Below, piece after piece: positions 1 through 38,881 of a stretch of 38,881 nucleotides of DNA. Position numbers and translations under genes: made by a program. Within the stretch, counting starts at the first letter, position 1; each line of letters starts with the position of its first letter. This stretch comes from Sulfurospirillum sp. UBA12182 (GTDB lineage Bacteria; Campylobacterota; Campylobacteria; Campylobacterales; Sulfurospirillaceae): NCBI GenBank assembly GCA_002742765.1, contig DLUF01000088.1, positions 1-38,881 of the forward strand. The letters are read 5' to 3'. Under the pieces are notes generated by a model that saw nothing but the letters and a program-made list of their open reading frames with translations, did not search any database and was not told the DNA's origin.

Positions 1-156
1 TAGCATTGTAAATAGTGGTCCTAAGTTCTTTGACTCTACTTGTCCATATCCGAAGATATTTGTTACTCTCATATCGCCCCATATCTGGCTATCAGCTGCA
101 TACGCAGCTGATGCCAAAAACAAGGTCGCAATGATGAAATAAAAATATTTTCTCAT
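1..156 (-). CDS. fdhC: Formate dehydrogenase cytochrome b subunit, N-terminal fragment
   Basis: Only the first 52 codons are inside the window; the gene runs off the left edge. It starts at an ATG preceded by GGGAAAAGTG. Residues 1-20 form a signal peptide (basic start, hydrophobic core, ASAAYAA cleavage region). The mature part begins with a 'WGDMRVTNIFGYGQ...LGPLFT' pattern, which I associate with the N-terminal extension of Campylobacter/Wolinella FdhC before the di-haem cytochrome b domain. That subunit takes electrons from FdhB and passes them to menaquinone in the inner membrane. The gene lies 47 nt after fdhB on the same strand, as expected for fdhABC. The membrane helices and haem ligands are not in the window, so the call rests on the signal peptide, the short motif and synteny. 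Confidence 0.75.
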   Translation of the reverse strand, partial: MRKYFYFIIATLFLASAAYAADSQIWGDMRVTNIFGYGQVESKNLGPLFTML

Positions 157-203
157 CACTTTTCCCTTTCTAAATTTTTACACTCTGAACTTACAGAGGT
201 AAT

Positions 204-767
204 TCACAGATTGCTCCCACGTCTCATAACACGAGTAGTAATCAAATTAGAAACAGAAGCAGAGTCACCTACAACAAGTGCTTTTGTAGAACACATAGCT
301 GCACAAACAGGAACTTTACCTTCAGCAATTCTATTTTGTCCATAGAGTTTTGCTTCTGCTTCTGAATGTGTCTCTTCTGGTCCACCAGCACACATAGTAC
401 ACTTATCCATAGCCCCTCTTTGCCCGTAAATTCCAGATACTGGAAATTGAGGAGCACCAAATGGGCAAGCATATAAGCAGTAACCACAACCGATACATTT
501 TTCTTTATCGTGTAAAACGATACCATCTGCACGGATATAGAAACAATCTACTGGACAAACTTGCTCACAAGGAGCATCTATACAATGCTGGCAAGCAATA
601 GAGATAAATTTCTCTTTTCCTATAATGCCCTCATTGAGTGTAACAACTCTTCTTCTATTTACGCCAACAGGGAGGTGATGCGCTTCTTTACAAGCAACAT
701 CACAACCATGACAATCAATACAACGCTTATCGTCGCAATAAAATTCCATTTTTACATTTGTTGTCAT
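204..767 (-). CDS. fdhB: Formate dehydrogenase iron-sulfur (electron transfer) subunit
   Basis: This 187-aa protein has the four-cluster ferredoxin layout of FdhB/HycB/DmsB-type subunits. Cysteine sets include CIDCHGCDVACKEAHH near residues 16-30, CQHCIDAPCEQVCPVDC around 59-75, CIGCGYCLYACPFG around 92-105, and CTMCAGG near 123. It would carry electrons from the FdhA active site to the cytochrome b subunit. There is no signal peptide; in this family it is co-exported with FdhA, folded, by the Tat system. The start was chosen at 767 because AAGGGG lies 7 nt upstream; a second Met six codons later (MEFYC) is possible. It follows fdhA by 10 nt, so the two are certainly co-transcribed. Confidence 0.93.
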   Translation of the reverse strand: MTTNVKMEFYCDDKRCIDCHGCDVACKEAHHLPVGVNRRRVVTLNEGIIGKEKFISIACQHCIDAPCEQVCPVDCFYIRADGIVLHDKEKCIGCGYCLYACPFGAPQFPVSGIYGQRGAMDKCTMCAGGPEETHSEAEAKLYGQNRIAEGKVPVCAAMCSTKALVVGDSASVSNLITTRVMRRGSNL

Positions 768-777
768 CGTTTACCCC

Positions 778-3591
778 TTATGCTTTCTCTATACGGCAGA
801 GTGTACATTTTGTCTCTGGCGTTGTTGTTACAATGTCAAAACCATAACTAATGATGGTATTTGAACCCTCTCCAAGTGCATATGGTTCTAATCCTTTTGG
901 ATAGCGTCCCACGATAGACTCACCTTGGAATACTCCTGAGAATGTATATGGCATAGAAGCTGTATCGTAACCAACACGTAAGCTAAATTTGGATTTAACT
1001 TTAATTCTAAGCCCGTTGGTACCATAGATCCAAACCATATCACCATCTCTTAAACCAAGCTCTAATCCCTTATCTGGGTGAATTTCAAGCAATGGCTCAG
1101 GAGCGATTTCAGCAAGATAGATAGCTGCACGGCTCTCAGTACCTGTTCCTAGATGTGAAACAAGACGACCTGTAAGCAGTTGCATTGGGAACTCTTTTGC
1201 CCAAACTTTTTCATTTTGGCGGCTTTCATACTGGATAAATGCTCTATAATGATTCTCTTTATCTTTGTATGTTGGATACTTAGCGATTAAGTCTGGTCTT
1301 GGTGAGTGAAGAGGTTCACGGTGTTTAGGAACTTGGTCAATCCACTCCCAAACATGTGTTCTAGCTTTACCATTTCCAAACGGACAAAGACCCGCTGCAA
1401 GAGCTTTATCAACTAAGATATTACTTGTATCTGTTGACCAAGTTTTACCTTTTACTATCTCTTTTTCTTTGTCTGTCAGCTTCACACCTGTTAATGCTTC
1501 GATATTTGCAGCTGTGATGTGGTCATGCCCTTTAACACCAGATTTCGTTCCCTCTAATGCTACTTCAGATAATAAGCTTTCACCATTTGGAGCTGTTGGA
1601 GTCCATCTAGTTCTAAAGCCCATACCACCTTCCATAACTGGAGCATCGATATTATAAAGAATCGGAGTACCTGTATGTTTTTCACTCCAACAAGGCCAAG
1701 GTAATCCAAAGTATTCACCTTTGAATGGTCCTTTTCCTCTAAGAGTTTTTGTGTCAAACATATGCCAGTTGTCACTTTGAGCTTTTAGTCTCTCAGGAGT
1801 AACACCTTGAAGTCCGATACTTCTAATTGCTTGAGTATATTCTCTTGTTGCATCTTCTGGCCATTTGAAGTTACCTTTTCCATCGCCCATTGCACGAACC
1901 ATTTCATCATAGAAACCGATTCTTTTAGCTAGTTCAAAAAGGATTTCATGGTCAGTTTTACACTCATACATAGGCTCAATTACTTGATTTCTCCATTGAG
2001 TTGCTCTGTTTGTTGCTGTAACTGTACCACTTGTCTCGATTTGGCTTGCTGCTGGAAGCATGAAAAGGTCATTTTTCATATCAGCGATTGCTGCCATATC
2101 GTTTACATATGGGTCAACGATAACACAAAGCTCTAGTTTTTCCATAGCTTTTTTTGTTACGTCTGTTAGAGAGATTGATGAGAGACCACTACCGATGTTC
2201 ATCATACCACGAATCATAGTGCCTGAGTTGTTTTTAGCATTTTTCTCTTCTAAAACACCAAAACGCCATGTAGCAACACTATAACCTGTTTTGTGGAGCA
2301 TTTCTGGAGTTTTAAAGCGAGATTGCATCCACTTATAATCAACTTTCCAGTTGTTACAGAAGTATTTCCAAGCACCTTCACTTAAACCATAGTATCCAGG
2401 AAGTGAGTGAGCAAGGTTAGACATATCTGATGCACCTTGAACGTTATCGTGTCCTCTTAGAATGTTACAACCACCACCTGGCTTTCCTAAGTTACCAAGT
2501 AAAAGTTGCAAGATTGCTGTTTGACGAGTATTACCAGTTCCTACTGAGTGCTGTGTTAAGCCTTGGTTATAGATAAGTGTAGCAGGCTTTGCTCTTGCCA
2601 TAGTTTCAGTAATCTCAATCATAAGTTTAGCTGGAACACCTGTGATATCTTCTACCACTTCTGGAGTGTAGTGTTCTGCTTCTTTGATAGTCTCTTCAAA
2701 ACCATATACACGGTTTTTGATGTACTCTTTATCGTGTAAATTGTTTTTAATGATATAACGAATCATACCGTACATAAATGCGATGTCAGTACCAGGTCTG
2801 ATTCTTGCATATAGATCTGCTTTTGTAGCTGTTCTACTATAATGAGGGTCAACAGAGATAATTTTTGCACCAAGCTCTTTCGCACGTAAGATATGTACCA
2901 TACCTACTGGGTGTGCTACTGCTGGGTTTGCACCAATTATAAAAACACATTTTGAATTTTGGATATCGCCTAAGTGATTTGTCATACCACCATACCCTAA
3001 TGTATTCGCCACACCGGCGACTGTAGGAGCATGTCAAATTCTAGCGATTGTATCTATATTATTTGTTCCATAAAATGCTGCAAATTTTCTAATATAATAT
3101 GATTGTTCACCTGAAACCTTAGAAGAGCCAAGATACATCATACTATCTGGACCATATTTGTCTCTAAGTTGTTTCATCTTATTACCGATTTTTGTGAAGG
3201 CGTCATCCCAACTGATACGTTTCCATTCACCGTTTACTCTCTCCATCGGGTAGCGAAGTCTTTTCTCTCCACGTACACGATCAATCATATCGGCACCCTT
3301 ACAACAATGTCCACCTAAACTAATTGGATGGTCAACTGCTGGTTCTTGTCTAACCCATACACCATTTACAACTTCTGCTTCAAGTCCACAACCCACTGAA
3401 CAGTAAGTACAAATAGTTCTTACTTTTTTAGAGTTTGGATACTTTTCTTTTAATTCCTGCGCATTTGCAGGTCTTATGACTTTCGCTTGATCGGCACCTA
3501 GTGCGCTTGTCGCACCAACGGCACCTGCGATCGCAGACATTTTCAGAAATTTTCTTCTGTTTAAGCCGCGATTACTCAATGCTTCACTCAT
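778..3591 (-). CDS. fdhA: Formate dehydrogenase catalytic subunit, selenocysteine-containing
   Basis: This periplasmic molybdo/tungsto-bis-MGD enzyme oxidises formate to CO2. The gene is 938 codons long, and codon 186 is an in-frame TGA (3034-3036) read as selenocysteine. The context I-A-R-I-U-H-A-P-T-V-A-G is the conserved active-site stretch of FdhA (U or C, then H). Reading continues in the same frame on both sides, and a SECIS-type hairpin follows. The start is ATG 3591, with GGAGAGAAA directly upstream; an open frame extends 55 codons further but has no good start. Residues 12-17 (RRKFLK) and the following hydrophobic stretch form a Tat signal. A 4Fe-4S site is formed by C61, C64, C68 and C97 (C96 also present). 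The molybdopterin oxidoreductase and C-terminal dinucleotide-binding domains follow. Automated callers would probably split this gene in two at the UGA. Confidence 0.96.
3007..3036 (-). promoter_or_regulatory. Selenocysteine UGA codon with bacterial SECIS hairpin
   Basis: Fourteen bases after the UGA (3036-3034) there is a hairpin inside the fdhA reading frame: TCGCC pairs with GGCGA around the five-base loop GGTGT (loop at 3015-3011). The loop starts with GGU, the feature SelB contacts in bacterial SECIS elements. The GGU falls on the same codon after the Sec codon as I recall for E. coli fdhF. A selB gene lies at 13336-15174 in this window. The stem is short (5 bp), typical for bacteria, and I judged it by eye without computing folding energy. 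Confidence 0.85.
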
Positions 3592-3616
3592 TTTCTCTCC
3601 TTTCGTAGTTTTTTTC

Positions 3617-3832
3617 TTAATACGCCCTACTATAATAATTTTCCCAGTGGGCTGTTTTTTGGTAAAGAATTTCTTCTTTTTTTGAAGTGCCTTTGACAAC
3701 ACTAGAGCTTTGGGTCTTTGTCTCGCTTGCAGATGCATTTGAGAGAAGCATACCACTAGCAGCTGTAACAGCTACCGTCGTTTTACCCGCATTTACCAAG
3801 AAATGTCTTCTTGCATTCACTTCTTTTGCCAC
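3617..3832 (-). CDS. Small twin-arginine protein of the fdh cluster
   Basis: This 71-aa protein has a Tat motif A-R-R-H-F-L near residues 7-12, a hydrophobic segment (TTVAVTAASGMLL), and an A-S-A possible cleavage site. The short remainder is polar. It resembles the small formate dehydrogenase-region TAT-target proteins that sit beside fdh genes. Their role is not established to my knowledge; a small exported partner or assembly factor is the usual guess. The start is GTG 3832, because AAGGAGGAATTC lies directly before it. The upstream ATG at 3892 has no ribosome binding site and lies inside an inverted repeat, so I rejected it. It is 25 nt upstream of fdhA and co-directional. Confidence 0.8.
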   Translation of the reverse strand: MAKEVNARRHFLVNAGKTTVAVTAASGMLLSNASASETKTQSSSVVKGTSKKEEILYQKTAHWENYYSRAY

Positions 3833-3868
3833 GAATTCCTCCTTTATAAGATTTTTTGGGCTTAGAGC

Positions 3869-3900
3869 CTGCTTGAATAATCCAAAAATCATTCAAGCAG
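3869..3900 (-). repeat. Intercistronic inverted repeat between chaperone gene and Tat-protein gene
   Basis: CTGCTTGAAT (3869-3878) and ATTCAAGCAG (3891-3900) are perfect 10-bp arms around a 12-base loop. The hairpin lies between the TorD-like stop codon and the ribosome binding site of the Tat-protein gene. No T-run follows on the coding (minus) strand, so it does not look like an intrinsic terminator. It could be an mRNA processing or stability hairpin that sets different levels for fdhAB and the upstream accessory genes. Confidence 0.6.
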
Positions 3901-3913
3901 ACACTAAAGTCTG

Positions 3914-4498
3914 CTATTTGACGTAACTTGCTTCAAACTCCATAAAACTTTTTAAAATAAGTGCTATCTCTTTATAGAGATTTGACTTAGAATTTTCGAT
4001 GATATCTGCTATGAATTTGCTCACATAAGGATTGATATAAAAGGAAAAAATCTCTTTTTCATTCTCTTCATATTTTCCCTCTTCTATGCAGTAGCGCATC
4101 ATCAAAAACAAAAATCCCAAATGGTCTTCAGTCTCTTTAAAAATCTCACTATTTGCACGAATTGGCAAAGCTTTTACTGCTTGTCTGATATCAACTAAAA
4201 TCTCTCCATTTAAACAGCCATTTTTATAATGTGATATGTAAGGAAATACAACTTCGCCACTCAAAGGAACTTCAAACACTTCATCATATTCGTGCATAAG
4301 ATTTTTTATGCCATCTTGTTCTAGCTGCGTTTGCAAAATCTGAAAACTTTTTTGCGTATAATCATCAAGAGGAGTAGATCCTAGAGCTTGAAGCTGTTTT
4401 TTTATCACTTCTTCTCTGCCTGAAAGAAGATTGCGCAAAAACACTCCTGCAAAAAAATCATAAAAAACAACTCTTGCTTGATTGATATTTTTATCCAT
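3914..4498 (-). CDS. TorD/DmsD-family redox enzyme maturation chaperone
   Basis: This 194-aa cytoplasmic, mostly helical protein has the 'YDFFAGVFLRNLL' start (residues 13-25) and the central 'E-Y-D-x-x-F-x-V-P...Y-x-S-x-Y' region (around residues 85-105) of the TorD/NarJ/DmsD chaperone family. These proteins bind Tat signal peptides and help insert the molybdenum cofactor before export. The likely client is FdhA, encoded two genes downstream, and perhaps the small Tat protein. It starts 5 nt after the ferredoxin-type gene, with AGGAT before the ATG, which indicates co-transcription. Family assignment is fairly sure; the client is inferred from position. Confidence 0.82.
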   Translation of the reverse strand: MDKNINQARVVFYDFFAGVFLRNLLSGREEVIKKQLQALGSTPLDDYTQKSFQILQTQLEQDGIKNLMHEYDEVFEVPLSGEVVFPYISHYKNGCLNGEILVDIRQAVKALPIRANSEIFKETEDHLGFLFLMMRYCIEEGKYEENEKEIFSFYINPYVSKFIADIIENSKSNLYKEIALILKSFMEFEASYVK

Positions 4499-4503
4499 AT
4501 TTT

Positions 4504-5649
4504 TTATCCTTTTGTATCCATAAGTTTGAAAGATGCTTCAAGTTCTTCTTGATTTTTAGCAACAAAAATCCTCTCTCCTCGTGTTTGGTTGAGAATTTCT
4601 ATGGCTTTTACACTCACAGCTGTAACCTTGGGCGCATATAAAAGTACGCAACTTTCTGTTTCTTGTAGCAAAGATTCAAAATGAAACTGCGTCAAAAAGC
4701 TATCTGTCTCTATAACTAAAGGCAAAAATCCTGCTGGAAGTTCAAAATCAAGCACTTCTTTTAGATACTTTTCAGCGATAAGTAAAACCTTCTTCCCTTT
4801 AGAGAGTTTTGCAACTTCCAAAAATGCCTCTTTTGTAAAATACGCAAAATCAAGAGCTTGATGCGGACAAACACTCACACACACACCACAATCTATACAA
4901 TCTAAGTGGGAAAAATAAATCTCTTTTTTCTCCTCATCATAACTCAAACCATGTGTTGGGCATACATCAAGACAGCTTTTACATGTAGGCTCATCTTGGT
5001 GCATAAACAAACACTTAGTTGGTTCAAATTTTAAAGACTCTGCATACTCATACCAACCTATGCGATTGCGAAATCTTTTGACAAGTTCTTCAGTATCATT
5101 TCCCTCTAAACTCTCAACGCCCATCTTTTTTGTTAGCTCATTATTTGCATCACAAAAGATTATTTGAGCGATGCTTAGTTCTTGTTGCTCCTCTTTTTCT
5201 TCCTCTTCATTAAAAGCTTCAAAACTAACCCTAAACGCTCCTAGTTCTCCCTCAACCCCTAAGAGTTTAGAAGGGCTGATATAAGTAACTTCAAAAAATC
5301 GTTCTGCATACTCCACAAAAGCATCAGCTTCCTCTCCCTCTCCTATGATAGCGACGCTTCTTTGTACATCTAAAGAGTGTTTTTTAACGAAAGAATTTTT
5401 ATGACGAATATAACGGATTTCATAAAGTGCTTTAAAAATCTCTTTTTTCGCTTCACTCTGTTCTTGTGTGTATCTTAGATACCAGTTAATCTCTGGTGCA
5501 TAGATATCACTGTTATAAAGTTCGTTAGAGATTAAGGCTGTTATGTAGTATGCCCCCTCAGCATCGATAACCATAATCCCCTCACCATTTTGAACAGGAG
5601 GCTCGCTCTCAGCTGTGTCGCTTATGTAAAGATATTTAATTTGGCTCAT
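4504..5649 (-). CDS. Ferredoxin-domain protein of the fdh cluster (short paralogue)
   Basis: This 381-aa protein has no signal peptide. Residues 1-190 form a poorly conserved domain with the phrase 'IYAPEINWYL', and a ferredoxin module follows: CKSCLDVCP around residue 223 and CIDCGVCVSVCP around residue 250, enough for two 4Fe-4S clusters. The C-terminal 120 residues have no motif I recognise. It is a shorter paralogue of the 559-aa protein upstream: both carry Y-A-P-E-I-N, the same ferredoxin module, and the phrase 'LP.G.LPLVIE' after it. Similar proteins occur in Campylobacter fdh loci. A role in electron delivery or in maturation of the selenoenzyme is plausible but unproven. It starts with ATG after GGGGG and has its own upstream inverted repeat. 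Confidence 0.75.
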   Translation of the reverse strand: MSQIKYLYISDTAESEPPVQNGEGIMVIDAEGAYYITALISNELYNSDIYAPEINWYLRYTQEQSEAKKEIFKALYEIRYIRHKNSFVKKHSLDVQRSVAIIGEGEEADAFVEYAERFFEVTYISPSKLLGVEGELGAFRVSFEAFNEEEEKEEQQELSIAQIIFCDANNELTKKMGVESLEGNDTEELVKRFRNRIGWYEYAESLKFEPTKCLFMHQDEPTCKSCLDVCPTHGLSYDEEKKEIYFSHLDCIDCGVCVSVCPHQALDFAYFTKEAFLEVAKLSKGKKVLLIAEKYLKEVLDFELPAGFLPLVIETDSFLTQFHFESLLQETESCVLLYAPKVTAVSVKAIEILNQTRGERIFVAKNQEELEASFKLMDTKG

Positions 5650-5667
5650 ACTAAAGCCCCCATTTTA

Positions 5668-5690
5668 AAATATGCATTTTTTGCATATTT
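5668..5690 (-). promoter_or_regulatory. Candidate operator 1, AAATATGC-N7-GCATATTT
   Basis: A perfect 8-bp inverted repeat with a 7-base A/T spacer lies 18 nt before the start codon of the 381-aa ferredoxin-type gene. On the minus strand it sits between a possible -35 (TTGCCC) and a possible -10 (TATTTT), so a bound protein would block or shape a promoter here. The same repeat with the same spacing recurs at 7507-7529 and nowhere else that I found. The cognate regulator is unknown. Confidence 0.65.
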
Positions 5691-5716
5691 AAGGGCAAAT
5701 AAAAAGCTTCCTTGTA

Positions 5717-7396
5717 TCATTTTGCAAATCCTTTTTCCAAAGCATCGCCAAACATAACCTTTGGTTTACACTCGGCACAGCAGTAAAGTGTTGCCATTTT
5801 TCTTGGGTCATTTCTAAAATGTGGTGCCATCATAGCAGCTATCTTTTGGACTGATTTTACTGTTGCAAACTCTTTGCCACACTCTTGACAGGCAAAAAGC
5901 TCATCTTGAGCCATAATGTTTTGGATAAAATACTTTGGTTCTAATGAAAGTTCATTTTCTACAACACTGATACAGCCTTTTTCAGGACAGCTCAAAACAC
6001 AATACCCACAACTCGTACAAAGTGATGGGTTAAATCGTAAACTATTATCTTCAGGGTGAGCAGTAAGTGCTTTGACATTACAAGCACCTATACAACTAAA
6101 ACAGAGTGTACACTTCTCATCATCTATCTTCAAATTACCATAATGAGCTATCTTACCTGTGGTGATTGTTCCTAGATTTTCACTTCCAACCAAATGGGCT
6201 AATCTAGCTGAAAAAATCTCCCTTTTACTCATGCCTTCTTGGTTGATACCATAGCTACAAGCATCAATCGCTTGTATGTTTTTACAGGCTTCTTGTAATT
6301 CAATTTCATCTTTACATGTAAAGATAGCTTGCTTGTTATACTTTCTTTGAAAAATCTCATTTACAAGGCTTACGACTTCTAAAACAGCTCCACGAAGTGC
6401 TTTTGTAAAGAAGAGAACTGGATAGGTACTAGTTTGTAAAAGTGTCATGAAGTGAGCTTCATTTAAGGCGTCTTTAGACTCTATCACTAGAGGTAAAACT
6501 CCCTTTGGAAGTTTTAAATCCAAACTCTCAAAATCTACTTTAGAAGGGATGAGTAAAACGATAGAGTTTTTATAAAAACTGCTCATTTTTGAAAATGCAT
6601 CAAAAGGCATTTGTGCCAAATCAAGAGAACTCGAAGGACAAACGCTCACACAAGCACCACAGCCTATACAATCTATATGTGAAAACTGTAAATGTTTTTT
6701 TGAATCTATTTTTATGATAGCCCCGCTAGGACAAACCCCAACACACTCAGTGCAGATATCAGCTCGTTTTCTCTCGTGGTATTGGCAAGTTTGTGAATCA
6801 TAAGTTATAAAGTGTTTATAACGGTATTCCCCTACATTTGAACAAAGTGTCTCTATAATCTTTTCCAAACCTAAGACATTTAGGTCATACATACCAACTT
6901 TTTGAGTATAAATTTTTGGCATTTCAAACCATACTATCTGGTCACAAACTACCTCTAACTCTTCTTGGTCTTTTAAAAAGCTTACATGTAAATTCCCTAT
7001 ACACCCACTTACTTCTAAGATATGATTAGGATTGAAAACAAGAGTGACAAAATCTCTCTTTTTTGCTTCTTCTATAAAATCACTATGTTCATCTAAGCAG
7101 ATAACAACTAATTTATTTCCAACACTTTGAGACAACTCGATATCATCTACAAAATCTAAACTCACCCCTCTTGCATCATATAGTTTTTTAACATTGTGGA
7201 TTTTATCACTAATTACATCTTCAGAGTTTTTTACATAGTAGTTGATTTCTGGGGCATATAGATAAGAATTGTCAGTTTTGACATTAGAAACTAGATATTT
7301 TGAAGTTAAATTTTGTGTTGTATTTACAACCTCTATACTCTCATCAAGAGGGAACTCTAGTGGATTTTGGTCATAAAACATATACTCTTTAAGCAT
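5717..7396 (-). CDS. Multi-cluster ferredoxin-domain protein of the fdh cluster (long paralogue)
   Basis: This 559-aa cytoplasmic protein is the first gene of the fdh transcription unit. Residues 1-200 match the N-terminal region of the 381-aa neighbour ('LYAPEINYYV'). A ferredoxin module follows (CTECVGVCPSG, then CIGCGACVSVCPSS), and then a linker domain. A second ferredoxin module (CTLCFSCIGACN, then CTSCGYCVLSCP) comes next, and the C-terminal zinc-ribbon-like end has CQEC and CCAEC pairs. That gives four likely 4Fe-4S clusters plus one metal site. The start was set at ATG 7396; the frame is open to a TTG at 7420, and the ribosome binding site is weak either way. The function is not known to me. 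Its place at the head of the fdh operon suggests redox partnering or assembly of the enzyme. Confidence 0.75.
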   Translation of the reverse strand: MLKEYMFYDQNPLEFPLDESIEVVNTTQNLTSKYLVSNVKTDNSYLYAPEINYYVKNSEDVISDKIHNVKKLYDARGVSLDFVDDIELSQSVGNKLVVICLDEHSDFIEEAKKRDFVTLVFNPNHILEVSGCIGNLHVSFLKDQEELEVVCDQIVWFEMPKIYTQKVGMYDLNVLGLEKIIETLCSNVGEYRYKHFITYDSQTCQYHERKRADICTECVGVCPSGAIIKIDSKKHLQFSHIDCIGCGACVSVCPSSSLDLAQMPFDAFSKMSSFYKNSIVLLIPSKVDFESLDLKLPKGVLPLVIESKDALNEAHFMTLLQTSTYPVLFFTKALRGAVLEVVSLVNEIFQRKYNKQAIFTCKDEIELQEACKNIQAIDACSYGINQEGMSKREIFSARLAHLVGSENLGTITTGKIAHYGNLKIDDEKCTLCFSCIGACNVKALTAHPEDNSLRFNPSLCTSCGYCVLSCPEKGCISVVENELSLEPKYFIQNIMAQDELFACQECGKEFATVKSVQKIAAMMAPHFRNDPRKMATLYCCAECKPKVMFGDALEKGFAK

Positions 7397-7506
7397 CTTT
7401 TTCTCACTTCCAGTGGTCAATTATCATTTACCGTATTGTATGGTCAAATCAATTAAATTTATCTTAAAATTACTATTTATCGGTGTATTCGGCTCTTCCA
7501 CGCTCT

Positions 7507-7529
7507 AAATATGCCAAAAATGCATATTT
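7507..7529 (-). promoter_or_regulatory. Candidate operator 2, AAATATGC-N7-GCATATTT
   Basis: Both 8-base arms are identical to those of the site at 5668-5690, and the spacer is again 7 bases (CAAAAAT here). It lies about 110 bp upstream of the first fdh-cluster gene and about 130 bp upstream of the three-component genes. It could therefore act in either direction. Confidence 0.65.
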
Positions 7530-7569
7530 ATTATTTGGTAAAATATATTTTATCGTAATTTTTCAATTA

Positions 7570-7603
7570 CAATTTAATTTTTATTTAAGTAAAAATTAAA
7601 TTG
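7570..7603. repeat. 14-bp inverted repeat upstream of the binding-protein gene
   Basis: CAATTTAATTTTTA (7570-7583) and TAAAAATTAAATTG (7590-7603) are perfect arms around a 6-base loop. The repeat ends 24 bp before the possible -10 box of the rightward genes, the usual place for an activator site. In such an AT-rich stretch a long A/T palindrome is less surprising, but 14 of 14 paired bases is still notable. Confidence 0.55.
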
Positions 7604-7659
7604 ATACGCTTTTAATCATATTTTATGTAGAATAGGAAAATTTAATTGACTGAGAAAAT

Positions 7660-8820
7660 ATGAAAACAAATCAAAAATACTATATTGGCTCTTTTATCGC
7701 AGTAGTTTTTTGTCTACTTATTTTTTACTTTGTACAACAGCAAAAACAATACGAAAACATAATCCTAGGTACTTCTTTACCATTAAGTGGTATAAATCAA
7801 GACTTAGGAAATGAGATAATGGAGGGGGCAAATAGCTATTTTAGCCACATCAATGCAAAAGGTGGTATCAATGACAAACATATACAATTTCTCTTTTATG
7901 ACGATAAATACGAACCTCAAAACACTTTAATCAATATCCAAAAACTTCTATACGAAGATAATGTCTTTGCTCTTTTTGGTTTTGTAGGCACTCCAACAGC
8001 AAAAAAAGTTTTACCACTTGTCATCGACTCAAAAGTCCCTTTTATCGCACCTTATACTGGTGCTTCATTTTTAAGAAGATCAGATATCTCCAACATCATA
8101 AACTTTAGAGCCTCGTATGAACAAGAGATTGAGGGTATTGTTGATTATCTTTATCGCAAAAAAAATATCACTAAATTTTCTATTTTTTATCAAAATGACG
8201 ACTTTGGAGAAGAAGGATACATCGCACTCATAAAGGCTTTACAAAAGAGAAATTTAACGCTTATTTCAGAGGGAACTTATAAGAGAAACACTCTTTCAGT
8301 CTCTCACGCAATTCATGAGATTAAAAATGGAAATCCAGAAGCTGTTATCGTCATAGGAGCTTATAAACCTAGTGCTAGATTTATCCAAAAAGCAAAAGAG
8401 TGTTGCTTTGAAAATACGATTTTTGCACCTATCTCTTTTGTAAATTCAGATGCACTCATACGAGAGCTTGATTGTGAAGGAGCAAATATAATCTTCTCAC
8501 AAACTGTCCCCTCCTTTGATGATGAGAGTATTGCAGTGGCTAAAGAGTATAAAAAGCTTCTGAATTTTTACTATCCAAATGCAAAGCCAAGTCATGTCTC
8601 TTTTGAGTCATTTTTAGCAGCAAAAGCCGTAGCAAAAGCTTTAGAAAATACAGGCGAAAATCTAACAAGAGATAATTTTATATATCAATTAACTCATCTT
8701 AATCCAAATGTTTTAGATGGAATTTCCATAGAATACAAAAGTACACAGCTTCTCAACAAAACTTACCTTTTAAACTTTGAGAATATGCGATTTAATATCC
8801 TTTTTGAGGGAGAATACTAG
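7660..8820 (+). CDS. Membrane-anchored periplasmic ligand-binding protein (LivJ/AmiC type)
   Basis: This 386-aa protein has one N-terminal hydrophobic segment (residues 8-26) that looks like an uncleaved anchor. A type I periplasmic binding fold follows: 'GTSLPLSGINQDLG', 'INAKGGINDKHIQF', 'FGFVGTPTAKKVLPLV', 'FIAPYTGASF' and 'FYQNDDFGEEGY' are the usual blocks of branched-chain amino acid/amide binding proteins. No transporter permease or ATPase is nearby. Instead it overlaps the next gene, a sensor kinase, by one base (TAGTG). I therefore infer a sensory role: ligand binding outside the membrane passed to the kinase. The ligand is unknown; formate-related or selenium-related signals are only suggested by location. 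Confidence 0.85.
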   Translation: MKTNQKYYIGSFIAVVFCLLIFYFVQQQKQYENIILGTSLPLSGINQDLGNEIMEGANSYFSHINAKGGINDKHIQFLFYDDKYEPQNTLINIQKLLYEDNVFALFGFVGTPTAKKVLPLVIDSKVPFIAPYTGASFLRRSDISNIINFRASYEQEIEGIVDYLYRKKNITKFSIFYQNDDFGEEGYIALIKALQKRNLTLISEGTYKRNTLSVSHAIHEIKNGNPEAVIVIGAYKPSARFIQKAKECCFENTIFAPISFVNSDALIRELDCEGANIIFSQTVPSFDDESIAVAKEYKKLLNFYYPNAKPSHVSFESFLAAKAVAKALENTGENLTRDNFIYQLTHLNPNVLDGISIEYKSTQLLNKTYLLNFENMRFNILFEGEY

Positions 8821-10433
8821 TGTCTTTATATAGATATATCAACCTCATCTTAAACAAAATAGAATTTTCAAGTAAAACAAAATTGCTCATATCCATCATA
8901 GCTGCGGGGATGATTGCCATAGGTTTTTTGATGTTTATCTCTATCTTTGCGATTAAATTTGATTATGAAACACTTTTCCAAAAAAGAACAACCCCACAAG
9001 TGGAACTTGAAGAGATAAAAGATATTTATACGGTAAATATACACAACTCTTTGTTGGATATTAAACAAAATGAGTTAAGTCCTAAAAATGCTATTGAAGT
9101 GATTATGCTAGCAAGACAAATCATCTCTGCCCAATGGGCAAACTATAAAACTTCTATATCAAAAGATATAGGTGGTGTTCCTGAATTTGCTAGTAATTGG
9201 CTAAACTTTTTCCTTTTTATAGAAAATCTACCAGAAAAAAATCTTTATCAAAAAAGTATTGTTAAAAAGATAGAAGAGAAGATGCAAAGCATAGATGTAC
9301 AAACTAATAAAGTTATCTTATATCTTCAAAATAAACAAACAGAACAGTTACAAGATGGAACGATTGATAAAATCATCTTTGAAATCAACTCAATCAACAT
9401 CTATATCTCAAGCCTTATCAAATCCCATCTTAAAGATGCAATTGCAGAAAAACATCGAAATGATAAAATTTTTTCTATCAGTATCTATATGCTTTTTTTA
9501 CTTATAGGATTTGTTTTTGCCCTTAGCATTATCATCTCTTTTATCATTATAAATCACTTCAAAGAACTCCATAATTCTCTTGAGGACATGGTTAACCTCA
9601 AAACAAAAGAGTTGCAAAATCTCAATGCCTCTTTGGAAAAAAGGATAAAAAAAGAGGTCGAAAACAGCCGTAAAAAAGACCAAATCATGTTCCAACAAGC
9701 ACGTCTTGCAAGTCTTGGGGAAATGTTACAAAACATCGCCCATCAATGGCGTCAACCACTTGGGGCTTTGATGATGATAGTACAAAGTTTTCAAACCAAA
9801 TTTATAACAGGAAAATTAAACGAAGAGTTTATCAATACTAGAGTAGAAGATGCTCAAATGCTTGCCCAAAACATGTCTGATACTTTAGAGGATTTTAGAA
9901 CTTTTTTTAATCCTAACAAAACGCATAAGAAGTTTAATCTTAACAAAGTGGTAGAAAAATCTATCGATCTCTCAAAATATCAAATCGAAAAAGAGAATAT
10001 TCAAGTCTATTTCACTTCTAATGAAGATCTTGAAATTTATGGTTTTGAAAATGAACTCACACATGTTATGCTCAATCTCATAAACAACTCCAAAGATGCT
10101 CTCAAATCAAGAGAAATAAAAGAGAAAAAAATCTGGATTATGGTAAAAAAAACACAAGTCAATGCTTTTATCAATGTTATAGATAATGCTGGCGGGATAA
10201 AAAAAGATATAATGGCAAAGGTATTTGACCCATATTTTACAACTAAACATCAAAGTATCGGAACGGGAATTGGGCTTTATATGTCTAAACAGATGATTGA
10301 AAAGCACATGAATGGAAAAATTTGGTGTAAAAACATCAAACATAAATTAGGTGATTCCAAGCTCTATGAGTGTGCTATGTTTACCATCGAAATTCCACTT
10401 TACTTAAAAACAGATACTGAGAAAACAATATGA
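8820..10433 (+). CDS. Sensor histidine kinase of a three-component system
   Basis: This 537-aa protein has membrane helices at about residues 22-46 and 219-245, which enclose a helical periplasmic domain of about 170 residues. A coiled coil (about 250-290) follows, then the phospho-acceptor box 'NIAHQWRQP' with His308. A HATPase domain follows: N box 'LNLINNSKDAL', 'DNAGGI', 'DPYFTTK', 'GTGIGLYMSK'. The periplasmic region could dock the binding protein encoded just upstream. The start is GTG 8820, which overlaps the previous stop and follows GAGGGAG. The response regulator follows after 73 nt. This kinase type, with HQWRQP, is common in Campylobacterota. The signal is unknown. Confidence 0.9.
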   Translation: MSLYRYINLILNKIEFSSKTKLLISIIAAGMIAIGFLMFISIFAIKFDYETLFQKRTTPQVELEEIKDIYTVNIHNSLLDIKQNELSPKNAIEVIMLARQIISAQWANYKTSISKDIGGVPEFASNWLNFFLFIENLPEKNLYQKSIVKKIEEKMQSIDVQTNKVILYLQNKQTEQLQDGTIDKIIFEINSINIYISSLIKSHLKDAIAEKHRNDKIFSISIYMLFLLIGFVFALSIIISFIIINHFKELHNSLEDMVNLKTKELQNLNASLEKRIKKEVENSRKKDQIMFQQARLASLGEMLQNIAHQWRQPLGALMMIVQSFQTKFITGKLNEEFINTRVEDAQMLAQNMSDTLEDFRTFFNPNKTHKKFNLNKVVEKSIDLSKYQIEKENIQVYFTSNEDLEIYGFENELTHVMLNLINNSKDALKSREIKEKKIWIMVKKTQVNAFINVIDNAGGIKKDIMAKVFDPYFTTKHQSIGTGIGLYMSKQMIEKHMNGKIWCKNIKHKLGDSKLYECAMFTIEIPLYLKTDTEKTI

Positions 10434-10506
10434 AAATAACTGCCCAAAATGAATCTTTATTCTTTTATTTTGGTGTAACTTTATTTTTGAAAAAGGAGAT
10501 ATTGAT

Positions 10507-11178
10507 ATGAATAGAAGAGATTTTGATTTGCTCAATGGCTTTAATATTCTCTACCTTGAAGATGAAGCTGATTTACTAAAACATACAACTGCTGTACTTG
10601 AAGATTTTACAAAAAATATTTTTGCGGTGCAAACTTGCAATGAAGCTCTTGAGGTTCTAAAAAAACATCGTATAGATGTTATTATCTCCGATATCTTACT
10701 CAAAAATGAAAATGGAATTGAATTTTTAAACTACATCAAAAATGAGTTAGGTTATAAAATCCCAGCTATCTTAACTACCGCTCATACAGATACTGAGCAT
10801 TTATTAGATGCTATCAAACTCAAAGTAGAAAACTACATAGTAAAGCCTATCAATATAAAAGAACTTTTAAACTCTTTACACGATGTTCTCTTACCAAAAA
10901 TCCAAGAAAAAGAGATTGAGAAATCTTATAATATCATCAAAACAATCTCTGCAGTTACAGATGGAAAACAAGTAGAAATGATTCGTTTTATTATCAAAAA
11001 CCTTGATGATGAAGGAGTATTGAACTACTCTTATAGTGAGATTATGGAGAGAGTTGATGTAAGCAAACCTACGGTTATCAAACTTTTTAAACAGTTAAAT
11101 GACCTTGAAATCTTAGTGAAAATCCAAAATGGGAAATACCGCTTTGACGAATCAAAACTCCCGATTCCAACTGTTTAA
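10507..11178 (+). CDS. Response regulator with receiver and C-terminal helix-turn-helix
   Basis: This 223-aa protein has a receiver domain with acidic residues E18/D19, phospho-acceptor Asp62 ('VIISDILL'), 'LTTAH' and 'VKPIN'. The output domain (about 130-215) has 'YSEIMERVDVSKPTVIKLFKQLNDLEILVKIQNGKYRF', a winged-helix pattern unlike OmpR, NarL or NtrC outputs. It probably regulates transcription for the kinase just upstream. The divergent fdh operon and the following selA gene are the nearest candidate targets. AAGGAG lies 8 nt before the ATG. A 7-bp inverted repeat, CCAAAAT/ATTTTGG (10444-10473), lies in the 73-nt gap and could be a weak hairpin or a site. Confidence 0.88.
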   Translation: MNRRDFDLLNGFNILYLEDEADLLKHTTAVLEDFTKNIFAVQTCNEALEVLKKHRIDVIISDILLKNENGIEFLNYIKNELGYKIPAILTTAHTDTEHLLDAIKLKVENYIVKPINIKELLNSLHDVLLPKIQEKEIEKSYNIIKTISAVTDGKQVEMIRFIIKNLDDEGVLNYSYSEIMERVDVSKPTVIKLFKQLNDLEILVKIQNGKYRFDESKLPIPTV

Positions 11179-11190
11179 GGCTATATACAG

Positions 11191-12519
11191 ATGAAAACTC
11201 TAAGAGATATACCAAAAATCGATAAATTTTTAAATCATAAACTCTTTCCTTCACAAAATGCACTTTTAACCTCTATCGCACAAAAAAGGATAGCTAAACT
11301 CAGAGAAGATATGCTTGCTAAAAAAATAGAAGATTTTGATGAGGACATTTTGGTACAAGAAGTTTTAAAAGCTTACACCCAGTCTTTTGAATCTTCCCTA
11401 AAACCTCTTATCAATGCTACTGGCGTTATCTTACATACAAATATGGGACGTAGTGTCATCTCTAAAGAGGTTTTAAACAAAGCATCAAAAGTGATATGTG
11501 GCTATTCAAATTTAGAGTACAATCAAGAAGCAGGATGCAGAGGTGAGAGGTATGAGCATGTCAGTGAACATCTCAAAACACTCTTACATGTAGAAGATGT
11601 TTTAGTAGTAAACAATAATGCAAGTGCTGTTTTTCTTATCCTAAACACTTTTGCAAAAGACAAAGAAGCCATAGTTTCAAGAGGTGAATTAGTTGAGATA
11701 GGTGGAAGCTTTAGAATCCCAGAGGTTATGAAGCAAAGTGGAGCTATCTTACACGAAGTAGGTGCTACAAATAAAACAAAAAAAGCTGATTATGCAAATG
11801 CCATCAATGAAAACACCGTAATGCTTATGAAAGTACATCAATCAAACTTTTCAATCGAAGGCTTTAGCGAAACCACCTCTTATGAGGACATTAAAGAGCT
11901 TTGTGAGGCAAATCAATTACTTGATTATTATGACCTTGGAAGTGGCTATATCCCAGAACTTCCTTATAACCTTGGTAACAACGAACCCTCTTTGCCAACG
12001 ATACTTAAAAACAATCCTTCGCTTATAAGCTTCAGCGGAGATAAACTCTTTGGGAGTGCTCAAGCTGGCATCATCGCAGGGCGAAAAGAGCTTATAGAAA
12101 AACTCAAAAAAAACCAACTTCTAAGAATGCTTCGCGTAGATAAGATAACACTAAGTATTTTAGAAGAGACTATAAAAGCTTACTTACAAGAGAAGTTTGA
12201 GCTTATCCCTACTCTTTGGTTACTTCAAAGAGATATCAAAGAGCTGAAAAAAAGAGCCACGAGTGTGAGAAATAAAATAGGCAAAGATAAATGTGAGATT
12301 ATCGAAACAAAAACATTTATGGGTGGTGGAACTCTACCAAATAGAGAGTTTCCAACTATCGCGATAAGCATAAAAGGAAAAGCTACGATTTTAGAAAAGA
12401 AATTTCGTCAAAATAACCTCATAGGAAGAATTGAAAACGATAAATTTCTCATAGACTTTAGAAGTATCTTACCAGATACGGAAGAAGACATTGTCAAGAT
12501 TTGTCAAAAAGTGATTTAA
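11191..12519 (+). CDS. selA: L-seryl-tRNA(Sec) selenium transferase
   Basis: This 442-aa PLP enzyme converts seryl-tRNA(Sec) to selenocysteinyl-tRNA(Sec) using selenophosphate. Family blocks are visible: 'INATGVILHTNMGRS' (residues 74-88), 'NNNASAVFLIL' (141-151), 'SRGELVEIGGSFRIPEVM' (163-180), and the PLP lysine in 'SFSGDKLFG', Lys285. Length is slightly below E. coli SelA (463 aa) but complete. It lies 12 nt after the response regulator and directly abuts mntP, so the run from 7660 to 13077 may be one operon. With selB nearby, it supports selenocysteine insertion into the fdhA of this window. Confidence 0.95.
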   Translation: MKTLRDIPKIDKFLNHKLFPSQNALLTSIAQKRIAKLREDMLAKKIEDFDEDILVQEVLKAYTQSFESSLKPLINATGVILHTNMGRSVISKEVLNKASKVICGYSNLEYNQEAGCRGERYEHVSEHLKTLLHVEDVLVVNNNASAVFLILNTFAKDKEAIVSRGELVEIGGSFRIPEVMKQSGAILHEVGATNKTKKADYANAINENTVMLMKVHQSNFSIEGFSETTSYEDIKELCEANQLLDYYDLGSGYIPELPYNLGNNEPSLPTILKNNPSLISFSGDKLFGSAQAGIIAGRKELIEKLKKNQLLRMLRVDKITLSILEETIKAYLQEKFELIPTLWLLQRDIKELKKRATSVRNKIGKDKCEIIETKTFMGGGTLPNREFPTIAISIKGKATILEKKFRQNNLIGRIENDKFLIDFRSILPDTEEDIVKICQKVI

Positions 12520-13077
12520 ATGTTTTTAGAAGTTTTTATCTTAGCTCTAGCCCTTAGCATGGATGCTTTTGCTGTATCAGTTGGTCTTGGTTCAAAATTA
12601 TCACAAAACAGAAGGGCTTTTGCAACAAAAGCTGCTTTACTTTTTGGTTTTTTTCAAGCATTTATGCCGCTTATTGGCTTTTTAGCAGGAATTGGTTTAG
12701 AGAGTTTTATCAAAGAATTTGACCATTGGATTGCCTTTATTCTCTTAGTTTTTATCGGAGCAAAGATGATATACGAATCCTTTGAAGAAGAGATAGAAGA
12801 TAGTATCTGCAAGCTCTCAAATAAACTTTTACTTAGTTTAGCAATCGCGACAAGTATTGATGCTATGGCGGCTGGATTTACACTCGCTTTGTTTGAGTTA
12901 CATTTTTTAATCTCTATTGCTATCATAGGTATCGTTACATTTTTTATGAGCTTTATAGGTGTTTATATCGGTGCAAAAGGCAGCAAACTTCTTGAAAGTA
13001 AAGCGGAATTTTTAGGTGGATTTGTACTTATTATCATAGGTTTTAAGATACTTTTTGAACATCTTGGACTTTTGTAA
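12520..13077 (+). CDS. mntP: Manganese efflux pump MntP-like membrane protein
   Basis: This 185-aa protein is almost entirely hydrophobic, with about six membrane helices. It carries the two MntP half-repeats: 'LALALSMDAFAVSVGLG' (residues 7-23) and 'LAIATSIDAMAAGFTLAL' (around 107-124), each with the conserved Asp. The family exports Mn2+ from the cytoplasm. Its ATG begins at the base after the selA stop codon, so translation is coupled. The functional link to the selenium genes is unclear; it may be only a hitchhiker in the operon. Confidence 0.88.
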   Translation: MFLEVFILALALSMDAFAVSVGLGSKLSQNRRAFATKAALLFGFFQAFMPLIGFLAGIGLESFIKEFDHWIAFILLVFIGAKMIYESFEEEIEDSICKLSNKLLLSLAIATSIDAMAAGFTLALFELHFLISIAIIGIVTFFMSFIGVYIGAKGSKLLESKAEFLGGFVLIIIGFKILFEHLGLL

Positions 13078-13104
13078 CATACATCACAGATAAAAAAACC
13101 TCTC

Positions 13105-13127
13105 AAAGAGAAAATTCTCTCTTTTTT
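13105..13127 (+). terminator. Possible weak intrinsic terminator after mntP
   Basis: AAAGAGA (13105-13111) pairs with TCTCTTT (13118-13124) around AAATTC, and three more T follow (TTTAAA). The stem has only three G-C pairs, so it would be weak. It lies 28 nt after the mntP stop. In one frame the same bases would encode P-L-K-E-K-I-L-S-F-L, resembling part of a Crp/Fnr helix, so this may be regulator remnant instead. Confidence 0.4.
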
Positions 13128-13139
13128 AAATTTATCATA

Positions 13140-13265
13140 AAGCTAAGGTATGAAGAGATAGCAAGTGACCTAGGAACTTCTCGTGTTGTTGTAAGCCGTA
13201 TTTTAAAAGATTTGAAGAATGATGGTAAACTAAAACTATACCGTAGATATATACAATTCCTCTAA
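13140..13265 (+). pseudogene. C-terminal helix-turn-helix remnant of a Crp/Fnr-family regulator
   Basis: This frame reads K-L-R-Y-E-E-I-A-S-D-L-G-T-S-R-V-V-V-S-R and continues I-L-K-D-L-K-N-D-G-K-L-K-L-Y-R-R-Y-I-Q-F-L, then a stop. That is the recognition helix-turn-helix and wing of a Crp/Fnr protein. No cyclic-nucleotide-type sensor domain is present: the mntP gene ends at 13077, and the frame has no start. A short stretch in another frame upstream (about 13090-13137) may be the helix that normally precedes it, which implies a frameshift or deletion. It is most likely a leftover of a deleted regulator gene between mntP and selB. Confidence 0.75.
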
Positions 13266-13335
13266 ATTTATCTTCTTTTTGGTCAACTTTTTCTATACTA
13301 CTAAATTGATTTGTAATTGCTAAAGGGGTGTTTAG

Positions 13336-15174
13336 ATGAAACAACATATCATTGTTGGAACAGCAGGTCATGTTGACCATGGTAAAACCGCACTAATAGA
13401 AGCTTTAAGTGGATTTGTAGGTGATACTTTAGAAGAAGAAAAAAGACGTGGAATTACTATAAATCTCAGTTTTTCAAACTTAGAAAACAGTGAAAAGAAC
13501 ATAGCGTTTATCGACGTTCCTGGTCATGAAAGTCTGCTAAAAAACATGATAGCAGGTGCTTTTGGTTTCGATGCTAGCATGGTTGTTGTTGATGTAAATG
13601 AAGGCATAATGCCTCAAACAAACGAACATCTTGAAATTTTAAATCTTTTACATGTAAATACAATTATCATAGCTTTAACCAAAGCTGACTTAGCAAGCCC
13701 TGAACAGATTGAATCGCGTGTTCAAGAGATAAAAGAGTATATGCAAAATTTTCAACACTTGAACCTTAAGTCTATCTTACCTGTAAGTATCTACGATACA
13801 ACTTCTATCGAAAATCTTAAAAATGAACTTTTTTCTATCCCTTCAATTCCAAAACTAAGCAATGGACTTTTTAGATACTACATAGACCGCTCTTTCTCTC
13901 TCGCTGGTGTTGGAACGGTTGTTACGGGGACTGTTTTAGATGGTAGCATACAAGTTGGAGATAAAGTTTATGTTCCTGAAAAAGAGACTGAAATCGTTGT
14001 TAGAAACCTTCAAGTCCATGAACATGATGTTTCATTAGCCCATAGTTCTCAAAGAACGGCTATCAACCTTCAAAATCCAAAAATAAGCTTGAAAAAAGGA
14101 ACTCTTTTATGTAAAAAAGGTTTCATAAAAGGTTTTAATAGTGTTGATGTTTGGATTGAAGGCATTGCAAATGCTAAAATCAAACACGATTCAAAAGTTA
14201 TTTTATTTGTAGGAACAAAGCAAATCGAAACAAAGATTTTACTCTATGAGAGTGAAGAGAGCATCGAAAAAGGATATGCAAAACTTTTATTTAACCAAAA
14301 GATGTTTTTAGTTCACAATGAACCTTTTATCATCTGTGTAAGTGGTCGAACCATAGGAGGAGGAAGAGTCCTTAATCCTGTTCAAGATCCTATCAAGAAA
14401 AAAGTGAAGATGCAACTCCTTCAAGCTTTAAATATCAAAGATTTTAAAACAGCTTTTGAAATCTTAGTCAACATTCATAGACGAGGATTTGGTCTCATCT
14501 CTTCTAACCAGAGATTTGGTTTAAATCATGATGAGGCAATTTGCATCGCAAAAGAGATAGATAACATCTTTGTTGATGAAAAAAATCTCGTCCTTTATCC
14601 GATGGATATCAAAGATGAACTAGCAAAAATCGTCTATAACATTTACAACAAAAACCAGTATGCTCTTCTCTCAGCAAACTCCTTAGCACTTAAAATCAAA
14701 TGGGCAAGTCAAGCACTTTTAGAAGAAGTTTTAGAGGAGATTTGCAAAAGTGGCAAACTCACCTTTGAAAATGGAATTTATAAAAATGCACATATAGATA
14801 TAGATAATATAGACACCTTAGTAGAAGAGAAGATTTATGAGATTTTAAAAACAGAAAATTTTACTCCAACAGCTCCGTATAACATCTATGAAGACTTAGA
14901 TATTGATAGAAAGATGGGAGATGATGCACTCAAACGCCTTACTCGTGCGAGAAAAGTTGTTCGTCTAGCACATAATCTTTTTGTAACAACAGATACACTC
15001 ACCACAGTTATGTCCAGACTAAGAGAACTCATAAGAACACAAGGGTATGTGGATATAAGTATGTTTCGTGAGCATTATGATTTTAGTAGAAAATACCTTA
15101 TAGCATATCTTGATTATCTTGATTTATATGATGATATAAAAAAAGATGGGGATAAACGTATCCTCAACTCTTAA
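13336..15174 (+). CDS. selB: Selenocysteine-specific translation elongation factor
   Basis: This 612-aa GTPase brings Sec-tRNA(Sec) to the ribosome at UGA codons marked by a SECIS hairpin. The P-loop 'GTAGHVDHGKT' is at residues 8-17, the switch region 'RGITINLSF' at about 38-46, the G3 'DVPGHE' at about 60-65, and 'TKADL' at about 115. EF-Tu-like beta-barrel domains follow ('VGTVVTGTVLDG'). The C-terminal 250 residues form the winged-helix array that binds SECIS RNA, ending near 'YLDYLDLYDDIKKDGDKR'. The start is ATG 13336, with GGGG upstream. Its end overlaps the convergent EAL-HDOD gene by 4 bp. Its substrate in this window is the fdhA UGA. Confidence 0.96.
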   Translation: MKQHIIVGTAGHVDHGKTALIEALSGFVGDTLEEEKRRGITINLSFSNLENSEKNIAFIDVPGHESLLKNMIAGAFGFDASMVVVDVNEGIMPQTNEHLEILNLLHVNTIIIALTKADLASPEQIESRVQEIKEYMQNFQHLNLKSILPVSIYDTTSIENLKNELFSIPSIPKLSNGLFRYYIDRSFSLAGVGTVVTGTVLDGSIQVGDKVYVPEKETEIVVRNLQVHEHDVSLAHSSQRTAINLQNPKISLKKGTLLCKKGFIKGFNSVDVWIEGIANAKIKHDSKVILFVGTKQIETKILLYESEESIEKGYAKLLFNQKMFLVHNEPFIICVSGRTIGGGRVLNPVQDPIKKKVKMQLLQALNIKDFKTAFEILVNIHRRGFGLISSNQRFGLNHDEAICIAKEIDNIFVDEKNLVLYPMDIKDELAKIVYNIYNKNQYALLSANSLALKIKWASQALLEEVLEEICKSGKLTFENGIYKNAHIDIDNIDTLVEEKIYEILKTENFTPTAPYNIYEDLDIDRKMGDDALKRLTRARKVVRLAHNLFVTTDTLTTVMSRLRELIRTQGYVDISMFREHYDFSRKYLIAYLDYLDLYDDIKKDGDKRILNS

Positions 15175-16409
15175 TCTCTCTCATATCCTTTTTGAAGGAT
15201 ATGGGAAAACTCTTCATTTGAGATTTTTATCTCTTCTAAAATCTTTTCAGCTTGAGGCAAATCAAACTTTTCAATAGCCATCACAAGTTTAAGAATTTTG
15301 CCAAGTTCTCCTGTATGTTTTAAAAGAGCACCCTGAACATCTTCGTTTATCTGTATCTCTTCAAAAATCTTTTCCATAGGCATTTGAAGCATAATATCAA
15401 TTAACGATAAGATACCAACAAAAGAGGCTTCGTATTTATCTGCACACCCTTTTTTGCAACGCATAGCAATCTCTGCCATCAAGCGAGAACGAGTGATCGC
15501 CAAATCAAAAACAGGATTTTTCTTTATTTTACGCTCATCAAGCCCCATAGACTTAGAAAAAGCTATCAGTAGCAACCATTGACGAAGTGGCTTTTTGCCT
15601 AAAAGCGTTACCACTTGCATCATAGATTTGACCTCTTTTTTCAATCCTATATAGCAAGAGTTCATAAATCGCAAAAGCTGGATACTTAATTCAACCTCAC
15701 TCTCAAACTCTTTTACGATATCTTTTACATCAACATCATCAGAGTCTAAAAGATTAATCAATTGAAATATTTTCTTATAAGCTGGATCTAGAGATTTTTT
15801 AACAACAACATCTGGTTTTGCAAAATAGTATCCTTGAAAAAGTTCACATCCATAGCTTTTAAAAGTTTCATACTATTCTCTTGTTTCTACTTTTTCTGCT
15901 AAAAGCTTTATATTGTATTTTCTAAAAATTTCTAAGTTTTTTTCATCAACTTTATTATCATTTAAAAGAACATCTAGTTTGATAATATCCAGATAAGGAA
16001 AAATCGGCTCAAATTTTGAGATAAACTCAGAGCAGTTAAGAACATCATCAAGAGCAAATCTATATCCTAATTCTTTGAGTTTTTTTATCTTATCAATGAC
16101 AACATCATTGATAATAGTTGTCTCTAAAATCTCTAAAACAAATTTGTCTTGAGGAATTGCATAGATGAGTTGATCCATAAGGAATTCTTGGTCTATGTTT
16201 AAAAACGCATAAGAGTCGTTTACCAAAGATTTGATACCAAAGTGGTTTAAAGCATTTACTAAAACCTTAGCCGTGGCAAGTAAGTCATCATCAAAAAGAG
16301 TTTTGATTTCTCCATCATCATCTCTCATTCTAAAAAGTAATTCATAAGCATATATCTCATTATTAGCATCAATAATAGGCTGTCTTGCTATATAAATCTT
16401 ATCTGACAT
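15171..16409 (-). pseudogene. EAL-HDOD signalling protein interrupted by an in-frame amber codon
   Basis: Read through one TAG at 15873-15875, this is a single 412-residue frame of the YuxH-like EAL plus HDOD family. The first part (178 aa, from ATG 16409) has 'IYARQPI', 'YELLFR', 'LNIDQEFL', 'LEILETTI', 'ALDDV', 'IIKLDVL' and 'LLAEKVETRE', then the stop. The same frame continues with 'YETFKSYGCELFQGYYFAKP', the normal end of the EAL domain, and then a full HDOD domain. There is no frameshift, so a single base change (GAG or CAG to TAG) explains it. The HDOD half might be made from the internal start near 15761. Call: recent pseudogene, sequencing error, or less likely a suppressed stop. Confidence 0.85.
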
Positions 16410-16463
16410 ACAAAACCTTTGTTTTATTCTGCAAGATATAGTATATCGTATTATAACTTTTAT

Positions 16464-16667
16464 TTACTTTTGACATAACTCATCAAACCAAGCTTCATTT
16501 TCTTGACTTCTACTCTCTTTGGAACGATAAAGGTTTTTCAAGATAGAGATAAGCTCATCTTCTCGCATATACTCTAAAATGCTCAAATCCATCGGTACAG
16601 CATCTTTATCTGATTCGATTAACTTAGCAATTTCAACGATTAACTCTTTTTTTTCAATACTACTCAT
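16464..16667 (-). CDS. Hypothetical 67-aa acidic protein
   Basis: This small protein, starting 'MSSIEKKELIVEIAKLIESDKDAVPMDL', is helical, acidic, and lacks cysteines, a signal peptide and a membrane segment. 'LEYMREDELISILKNLYRSKE' in the middle looks like a helical hairpin. I do not recognise the family. It ends about 55 nt from the start of the EAL-HDOD gene on the same strand and is divergent from the thioredoxin-fold gene. Codon use is like its neighbours. The ribosome binding site is weak (AAAGAAG), so confidence is moderate. Confidence 0.6.
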   Translation of the reverse strand: MSSIEKKELIVEIAKLIESDKDAVPMDLSILEYMREDELISILKNLYRSKESRSQENEAWFDELCQK

Positions 16668-16686
16668 AATCTTCTTTACTCTTTAC

Positions 16687-16738
16687 TGTTTACAAAATAT
16701 TTTAAAAACCTATTGTATAATAACTTCCATTGTAAACA
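16687..16738 (+). promoter_or_regulatory. Promoter with flanking inverted repeat before the thioredoxin-fold gene
   Basis: A consensus -10 TATAAT lies at 16716-16721, 36 bp before the ATG at 16758. TGTTTACAA (16687-16695) and TTGTAAACA (16730-16738) are perfect 9-bp inverted arms on either side, 43 bp apart centre to centre. They cover the -35 side and the start of the transcript. This may be a looped operator or chance. Confidence 0.5.
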
Positions 16739-16757
16739 AACAAAATAAAGGTAAAAC

Positions 16758-17474
16758 ATGAATACAAAAGCACTTTTAGGAGTCTCTTTGCTTTGTTCAT
16801 CTGTATTTAGTGCTACAGATACTCAAATCATAAACTATTTCAAATCCCAAATTCCAGTTCCAACTATACAAATCGAAGTTACTTCAAGAGTAAACATCGA
16901 TAATGTTGAGGGTGGTTTAGAGTATGTAACGCTCAATATCAGTGATGGACAAAGAGCACAAGAACTATCTGTTTTCACAAAAGACAACCTCATCTTTCCA
17001 GACGTTATCAATATAAACGATGGTGGAAGCATCAAAGAGAAGCTTGATAGAGATAAACTTATCAAAAATCTCTCTAAAATCTATAAAGAAGAAGACCCAA
17101 AAAATATCCTCATGGTAGGAAATGACCCTAAAAAAGAGACTCTCGTAGTTTTTACTGACCCAGAGTGTCCTTTTTGCAACAAAGAGGTACAAAAAATCGA
17201 ACAAAGACTTGAAACATACAATTTAAAGCTTATCTTCACACCAGTTCATGATAGAAGTTCTTTAGAGAAATCCGTTCTTATCCTCAAACAAGCAAGTAAT
17301 CTTAAAGATACTAAAGAACAAGTAAAAATCATTCAAAAATATTTCAATGGTGATGTAGATGCAAAAGTAAGTGATGAAGAAGTACAAAACATCCAAAGCC
17401 TTATCTCAAAATACTTCAGTGCAGGTATCAAAGGTGTTCCTTTTATCGTAAATGAAAAAGATTTATTAAACTAA
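16758..17474 (+). CDS. Periplasmic thioredoxin-fold protein, DsbC/DsbG-like
   Basis: This 238-aa protein has a signal peptide (residues 1-18, cleavage after V-F-S-A). An N-terminal region of about 95 residues resembles a dimerisation domain. A thioredoxin fold follows, with active-site C137-P-F-C140 in 'VFTDPECPFC' and the cis-proline loop 'GVPFIV' near residues 226-231. The layout is that of disulfide isomerases or reductases of the DsbC/G kind, acting on periplasmic thiols. It is slightly shorter than E. coli DsbC after the second motif. The next gene starts 2 nt after its stop. Whether it works as an isomerase or an oxidase cannot be told from the sequence. Confidence 0.85.
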   Translation: MNTKALLGVSLLCSSVFSATDTQIINYFKSQIPVPTIQIEVTSRVNIDNVEGGLEYVTLNISDGQRAQELSVFTKDNLIFPDVININDGGSIKEKLDRDKLIKNLSKIYKEEDPKNILMVGNDPKKETLVVFTDPECPFCNKEVQKIEQRLETYNLKLIFTPVHDRSSLEKSVLILKQASNLKDTKEQVKIIQKYFNGDVDAKVSDEEVQNIQSLISKYFSAGIKGVPFIVNEKDLLN

Positions 17475-17476
17475 CC

Positions 17477-17923
17477 ATGAAATCTATCCTCTTTGTCTGC
17501 TTAGGAAACATTTGCCGATCTCCTCTTGCTGAGGGTATCGCTAGAAAAATGTTTGAACAAAGAGGTTTACATGTAAAGCTTGATTCAGCAGGAACAGGGA
17601 GTTGGCATATAGGAGAAGCTCCCTGCCCTGACTCCATAAAAGTTGCAAAACTTCACGATATAGACATCTCTTCTTTAAGAGCAAGACAAGTTTGCTTAAA
17701 AGACGAAAAAAAATTTGACTTCATCATCGCCATGGATGAAAACAACAGAAAAGACCTTCTTGCTTTAGGCATTAAAAATCCTCTCAAACTAGGTGATTTT
17801 GGATTCAAAGGAGAAGATGTTCCAGATCCTTATTATTATAAAGACTTTGAAGGATTTGAAAAAATCTTCCAAATGATTTCTACAAGTTTAGATGTGTTTA
17901 TAGAAAAAAAATATTATTTGTAG
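17477..17923 (+). CDS. Low-molecular-weight protein tyrosine phosphatase
   Basis: This 148-aa cytoplasmic phosphatase has the catalytic loop C8-L-G-N-I-C-R14-S near the N-terminus and the general acid in 'DPYYY' (Asp117). Both are intact, so it should be active. Family members dephosphorylate tyrosine-phosphorylated proteins, or arsenate in the related ArsC group; the D-P-Y motif fits the phosphatase group. It is directly downstream of the DsbC/G-like gene and likely co-transcribed with it, with no obvious functional link. Confidence 0.93.
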   Translation: MKSILFVCLGNICRSPLAEGIARKMFEQRGLHVKLDSAGTGSWHIGEAPCPDSIKVAKLHDIDISSLRARQVCLKDEKKFDFIIAMDENNRKDLLALGIKNPLKLGDFGFKGEDVPDPYYYKDFEGFEKIFQMISTSLDVFIEKKYYL

Positions 17924-17936
17924 TACAATATAAAAA

Positions 17937-17948
17937 TCTTACGTAAGA
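17937..17948. promoter_or_regulatory. 12-bp palindrome upstream of the PAS-GGDEF gene
   Basis: TCTTACGTAAGA is a perfect palindrome 25 bp before the TTG start of the next gene. TATAAA lies directly upstream (17929-17934), so the palindrome would overlap the transcription start. It is a candidate repressor site, or chance. Confidence 0.35.
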
Positions 17949-17973
17949 CATTGGTTTTTATAAAGGATAAACT

Positions 17974-20010
17974 TTGGACTCCTCCCTTTTTATCGCTTTA
18001 GGATTAGTTGTTGTAATCATCATTTTAATTCTTATCCTTTTTGTAATCCAATTAAAATATAAAAAAAATCTCCAAAAAATGGAAAATTTTGCTCTTCAGT
18101 TAGAGGCTTTTAACGCTCTTACTTTACCACTTTTTTATAAAGATAGCACTGGAAAATTTATAGGATTTAACAAAATTTTCGATAAAAGCTTTGGAGACCA
18201 TAAGAGAGAAACACTTCAAGAACTTAGTAGCTATCATGGAAATCTAAATACAGAAATTACATTAGTTTTCGATAATGGTATCAAAAAAGATGTTTTGTTA
18301 GTGCAAACAAATTTTTTAGATTCTCAAAAAAACCTTTTAGGAACAGTTGGCTATATCCAAGATATACACAATGAAAAAAGAGAAAAAAAATCTATTGTAG
18401 AAAAAAAAGCTCTCCTACAAAATGCTCTTGATTTTTCTGAAGAAGGATACTTTGAGTGGGAAGTTCAAACAGATAAAGCAACTTATTCTCCAACTTGGAA
18501 AAAGCTTATGGGATATACTTTGGAAGATGATGAACCAAATACTCTATCAAGCTGGCTTAATTTAGTTGAATCCTTAGATATAGCACAAGTCAATGAAAAA
18601 GTGAGAAATTTTTTAGATTCTAAAACACAAATCTTAGAGGTTGAACATAGAGTAAAAGCTTTTAGCCAAGACCATTGGGTTAACATAAGAGCCAAGGCTA
18701 TAAAAGATACTGAAAATCAACCACTCAAAGTTGTAGGAACTATAAGAGATGTAACAAAAGTTAAACTACTACAAAAAGAACTAGAAGAACAAAAAAATCT
18801 TTTAACCTCTTTTATAGAAAATTTACCTTTTCTCTCTTTTATCAAGGATAAAAATGGTAAATATCTCTATATTAATAATTTTTATCATAAATATCTAGGC
18901 TATAAAGAATGGAAAGGAAAACATATAAGTGAGCTTTTTGAAGAGTTCATCGCTAAAAGAATAGAAGAGTCTGATAGAGAAGCTTTTTACGAAGCCATCC
19001 ATGAGCATCAAGAGATTATCCCTGATAATAAAGGTGCTAATAGACTCTTTGAAACTTATAAATTTCCAGTTGAACTCAAAGAGCAAGAAGTTCTTTGTGG
19101 TATTGGGATAGATATCACACAAAAGGTAGCTTTACAAGAGGAGATTTTACTCTATAAAGAAGTTTTAGATGCCACAAAAAGCTCTATTGTTCTACTTGAT
19201 AAACAAAGAAAAATCTTACATGTAAACAAAGTTTTTGAACAAGTAACAGGTTTTAAAAAATTTGAACTCCTCAATGCTCCAATAAGCATAAGAAACTCTA
19301 GCAAACACGATGAAAAATTTTACGATACTCTTTGGAAAGAAGTTCTAAGTAAAGGAGAATGGAGAGGTAAACTCTATACACAAAACAAAGATAAAACAGA
19401 CACTTTAGAGATAACAAATATCTATGCTCTTTATGACTCAAAAAATAACATAAAAAACTTTTTCATACTTTCACAAGGGATACAAAGAGAAAAATTTGTT
19501 CAAAGTAGTATCAATCAGTCTTTAGACCCTTTAACCAACCTTCCAAATAAAACTACTTTTTATCAGCTTTTAGACCAAGCTATTTTAAAAGCTCAAAGAT
19601 ATCAAGAACTTTTTGCTCTTGTTTATGTAAACATCGATGATTTTAAACTGCTTAACAACTCTTTAGGACAAGAAGGGGGAGATGAAGCTCTCAAAGAGGT
19701 CGCAAAAAAACTCTCCTACCACATAAGACAAAACGATACTTTAGCTAGATTGCAAGGAGATGAGTTTTGTATCATCTTAGAAAATATAACTGCTATAAAA
19801 GATATGACCATAGTTTGTGAACGTATTCTTGAAGAGATGACAAAGCCTATAAAGCTCAAAAACATCCATGAAATTCTCAGTGTGAGCATCGGTGTAAGCA
19901 TCTTTCCAAATCATTCTACTGATGCTAAAAAACTCTTAGATTTCGCTCATCTTGCTATGTATAAAGCAAAACGAGAGGGAAAAAACGTTTACACTATCTA
20001 CAAAGCTTAA
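17974..20010 (+). CDS. Membrane PAS-GGDEF diguanylate cyclase-like protein
   Basis: This 678-aa protein has one membrane helix (residues 4-27) and then about four PAS domains (near 38-140, 145-265, 275-390 and 390-500). The second contains 'WEVQTDKATYSPTWKKLMGY', a typical PAS-3 start. The GGDEF domain covers about 510-678. The signature reads Q-G-D-E-F (594-598) in place of G-G-D-E-F. An inhibitory-site RxxD (R-Q-N-D, 585-588) stands five residues before it, at the usual spacing. No EAL domain is present. It would make cyclic di-GMP if the first-glycine change is tolerated. The start is TTG 17974 with AAAGGA upstream; no ATG exists nearby. Confidence 0.85.
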   Translation: MDSSLFIALGLVVVIIILILILFVIQLKYKKNLQKMENFALQLEAFNALTLPLFYKDSTGKFIGFNKIFDKSFGDHKRETLQELSSYHGNLNTEITLVFDNGIKKDVLLVQTNFLDSQKNLLGTVGYIQDIHNEKREKKSIVEKKALLQNALDFSEEGYFEWEVQTDKATYSPTWKKLMGYTLEDDEPNTLSSWLNLVESLDIAQVNEKVRNFLDSKTQILEVEHRVKAFSQDHWVNIRAKAIKDTENQPLKVVGTIRDVTKVKLLQKELEEQKNLLTSFIENLPFLSFIKDKNGKYLYINNFYHKYLGYKEWKGKHISELFEEFIAKRIEESDREAFYEAIHEHQEIIPDNKGANRLFETYKFPVELKEQEVLCGIGIDITQKVALQEEILLYKEVLDATKSSIVLLDKQRKILHVNKVFEQVTGFKKFELLNAPISIRNSSKHDEKFYDTLWKEVLSKGEWRGKLYTQNKDKTDTLEITNIYALYDSKNNIKNFFILSQGIQREKFVQSSINQSLDPLTNLPNKTTFYQLLDQAILKAQRYQELFALVYVNIDDFKLLNNSLGQEGGDEALKEVAKKLSYHIRQNDTLARLQGDEFCIILENITAIKDMTIVCERILEEMTKPIKLKNIHEILSVSIGVSIFPNHSTDAKKLLDFAHLAMYKAKREGKNVYTIYKA

Positions 20011-20075
20011 TCAATTAACAATACATTCACATAAACTTTGTAAAATACAACTTAGCTATAACTTTGGAGAGAAGC

Positions 20076-20762
20076 ATGCAAACAAAGATTTTGATGATAG
20101 AAGATGATGTCGAGTTAGCTGGAATGCTCATCACTTTTTTAGCAAAATACAATGTCATTGTAAAAAATTTTGATGACCCTTTCTTAGGTATTAGTGCTTT
20201 AAATCTCGATAAATATGACTTACTTATCTTAGACTTATCGCTTCCTGGTTTAGATGGATTAGAGATTTGTAAAGAGGTAAGAACAAAAAAAAATGATATA
20301 CCCATTATCATCTCAAGTGCTAGAAGTGATTTGGAAGATAAGATAATCGGCTTAGAACTTGGAGCTGATGATTATCTGCCTAAGCCTTATGAACCAAAAG
20401 AGTTATATGCTAGGATTATGAGTGTTTTGAGACGTTATAAAAAGAATGAAGCTTTTACGCAAGAAGAAGAAAGTGATATAAAACTCGCTAAAAACAAATC
20501 TGATATCCTTTTTCATGACCAAGTTTTAAGCCTAACAAGAGCAGAATTTGAAGTTTTGAGCTATATGCTTAGAAAAAAAGATTGCGTTATCCCTCGTAGT
20601 GAACTAATACACAATGCACCCTCGTTAAATGAAGAGAGTGACAGTCGAAGCTTAGATGTTCTTATCAGTAGAATCCGCTCCAAACTAGGGGAAAGTTCTA
20701 AAAATCAAAAGTACATCCGCTCCATTAGAGGTGTAGGATATAGATTAAATGTTCAAGGGTAA
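20076..20762 (+). CDS. OmpR-family response regulator (ArsR/HP0166-like)
   Basis: This 228-aa protein has receiver acidic residues E9/D10/D11, phospho-acceptor Asp53 in 'LLILDLSLPGLDG', 'IIISSARSD' and 'LPKPYEP'. A C-terminal winged helix follows ('LTRAEFEVLSYMLRKKDCVIPRSEL', 'RSIRGVGYRLN'). It pairs with the sensor kinase that begins 3 nt after its stop. The start was placed at ATG 20076, 8 nt after GGAG; the frame is open four codons further to a TTG. It is clearly paralogous to the regulator at 30061-30726 ('DLSLP', 'SSARSD', 'GADDY.PKPY.P.EL'). The regulon is unknown. Confidence 0.9.
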   Translation: MQTKILMIEDDVELAGMLITFLAKYNVIVKNFDDPFLGISALNLDKYDLLILDLSLPGLDGLEICKEVRTKKNDIPIIISSARSDLEDKIIGLELGADDYLPKPYEPKELYARIMSVLRRYKKNEAFTQEEESDIKLAKNKSDILFHDQVLSLTRAEFEVLSYMLRKKDCVIPRSELIHNAPSLNEESDSRSLDVLISRIRSKLGESSKNQKYIRSIRGVGYRLNVQG

Positions 20763-20765
20763 AAA

Positions 20766-22007
20766 TTGAAATGGCTTAACTCTATCATCACCAAAATAAC
20801 TATCATCTTCTTACTTGCTCTTGTGGGCATCATTGCTATGCTTTTTATATTTGTAAAACATCAAATGCAAGAAGAAACACTTAATTGGGAAAATTTTGCT
20901 AGACATGCTATCCACTCTGCCTTTGATAGAAGTTCAAGAACCATAGATTTTGAAAGTCTTGAAGCACTAGGATTAAAACAAGTTTTTGATGAAGATTTAA
21001 AAAAACATATCTTTGAAAGTTATAGAAAAAAAGAGTTTCCACAAGACAAACCAAGAGGTATGATGCGACTTGGTATACAAGCAATTCCTTACAAAAGATC
21101 TGTTTATATCATCTTGCACTCTAAAGAGAACACACCTCTTCTTTTTAGTACAGATTACAAAAAAGAACTCTTCCCCTCTTTAGTGTTTCCTTTTGTAGCT
21201 ATCTTATTTGTTCTATTTTTATATATAGCAATTATCAGAAGCCTTCCTCCGCTCAATGATTTAAAAAGTAAAATTAAAAAATTTTCTGATGGTGATTACT
21301 CCGTTACTTGTGAAAGCAAAAGTAAAGATGAGATAGGTGCTTTAGCAAATGAGTTTCATAATGCTGTTAAAAAAATAAGAAAACTTCGAGATTCAAGACA
21401 ACTTTTTTTACGAAATATCATGCATGAGCTTAAAACTCCTATCACAAAGGGTAAATTCATCTCTGAATTAATCGAAGATAAGCAGTATCAAGCTTCTTTA
21501 GCAAATATTTTTACAAGACAAGAAAATCTCATCGAAGAGTTTTCAAGAATAGAAAAGCTAAGTGCAGATGAGTTGAAACTTGATATTAAAGAGTATAATC
21601 TTGCAGATGTTTTAGACTTCGCACTTGATATCTTAAATCACGAAAGTGATTGTATCGACTTAAAAACGACCCCTTGTAAAATCAATGTTGATTTTGAATT
21701 ATTTGCAACGGCACTAAAAAATCTTTTGGATAATGCTATTAATTACTCTCCTAATAAAAAAGTATCTTTTCAAAACACATGCGAAGTAATCAGTATCGAA
21801 AACTATGGGGATGCATTAGAGTTTGAACTTGAAAAATACTCAGAACCTTACTTCTTAGATGGTACAAAACGGAAAAGCTCAAGAGGATTAGGCTTTGGTC
21901 TTTTCATTACTTGGCATATCATAAGACTACACAACATGAAGATAGAATATTTTAGAGAAAATGGTAAAAATATATTTAAAATATATCTAATTGCAAAAAA
22001 TTCCTAA
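20766..22007 (+). CDS. Sensor histidine kinase (ArsS-like)
   Basis: This 413-aa kinase has membrane helices at about residues 9-31 and 138-157, a periplasmic domain of about 105 residues, and a HAMP region. The phospho-acceptor is His220 in 'NIMHELKTPITKGK'. The HATPase domain has 'NLLDNAINYSP' and 'SSRGLGFGLFITWHI'. It has the compact ArsS layout of Campylobacterota, in which the partner is the OmpR regulator just upstream. Translation starts at TTG 20766 after AAGGGT, and the paralogue at 28830-30074 also starts with TTG. The signal is unknown; ArsS proteins of Helicobacter sense acid, which need not apply here. Confidence 0.9.
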   Translation: MKWLNSIITKITIIFLLALVGIIAMLFIFVKHQMQEETLNWENFARHAIHSAFDRSSRTIDFESLEALGLKQVFDEDLKKHIFESYRKKEFPQDKPRGMMRLGIQAIPYKRSVYIILHSKENTPLLFSTDYKKELFPSLVFPFVAILFVLFLYIAIIRSLPPLNDLKSKIKKFSDGDYSVTCESKSKDEIGALANEFHNAVKKIRKLRDSRQLFLRNIMHELKTPITKGKFISELIEDKQYQASLANIFTRQENLIEEFSRIEKLSADELKLDIKEYNLADVLDFALDILNHESDCIDLKTTPCKINVDFELFATALKNLLDNAINYSPNKKVSFQNTCEVISIENYGDALEFELEKYSEPYFLDGTKRKSSRGLGFGLFITWHIIRLHNMKIEYFRENGKNIFKIYLIAKNS

Positions 22008-22038
22008 TTAATTAATTTTATTATAAGCTTTTTTCTAC

Positions 22039-22044
22039 TATAAT
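22039..22044 (+). promoter_or_regulatory. -10 box of the Dps-family gene
   Basis: A consensus TATAAT lies 28 bp before the ATG at 22072, after an AT-rich stretch. The bases just after it read TTTTGTTATAA, giving a loose TATAAT...TTATAA symmetry that vaguely recalls PerR/Fur-type boxes. The symmetry is too imperfect to claim an operator. Confidence 0.5.
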
Positions 22045-22071
22045 TTTGTTATAAAAAAAAAGGAGAATAAT

Positions 22072-22509
22072 ATGAAAAATGTTATAGAAAAATTGGAACA
22101 AATTCAAGTTGACTCTTTAGCAGTCTTTGTTAAATTACACAATTATCACTGGAATATAAAAGGAATGCAGTTTTATCCTATCCATGAGATGACAGAAAAG
22201 ATTTATGATAAGTTTTCTGAAATCTATGATGAGAGTGCAGAACTTATCTTGCAATTAGGTGGCAAGCCAGTAGTATCTATGAAAGAAGTTTTAGCTAAAA
22301 CTCAAATCCAAGAGGATAGCGGCAATAGCTTTGAAGCAAAATATGTTTTAGAAAATATCATTAAAGATTATGAGATTTTTATGAAATCTTTCAAAGAGCT
22401 TTTAGCTGTTGCTGATGAAAATGGAGATAATGTTAGTGTCGCTTTTGCTGATGAAAATATAGCAGCGATTCAAAAAGATATCTGGATGATTAAAGCAACT
22501 CTTGCCTAA
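22072..22509 (+). CDS. dps: Dps-family ferritin-like DNA-protection protein
   Basis: This 145-aa four-helix protein has the Dps ferroxidase pattern: 'LHNYHWNIKGMQFYPIHEMTEKIYDKFSEIYDESAE' at residues 23-58 holds the two His, the Asp/Glu and the Trp that line the iron site between subunits. It would form dodecamers that oxidise Fe2+ with peroxide and store iron, protecting DNA. Length is typical for the family (Helicobacter NapA 144 aa). A good ribosome binding site, AAAGGAG, precedes the ATG. It is a single-gene unit with its own -10 box and a hairpin after it. Confidence 0.93.
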   Translation: MKNVIEKLEQIQVDSLAVFVKLHNYHWNIKGMQFYPIHEMTEKIYDKFSEIYDESAELILQLGGKPVVSMKEVLAKTQIQEDSGNSFEAKYVLENIIKDYEIFMKSFKELLAVADENGDNVSVAFADENIAAIQKDIWMIKATLA

Positions 22510-22513
22510 GCTT

Positions 22514-22541
22514 AAAGTGGGGTCTTTTTGGACTCCACTTT
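22514..22541 (+). terminator. Terminator hairpin after dps
   Basis: AAAGTGGGGTC (22514-22524) pairs with GACTCCACTTT (22531-22541) over 11 positions including one G-T wobble, around TTTTTG. It starts 5 nt after the dps stop. The following bases are CAAAAAGTTT, so there is no clear T-run; termination may be partial. Confidence 0.6.
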
Positions 22542-22570
22542 CAAAAAGTTTAAATTAAGCAAAAATTAAG

Positions 22571-22803
22571 TATAATCCCCTCAATTTAAAACTTCATTAT
22601 GAACTTCAATAAAACCTGCCGAGATTTGGGAAACTAAGCGAGTATGTAGGTTTTTGCATACGAGTTTTGAGAGTTACCCATCGATACTTACATGATATAA
22701 CTCAACAATTTTTATGTAGTAAAGAGACTTCTCTTTACATTTAGCTACCTAAGAAGTTTTGAAAATTTAAAAATTAGATTTGCACAATCTAAAGGAAAAA
22801 AAT
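22571..22803 (+). promoter_or_regulatory. Promoter and long structured leader of the DEAD-box helicase gene
   Basis: A perfect -10 TATAAT is at 22571-22576, so the transcript should have an untranslated leader of about 220 nt before ATG 22804. No coding frame of note lies in it. Hairpins seen by eye: AAAACCTGC near 22611 with GTAGGTTTT near 22646; GTATG/CATAC at about 22642-22662; GTAAAGAG-ACTT-CTCTTTAC at about 22717-22736; and TTAGATT-TGCAC-AATCTAA at 22774-22792. The last overlaps the start of the ribosome binding site. It matches no riboswitch that I know. Temperature- or helicase-dependent autoregulation is a plausible role. Confidence 0.6.
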
Positions 22804-24246
22804 ATGCAAACATTTGAATCATTTGGTCTTCACCAAGACTTGTTAAAAGCAGTAAGTGAAGCTGGTTTTAGAGAACCTAGCCCCGTACAAGAACATGCTA
22901 TTCCTCTTATCTTAGCAGGAAATGATATCGTTGCGCAAGCACAAACAGGAACAGGAAAAACAGCTGCTTTTGGATTAGGAGCTATGAATAACATCGACCC
23001 TCATTCTAAAAACGTTGAAATCCTTGTTATCACACCAACAAGAGAATTAGCTACACAAGTAAGTGATGAACTTTATATGCTTGGTCGCTTTCGAGATATA
23101 AGAACGGTCACGATTTACGGAGGTAGCTCTTATTCAAGACAGTTATCTTTGATCGAAAAAGGTGTGAGCGTTGTAGTTGCAACACCAGGTCGTATGCTTG
23201 ATCTTTTAAAAAATGACCGTCTTCCAAATTTTGCTCCAAAAGTCGTTATCCTAGATGAAGCAGATGAGATGCTTGACATGGGATTTTTAGAAGATATCGA
23301 AAAAATTTTTACTTACTTACCAAAGCAAAGACAAACTCTTCTTTTCTCAGCAACTATGCCAGAACCTATCAAAAAACTTGCTTCAAGAATTTTAAATGAC
23401 CCAAAATATGTTAACATCACTCCAAAAGACAATACAACAAATGAAGATATAGAACAGCTCTATTATGTTATCAATGAAGCGGAACGTGATAGTGCTATGA
23501 TAAGACTTCTTGATGCAACAGAACCAGAAAAATCGATAGTTTTTTGTAGAACAAAAAAAGAGGTTGATAGACTCTCAACTGCTCTCATCGCTGTTGGATA
23601 CGCGGCAAAAGGCTTACACGGAGATATGGAACAAAACCAAAGAGAGAGTGTTATAAAAGCTTTTAGAAGCTCTCAAATAGACATTCTTGTTGCCACAGAT
23701 GTTGCGGCTAGAGGTTTAAATGTTGCTGATATAAGTCACGTTTTTAACTTTCACATGCCTTTTGATCCTGAAAGCTATGTACATCGTATAGGAAGAACAG
23801 GACGTGCTGGGAAAAAAGGAACAGCTATAACTCTTCTTACTCCTATGGAATACCACTCAATGCAAAGAATTGCAAAAAAAGTTGGTACAAACTTAGAACA
23901 TAGACTTATCCCTACTTTAGGAGATGTAAAAGAGAGTAGACTTGCTAAAATAGCAGATATGATTACTAATGCTAAGTTAAATGACAATGCAGCAAAACTT
24001 TTAAATATCTTAGAAGAAAACATGGATTTGGCACAGATATCTCTCAAACTTATCTCTTTAATGATGGATCAAAACACTCCTAGTGGTCCAGATAAAATAG
24101 GATTTGATAAAAAAACTCTCAGCAACATCATCACTAAAATAGCAGAAAGAGAAAAAAGTAAAAGCAACAGAAAACACGGTAGAAACCCAAGAAGTGGCCG
24201 CAGCCGTGATAACAGCAGAAGACCAAATAGATCAAATAAAAGATAG
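22804..24246 (+). CDS. DEAD-box ATP-dependent RNA helicase
   Basis: This 480-aa helicase has all core motifs: Q motif region 'FREPSPVQ', motif I 'AQTGTGKT' (Lys52), Ia 'PTRELA', Ib 'TPGR', II 'DEAD' (about 152-155), III 'SAT', IV 'VFCRTK', V 'ATDVAARGLNV' and VI 'HRIGRTGRAG'. The last 40 residues are a basic Arg/Ser/Asn-rich tail that probably binds RNA. It is RhlE/CsdA-like, unwinding structured RNA in ribosome assembly, mRNA decay or cold response; the exact subgroup cannot be fixed. The start is ATG 22804 with AAAGGA upstream; an open frame extends eight codons further to a TTG inside the hairpin. It is a single-gene unit with a leader and a terminator. Confidence 0.94.
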   Translation: MQTFESFGLHQDLLKAVSEAGFREPSPVQEHAIPLILAGNDIVAQAQTGTGKTAAFGLGAMNNIDPHSKNVEILVITPTRELATQVSDELYMLGRFRDIRTVTIYGGSSYSRQLSLIEKGVSVVVATPGRMLDLLKNDRLPNFAPKVVILDEADEMLDMGFLEDIEKIFTYLPKQRQTLLFSATMPEPIKKLASRILNDPKYVNITPKDNTTNEDIEQLYYVINEAERDSAMIRLLDATEPEKSIVFCRTKKEVDRLSTALIAVGYAAKGLHGDMEQNQRESVIKAFRSSQIDILVATDVAARGLNVADISHVFNFHMPFDPESYVHRIGRTGRAGKKGTAITLLTPMEYHSMQRIAKKVGTNLEHRLIPTLGDVKESRLAKIADMITNAKLNDNAAKLLNILEENMDLAQISLKLISLMMDQNTPSGPDKIGFDKKTLSNIITKIAEREKSKSNRKHGRNPRSGRSRDNSRRPNRSNKR

Positions 24247-24264
24247 AGGAAACCTCTATCTTTT
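24238..24264 (+). terminator. Strong terminator overlapping the helicase stop codon
   Basis: AAAAGATAGAGG (24238-24249) and CCTCTATCTTTT (24253-24264) are perfect 12-bp arms around AAA, and the 3' arm ends in TTTT. The TAG stop codon (24244-24246) is inside the 5' arm. It is symmetrical enough to act from either strand. Confidence 0.8.
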
Positions 24265-24330
24265 GATAACATAAATGTAACAATTTTTTGTTATCATTTT
24301 CTTGAGCAAAATATGGATAAAGGATAAGTC

Positions 24331-25323
24331 ATGAAGGATGCTCAAGAATATATACAAATGATGCTTCCGTTTAGTTCTCACATGAATGTTTTGTATGTTG
24401 AAGACGATGAAGAGTTACGAAAGAATATGCAAGAACTTCTTTCAAACCTCTTCAAGGAAGTAGTTACAACCTCTGATGGCGAAGAAGCGCTAAAGCTTTT
24501 AGCTCAAAACAACTTTAATATTCTCATCACAGATATCAACATGCCTCGTATGAATGGGATTGAGTTAATCAAAGAGATTAAAATCAAAAATCCTAACCAA
24601 ATGATTGTTGTGCTCTCAGCGTACAACCAACCCAACTACCTCCTACCTCTTTTGAAAATGGGGGTAAATAACTACATTTTAAAACCTTTTGATTTGCAAA
24701 AATTTTCTATGACTCTTTTACGTTCTATTTTGATTTTTGAGGAAAACAAAGCAAAAAATGAAAAAGAACGTCTCTTAAAAGAGGAGATTTATACTCTCAA
24801 AGAAGAGAATAGAAAATTAAAAGAACTTCTTCACAACTCCTTCCCTAAAGAAGCAAAAGAGCAGATACAAAAGGAGCAAATGCATGAAGAAGCTAATAGC
24901 CTAGTTGAACAAACTATCAATATACCTGGGATTGACCCTATCTTATCTGCGCAAAAGATTGATGATTTGATAGAATCGATAGATTTTTTAGCAAATAGAC
25001 TCAAAGGAGGAAATCTCAAAAAAGAAGATATAGTTAGCATAGGTGATTTGTATTTTGAACTCTCTAAAGAGTTTGTTCTTTTAGGCTCTTTGGATATCTA
25101 CTCTATACATCTTAAAGATTTAGCTTTTGGTCTTTACGATCTAGACTTTTCACTTGAAAACTTAGAGAAGATAAAACATCTCTTTTTTATCATCAATGAC
25201 CATTTACAGCACTGGATAGAACAAATTCTTCTCAAACAAACTACTTCAGTAACTCTTTATAGCAAAGAAGATCTAAATAAAGATGTCTGTACAATCTTAG
25301 ATTTAGCTCAATTTCACCAATAA
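24331..25323 (+). CDS. Orphan receiver-domain protein with coiled coil and unknown output
   Basis: This 330-aa protein has an N-terminal receiver domain (about residues 17-135): E24/D25/D26, phospho-acceptor Asp68 in 'ILITDINMPRMNG', 'VVLSAY' and 'LKPFD'. A charged coiled coil (about 137-170) follows. The helical C-terminal region of about 140 residues is not a DNA-binding, GGDEF, EAL or histidine kinase domain that I recognise. No partner kinase is adjacent. It probably acts by protein contact. A 17-aa extension before the receiver is genuine: the ATG has AAAGGATAAGTC before it. Confidence 0.82.
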   Translation: MKDAQEYIQMMLPFSSHMNVLYVEDDEELRKNMQELLSNLFKEVVTTSDGEEALKLLAQNNFNILITDINMPRMNGIELIKEIKIKNPNQMIVVLSAYNQPNYLLPLLKMGVNNYILKPFDLQKFSMTLLRSILIFEENKAKNEKERLLKEEIYTLKEENRKLKELLHNSFPKEAKEQIQKEQMHEEANSLVEQTINIPGIDPILSAQKIDDLIESIDFLANRLKGGNLKKEDIVSIGDLYFELSKEFVLLGSLDIYSIHLKDLAFGLYDLDFSLENLEKIKHLFFIINDHLQHWIEQILLKQTTSVTLYSKEDLNKDVCTILDLAQFHQ

Positions 25324-25335
25324 AACCTTGATTTT

Positions 25336-25373
25336 TTGAACATATGTTTGATATAATTTGAACATATGTTCAA
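25336..25373 (+). promoter_or_regulatory. Promoter with paired ArsR/SmtB-like palindromes
   Basis: Two near-identical sites lie 22 bp apart (two helical turns): TTGAACATATGTTTGA (25336-25351) and the perfect palindrome TTGAACATATGTTCAA (25358-25373). A consensus -10 TATAAT sits exactly between them (25352-25357), so the second site covers the transcription start. The TGAACA..TGTTCA core resembles operators of ArsR/SmtB metal-sensing repressors. No ArsR-type gene is in the window. The layout implies tight repression of the two peptides that follow. Confidence 0.75.
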
Positions 25374-25387
25374 AACAAGGAGTGTGA

Positions 25388-25543
25388 ATGGAAGCATTAT
25401 TGGCTTGCAACAACAATAAGTGTGTAAAAAAAGAGGATTGCTTAAGATATAAGCTTTTCCTTGAAGGTGCCAAAGAATTTTCAACAAATGGTGGAAATGC
25501 AGAGAAAGGTTGTAAAAAATTTGTACAAAAGGATAAAGCATGA
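25388..25543 (+). CDS. 51-aa cysteine-rich small protein
   Basis: This peptide starts 'MEALLACNNNKCVKKEDCLRY' minus its last residues; cysteines are at 7, 12, 18 and 42. The pattern Cx4Cx5CxRY...CxxF resembles a loose class of small cysteine-rich, probably metal-binding bacterial proteins with no assigned function. AAGGAG lies 6 nt before the ATG, and the promoter upstream is excellent, which supports real expression despite the size. The stop overlaps the next start (ATGA). A metal-responsive role is inferred from the cysteines and the ArsR-like operators. I do not know the family. Confidence 0.75.
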   Translation: MEALLACNNNKCVKKEDCLRYKLFLEGAKEFSTNGGNAEKGCKKFVQKDKA

Positions 25544-25680
25544 AGAAAAGAATGCAAAAAAGAGCACTTGATGGCTCAGGTATGGGTTGTGGAAGAAGAA
25601 TGAAAAATGACAAACCTTGCAAAGGTAATGGCGAGGGTTTTGGAAAAGGTGAGGGAAGAGGTAAAGGCTGCAATAGATAA
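25540..25680 (+). CDS. 46-aa glycine-rich basic small protein
   Basis: This peptide overlaps the preceding gene by ATGA. It has basic ends and Gly-rich segments: 'DGSGMGCGRRM' (11-21), Cys27 in 'KPCKGNGEGFGKGEG', and Cys44 near the end. The three cysteines and the glycine repeats recall small DUF5320-like peptides found near iron-sulfur or metal-related genes, but the match is loose. Translational coupling and a shared terminator show it belongs with the 51-aa peptide. An antisense frame spans the region on the minus strand; I consider the plus-strand pair real because of the promoter, ribosome binding site and terminator. Confidence 0.7.
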   Translation: MKKRMQKRALDGSGMGCGRRMKNDKPCKGNGEGFGKGEGRGKGCNR

Positions 25681-25696
25681 TTCCAGCCTTTCTAAG

Positions 25697-25730
25697 CTTT
25701 ACATGTAAGAAGAATTTCTTACATGTAAAG
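25697..25730. terminator. Perfect 15-bp hairpin between convergent operons
   Basis: CTTTACATGTAAGAA (25697-25711) and TTCTTACATGTAAAG (25716-25730) are exact complements around GAAT. The hairpin lies 16 nt after the small-peptide operon and 2 nt after the end of the convergent cyd operon, so it probably serves both. Each arm contains the TTACATGTAA palindrome that recurs through the window. No long T-run follows. Confidence 0.7.
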
Positions 25731-25732
25731 AG

Positions 25733-25852
25733 TTATTTATCTTTGATATTTTCTTCAAAGTGGTTGATATTTAGCACTATAAATTTATATGTTACATAAA
25801 TGAGTACAGGCCAAGTAGCAAACCAAAAGATTCCTGATGTATAATCTACCAT
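25733..25852 (-). CDS. 39-aa single-helix protein after cydB, candidate cytochrome bd accessory subunit
   Basis: This small protein has one membrane helix, about residues 7-28 ('GIFWFATWPVLIYVTYKFIVL'), and a charged tail ending E-N-I-K-D-K. Position, size and topology fit CydX/CbdX-like peptides that stabilise cytochrome bd oxidase. The sequence does not match E. coli CydX closely beyond the W and the topology. It starts 8 nt after the cydB stop, with GGAGT before the ATG. I infer an oxidase accessory subunit with moderate confidence. Confidence 0.75.
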   Translation of the reverse strand: MVDYTSGIFWFATWPVLIYVTYKFIVLNINHFEENIKDK

Positions 25853-25860
25853 TTTAACTC

Positions 25861-26985
25861 CTAATAGTGATGCGAATCAGCTTCAATCTCAGCTGAAGTA
25901 ACTTTCTCTTTATCCATAGACTTCCAAACAAAATAGATATAAGCTAAAACGAAAGGAACACCTAAAGAGACATAACTCATAGCTGTCAGTGTATAGTGAG
26001 ACCCCGAGCTATTTTGTATCGTTAACGAACTAGAGATATCACTTAAAGAGGGATAAATCGTAGTATTGTTAAAACCTAGAAGACAAAAAATGCTTAGTAC
26101 TACAAAGACTGTTCCAACTCCACTAAACCAGATACCTTTTGTGCTATTTTTAAATAAAGAGATAAAAATAGCATATAAAACAAGCAATGTGCCTGTTAAA
26201 AAGAGAATCAAAAGTATAGGACTTGCTAAAAAATTTGCAAGAAACTTATATTCAACAACAAAAACATTTTCTCCAGCATATGCAAAGCCACTCATAAAAA
26301 GAAGCATAACAGTCACTAACACAAAAAATCCAACAAACAAAACAGCATCTTTTACTAACTGTATCCTTGTATTTTTCACAATCTCTTTTTCTGCTATGTT
26401 ATTTAAAAAGTAGAGTTCTGCTTGAACTCTTGCTAAGAAAAATAGCGTAAATCCTAATGCTACATTAAAAGGATTTAACACACCTTCTAATCCATAAGTT
26501 TTAAGTGTCCAAGAGGAGAGATTCATATCGTCTTTAACAAAATTTCCCCCAGTAAAAAGCGTTCCAACAGCAATCCCTATAAGAATAATTCCTACACTTC
26601 CATTGATAAACAAAAACATCTCATACGTTCTTGTACCAAAAAGATTATCAGGCTTTTTTCTATACTCATACGAGACTGCTTGAATGATAAAACAGAACAA
26701 AATCGCCATCCAAACATAGTATGCCCCACCAAAACTCACCGAGTAAAAAAGAGGAAAAGCTGCGAACAATGCCCCACCAAACATCACAAGAGATGTAAAA
26801 GAGAGTTCCCATTTTCTACCCAAAGAGGCAACTAAAACATTTCTTTGCGCATCATTTTTTGCGATTGTATATAAAAGTGTTTGACCACCTTGAACAAAAG
26901 TTATAAAAACGAACAACGCTCCTATCAAAGAGACTAAAAACCACCAGTATTGTTGTAATGCAAAAAGCGATAAATTCTCAAACAT
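25861..26985 (-). CDS. cydB: Cytochrome bd quinol oxidase subunit II
   Basis: This 374-aa protein is integral to the membrane, with about eight to nine helices. Typical CydB blocks are present: 'WWFLVSLIGALFVFITFVQGGQTLLY' near the start and a 'P.VLAYIYFVWK' C-terminal helix. It is the non-catalytic partner of CydA in the high-affinity oxygen reductase. The start overlaps the cydA stop by 8 nt, so translation is coupled. It is transcribed with cydA and followed at once by the 39-aa protein. Confidence 0.93.
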   Translation of the reverse strand: MFENLSLFALQQYWWFLVSLIGALFVFITFVQGGQTLLYTIAKNDAQRNVLVASLGRKWELSFTSLVMFGGALFAAFPLFYSVSFGGAYYVWMAILFCFIIQAVSYEYRKKPDNLFGTRTYEMFLFINGSVGIILIGIAVGTLFTGGNFVKDDMNLSSWTLKTYGLEGVLNPFNVALGFTLFFLARVQAELYFLNNIAEKEIVKNTRIQLVKDAVLFVGFFVLVTVMLLFMSGFAYAGENVFVVEYKFLANFLASPILLILFLTGTLLVLYAIFISLFKNSTKGIWFSGVGTVFVVLSIFCLLGFNNTTIYPSLSDISSSLTIQNSSGSHYTLTAMSYVSLGVPFVLAYIYFVWKSMDKEKVTSAEIEADSHHY

Positions 26986-28513
26986 GTGATTCTCCTTGTG
27001 GTCCTATTTTTATCTGTTTTAGCATGATTTTTATCTCCGCTATCAAAAGTGCTGTAAAAATTATGGCAAAGAGACTTAGTGTTATCATAACCGCAGTTTC
27101 ATCAACACTTGAAGTAGCTATGCCTGTTGGTAGCATACCTTGTATAGCCCAAGGTTGTCTTCCTACTTCTGCTACTATCCAACCAGCTTCTCCTGCGACA
27201 TAACCTAGTGGAATACTAAAAAGTGCAGCATTTAGAAGAAGTTTTTTATCTTCTATTTTTCCTATCATACTAAAGTATAAAACGAAGAAAAACAGAGCTA
27301 CAAACCAGCCCCCTAATCCAACCATTATGTGAAAACTATAAAAAGTTAAACCTATTGGAGGAATGATGCTTTTAGGATCATCCAAATACCCATATCCCAA
27401 ATAACACTCATTATCTCTAAACGTTTGTAAATTAGTCGTAGCAGCGATAAGATTACCCTCTTTTTTAGCATTTTTATACTCTTTTAGAGCATCAAGTGCT
27501 ACCTTTCCTTTTTCGATTTTGCTTTGTGCAGACTCAATCCCTAATTCCTCATTTCCAAATACCAAATCATCCATCCCTGGTACAAATGCATTGATATTTC
27601 TATATCCTAAAAAAGACAGAGCATATGGAACTTCAAGTGACCATAAAAACTCTTCTTGATTATCGCCTATCTGCTTATCTGGGTTAAGCTGTCCAAGCGC
27701 GACGATACCAGCTCTTGAGTGACCATCATATAAACCTTCCATCGCTGCTAATTTTGTTGGTTGATTTTGTGCAACTTGATAGGCTGATTCATCTCCACTA
27801 AAAACTAAAAACAGTGAAGTTAAAAGTCCAAAAGAAGCTGCTACTATCATGCTTCTTTTAGCAAAAAGTATCTCTCTTCTTTTAAGTAAAAACCACGCAC
27901 TAATCCCTATAACAAAAAGTGCCCCCATCACATAGCCACTTGCGATAGTATGTAAGAATTTTGAAACTGCATTTGGATTAAAAAGAACATCCCAAAAGTT
28001 TTTCATCTCAAATCTAGCAGTATCAACATTAAACTCCATCCCCACTGGATTTTGCATCCATCCGTTCGCAACTAAAATCCAAAGAGCAGAGAGATTTGAG
28101 CCTATGGCAACGAGCCAAGTAGAGAGTAAGTGCATCTTCTTTGAAACCTTATTCCAACCAAAAAACATCACCGCAAAAAAGGTAGATTCCATAAAAAATG
28201 CCATAATCCCTTCAATCGCTAATGGCGCACCAAATATATCCCCAACTATCCAAGAGTAGTTCGACCAGTTTGTACCAAACTCAAACTCCATGATTATCCC
28301 TGTGGCTAAACCAATAGCAAAGTTGATGGCAAACAGTGTCATCCAAAACTTTGTTATTTTTTTCCACTCCTCATTACCTGTTTTGACATAAAGACTCTCC
28401 ATAATTGCAACGATAAATGACAGACCTAATGTTAATGGAACAAAAAGCCAGTGATACATCGCTGTAAGAGCAAACTGTGCTCTTGAGAGATCAACTAAAA
28501 GTGTACTTTCCAT
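26978..28513 (-). CDS. cydA: Cytochrome bd quinol oxidase subunit I
   Basis: This 511-aa subunit carries the haems and the quinol site. Haem ligands are visible: His21 ('MYHWLF'), His188 ('FLHTIASGY') and Met397 ('FHIMVGLG'). Conserved acidic residues occur in 'IEGIMAFFMES', with E101 and E109 present, and 'GRQPW' is at 451-455. The Q-loop (about 240-370) is long and carries a charged helical insert, 'SAQSKIEKGKVALDALKEYKNAKKEG'. The enzyme reduces O2 to water with menaquinol without pumping protons, useful at low oxygen. It starts 3 nt after the DUF4492 gene. Confidence 0.95.
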   Translation of the reverse strand: MESTLLVDLSRAQFALTAMYHWLFVPLTLGLSFIVAIMESLYVKTGNEEWKKITKFWMTLFAINFAIGLATGIIMEFEFGTNWSNYSWIVGDIFGAPLAIEGIMAFFMESTFFAVMFFGWNKVSKKMHLLSTWLVAIGSNLSALWILVANGWMQNPVGMEFNVDTARFEMKNFWDVLFNPNAVSKFLHTIASGYVMGALFVIGISAWFLLKRREILFAKRSMIVAASFGLLTSLFLVFSGDESAYQVAQNQPTKLAAMEGLYDGHSRAGIVALGQLNPDKQIGDNQEEFLWSLEVPYALSFLGYRNINAFVPGMDDLVFGNEELGIESAQSKIEKGKVALDALKEYKNAKKEGNLIAATTNLQTFRDNECYLGYGYLDDPKSIIPPIGLTFYSFHIMVGLGGWFVALFFFVLYFSMIGKIEDKKLLLNAALFSIPLGYVAGEAGWIVAEVGRQPWAIQGMLPTGIATSSVDETAVMITLSLFAIIFTALLIAEIKIMLKQIKIGPQGESHV

Positions 28514-28516
28514 TTA

Positions 28517-28729
28517 TTACCTTTCTTTTACTAAATTTTCAATAACATAATCTGCTCTTTGCTCATCAGTAGTAAATTGCGTTTGCAGTATGTTTGGAAA
28601 GAAGAGTAGTTTCATAACTACAAAAAAGATAAAAAATTTAACTCCTATTATGAGCCAAAGTTTTTTACCAACCCCCATATTTTTAAAGCCATCGATGTAA
28701 AAATAAAAAATTTTTCTTAAGATATTCAT
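28517..28729 (-). CDS. DUF4492 single-helix protein preceding cydA
   Basis: This 70-aa protein has a basic N-terminus ('MNILRKIFYFYIDGFKNMGVGKKLW'), one membrane helix (about 26-45), and an acidic C-terminus ('TDEQRADYVIENLVKER'). This is the DUF4492 type found in front of cydAB in Campylobacterota and Bacteroidota. Its role is unknown; an oxidase assembly or stability factor is likely from its constant position. It is first in the cyd operon, 3 nt before cydA. Confidence 0.85.
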   Translation of the reverse strand: MNILRKIFYFYIDGFKNMGVGKKLWLIIGVKFFIFFVVMKLLFFPNILQTQFTTDEQRADYVIENLVKER

Positions 28730-28770
28730 ATTGATTCCATAACAAAAAATAACAATGTCATTTTTTTGTA

Positions 28771-28776
28771 ATTATA
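28771..28776 (-). promoter_or_regulatory. -10 box of the cyd operon
   Basis: On the minus strand the sequence reads TATAAT, about 42 nt before the DUF4492 ATG at 28729. It lies in the 100-nt gap after the upstream sensor kinase gene, so the oxidase operon has its own promoter. No clear operator was seen. Confidence 0.55.
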
Positions 28777-28829
28777 TTGTGACGAAACTTAAAACAAAAT
28801 TTATTCATTTTTACGTCCATAGCAAAAGG

Positions 28830-30074
28830 TTAGAATGAAATTTGAAAGATATTTTTCTCCATCTTGTACTCATAAGAGAGCTTCAAGTCATGTTTCTTAA
28901 CGATTTCATTGACGATATATAGCCCTAATCCAAGCCCTGAACTAGCACCCTCTATTTTTCTGTTAAAAATCTTGGAAAAATCAAGTTTATCAGCTTCGAT
29001 TTCTTCTCCAAAAGATTCAATTCTCATCGAACTTTTTGTAATGTATACATAGATTGTACCACTAGAGTATTTGATAGCATTTTCCAAAAGATTTTTCAAA
29101 GCCGTAGAGAAAAGTTCAAAATCAACTTGCAAAAGTGGAGTCTCTTCTTCTAAAATCACCTCTATCCTAGAAGATTCACTCATCAACAAATCAATAGCAT
29201 GGTCTAAGATATCAACAACTCTATACTCTTTTTTTTCTAGTGCAACTTCATCAGAAGAGAGTTTTTCAACCTTTGCCATCTCTACTAAAAGATACTCTAA
29301 TCTCTCAAAAACTCTTTGCATTTGCTCTTTTTTTTGGCTATTTTCAAAGGCTTGTGTGAGAATTTTTCCTTTCATGATAGGTGTTTTTATCTCATGCAAA
29401 ATATTGCGTAAAAAAAGTGTCCTAGCCTCTTTAAGTTGATATATTTTTTTCATAGCAGCATTAAATTCTGCACCGATTTGAGCAAGTTCATCATGGCTTT
29501 GTATCTTGATAGGGGTGAACTCACTTTTTAAGCCAACCTCTCTTATCTTATCCTTGAGTTCATTGAGTCTGAGCAATTTTTTTAAAACAACTACAAAAAA
29601 AAGTATCATGACACCATTTAAACACAAAACCAACAGCGTATACTGCCATGAAGAATTTTCTTGTGTATTTTCTAAAATCACTTTTGGGGGAGTACGTGGC
29701 ATAGGGTGTTTTTCATCTAAAAAATGCTTTTTAAAAGGAGGGAGCAAAGATGGTTCTTGTGGTACAAAAAAAAGCTTATCCCCATACTTTATCATAATCG
29801 AGAAAGGATCTTCTTTTATAAACTCTCCATACTCTAAAAGTTTCTTTTTCTCTTCTGTTGCAATCTTTACATGTAAAGAGTTTAGTTGCTTTTCTATATC
29901 TTCTCTTTCATCATGGATAAAGCGTATCGCTATAATAAAACGTTGAAAAGTAAAGTGATAAAAACCATCTACTTGTCTTTTGTATTCTAAAACCAAAGCA
30001 ATGTTGATAACTACCACACTAAAGAGGAAAAAAGCCCATACTAGCTTGATGATAGAGTTTTTAGCTATTGACAA
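28830..30074 (-). CDS. Sensor histidine kinase upstream of the cyd operon (ArsS-like)
   Basis: This 414-aa kinase has membrane helices at about residues 9-29 and 145-164. The periplasmic region of about 115 residues ends in a proline-rich part, and a HAMP-like linker follows. The phospho-acceptor is His227 in 'NILHEIKTPIMKGK', and the ATPase motifs are 'NLLENAIKYSSG' and 'SGLGLGLYIVNEI'. It is paralogous to the kinase at 20766-22007. The TTG start overlaps the end of the response regulator by 14 nt. It lies just before the cyd promoter on the same strand, so control of the oxidase is possible but unproven. Confidence 0.9.
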   Translation of the reverse strand: MSIAKNSIIKLVWAFFLFSVVVINIALVLEYKRQVDGFYHFTFQRFIIAIRFIHDEREDIEKQLNSLHVKIATEEKKKLLEYGEFIKEDPFSIMIKYGDKLFFVPQEPSLLPPFKKHFLDEKHPMPRTPPKVILENTQENSSWQYTLLVLCLNGVMILFFVVVLKKLLRLNELKDKIREVGLKSEFTPIKIQSHDELAQIGAEFNAAMKKIYQLKEARTLFLRNILHEIKTPIMKGKILTQAFENSQKKEQMQRVFERLEYLLVEMAKVEKLSSDEVALEKKEYRVVDILDHAIDLLMSESSRIEVILEEETPLLQVDFELFSTALKNLLENAIKYSSGTIYVYITKSSMRIESFGEEIEADKLDFSKIFNRKIEGASSGLGLGLYIVNEIVKKHDLKLSYEYKMEKNIFQISF

Positions 30075-30726
30075 ATTTATATCCTATCCCCCTAACAGGA
30101 AGGATAAAACAAGGCTCTTTTGGATTATCTCCTATCTTTTGGCGGATTCTACCTATAATGACATCGATACTTTTTAAACTACTCTCATACTTTATAGCTC
30201 CGATGTTTAAAAGCAACTCTTCTCTGGAGATTACATACCCCTCTTTTGAGAGCATATAAGAGAGTATCTCATACTCAGCATTAGTTAAGCGCAATTCTTT
30301 GTTACTCTTTTGAATGATTCGTTTTTCATGCTCACACACAAAAACTTTTTGTTTCTCCTCTTTTATCTCTCTTTTTAAAAGACCCCTTAGACGAAAAGCA
30401 AGTTCTCTAGGCAAATAAGGCTTAGGGATATAATCATCCGCCCCACGTTCAAAACCTATAACTTTGTCATTCATATCAGACCTTGCGGAAGAGATTATAA
30501 TGGGGAGTTTTGGTAGAGAATTTTTAACCACTCTGCATATCTCTAAACCATCCATCTGAGGAAGTGAAAGGTCTAAAACTAACGCATCATAGCTATTTTT
30601 TTGAAGCTCTTCTAACCCTTGTAAAGGTGCATACGCAAGACTTGTATGTATACCCTCTTCAAGAAGAGCAGTTTGTAGCAGTTGCGCCAACTCTTTGTCA
30701 TCTTCAATCATCAAAATCTTTATCAT
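30061..30726 (-). CDS. OmpR-family response regulator upstream of the cyd operon
   Basis: This 221-aa protein has receiver residues E8/D9/D10, phospho-acceptor Asp52 ('LVLDLSLPQMDG'), 'IIISSARSD' and 'IPKPYLP'. The C-terminal winged helix ends 'PVRGIGYKFVNS'. It is closest in this window to the regulator at 20076-20762. The gene overlaps the kinase that follows and starts at ATG 30726. It would bind DNA once phosphorylated by that kinase. Nearest possible targets are its own promoter and cyd. Confidence 0.9.
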   Translation of the reverse strand: MIKILMIEDDKELAQLLQTALLEEGIHTSLAYAPLQGLEELQKNSYDALVLDLSLPQMDGLEICRVVKNSLPKLPIIISSARSDMNDKVIGFERGADDYIPKPYLPRELAFRLRGLLKREIKEEKQKVFVCEHEKRIIQKSNKELRLTNAEYEILSYMLSKEGYVISREELLLNIGAIKYESSLKSIDVIIGRIRQKIGDNPKEPCFILPVRGIGYKFVNS

Positions 30727-30768
30727 ATTTGGATTATAGCTAACAAAAAGTAAATCAATAGTAACAAA

Positions 30769-30791
30769 ACCGCGCCTTTGTAAAACGCGGT
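30769..30791 (-). terminator. Terminator after the EF-hand gene
   Basis: On the minus strand ACCGCG pairs with CGCGGT around an 11-base loop and TTTG follows, 13 nt after the EF-hand stop codon. It is the most GC-rich stem in this part of the window. Confidence 0.7.
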
Positions 30792-30804
30792 ATATATGGG
30801 AAGA

Positions 30805-31437
30805 TTAAGCGCTTAAATTTAGAGTTGACTCTTTTGAAGCTTCACTTGAATAGTGAGAAATAACTTGTTGCATGAGAGCATTCATCAAATCTTCTCCATT
30901 CAAAGCTGTATCTTGTTGCGAGGTCTCTTCTTTGTATGCCATCGCTTCTTCAGAAGTTACTTTTCCATCACCATTTGCATCAGCTTCATCAAAATTTGCG
31001 GCTAAAGTTTCAAATAATGATGAGAGATTTGGATCAGTTGAAGCACTATCCTCAGCTAAAGCACTTAGCTCCTCTTGTGTATAACCACTATCCTCTTCCT
31101 CACTATTAGATGGAGGTGGAGGCGGTGGTGGCGGTGGTGGACCACCAGCAGCCATCATTTGCTCAGTTGAAGCCATATAGCTAGTAAGTTCATCCATACT
31201 TACTACCCCGTTTTCATCTTCGTCTAAAAGTGAAAAAGCCTCATTTATAGAGTCTTCTTCCCCTAAAGAGAGGGCAAGAGCGGCTTCACTAAACTCTGTG
31301 GCATCTATGCTACTGCTTGAATCAGTATCTAAAGATGCCATCAAAAGTTCTGCAAATTCTGAGCTTCTGGAACTCGTAGCAGTACTGTTACTATATGTGG
31401 AATAAGCATATGTATTGTAAGAGTTACTGATATTCAT
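30805..31437 (-). CDS. EF-hand calcium-binding-type protein with deca-proline linker
   Basis: This 210-aa acidic, Ser-rich protein has no signal peptide. Three EF-hand-like loops are seen: residues 37-48 (D-T-D-S-S-S-S-I-D-A-T-E), 72-83 (D-E-D-E-N-G-V-V-S-M-D-E) and 153-164 (D-A-N-G-D-G-K-V-T-S-E-E). The last two have good Asp/Asn/Gly/Glu ligand spacing. Between the second and third lies a run of ten prolines (100-109) after two glycines, probably a stiff linker. The start is ATG 31437 after AAAGGAGCC; the frame is open 17 codons further but without a ribosome binding site. Role unknown: calcium buffering, signalling, or a secreted protein by an unmarked route. It is a single-gene unit with its own terminator. 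Confidence 0.85.
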   Translation of the reverse strand: MNISNSYNTYAYSTYSNSTATSSRSSEFAELLMASLDTDSSSSIDATEFSEAALALSLGEEDSINEAFSLLDEDENGVVSMDELTSYMASTEQMMAAGGPPPPPPPPPPSNSEEEDSGYTQEELSALAEDSASTDPNLSSLFETLAANFDEADANGDGKVTSEEAMAYKEETSQQDTALNGEDLMNALMQQVISHYSSEASKESTLNLSA

Positions 31438-31521
31438 CTTAGGCTCCTTTTGCACGGATTTGGGAATTCCCATCCACAATCCTAACACCTATGCAGTAAA
31501 TAATCAGTAACAATCCAAAAT

Positions 31522-32664
31522 TTAATTTCTTCTTCTATACTCTTCGTATCCAAATTCACTGGTTACTTCCAAAGTGCCATCTTTTCGTAAAATGGCAAGA
31601 TTTGGAAGTTTGATGCCATTGAAAGTAGTGTTTTTTACGATAGTATAGTGGATTTGGTCTTCAAAGATGAGTTTATCTCCTACTTGCAAAGGCTTATCAA
31701 AAGAGTAATCTCCCATGATATCCCCAGCTAAACAAGTATTGCCACCAAGGCGATATGTGTAGGCTTTCTCCCCAGCTTCCCCGCTTCCTCTTATGTGTGC
31801 TCGATAAGGCATCGCAAGGGTATCTGGCATATGCGCTTCGGCTGAGCTATCCAAGATGGCTATATCCATGCCGTTGTGCAACACATCAAGAACACTCACG
31901 ACCAAAGGACCACTTTGCCAACCTACTGCTTCTCCTGGTTCTATATAAACTTCCACGTTATACTTCGCTTTAAAATCACGAATAAGCTTGATGAGTTTTT
32001 GTACATCATAATCCTCTCGCGTGATATGGTGTCCTCCCCCAAAATTTATCCATTTCATGAAAGAGATATACTCACCAAACTTCTCTTCAAAACCTTTTAA
32101 CACCTCTTCTAAAGCATCAGCGTCTTGTTCACAAAGAGCATGAAAATGAAGCCCTTCGATACCCTCAAGAAGTTCAGGTTGAAAGTTTGCTTTTGTGATG
32201 CCAAGACGACTATAAAGACCACAAGGATTATAGATATCCACAGGAGATGAGGAGACTTCTGGGTTGAGTCTTAAACCTAAAGAACACTTCCCTAGAGCTT
32301 TGTCTTTAAACTTTTCAAGCTGATTAAAAGAGTTAAAGACAAGGTGGTGTGAAAGTTCTATCACCTCATCGATGTCTTCTTGCTTAAACCCTGGGGAGTA
32401 GGTATGAATCTCTCCACCAAAATACTCTTTTGCAAACTTTGCTTCATGTAAGCCACTACATGTACAGCCTTTGAGATACTTTGAAACTAAAGGAGCTAAA
32501 GCTTTAAATGCAAATCCTTTGAGCGCTAAAAGCACCTTTGCCCCACTTTGTTCACCCACGTAAGCCAAAAGTTTTAAATTCTCTTCCAAAAGAGCCTCTT
32601 CACACACATAAGCTGGTGTTTGTACTTGCTCTAAAACACTCTCAATTTTACTTATCTTTTTCAA
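31522..32664 (-). CDS. nspC: Carboxynorspermidine/carboxyspermidine decarboxylase
   Basis: This 380-aa PLP enzyme of the alanine-racemase-fold decarboxylase group performs the last step of the alternative spermidine pathway. The PLP lysine is Lys49 in 'LLALKGFAF'. Other blocks are 'LRLNPEVSSS', 'LHFHALCEQ', 'NFGGGHHITRE', 'IEPGEAVGW' and 'GGNTCLAGD'. Start: TTG 32664 (L-K-K-I-S-K-I-E) after AGGGAG, overlapping the SDR stop as TTGA. The frame is open 11 codons further to another TTG, but that would run deep into the SDR gene. Its substrate maker, carboxynorspermidine synthase, is at 33880-35097. Length fits NspC. Confidence 0.92.
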   Translation of the reverse strand: MKKISKIESVLEQVQTPAYVCEEALLEENLKLLAYVGEQSGAKVLLALKGFAFKALAPLVSKYLKGCTCSGLHEAKFAKEYFGGEIHTYSPGFKQEDIDEVIELSHHLVFNSFNQLEKFKDKALGKCSLGLRLNPEVSSSPVDIYNPCGLYSRLGITKANFQPELLEGIEGLHFHALCEQDADALEEVLKGFEEKFGEYISFMKWINFGGGHHITREDYDVQKLIKLIRDFKAKYNVEVYIEPGEAVGWQSGPLVVSVLDVLHNGMDIAILDSSAEAHMPDTLAMPYRAHIRGSGEAGEKAYTYRLGGNTCLAGDIMGDYSFDKPLQVGDKLIFEDQIHYTIVKNTTFNGIKLPNLAILRKDGTLEVTSEFGYEEYRRRN

Positions 32665-33479
32665 TCTACTCTCCCTAAAATCATATCCATCATACAAGTT
32701 GGTAAAACTCTTTTTAAAAAGCTAAAAAGTTTCGTTGGAATCGTAACTCTATATCTAGCATGAGGTTTTTTACTCTCTATCGCTTCTATCAAGACTTGGT
32801 AAACTGCCTCTGGATTTAGTGTAAAAGGAGCATCACCCTCCCCTTGTAACCTTTGAAGTGTCTTTTTATAAATCTCTTTATGCGCAGAAGCTTCCACGTC
32901 GATATGCTCTTTAAACTTTGCAAGGGCATTTTTACGAAAATCACTTCGTATAGGTCCTGGTTCGATTAAAACTACTGCAACCCCACTCCCTTGAAGCTCC
33001 AAACGCATGGTGTCACAAAGTCCCTCTAAAGCAAATTTACTAGCGTTATAAGCCCCTCGATACTTCATCGCTACAAAACCTAGTACAGAAGAGTTATAAA
33101 TCACCCTTCCAAAACCATTTTTTCGCATAAAAGGGAGAACGAGATTTGTAAGTTCTTGAGTTCCAAAGACATTAGTTTCAAATTGTTCAGTTAAAACACT
33201 TCTTTTCAAATCCTCAACAGCCCCAGGTTGTCCGTAGGCTCCGTTGTTAAAAAGTACATCAATCTTTCCATCTGTTTGCATCACGACCCAAGCGAGTGCT
33301 TCTGCTATACTTTTGGAATCTCTTAAATCCAGTTTATAGGCTTTTAAGCCCTCAGTTTGGAGTCTTTGAACATCTTTCTCTTCTTTACATGTAGCGTAAA
33401 CTTGATAACCATTTTTAGCAAGTTCATGCGCACAAAAATATCCTATGCCACTAGAGCAGCCTGTAAGAAGTATATTCAT
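32661..33479 (-). CDS. Short-chain dehydrogenase/reductase (classical SDR)
   Basis: This 272-aa NAD(P)-dependent oxidoreductase has the nucleotide motif T6-G-C-S-S-G-I-G13, the 'NNGAYG' motif (78-83), and catalytic Ser131, Tyr144 and Lys148 in order. The C-terminal 80 residues form a variable substrate-binding part. The substrate is unknown. It sits between a DsrE-like gene and nspC with no gaps, so the three are one transcription unit. A direct role in polyamine synthesis is not known for this family. Confidence 0.88.
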   Translation of the reverse strand: MNILLTGCSSGIGYFCAHELAKNGYQVYATCKEEKDVQRLQTEGLKAYKLDLRDSKSIAEALAWVVMQTDGKIDVLFNNGAYGQPGAVEDLKRSVLTEQFETNVFGTQELTNLVLPFMRKNGFGRVIYNSSVLGFVAMKYRGAYNASKFALEGLCDTMRLELQGSGVAVVLIEPGPIRSDFRKNALAKFKEHIDVEASAHKEIYKKTLQRLQGEGDAPFTLNPEAVYQVLIEAIESKKPHARYRVTIPTKLFSFLKRVLPTCMMDMILGRVD

Positions 33480-33818
33480 CTAAAAAGTAAGTACTGGTTT
33501 GCCAGATTTGAGCCACTCACTCAAAAATTCACCTGTGTAGTAAATCTCTATTCCACAAGTTGAGAGTTGCTCTTCGATATACATGTTTTCACTGCATTTT
33601 TTGCAAGCAATAAACTTTATCCCAGCTTCACCCATCTCTTTTACTTTTTCTTTAATCTCAAAATCTTCACAAAGCACTTGTTGTGAAGCACCCCAAACAA
33701 GGATAGTGACTTCATCAAACCAGCCTTTTATCTTTGCATTGTGAGCATAAAGACAGATAAGATTTAAGATAGTCTCTTTGTTATCTGTACTCCAAACAAT
33801 CAACAGTTCATTTTTCAT
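33480..33818 (-). CDS. DsrE-like small protein
   Basis: This 112-aa cytoplasmic protein has a Rossmann-like start ('NELLIVWSTDNKE'), then 'VTILVWGASQQVLCED' and 'FIACKKCSENMYIEEQLSTCGIEIYYTGEFLSEWLKSG'. The middle 'I-x-A-C-x-x-C' pattern with several Cys resembles DsrE/DsrF-like proteins that carry sulfur or sense thiols. The stop is directly before the SDR start. AAAGGAG precedes the ATG. Function is not certain; sulfur trafficking is the family hint. Confidence 0.75.
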   Translation of the reverse strand: MKNELLIVWSTDNKETILNLICLYAHNAKIKGWFDEVTILVWGASQQVLCEDFEIKEKVKEMGEAGIKFIACKKCSENMYIEEQLSTCGIEIYYTGEFLSEWLKSGKPVLTF

Positions 33819-33854
33819 AGTAAAACTCCTTTACAAAGACTTTTACATGTAAAG

Positions 33855-33880
33855 AAAGAAGCCCAAAAATGGGCTTCTTT
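33855..33880 (-). terminator. Terminator after carboxynorspermidine synthase
   Basis: AAAGAAGCCC (33855-33864) pairs with GGGCTTCTTT (33871-33880) around AAAAAT, a perfect 10-bp stem. On the minus strand a T-rich tail follows the stem, so it is a good intrinsic terminator. It touches the TAA stop codon. A TTTACATGTAAA palindrome is directly downstream (33842-33853). Confidence 0.85.
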
Positions 33881-35097
33881 TAATTACTTACTTCAAAAGT
33901 CTCTTCTGGATCCATCTCAAGGATTTTCCAAGGAAGTCCTTGAACATTTAACTCTTCCATAAATGGTTTTGCATCAAAGTTTTCCATGTTGAAAACTCCT
34001 TTACCACTCCATTTACCTTCCATAACCATCTTCGTTCCTATCATCGCTGGAACTCCTGTGGTGTAGCTTACTGCTTGCGCTCCTGTTTCACGGTAACACT
34101 CTTGATGGTCGCAAACATTGTAGATATATACTTTTTTTGCTTTTCCATCTTTTTTACCAGTTATAACACAGCCGATATTTGTATGTCCAACTGTACGAGG
34201 TCCAAGACTTGCTGGGTCTGGTAAAAGCTCTTTTAAAAGTTGAATTGGCACAACTTTAACACCGTTTACTTCAACTTCATCGATTCTTAACATCCCTACA
34301 TTTTCCAAACACTTCATATGTGTCAGGTAGCTTTGTCCAAATGTCATAAAAAATCTAATTCTTTTTAAGCCTTTGATATTTTGAACGAGTGATTCCATCT
34401 CTTCGTGGTAAAGAAGATAACTATCTTTTACACCAACTTCTGGATAATCCCACTTCATCATGATTTCCATAGGCTTTGTTTCTATCCATTTGCCATTTTC
34501 CCAGTATCTTCCGTTTGAACTTACTTCTCGCAAGTTAATTTCAGGGTTGAAGTTTGTAGCAAATGGATATCCATGATCACCTGCATTACAATCTAAGATA
34601 TCTATATACTCAATCTCATCAAAAAGATTTTGCTGCGCATAAGCACAGTAAACATTTGTCACACCTGGGTCAAAACCACTTCCAAGTAACGCCATAATTC
34701 CAGCTTCTTTAAACTTACTATCTCTTGCCCATTGCTCTTTATACTCAAACTTTGCAGTATCTGGATGTTCATAGTTGGCTGTATCTACATAATGCACTTT
34801 TGTTTTTACACATGCATCCATAATAGTCAAATCTTGATATGGAAGTGCTACGTTTAACACTACATCTGGTTTTTGCTCTTCGATAAGTTTCACTAACTCT
34901 TCTACACTATCAGCATCAACACTAGCAGTTTGGATACTCACTCCTAAATCAGCTTTTATCTCTTCAGCTATCTGGTCACATTTTGATTTTGTTCTACTTG
35001 CAAGTGTAATCTCACTAAATACTTCACTATTCATAGCACATTTTTTTGTTGCAACTCTACTTACACCACCAGCACCGATAATTAAAACTTTACCCAT
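33880..35097 (-). CDS. Carboxynorspermidine synthase (saccharopine dehydrogenase family)
   Basis: This 405-aa enzyme has a Rossmann start 'VLIIGAGGVSRVATKKCA' (residues 4-21) and the saccharopine dehydrogenase fold ('NVALPYQDLTIMDACV', 'GSGFDPGVTNVY', 'GHTNIGCVITG'). In Campylobacterota and Vibrio this type joins aspartate semialdehyde and putrescine (or diaminopropane) to carboxyspermidine or carboxynorspermidine with NADPH. NspC then decarboxylates the product to spermidine or norspermidine. nspC lies three genes downstream, which strongly supports this over a lysine-pathway role. It starts with ATG after AGGTGAAAAGAT, 14 nt after rdgB. A strong terminator closes the unit. Confidence 0.88.
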   Translation of the reverse strand: MGKVLIIGAGGVSRVATKKCAMNSEVFSEITLASRTKSKCDQIAEEIKADLGVSIQTASVDADSVEELVKLIEEQKPDVVLNVALPYQDLTIMDACVKTKVHYVDTANYEHPDTAKFEYKEQWARDSKFKEAGIMALLGSGFDPGVTNVYCAYAQQNLFDEIEYIDILDCNAGDHGYPFATNFNPEINLREVSSNGRYWENGKWIETKPMEIMMKWDYPEVGVKDSYLLYHEEMESLVQNIKGLKRIRFFMTFGQSYLTHMKCLENVGMLRIDEVEVNGVKVVPIQLLKELLPDPASLGPRTVGHTNIGCVITGKKDGKAKKVYIYNVCDHQECYRETGAQAVSYTTGVPAMIGTKMVMEGKWSGKGVFNMENFDAKPFMEELNVQGLPWKILEMDPEETFEVSN

Positions 35098-35111
35098 ATC
35101 TTTTCACCTTC

Positions 35112-35699
35112 TCATAATGTTTTTAATATAATTTTTGCCAACTCTAGCGCACGTGAACGATGTGAAAGCTCTTTTTTAACGCTCTCATCAAGTTCACCTA
35201 GAGTTTTATCAAACCCTAATGGTATAAACATCGGGTCATATCCAAAACCATTTTCTCCTCTTGCCTGCGCTAGTGCATTTCCGTGCATCCAGCCATGCAC
35301 ACAAAATTCCCCTTTTTTACAAACAATTGCTATGGCAGCTGTATAATGAGCCTTTGTTTTTTGTAAACCTTTAGACTTTAAAGTAGCAATAAGCTTTTGA
35401 AGATTTTGCTCACTTGTAGCACCAACTCCTGCGTATCTAGCACTATAAATCCCAGGTTCACCACCCAAAACATCAACACTAATCCCGCTATCATCACTTA
35501 AAACTATCGCATCTTCATCATTTAAAGCTTCATAAACTGCTTTTGCTTTTATAAGTGCGTTTTCTTTGAAACTATTTCCTGTTTCTTCTATCTCAAAAGG
35601 CTCTATGAGTTCACTAAAAGCATATACTTCAAAAGTATCCATCCAAGCCTTTAACTCTTTGAGTTTTCCTTTGTTTGAAGAGGCAAGCACTATCTTCAC
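35112..35699 (-). CDS. rdgB: Non-canonical purine NTP pyrophosphatase (RdgB/HAM1 family)
   Basis: This 195-aa housecleaning enzyme hydrolyses dITP, ITP and XTP. Family motifs: '[12 protein letters not shown]' (5-16), '[19 protein letters not shown]' (36-54), '[26 protein letters not shown]' (66-91), 'GENGFGYDP' and 'SHRSRAL'. Complete and typical in length. It starts at GTG 35699 after GGAG. The ribosome binding site is fused to a TTACATGTAA palindrome (35710-35719). It is first in the unit with carboxynorspermidine synthase. Confidence 0.94.
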
Positions 35700-35862
35700 A
35701 TCTATCTCCTTACATGTAAAGATATTTTATCAACATTTTGTTTAAAAAAAGTTACAAAACGATATCATTAGGCTTTTTTAAAAAATCTAAGTTGCAATCA
35801 TAGTAACAATAATGTAACTATTAGATTGTATTATACTGTTGAGACTTTAGAAAGGAGAAGTT

Positions 35863-36999
35863 ATGAAACAACTCTCAATTAAAATACAAGTAATCTCTTT
35901 GGTTGTATTTTCACTTTTGGCACTAGGTGTGTGTGCAGGATATTTTGCAACATCAAAAAGTTCGCAAGCTCTTATAGAAAAAAGCTATATGGCTTTACAT
36001 GCGGCAAGAGATACTAAAACAGAACAGATTAACAATTTTTTCTCAGAGAGGGTTGGAGATATAGAAGTTTTAGCAAAATCAAAAAATACCATAGATTTCG
36101 TTCAAGAACTTTTCATGGAAGTTACCTAGCTATGGGAGTAAAAGAGGAAGACCCTTTCCCCGTTAACGACCCAATCATTAAAGAAAAGATAAATTCTTAT
36201 GAAGAGTTTTTTCAGCACTATCTTAATAGGAGACAACATCCGTTGGGCGCTTATGAGTGAGATTGATGAAGCTGATCAAAAAACAAAAATCATCACAGAT
36301 GAGATTTTAAATGCTATCACTGATGCAAACAAGAGTAAAGAGGAGATTATCAACGCTAACAATATCCTTAATGAAGCAAAACAAGAGATAATCAATCTTA
36401 CAAACAAAGTTCAAGCAAGTACCCAATCAGAGATAGAACTCGCTCGCCAAATAGAGCAACTCTCTCACGATACTGAACAAGTAAAAAGTATCTTAACTGT
36501 CATCTCTGACATAGCAGACCAAACAAATCTTTTAGCACTTAATGCCGCCATAGAGGCAGCACGTGCAGGTGAGCATGGAAGAGGATTTGCGGTTGTGGCT
36601 GATGAAGTGAGAAAACTAGCGGAGAGAACACAAAGTTCACTCACAGAGATCAACGCGACTATCAGCGTTATCGTTCAAGCAACCATGAACGCAAGTGCTC
36701 AGATGAATGAAAATGCAACTGAGATGGAAAACTTAGCAAATGTATCGACCGAAGTTGAAAAGAAGATAAACTATACAACTTCTATCGTAAATGAAGCGAC
36801 AGAAGCTAGTGATAAAACAGTCAAAGATTTTGAGAGTGCTGGTAAGCAGATAGCTTCTATAACAAGAAGAGTTACAAAGATAAATGAACTCTCAACACAA
36901 AATGCTAGAAGCGTAGAAGAGATAGCAGGAGCAGCTGAACATCTAAGTAAATTAACAGCTGAGTTAAATGTTAAATTAGAAAGTTTTACAACCACATAA
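35863..36999 (+). pseudogene. Decayed methyl-accepting chemotaxis protein gene
   Basis: Three pieces of one chemoreceptor are visible. Piece one (35863-36129) has a membrane helix (about residues 8-28) and the start of a dCache sensor domain, then a TAG. The sensor sequence continues about 36120-36216 in another frame ('SYLAMGVKEEDPFPVNDPII', then '[11 protein letters not shown]'). The third piece (36199-36999) returns to the first frame with the end of a dCache domain ('[16 protein letters not shown]'). It runs straight into a complete cytoplasmic signalling domain ('[21 protein letters not shown]'). The middle of the sensor, the second membrane helix and HAMP are missing. So there are two frame changes and at least one deletion: a true pseudogene, though the 266-aa signalling part could still be made from ATG 36199. 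Confidence 0.88.
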
Positions 37000-37024
37000 C
37001 CGTAGGAGGATAATCCCTCCTACT

Positions 37025-37978
37025 CTAAATCCATCCCTTATGTTTGAAAATCGCTAAAGGTGTTATGGAAGAGAGTATCATAAGCCCTATGGAAAACACA
37101 TAGCCATATTCCCAGTGAAGCTCAGGCAAAAAATCAAAGTTCATACCGTATATACTAGCGATAAGTGTTGGAGGCAGAAACACAACATTTACGATAGTAA
37201 ATATCTTTATAACTTTATTTTGTTCAACACTCAAAAGACCTACGAAGATGTTTTGCAAATAATCAAGTCGCTCAAAATTAAAATTTGTATGTTCTATAAG
37301 TGATTTGATATCTTTAAGCATGATTGGAATTTCGTTTTTATCATCATTGTATTTTTGAGATTTTAAAAGAGAACTCAAGATACGCTGTTTATCGTTTAGA
37401 TTCTCTCTTATAATCATATTTAAATCTTCAAACATAGAGATTTTTTCTAAAATCTCTTCATCATCATTAGAATAATCAGTAAAGACATGTTTTCGTAGTT
37501 TGGTTATCTCTTTTGAGAGATTTTCGATTATATCTGCATCTGAATCGATGCGGATATCTATGATATGACAGAGGATTGAGTAGCCATTTTTAAAATCAAC
37601 AGGAGTACTAAGTAGTCTTTTTATAAAAGAATCAAAACTTCTCAGCTCCTTATATCTAATAGATATCAAAAGATTGTCTTTTAGGATAAAAGAGACTGTT
37701 TCGTTAAAAGCTGCATTGTTATCGTTTATCATAAAGTAACTGTTGATTTCTATTTTATTATCCTCTTCCCAGTAGCGTGAACTAAACTCTATCTCTTCAC
37801 TCTCTTGTTTTGTAGGGAATGCCACATCAAAAATCTCTTCAACTCTTTTTCTCTCATGAACGGTTGGATGAACCATATCAATCCATAAAACATTTTTGAT
37901 AACATCGCTATTTTCTAGAGTATTCATATCTTCTATAACGCCTAATCTACTGCCTTTTTTAAAATAACAAGTTATCAT
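37025..37978 (-). CDS. corA: CorA-family magnesium/divalent metal channel
   Basis: This 317-aa protein has the CorA layout: a large soluble N-terminal funnel (about 1-250) and two C-terminal membrane helices. The signature Y-G-M-N lies in 'IASIYGMNFDFLPELHWEYGY' shortened here, at about residues 277-280, just after the first helix. The C-terminus is basic ('FKHKGWI'). It imports Mg2+ and possibly Co2+ or Ni2+. It is convergent with the chemoreceptor pseudogene and lies downstream of the potD-like gene on the same strand, with a terminator between. It is a separate unit. Confidence 0.92.
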   Translation of the reverse strand: MITCYFKKGSRLGVIEDMNTLENSDVIKNVLWIDMVHPTVHERKRVEEIFDVAFPTKQESEEIEFSSRYWEEDNKIEINSYFMINDNNAAFNETVSFILKDNLLISIRYKELRSFDSFIKRLLSTPVDFKNGYSILCHIIDIRIDSDADIIENLSKEITKLRKHVFTDYSNDDEEILEKISMFEDLNMIIRENLNDKQRILSSLLKSQKYNDDKNEIPIMLKDIKSLIEHTNFNFERLDYLQNIFVGLLSVEQNKVIKIFTIVNVVFLPPTLIASIYGMNFDFLPELHWEYGYVFSIGLMILSSITPLAIFKHKGWI

Positions 37979-38019
37979 GTTTTACCTTTTTAAAAATCTT
38001 TTTCCGCTTTGAGAGCTTG

Positions 38020-38049
38020 AAAGAGGGCTTTACATGTAAAACCCTCTTT
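38020..38049 (-). terminator. Terminator after the potD-like gene, with TTTACATGTAAA apex
   Basis: AAAGAGGG (38020-38027) pairs with CCCTCTTT (38042-38049). Between the arms is the palindrome TTTACATGTAAA (38029-38040), which can extend the stem. It lies 6 nt after the stop codon of the potD-like gene, and CTTT follows on the minus strand. Confidence 0.8.
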
Positions 38050-38055
38050 AGAGGA

Positions 38056-38881
38056 TTATTCGCCTGCTTTTAGCTTTTCCCAGTACTTTTCATAGATAGG
38101 AAGTGCGTCACCTAAATCCACTTGAAACTCAGAGTTAAGCAAGTCTTGTTCATTTGGATAGACAATTCTGTTGTTTTTGACACTCTCATCCATAAGCTCT
38201 TTTGCTTTTAAGTTTGGAGTAGCATAACCAACATCCTCACTGACCAATTTCGCAACTTCAGGACGAAGTAGATAGTTGATAAACAGATGAGCATTTTCGA
38301 TATTTTTTGCATTTTTAGGGATTACAAGAGAATCAATCCAGAGTAAAATCCCCTCTTTTGGATAAACATAAGTAAGGTCTGGATTTTCTTCATTTGCCAT
38401 ATAGTTTTCGCCGTTAAAATTCATCCCTGCTACTACTTCTTCACTAAGATATACATCTTTTGGAGATTCTGAATTATAAACTTTTACATTAGGCATCAAA
38501 AGCTTTAACTTTTCATAAGCTTGTTTTATATGCGCTTCATTTTGGTCATTTGCACTATATCCTAGCGTTTTAAGTGTCATACCAAACACTTCTCTTAAAT
38601 CATCTGTCAACAAAAGAGAGTTTTTATACTTCAAGCTCCACAAATCATCCCACTTAGAAATCGCACCTTTACCTAAAATCGCAGCATTGTAGCTTATGCC
38701 TGTACTTCCCCAAGTATAAGGGATAGAGTAGTCATTTTTAGGGTCAAATGGTTTGTATAAAAGTTTTTCATCCAAGTTTTTAAAGTTTGAGAGTTTGCTC
38801 TTGTCGATTTTTGCCAAAAGCCCTTCTCTTGCCATTTTGTTTACGAAGTAAGTTGAAGGAACTATGATATCATAGCTACTT
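38056..38881 (-). CDS. potD: Spermidine/putrescine-type periplasmic binding protein, C-terminal part
   Basis: The gene enters from the right edge; the reading frame is open to the last base, so the signal peptide and first part are missing. About 275 residues are visible. Typical PotD/PotF blocks: 'YDIIVPSTYFVNKMAREGLL', 'IPYTWGSTGISYN', 'LLTDDLREVFGMTLKTLGYS', 'GILLWIDSLVIPKNAKN', and 'AHLFINYLLRPEVAK'. It would bind polyamines in the periplasm for a PotABC importer, expected just outside the window. The spermidine synthesis genes nearby fit a polyamine theme, but ligand identity cannot be proved here. Confidence 0.88.
   Translation of the reverse strand, partial: SSYDIIVPSTYFVNKMAREGLLAKIDKSKLSNFKNLDEKLLYKPFDPKNDYSIPYTWGSTGISYNAAILGKGAISKWDDLWSLKYKNSLLLTDDLREVFGMTLKTLGYSANDQNEAHIKQAYEKLKLLMPNVKVYNSESPKDVYLSEEVVAGMNFNGENYMANEENPDLTYVYPKEGILLWIDSLVIPKNAKNIENAHLFINYLLRPEVAKLVSEDVGYATPNLKAKELMDESVKNNRIVYPNEQDLLNSEFQVDLGDALPIYEKYWEKLKAGE

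Follow-up and report, generated by a model that had tools for sequence, protein, structure and literature searches.

The window, by which we mean the whole analyzed stretch of 38,881 nucleotides, comes from a 2.25-Mb Sulfurospirillaceae genome and carries a formate dehydrogenase (fdh) cluster, a two-component operon, homologues of selA and selB, and two short palindromic sites. The features are listed below by position, together with a regulator gene that lies on another contig of the same genome.

204..767, minus strand: formate dehydrogenase iron-sulfur subunit FdhB (Fer4_11)
778..3600, minus strand: formate dehydrogenase catalytic subunit, two open reading frames in one frame split only by a TGA
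3617..3892, minus strand: 91-aa small protein of the fdh cluster with a Tat-like N terminus, kept in relatives' fdh clusters
3914..4498, minus strand: TorD/NarJ-like chaperone (Nitrate_red_del, PF02613, 1.9e-13), in the unit downstream of site 1
4504..5649, minus strand: 381-aa ferredoxin paralogue, first gene after site 1, heading the fdh structural genes
5668..5690, no strand assigned: site 1, AAATATGC-ATTTTTT-GCATATTT, exact, predicted operator
5717..7420, minus strand: 567-aa polyferredoxin of the fdh cluster, likely start ATG 7396, several Fer4 domains, downstream of site 2
7507..7529, no strand assigned: site 2, AAATATGC-CAAAAAT-GCATATTT, exact, predicted operator in the divergent intergenic region 7421-7659
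7660..11178, plus strand: divergent operon adjoining site 2, encoding a periplasmic binding protein (7660-8820), a histidine kinase (8820-10433) and a response regulator (10507-11178)
11191-12519: selA homologue
13336-15174: selB homologue
Contig C90, 11496-12254: ModE-like regulator, 252 aa, beside fdhD

The TGA at 3034-3036 within the fdhA gene of the window is in frame and marks the selenocysteine position. Both fdhA genes of the genome are broken by one in-frame stop, which in the second copy falls between 6786 and 6808 of locus L011, and an orthologue of the 567-aa polyferredoxin stands first in the second fdh cluster, on contig C90. Both fdhA products are predicted selenocysteine formate dehydrogenases, and the window also encodes homologues of selA and selB.

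A pattern search recovered two exact copies of AAATATGC-N7-GCATATTT where the initial annotation of this DNA had placed them and no third copy in the window, and 100 dinucleotide shuffles of the window gave no match. The closest further match in the window (7378-7400) had three mismatches and was at chance level. Identical arms and identical 7-base spacers had been described; the arms are identical and the spacers equal in length, but the spacer sequences differ as written on the plus strand. When the sites are read on opposite strands, site 1 on the minus strand (AAATATGCaAAAAATGCATATTT) and site 2 on the plus strand (AAATATGCcAAAAATGCATATTT), 22 of 23 bases agree, spacer included. The center of site 1 falls about 30 bp 5′ of the start codon (ATG, 5649, minus strand) of the gene for the 381-aa ferredoxin. 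For site 2, the distance to the probable ATG of the 567-aa paralogue (7396) is about 122 bp, and this site likewise stands 142 bp 5′ of the divergent binding-protein gene at 7660. Each site precedes a ferredoxin paralogue, as first described, and the two ferredoxin proteins are true paralogues that are 32% identical. One site had also been placed between −35 and −10 elements; the minus-strand context of site 1 does permit a −35-like TTGCCC, and, as a refinement, the −10-like sequence is an overlapping CATATT/TATTTT.

The initial annotation had proposed a genome-wide motif scan and had named many copies at random positions, or loss of the repeat in orthologous fdh promoters, as outcomes that would speak against an operator. 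The scan gave five exact sites and six at up to one mismatch, with none at either stringency for a reversed-pattern control, and the sites were enriched before fdh and molybdenum/tungsten (Mo/W) genes. Exact copies outside the window were found at C90:3234, ahead of the second fdh cluster, and at C103:68694 and 68864, ahead of the gene for a molybdopterin aldehyde oxidoreductase (mop). Near-matches were located ahead of wtpA (one mismatch), in the tupB/tupA intergenic region (two), ahead of a FIST-domain kinase gene (two) and ahead of fdhD-modE (three). Target genes were identified as TupA (3.6e-144), WtpA (5.9e-113), FdhD (6.9e-85) and molybdopterin aldehyde oxidoreductase (E=0). Isolated intragenic matches at two to three mismatches (C77:9550, C103:10916 and others) were taken as chance. 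Many random copies were absent, and nearly all of the exact sites and near-matches stand before Mo/W genes. The FIST-domain histidine kinase gene repeatedly adjoined a box, often divergent from mop (L014:6192-6214, L021, L024, L076-L079 and L082), and its product is a possible aldehyde or Mo-enzyme sensor.

Nor was the repeat lost from orthologous promoters, as it was kept in all three site 1 orthologues and in several of site 2. Three orthologues of the 381-aa ferredoxin gene were found in the family, and all three had a box about 25-30 bp upstream; in genomes G060 and G004 the box lay at 25-26 bp and was accompanied by a second box 34-41 bp further up. Orthologues of site 2 occurred between the same two genes in L226/L029 (genome G012), L085 and L204, and in L227 (genome G002) a box lay 191 bp before the ferredoxin gene, which is there divergent from tupA. 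The site 2 box was absent from the intergenic region in most of the 29 loci that pair the binding-protein and ferredoxin genes. Exact boxes in other Sulfurospirillaceae preceded fdhD-modE, fdhA units, the aldehyde oxidoreductase gene, genes for FdhA-like oxidoreductases, and a gene whose product has both AFOR Pfam domains (3e-72) and is a tungsten-type aldehyde ferredoxin oxidoreductase (AFOR). The spacer of the box was depleted in G and C, although the search pattern had left it free.

A matrix built from the relatives' sites only was applied to 80 contigs with a ModE-like gene, drawn from Sulfurospirillum, Sulfurimonas, Sulfurovum, the Arcobacter group, Campylobacter and two Desulfobacterota. 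These loci, some of which share a family with the training sites of the matrix while the other genera are independent of it, held 135 strong sites, versus 3 in randomized (Markov) copies. At least one box was found in 70 of the 80 loci, and none lay inside an annotated gene. The targets were fdhD (53, at a median of 23 bp), wtpA (23), an fdh delta gene (15) and tupA/tupB (13); 24 sites had no assigned target. Two exact boxes came from another phylum, one in Desulfopila, 107 bp after an HTH-only ModE that is 72% identical to the Sulfurospirillum ModE-like protein, and one in an fdh unit of Desulfofustis. The box is symmetric, conserved, intergenic, fixed in spacing and enriched over controls, as is a palindromic operator. 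We conclude that the description of the palindrome as the operator of a regulator is well supported by its conservation, its intergenic position before fdh and Mo/W genes, and its retention in orthologous promoters.

Boxes were often paired, 31-42 or about 62-63 bp apart (L021, L024, L076-L079, L117, L157-L159, L163, L182 and L202). The distances correspond to roughly whole helical turns, which suggests that binding could be cooperative.

The palindrome could instead act as RNA, in the hairpin of a terminator or attenuator, and an A-U-rich stem of 8-12 bp is indeed possible (−7.2 to −10.2 kcal/mol, z −1.7 to −4.0). Such stems are weak, however, with two G-C pairs, and follow no T-run rule, and the sites lie at promoters and between divergent genes, form tandem pairs and keep an invariant 23-bp frame. 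We consider an RNA hairpin extremely improbable and treat the palindrome as a DNA operator.

One candidate for the cognate regulator is the ModE-like protein encoded beside fdhD. The protein matched the ModE domain model TIGR00637 at 2.2e-20, under the model's curated cutoff of 98.5 bits, and the PDB sequence 2ijl at 8.7e-12. Its predicted C-terminal fold superimposed on E. coli ModE (1b9m) with a Z score of 14.1 and 2.0 Å over 101 residues, and the protein has a ModE-type winged-helix DNA-binding domain in which the helix-turn-helix (HTH) is C-terminal. Pfam matched the HTH only, and no TOBE/Mop domain was found in the protein. The genes downstream of the box, namely, fdh, tup, wtp-mod, fdhD, mop and the AFOR gene, are Mo/W targets in keeping with the ModE family.

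The genome also encodes a classical TOBE-type ModE on contig C58 (L164:4181-5036), beside nif and modABC genes. The E. coli ModE box is ATCGNTATATA-N6-TATATANCGAT (PMC545781, PMC2700814). Two E. coli-type boxes, with three and four mismatches, were found in the classical modE promoter, and no AAATATGC box was found there. Conversely, the fdh, tup, wtp and mop promoters contained no E. coli-type box, with 7 to 9 of 20 specified bases mismatched against ATCGNTATATA-N6/7-TATATANCGAT, and that count in all target promoters ruled out that the palindrome is itself an E. coli-type ModE box. This reciprocal distribution suggests that two ModE-type regulators, each with its own box, coexist in the genome. 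Binding of the palindrome by the classical protein might be argued from its role as the Mo/W sensor in E. coli and from genome G028, where it is the sole ModE type, but its own promoter carries the other kind of box and the target promoters do not, and we consider that assignment very unlikely.

The initial annotation had suggested a regulator of formate oxidation, possibly the response regulator at 10507-11178, as the binder; the box would then belong to a two-component system. Site 2 does sit between the divergent genes, in the region from which the operon of this regulator is also driven, and orthologous sites recur there in L226/L029, L085 and L204. Co-occurrence was surveyed in 199 genomes of the order, with the ModE-like protein counted as present at E values up to 1e-20 and a response-regulator orthologue defined by at least 54% identity to the window protein, a threshold chosen in this analysis. 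Genomes with both proteins had a mean of 2.14 sites at up to one mismatch, those with only the ModE-like protein 0.91, those with only the response regulator 0.14 and those with neither 0.17. Among the 183 genomes outside the family, at least two such sites were found in 15 of the 36 with the ModE-like protein versus 1 of the 147 without it (p=2e-11, nominal like the p values below because related genomes were counted as independent). The association of the ModE-like protein with sites persisted in genomes negative for the response regulator (p=5e-4 when one site was required and 2e-6 when two were), and in ModE-negative genomes the response regulator showed no association with sites (0/7 versus 1/140, p=1).

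The seven genomes with a response-regulator orthologue and no ModE-like protein held one site in total, which is a background number, and genomes G017 and G023 have exact boxes before fdhD yet no response-regulator orthologue. Control by the response regulator would also leave the boxes before tup, wtp and fdhD-modE unexplained. Moreover, most of the 29 pair intergenic regions are box-less, and about 20 instead share CTTAACAAG or CTTAATAAG. On the co-occurrence table and the box-less majority of orthologous intergenic regions, the response regulator was rejected as the binder, and we assign that reading a very low probability. Restriction to formate oxidation was too narrow because tungstate/molybdate uptake genes, fdhD-modE and genes for two kinds of aldehyde oxidoreductase carry the box as well. 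Of the 29 family loci, about 20 have the CTTAACAAG (or CTTAATAAG) motif at 45-73 bp from the ferredoxin gene (L203-L229 intergenic regions), whereas 7421-7659 of the window lacks it; the motif is a better candidate operator of the two-component system than the AAATATGC box. The sequence CTTGTTAAG, which occurs before fdh cluster 2 of the Sulfurospirillum genome (L011 about 3405), is grouped with this candidate.

A different transcription factor of the Mo/W/formate gene set might bind the box, with the ModE-like protein a mere neighbor of the targets. Genome G028 (L166:5363-5448) has two boxes before mop and no detectable fdhD-linked ModE-like protein; loss of the gene, a gap or a different binder could account for this exception. 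Against another factor, the box is most constant directly before fdhD-modE, a pattern of autoregulation, and follows HTH-only ModE across phyla, and we hold this alternative to be unlikely. Two members of the family, G009 with a broken ModE-like gene and G025 without one, had no sites. The box was not found around modE in several ModE-positive groups, the C. jejuni type included, and therefore either specificity has drifted there or the pairing of protein and box is not universal. We infer that the 23-bp palindrome is very probably the operator of the fdhD-linked ModE-like Mo/W regulator. The box appears to mark genes of Mo/W uptake and use across a bacterial order, with the ModE-like protein as its most likely binder.

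As proposed here, a symmetric dimer of the ModE-like regulator would bind the palindrome of about 23 bp and regulate Mo/W uptake (tupA/tupB and wtpA-modCB), its own fdhD-modE, the formate dehydrogenases and two kinds of aldehyde oxidoreductase. At fdhD-modE, tupA, wtpA and site 1 of the window, the box lies within a few tens of base pairs of the start codon, and binding would therefore block RNA polymerase, which predicts repression and, for fdhD-modE, autorepression. The boxes of fdh units, mop and AFOR genes mostly lie farther away, 50-260 bp upstream, and from there the regulator might either activate or partly repress. The likely logic is that metal uptake and the set of Mo/W enzymes would be matched to the metal or cofactor at hand. 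The TaoR proteins of Desulfovibrio are tungsten-enzyme regulators that are said to control tupABC and an aldehyde oxidoreductase and to have an excisionase-type DNA-binding domain; on that description, they resemble the ModE-like regulon in the tup genes and an aldehyde oxidoreductase and differ in the DNA-binding domain.

ModE-type control itself is already known, and what is new here is the distinct box and a Cys-rich domain outside Pfam and NCBIfam. The ModE-like protein shares with E. coli ModE the LysR-type ModE DNA-binding fold and targets in Mo uptake and Mo enzymes, but unlike E. coli ModE it has no TOBE/Mop domains. The AAATATGC-N7-GCATATTT box differs in sequence from the E. coli box and has its G-C pairs near the center, and membership in the ModE family alone therefore does not predict the box. 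For the HTH-only ModE of Desulfovibrio, control of Mo uptake through a site CGGTCACG-N14-CGTGACCG was predicted (PMC545781); the two proteins have in common a ModE DNA-binding domain without an attached metal sensor, whereas that site is unrelated to the AAATATGC box in sequence and spacing. A site was not found for the HTH-only ModE of D. psychrophila (PMC545781), in contrast to Desulfopila and Desulfofustis, which carry the AAATATGC box.

A close described relative, in the same protein family, is C. jejuni Cj1507c (Taveirne 2009, cited in PMC7011364), which is reported to repress modABC and the tungstate transporter and to lack a metal-binding domain; the absence of a TOBE domain is common to Cj1507c and the Sulfurospirillum ModE-like protein. 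A C. jejuni ModE-like protein near fdh genes (locus L131) is homologous to the Sulfurospirillum protein over the full-length architecture and 51% identical to it, and the HTH reads GSLLHASKLMG in the C. jejuni type versus GSIAKAAEKLG in the Sulfurospirillum type. The AAATATGC box was found neither around modE in the examined C. jejuni record nor above noise in the genome, and no tupA homologue was found in three C. jejuni-type genomes for promoter comparison. No paper on the AAATATGC-N7-GCATATTT box was found in the literature searched, a search outside which the 2009 C. jejuni study lay. For the ModE-like regulators of Campylobacterota that lack TOBE domains, known in the literature read from one C. 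jejuni study, the present data offer a proposed operator sequence together with a list of genes. Two questions become testable: how the choice between formate dehydrogenases and aldehyde oxidoreductases is made in bacteria that have enzymes of both metals, Mo and W, and how metal can be answered by a ModE that has no metal-binding domain. In addition, one short motif lets Mo/W genes be found in unannotated genomes of the group.

The N-terminal part of the ModE-like protein is a Cys-rich tandem domain (L011:11496-11870 and homologues, alignment A2) with the pattern LxC...CELGxFG...C...CQLGCF, in which Cys 20, 51, 85, 114 and 118 were invariant in 40 sequences. No Pfam or NCBIfam family covers this region. 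Modeled alone, the domain reached a mean pLDDT of 69, a modest confidence, and the model gave no Foldseek match under an E value of 0.001 and nothing convincing in a PDB profile search. In Arcobacter- and Sulfurimonas-type genomes, a gene of its own encodes the tandem domain, immediately upstream of the gene for an HTH-only ModE, an arrangement that fits a detachable sensor. We tentatively suggest, as a possibility that we ourselves regard as rather doubtful, that the five-cysteine tandem domain, in place of the TOBE domains of classical ModE, lets the ModE-like regulator sense either Mo/W or the state of the sulfurated molybdenum cofactor, and that the regulator acts at its own operator beside classical ModE. 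If so, a second, cysteine-based principle of Mo/W sensing would operate alongside classical ModE in one cell.

A further gene with a box was observed in genome G012, where a gene for a FecCD-type ABC permease (L179:4011-5057) starts at a box with one mismatch. Molybdate importers of the FecCD type are known, and for that reason the permease may be a further uptake system.

Follow-up and report, generated by a model that had tools for sequence, protein, structure and literature searches.

The ORP complex of Desulfovibrio (Orp3, Orp4, Orp8, Orp9/MrpORP) combines two P-loop ATPases carrying 4Fe-4S inserts with a Nitro_FeMo-Co protein; the orp operons are reported to be sigma-54 controlled, and the Mrp member of the complex has a reported role in Fe-S biogenesis (PMC6345978). 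IssA of Pyrococcus furiosus serves thioferrate storage and bears a cationic, Gly-rich tail proposed to bind metal-sulfide (PMC5524996). DUF134 proteins (PF02001 / UPF0251 / COG1342) have a helix-turn-helix resembling sigma-70 region 4 and are often encoded beside, or fused to, NifX-like domains. In the literature searched we found no paper on this family as a regulator, its passing mentions being uninformative, and no description of an operator, ligand or function. Here we analyse a micro-operon encoding two small peptides in Sulfurospirillum sp. UBA12182, which is probably a detached piece of a DUF134 regulon.

The micro-operon lies on the + strand of the window, meaning the whole stretch of 38,881 nucleotides that was analysed. 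Its promoter consists of a -35-like hexamer, TTGATT (25328..25333), an 18-bp spacer and the -10 box TATAAT (25352..25357). The first operator, TTGAACATATGTTTGA (25336..25351), lies within the spacer, and the second, the perfect palindrome TTGAACATATGTTCAA (25358..25373), abuts the -10 box on its downstream side. Exact copies of AACATATGTT occur at 25339 and 25361, 22 bp from start to start, which confirms the original prediction of two such palindromes around a -10 box. A ribosome-binding site read from the sequence, AAGGAG (25377..25382), precedes ORF 1 (25388..25543), which encodes the 51-aa peptide MEALLACNNNKCVKKEDCLRYKLFLEGAKEFSTNGGNAEKGCKKFVQKDKA and overlaps ORF 2 (25540..25680), encoding the 46-aa, Gly/Lys/Arg-rich peptide MKKRMQKRALDGSGMGCGRRMKNDKPCKGNGEGFGKGEGRGKGCNR, by ATGA, again as originally described.

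The perfect 15-bp hairpin predicted behind the unit is present at 25697..25730 (+ strand, loop of 4, -18.7 kcal/mol, z -5.7) and is weakly terminator-like. Two of the 11 copies of TTACATGTAA in the window (0.07 expected) make up the hairpin, which is therefore not specific to the micro-operon. TTACATGTAA is a dispersed palindromic repeat: its copies, at 6312, 6982, 13648, 17567, 19216, 25699, 25719, 29867, 33843, 35710 and 38030, lie partly in intergenic DNA and partly within ORFs, where they are read in several frames (LHVK, FTCK), and relatives have the repeat too. On the other strand, directly behind cytochrome bd oxidase genes, there is a 39-aa ORF (25733-25852, -) that could encode a small CydX-type subunit.

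Neither peptide matched any family in Pfam or NCBIfam, and for the Cys peptide neither a PDB sequence search nor a Foldseek search with its AlphaFold model (pLDDT 87) produced a match. Such short ORFs with no database family might be expected if both ORFs and palindromes had arisen by chance. Against this, ORF 1 is under purifying selection (pN/pS versus relatives of 0.21-0.47), the cysteines at positions 7, 12, 18 and 42 of its product (Cx4Cx5C...C) are invariant in 46 sequences, and the second peptide ends in a conserved motif, C[KRQ]GNGxG[FL]GxGxGR, common to it and nine other sequences. For the palindromes, chance is opposed by the operator statistics upstream of DUF134 genes given below. 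These results already contradict an origin by chance, the probability of which we regard as negligible. Taken together with the homologues of both peptides, they argue that ORF 1 and ORF 2 are real, conserved genes, and the cysteines to which the original prediction drew attention proved conserved in the ORF 1 family.

Relatives of the 51-aa peptide occur in 68 of the 299 genomes of the order, and the 66 relatives at named loci are all from Campylobacterota. The majority of its distant relatives stand alone. Many of the 68 genomes contain a second four-Cys clade (GCxNxEC...FGGTPEKGCGKF) with neither DUF134 nor strongly conserved neighbours; it is found in Sulfurovum, Sulfurimonas and others (e.g. 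L301, L333, L310). The homologues of the 46-aa peptide, nine sequences sharing its C-terminal motif, are all located in DUF134 operons. The four invariant cysteines suggest that the first peptide probably provides a metal site.

Pattern searches of the 2.25-Mb genome located AACATATGTT at eight places. It is embedded in a promoter only as the micro-operon pair and as a second pair on contig C107; four single copies lie within ORFs. The C107 pair is 31 bp apart and likewise surrounds a TATAAT, with the first operator placed as it is in the micro-operon and in relatives, and the pattern ACATATGTNNNNTATAAT occurs in this genome at these two promoters only. Downstream of the C107 pair is an operon for two MinD/ParA ATPases (CbiA/ParA + Fer4, with 4Fe-4S inserts) and a Nitro_FeMo-Co (NifX-like) protein. 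Those imperfect copies of the 16-bp site with one or two mismatches that were inspected all fell within ORFs. A site with three mismatches, TTGAACATATGTCAAT, stands at C43:68039, 54 bp before the only DUF134 gene of the genome (C43:68093-68347, E 3.2e-22). The product of this gene has 198 aa, with DUF134 at residues 2-85 and a C-terminal part that resembles Nitro_FeMo-Co, the match to PF02579 (2e-4) reaching 22.0 bits and thus staying below the Pfam cut-off of 26.3. The original prediction held that the repressor is encoded elsewhere, and the C43 protein is the candidate for that role.

The association between site and regulator was followed across the order, where 87 of 299 genomes contain DUF134. 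Of the 44 genomes with the promoter-embedded site, 36 were DUF134-positive (Fisher p = 3e-15), as were 30 of the 50 with GAACATATGTTC alone (p = 6e-7; 20 genomes had GAACATATGTTC without a DUF134 match); these p-values overstate independence because the genomes are kin. Counting by genus is safer, and the palindrome was found upstream of DUF134 in 28 of 32 genera. In the 180 bp in front of the gene, 68 of the 79 DUF134 genes of the order have a site with no more than two mismatches, where shuffles give an expectation of about 1, an analysis that again rests on related genomes. The result holds both for free DUF134 genes (42 of 47; 0.46 expected) and for DUF134-NifX fusions (26 of 32; 0.49 expected). 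As controls, the upstream regions of 199 other ORFs at the same loci contained five sites with at most one mismatch, all at ORFs adjoining a DUF134 promoter, and the reversed pattern gave 1 match versus 49. By sequence comparison, therefore, the palindromes of the micro-operon are DUF134-type operators. DUF134-type sites were also seen in other families, before a cation-efflux gene (L200 1848), a rhodanese/TauE pair (L199 1717) and a gene pair with TauE (L264 970).

Two other regulators were weighed against these data. The original prediction assigned the palindromes to an ArsR/SmtB sensor encoded elsewhere and acting as repressor, and there is a likeness: ArsR/SmtB regulons also have a small palindromic operator over the promoter and a metal or thiol theme, the inverted repeat is similar in size, the peptides contain cysteines and the genome has an ArsR gene. 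However, the sole full ArsR match (C31) forms a pair with an arsC-like gene and lacks the site in its promoter, and the palindrome tracks DUF134 genes, members of a different regulator family, instead. The nearest copy on C31 is separated from this gene by about 600 bp and falls within another ORF. Control by ArsR is accordingly very improbable. Less probable still is a reading of the palindrome as an SOS box bound by LexA. GAACATATGTTC fits the SOS box consensus of the Gram-positive type, but the resemblance is confined to sequence: no LexA DNA-binding domain scores above cut-off in this genome (best E 0.053), and the targets are DUF134, MinD and NifX genes, among which no DNA-repair genes were found. 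We have little doubt, on the comparative evidence, that DUF134 would be the regulator of the micro-operon, since the genome has a DUF134 gene, the promoter has DUF134-type operators and the peptides have homologues in the DUF134 operons of relatives.

These operons display the arrangement from which the micro-operon appears to have become detached. Genus g4 and G045 share the contiguous order operator pair, DUF134, Cys peptide, Gly-rich peptide, MinD, MinD, NifX, and several operons of this type have a second NifX. Homology thus places both peptides among genes that elsewhere stand between DUF134 and MinD-ferredoxin / NifX genes. The original remark that no known function fits the peptides is correct in that they belong to no known family; it does not hold insofar as they are part of this recurrent DUF134 / MinD-ferredoxin / NifX module. 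Variants of the arrangement include a single reading frame shared by DUF134 and the Cys peptide (G011, L022 1059-1553) and, in G047, an operon of DUF134, Gly peptide and permease, where an ArsP_1-like permease half continues in frame, at its C-terminus, into the Cys-peptide sequence (L151 1945-2616).

Within the genus of the window, in one genome (G001) the MinD operon follows the same operator pair and TTGACATATGTTCAA precedes a DUF134-NifX gene. Another (G002) has no DUF134 and no MinD operon; it keeps only the Cys peptide, which again follows the DEAD-box helicase gene and whose operator has decayed to TTGAACATTCGCTTG...AACAAATGTTCAA (L063 about 4745-4800). On these sequences G002 reads as a natural case of loss. 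The position behind the DEAD-box helicase gene is occupied by site, ORF 1 and the Gly-rich peptide here, by site, ORF 1 homologue and NifX in G006, and by site and NifX in G015, and is a recurrent home of the regulon.

Outside the order, CATATG-core sites were found before plasmid DUF134 genes of Selenomonas (TTGACATATGTCAA, plus a second, near copy), Peptoclostridium (TTGACATATGCCAT and GTGGCATATGTCAA), Pusillibacter, Klebsiella, Citrobacter and Aeromonas, the gammaproteobacterial sites being TTGCATATGCCA-like. This comparison covers six loci without statistics and the spacing of the half-sites varies, so that these sites constitute a lead. The Peptoclostridium operon reads DUF134-NifX-ATPase-ATPase-MrpORP, with YeiH adjoining the cluster. 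On Klebsiella, Citrobacter and Aeromonas plasmids, DUF134-NifX pairs (L360, L362, L364) have TauE/SafE, DUF6691, SLAC1, Dps, ArsR or FAD-dependent oxidoreductase genes as neighbours, and DUF134-type regulators are found on Klebsiella, Citrobacter and E. coli plasmids, many of them conjugative.

With operators over both the -35/-10 spacer and the start point, the micro-operon looks repressor-controlled, in keeping with the original description of a tightly controlled unit, and repression rather than activation is highly probable. The resemblance of DUF134 to sigma-70 region 4 could instead point to a protein that activates, or both activates and represses, at its sites. We consider this improbable, because the first operator occupies the spacer and the second the start point, positions typical of a repressor. 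Under repression, the C43 DUF134 protein would bind both sites as a dimer and block RNA polymerase at the -10 box. Release would follow from a changed state of a metal-sulfur cluster (or of metal or sulfide) on its NifX-like domain. Free DUF134 proteins may sense through a CFKPC motif, each of whose two cysteines is found in 33 of 45. On release, the DUF134 gene would be expressed in concert with two further units, the one for the two peptides and the MinD/MinD/NifX operon. The ligand of the four-Cys peptide would be a metal or Fe-S cluster and that of the cationic Gly-rich peptide anionic metal-sulfide, the latter as proposed for the IssA tail, and the MinD ATPases with NifX would load or unload clusters.

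How the module compares with the described systems bears on its role. The C107 operon (L013), which is the partner operon and not the window unit itself, contains the ORP gene set, with the same pairing of two ATPases and a Nitro_FeMo-Co protein, and the Peptoclostridium operon links DUF134 directly to MrpORP. The C107 operon differs from the orp operons in its promoter, which is of the sigma-70 type and not a sigma-54 promoter with a cognate activator, in its DUF134 operators and in the two extra peptides of the regulon. Like IssA, the module features a member of the NifX-like domain family along with a Gly-rich, cationic segment, here a free peptide sharing a regulon with a NifX-like protein. 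In contrast to IssA, no single chain joining a NifX-like domain to such a tail was found here; the genes are separate, there is no aromatic-rich tail, and the peptide has a conserved Cys-x-Gly-Asn-Gly motif.

By analogy with these systems, the module may handle Fe-S or metal-sulfur clusters, a role to which we give an even chance. DUF134 might instead be the regulator of a module concerned with sulfur species (sulfide, persulfide, sulfite, thio-metal) or metal export and not with Fe-S storage or assembly. TauE/SafE, rhodanese, cation-efflux and ArsP_1-like permease genes occur behind the sites or as operon neighbours, plasmid DUF134-NifX clusters contain TauE/SafE, DUF6691, a SLAC1 channel and an FAD-dependent oxidoreductase, and YeiH adjoins the Peptoclostridium cluster. 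The TauE/SafE, rhodanese, cation-efflux and ArsP_1-like links are as compatible with sulfur or metal export as with Fe-S handling. The core module of the order, however, is MinD with ferredoxin inserts plus NifX, like the ORP complex, and we regard the export role as possible but not probable. For the stress unit of the original prediction, this leaves the metal or thiol theme plausible and ArsR-type control discarded. Returning to cluster handling, we tentatively suggest, while thinking it rather doubtful in its full extent, that DUF134 proteins could be widespread metal-sulfur-cluster-sensing repressors with CATATG-core operators, sensing through a CxxxC motif or through a NifX-like domain that is either fused to them or separate. 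In Campylobacterota they might govern an IssA counterpart split over several peptides, with four-Cys and cationic Gly-rich peptides gathering metal-sulfide for ferredoxin-bearing MinD ATPases.

In summary, the micro-operon does not represent a new kind of system; what is new is an operator and a regulon for DUF134. Two peptide families that had no annotation are placed in a module of the ORP/NifX type. An unstudied but widespread family of proteins thereby gains a concrete operator, regulon and genome context, and because the operator and regulon are now concrete, the ligand of DUF134 becomes testable.
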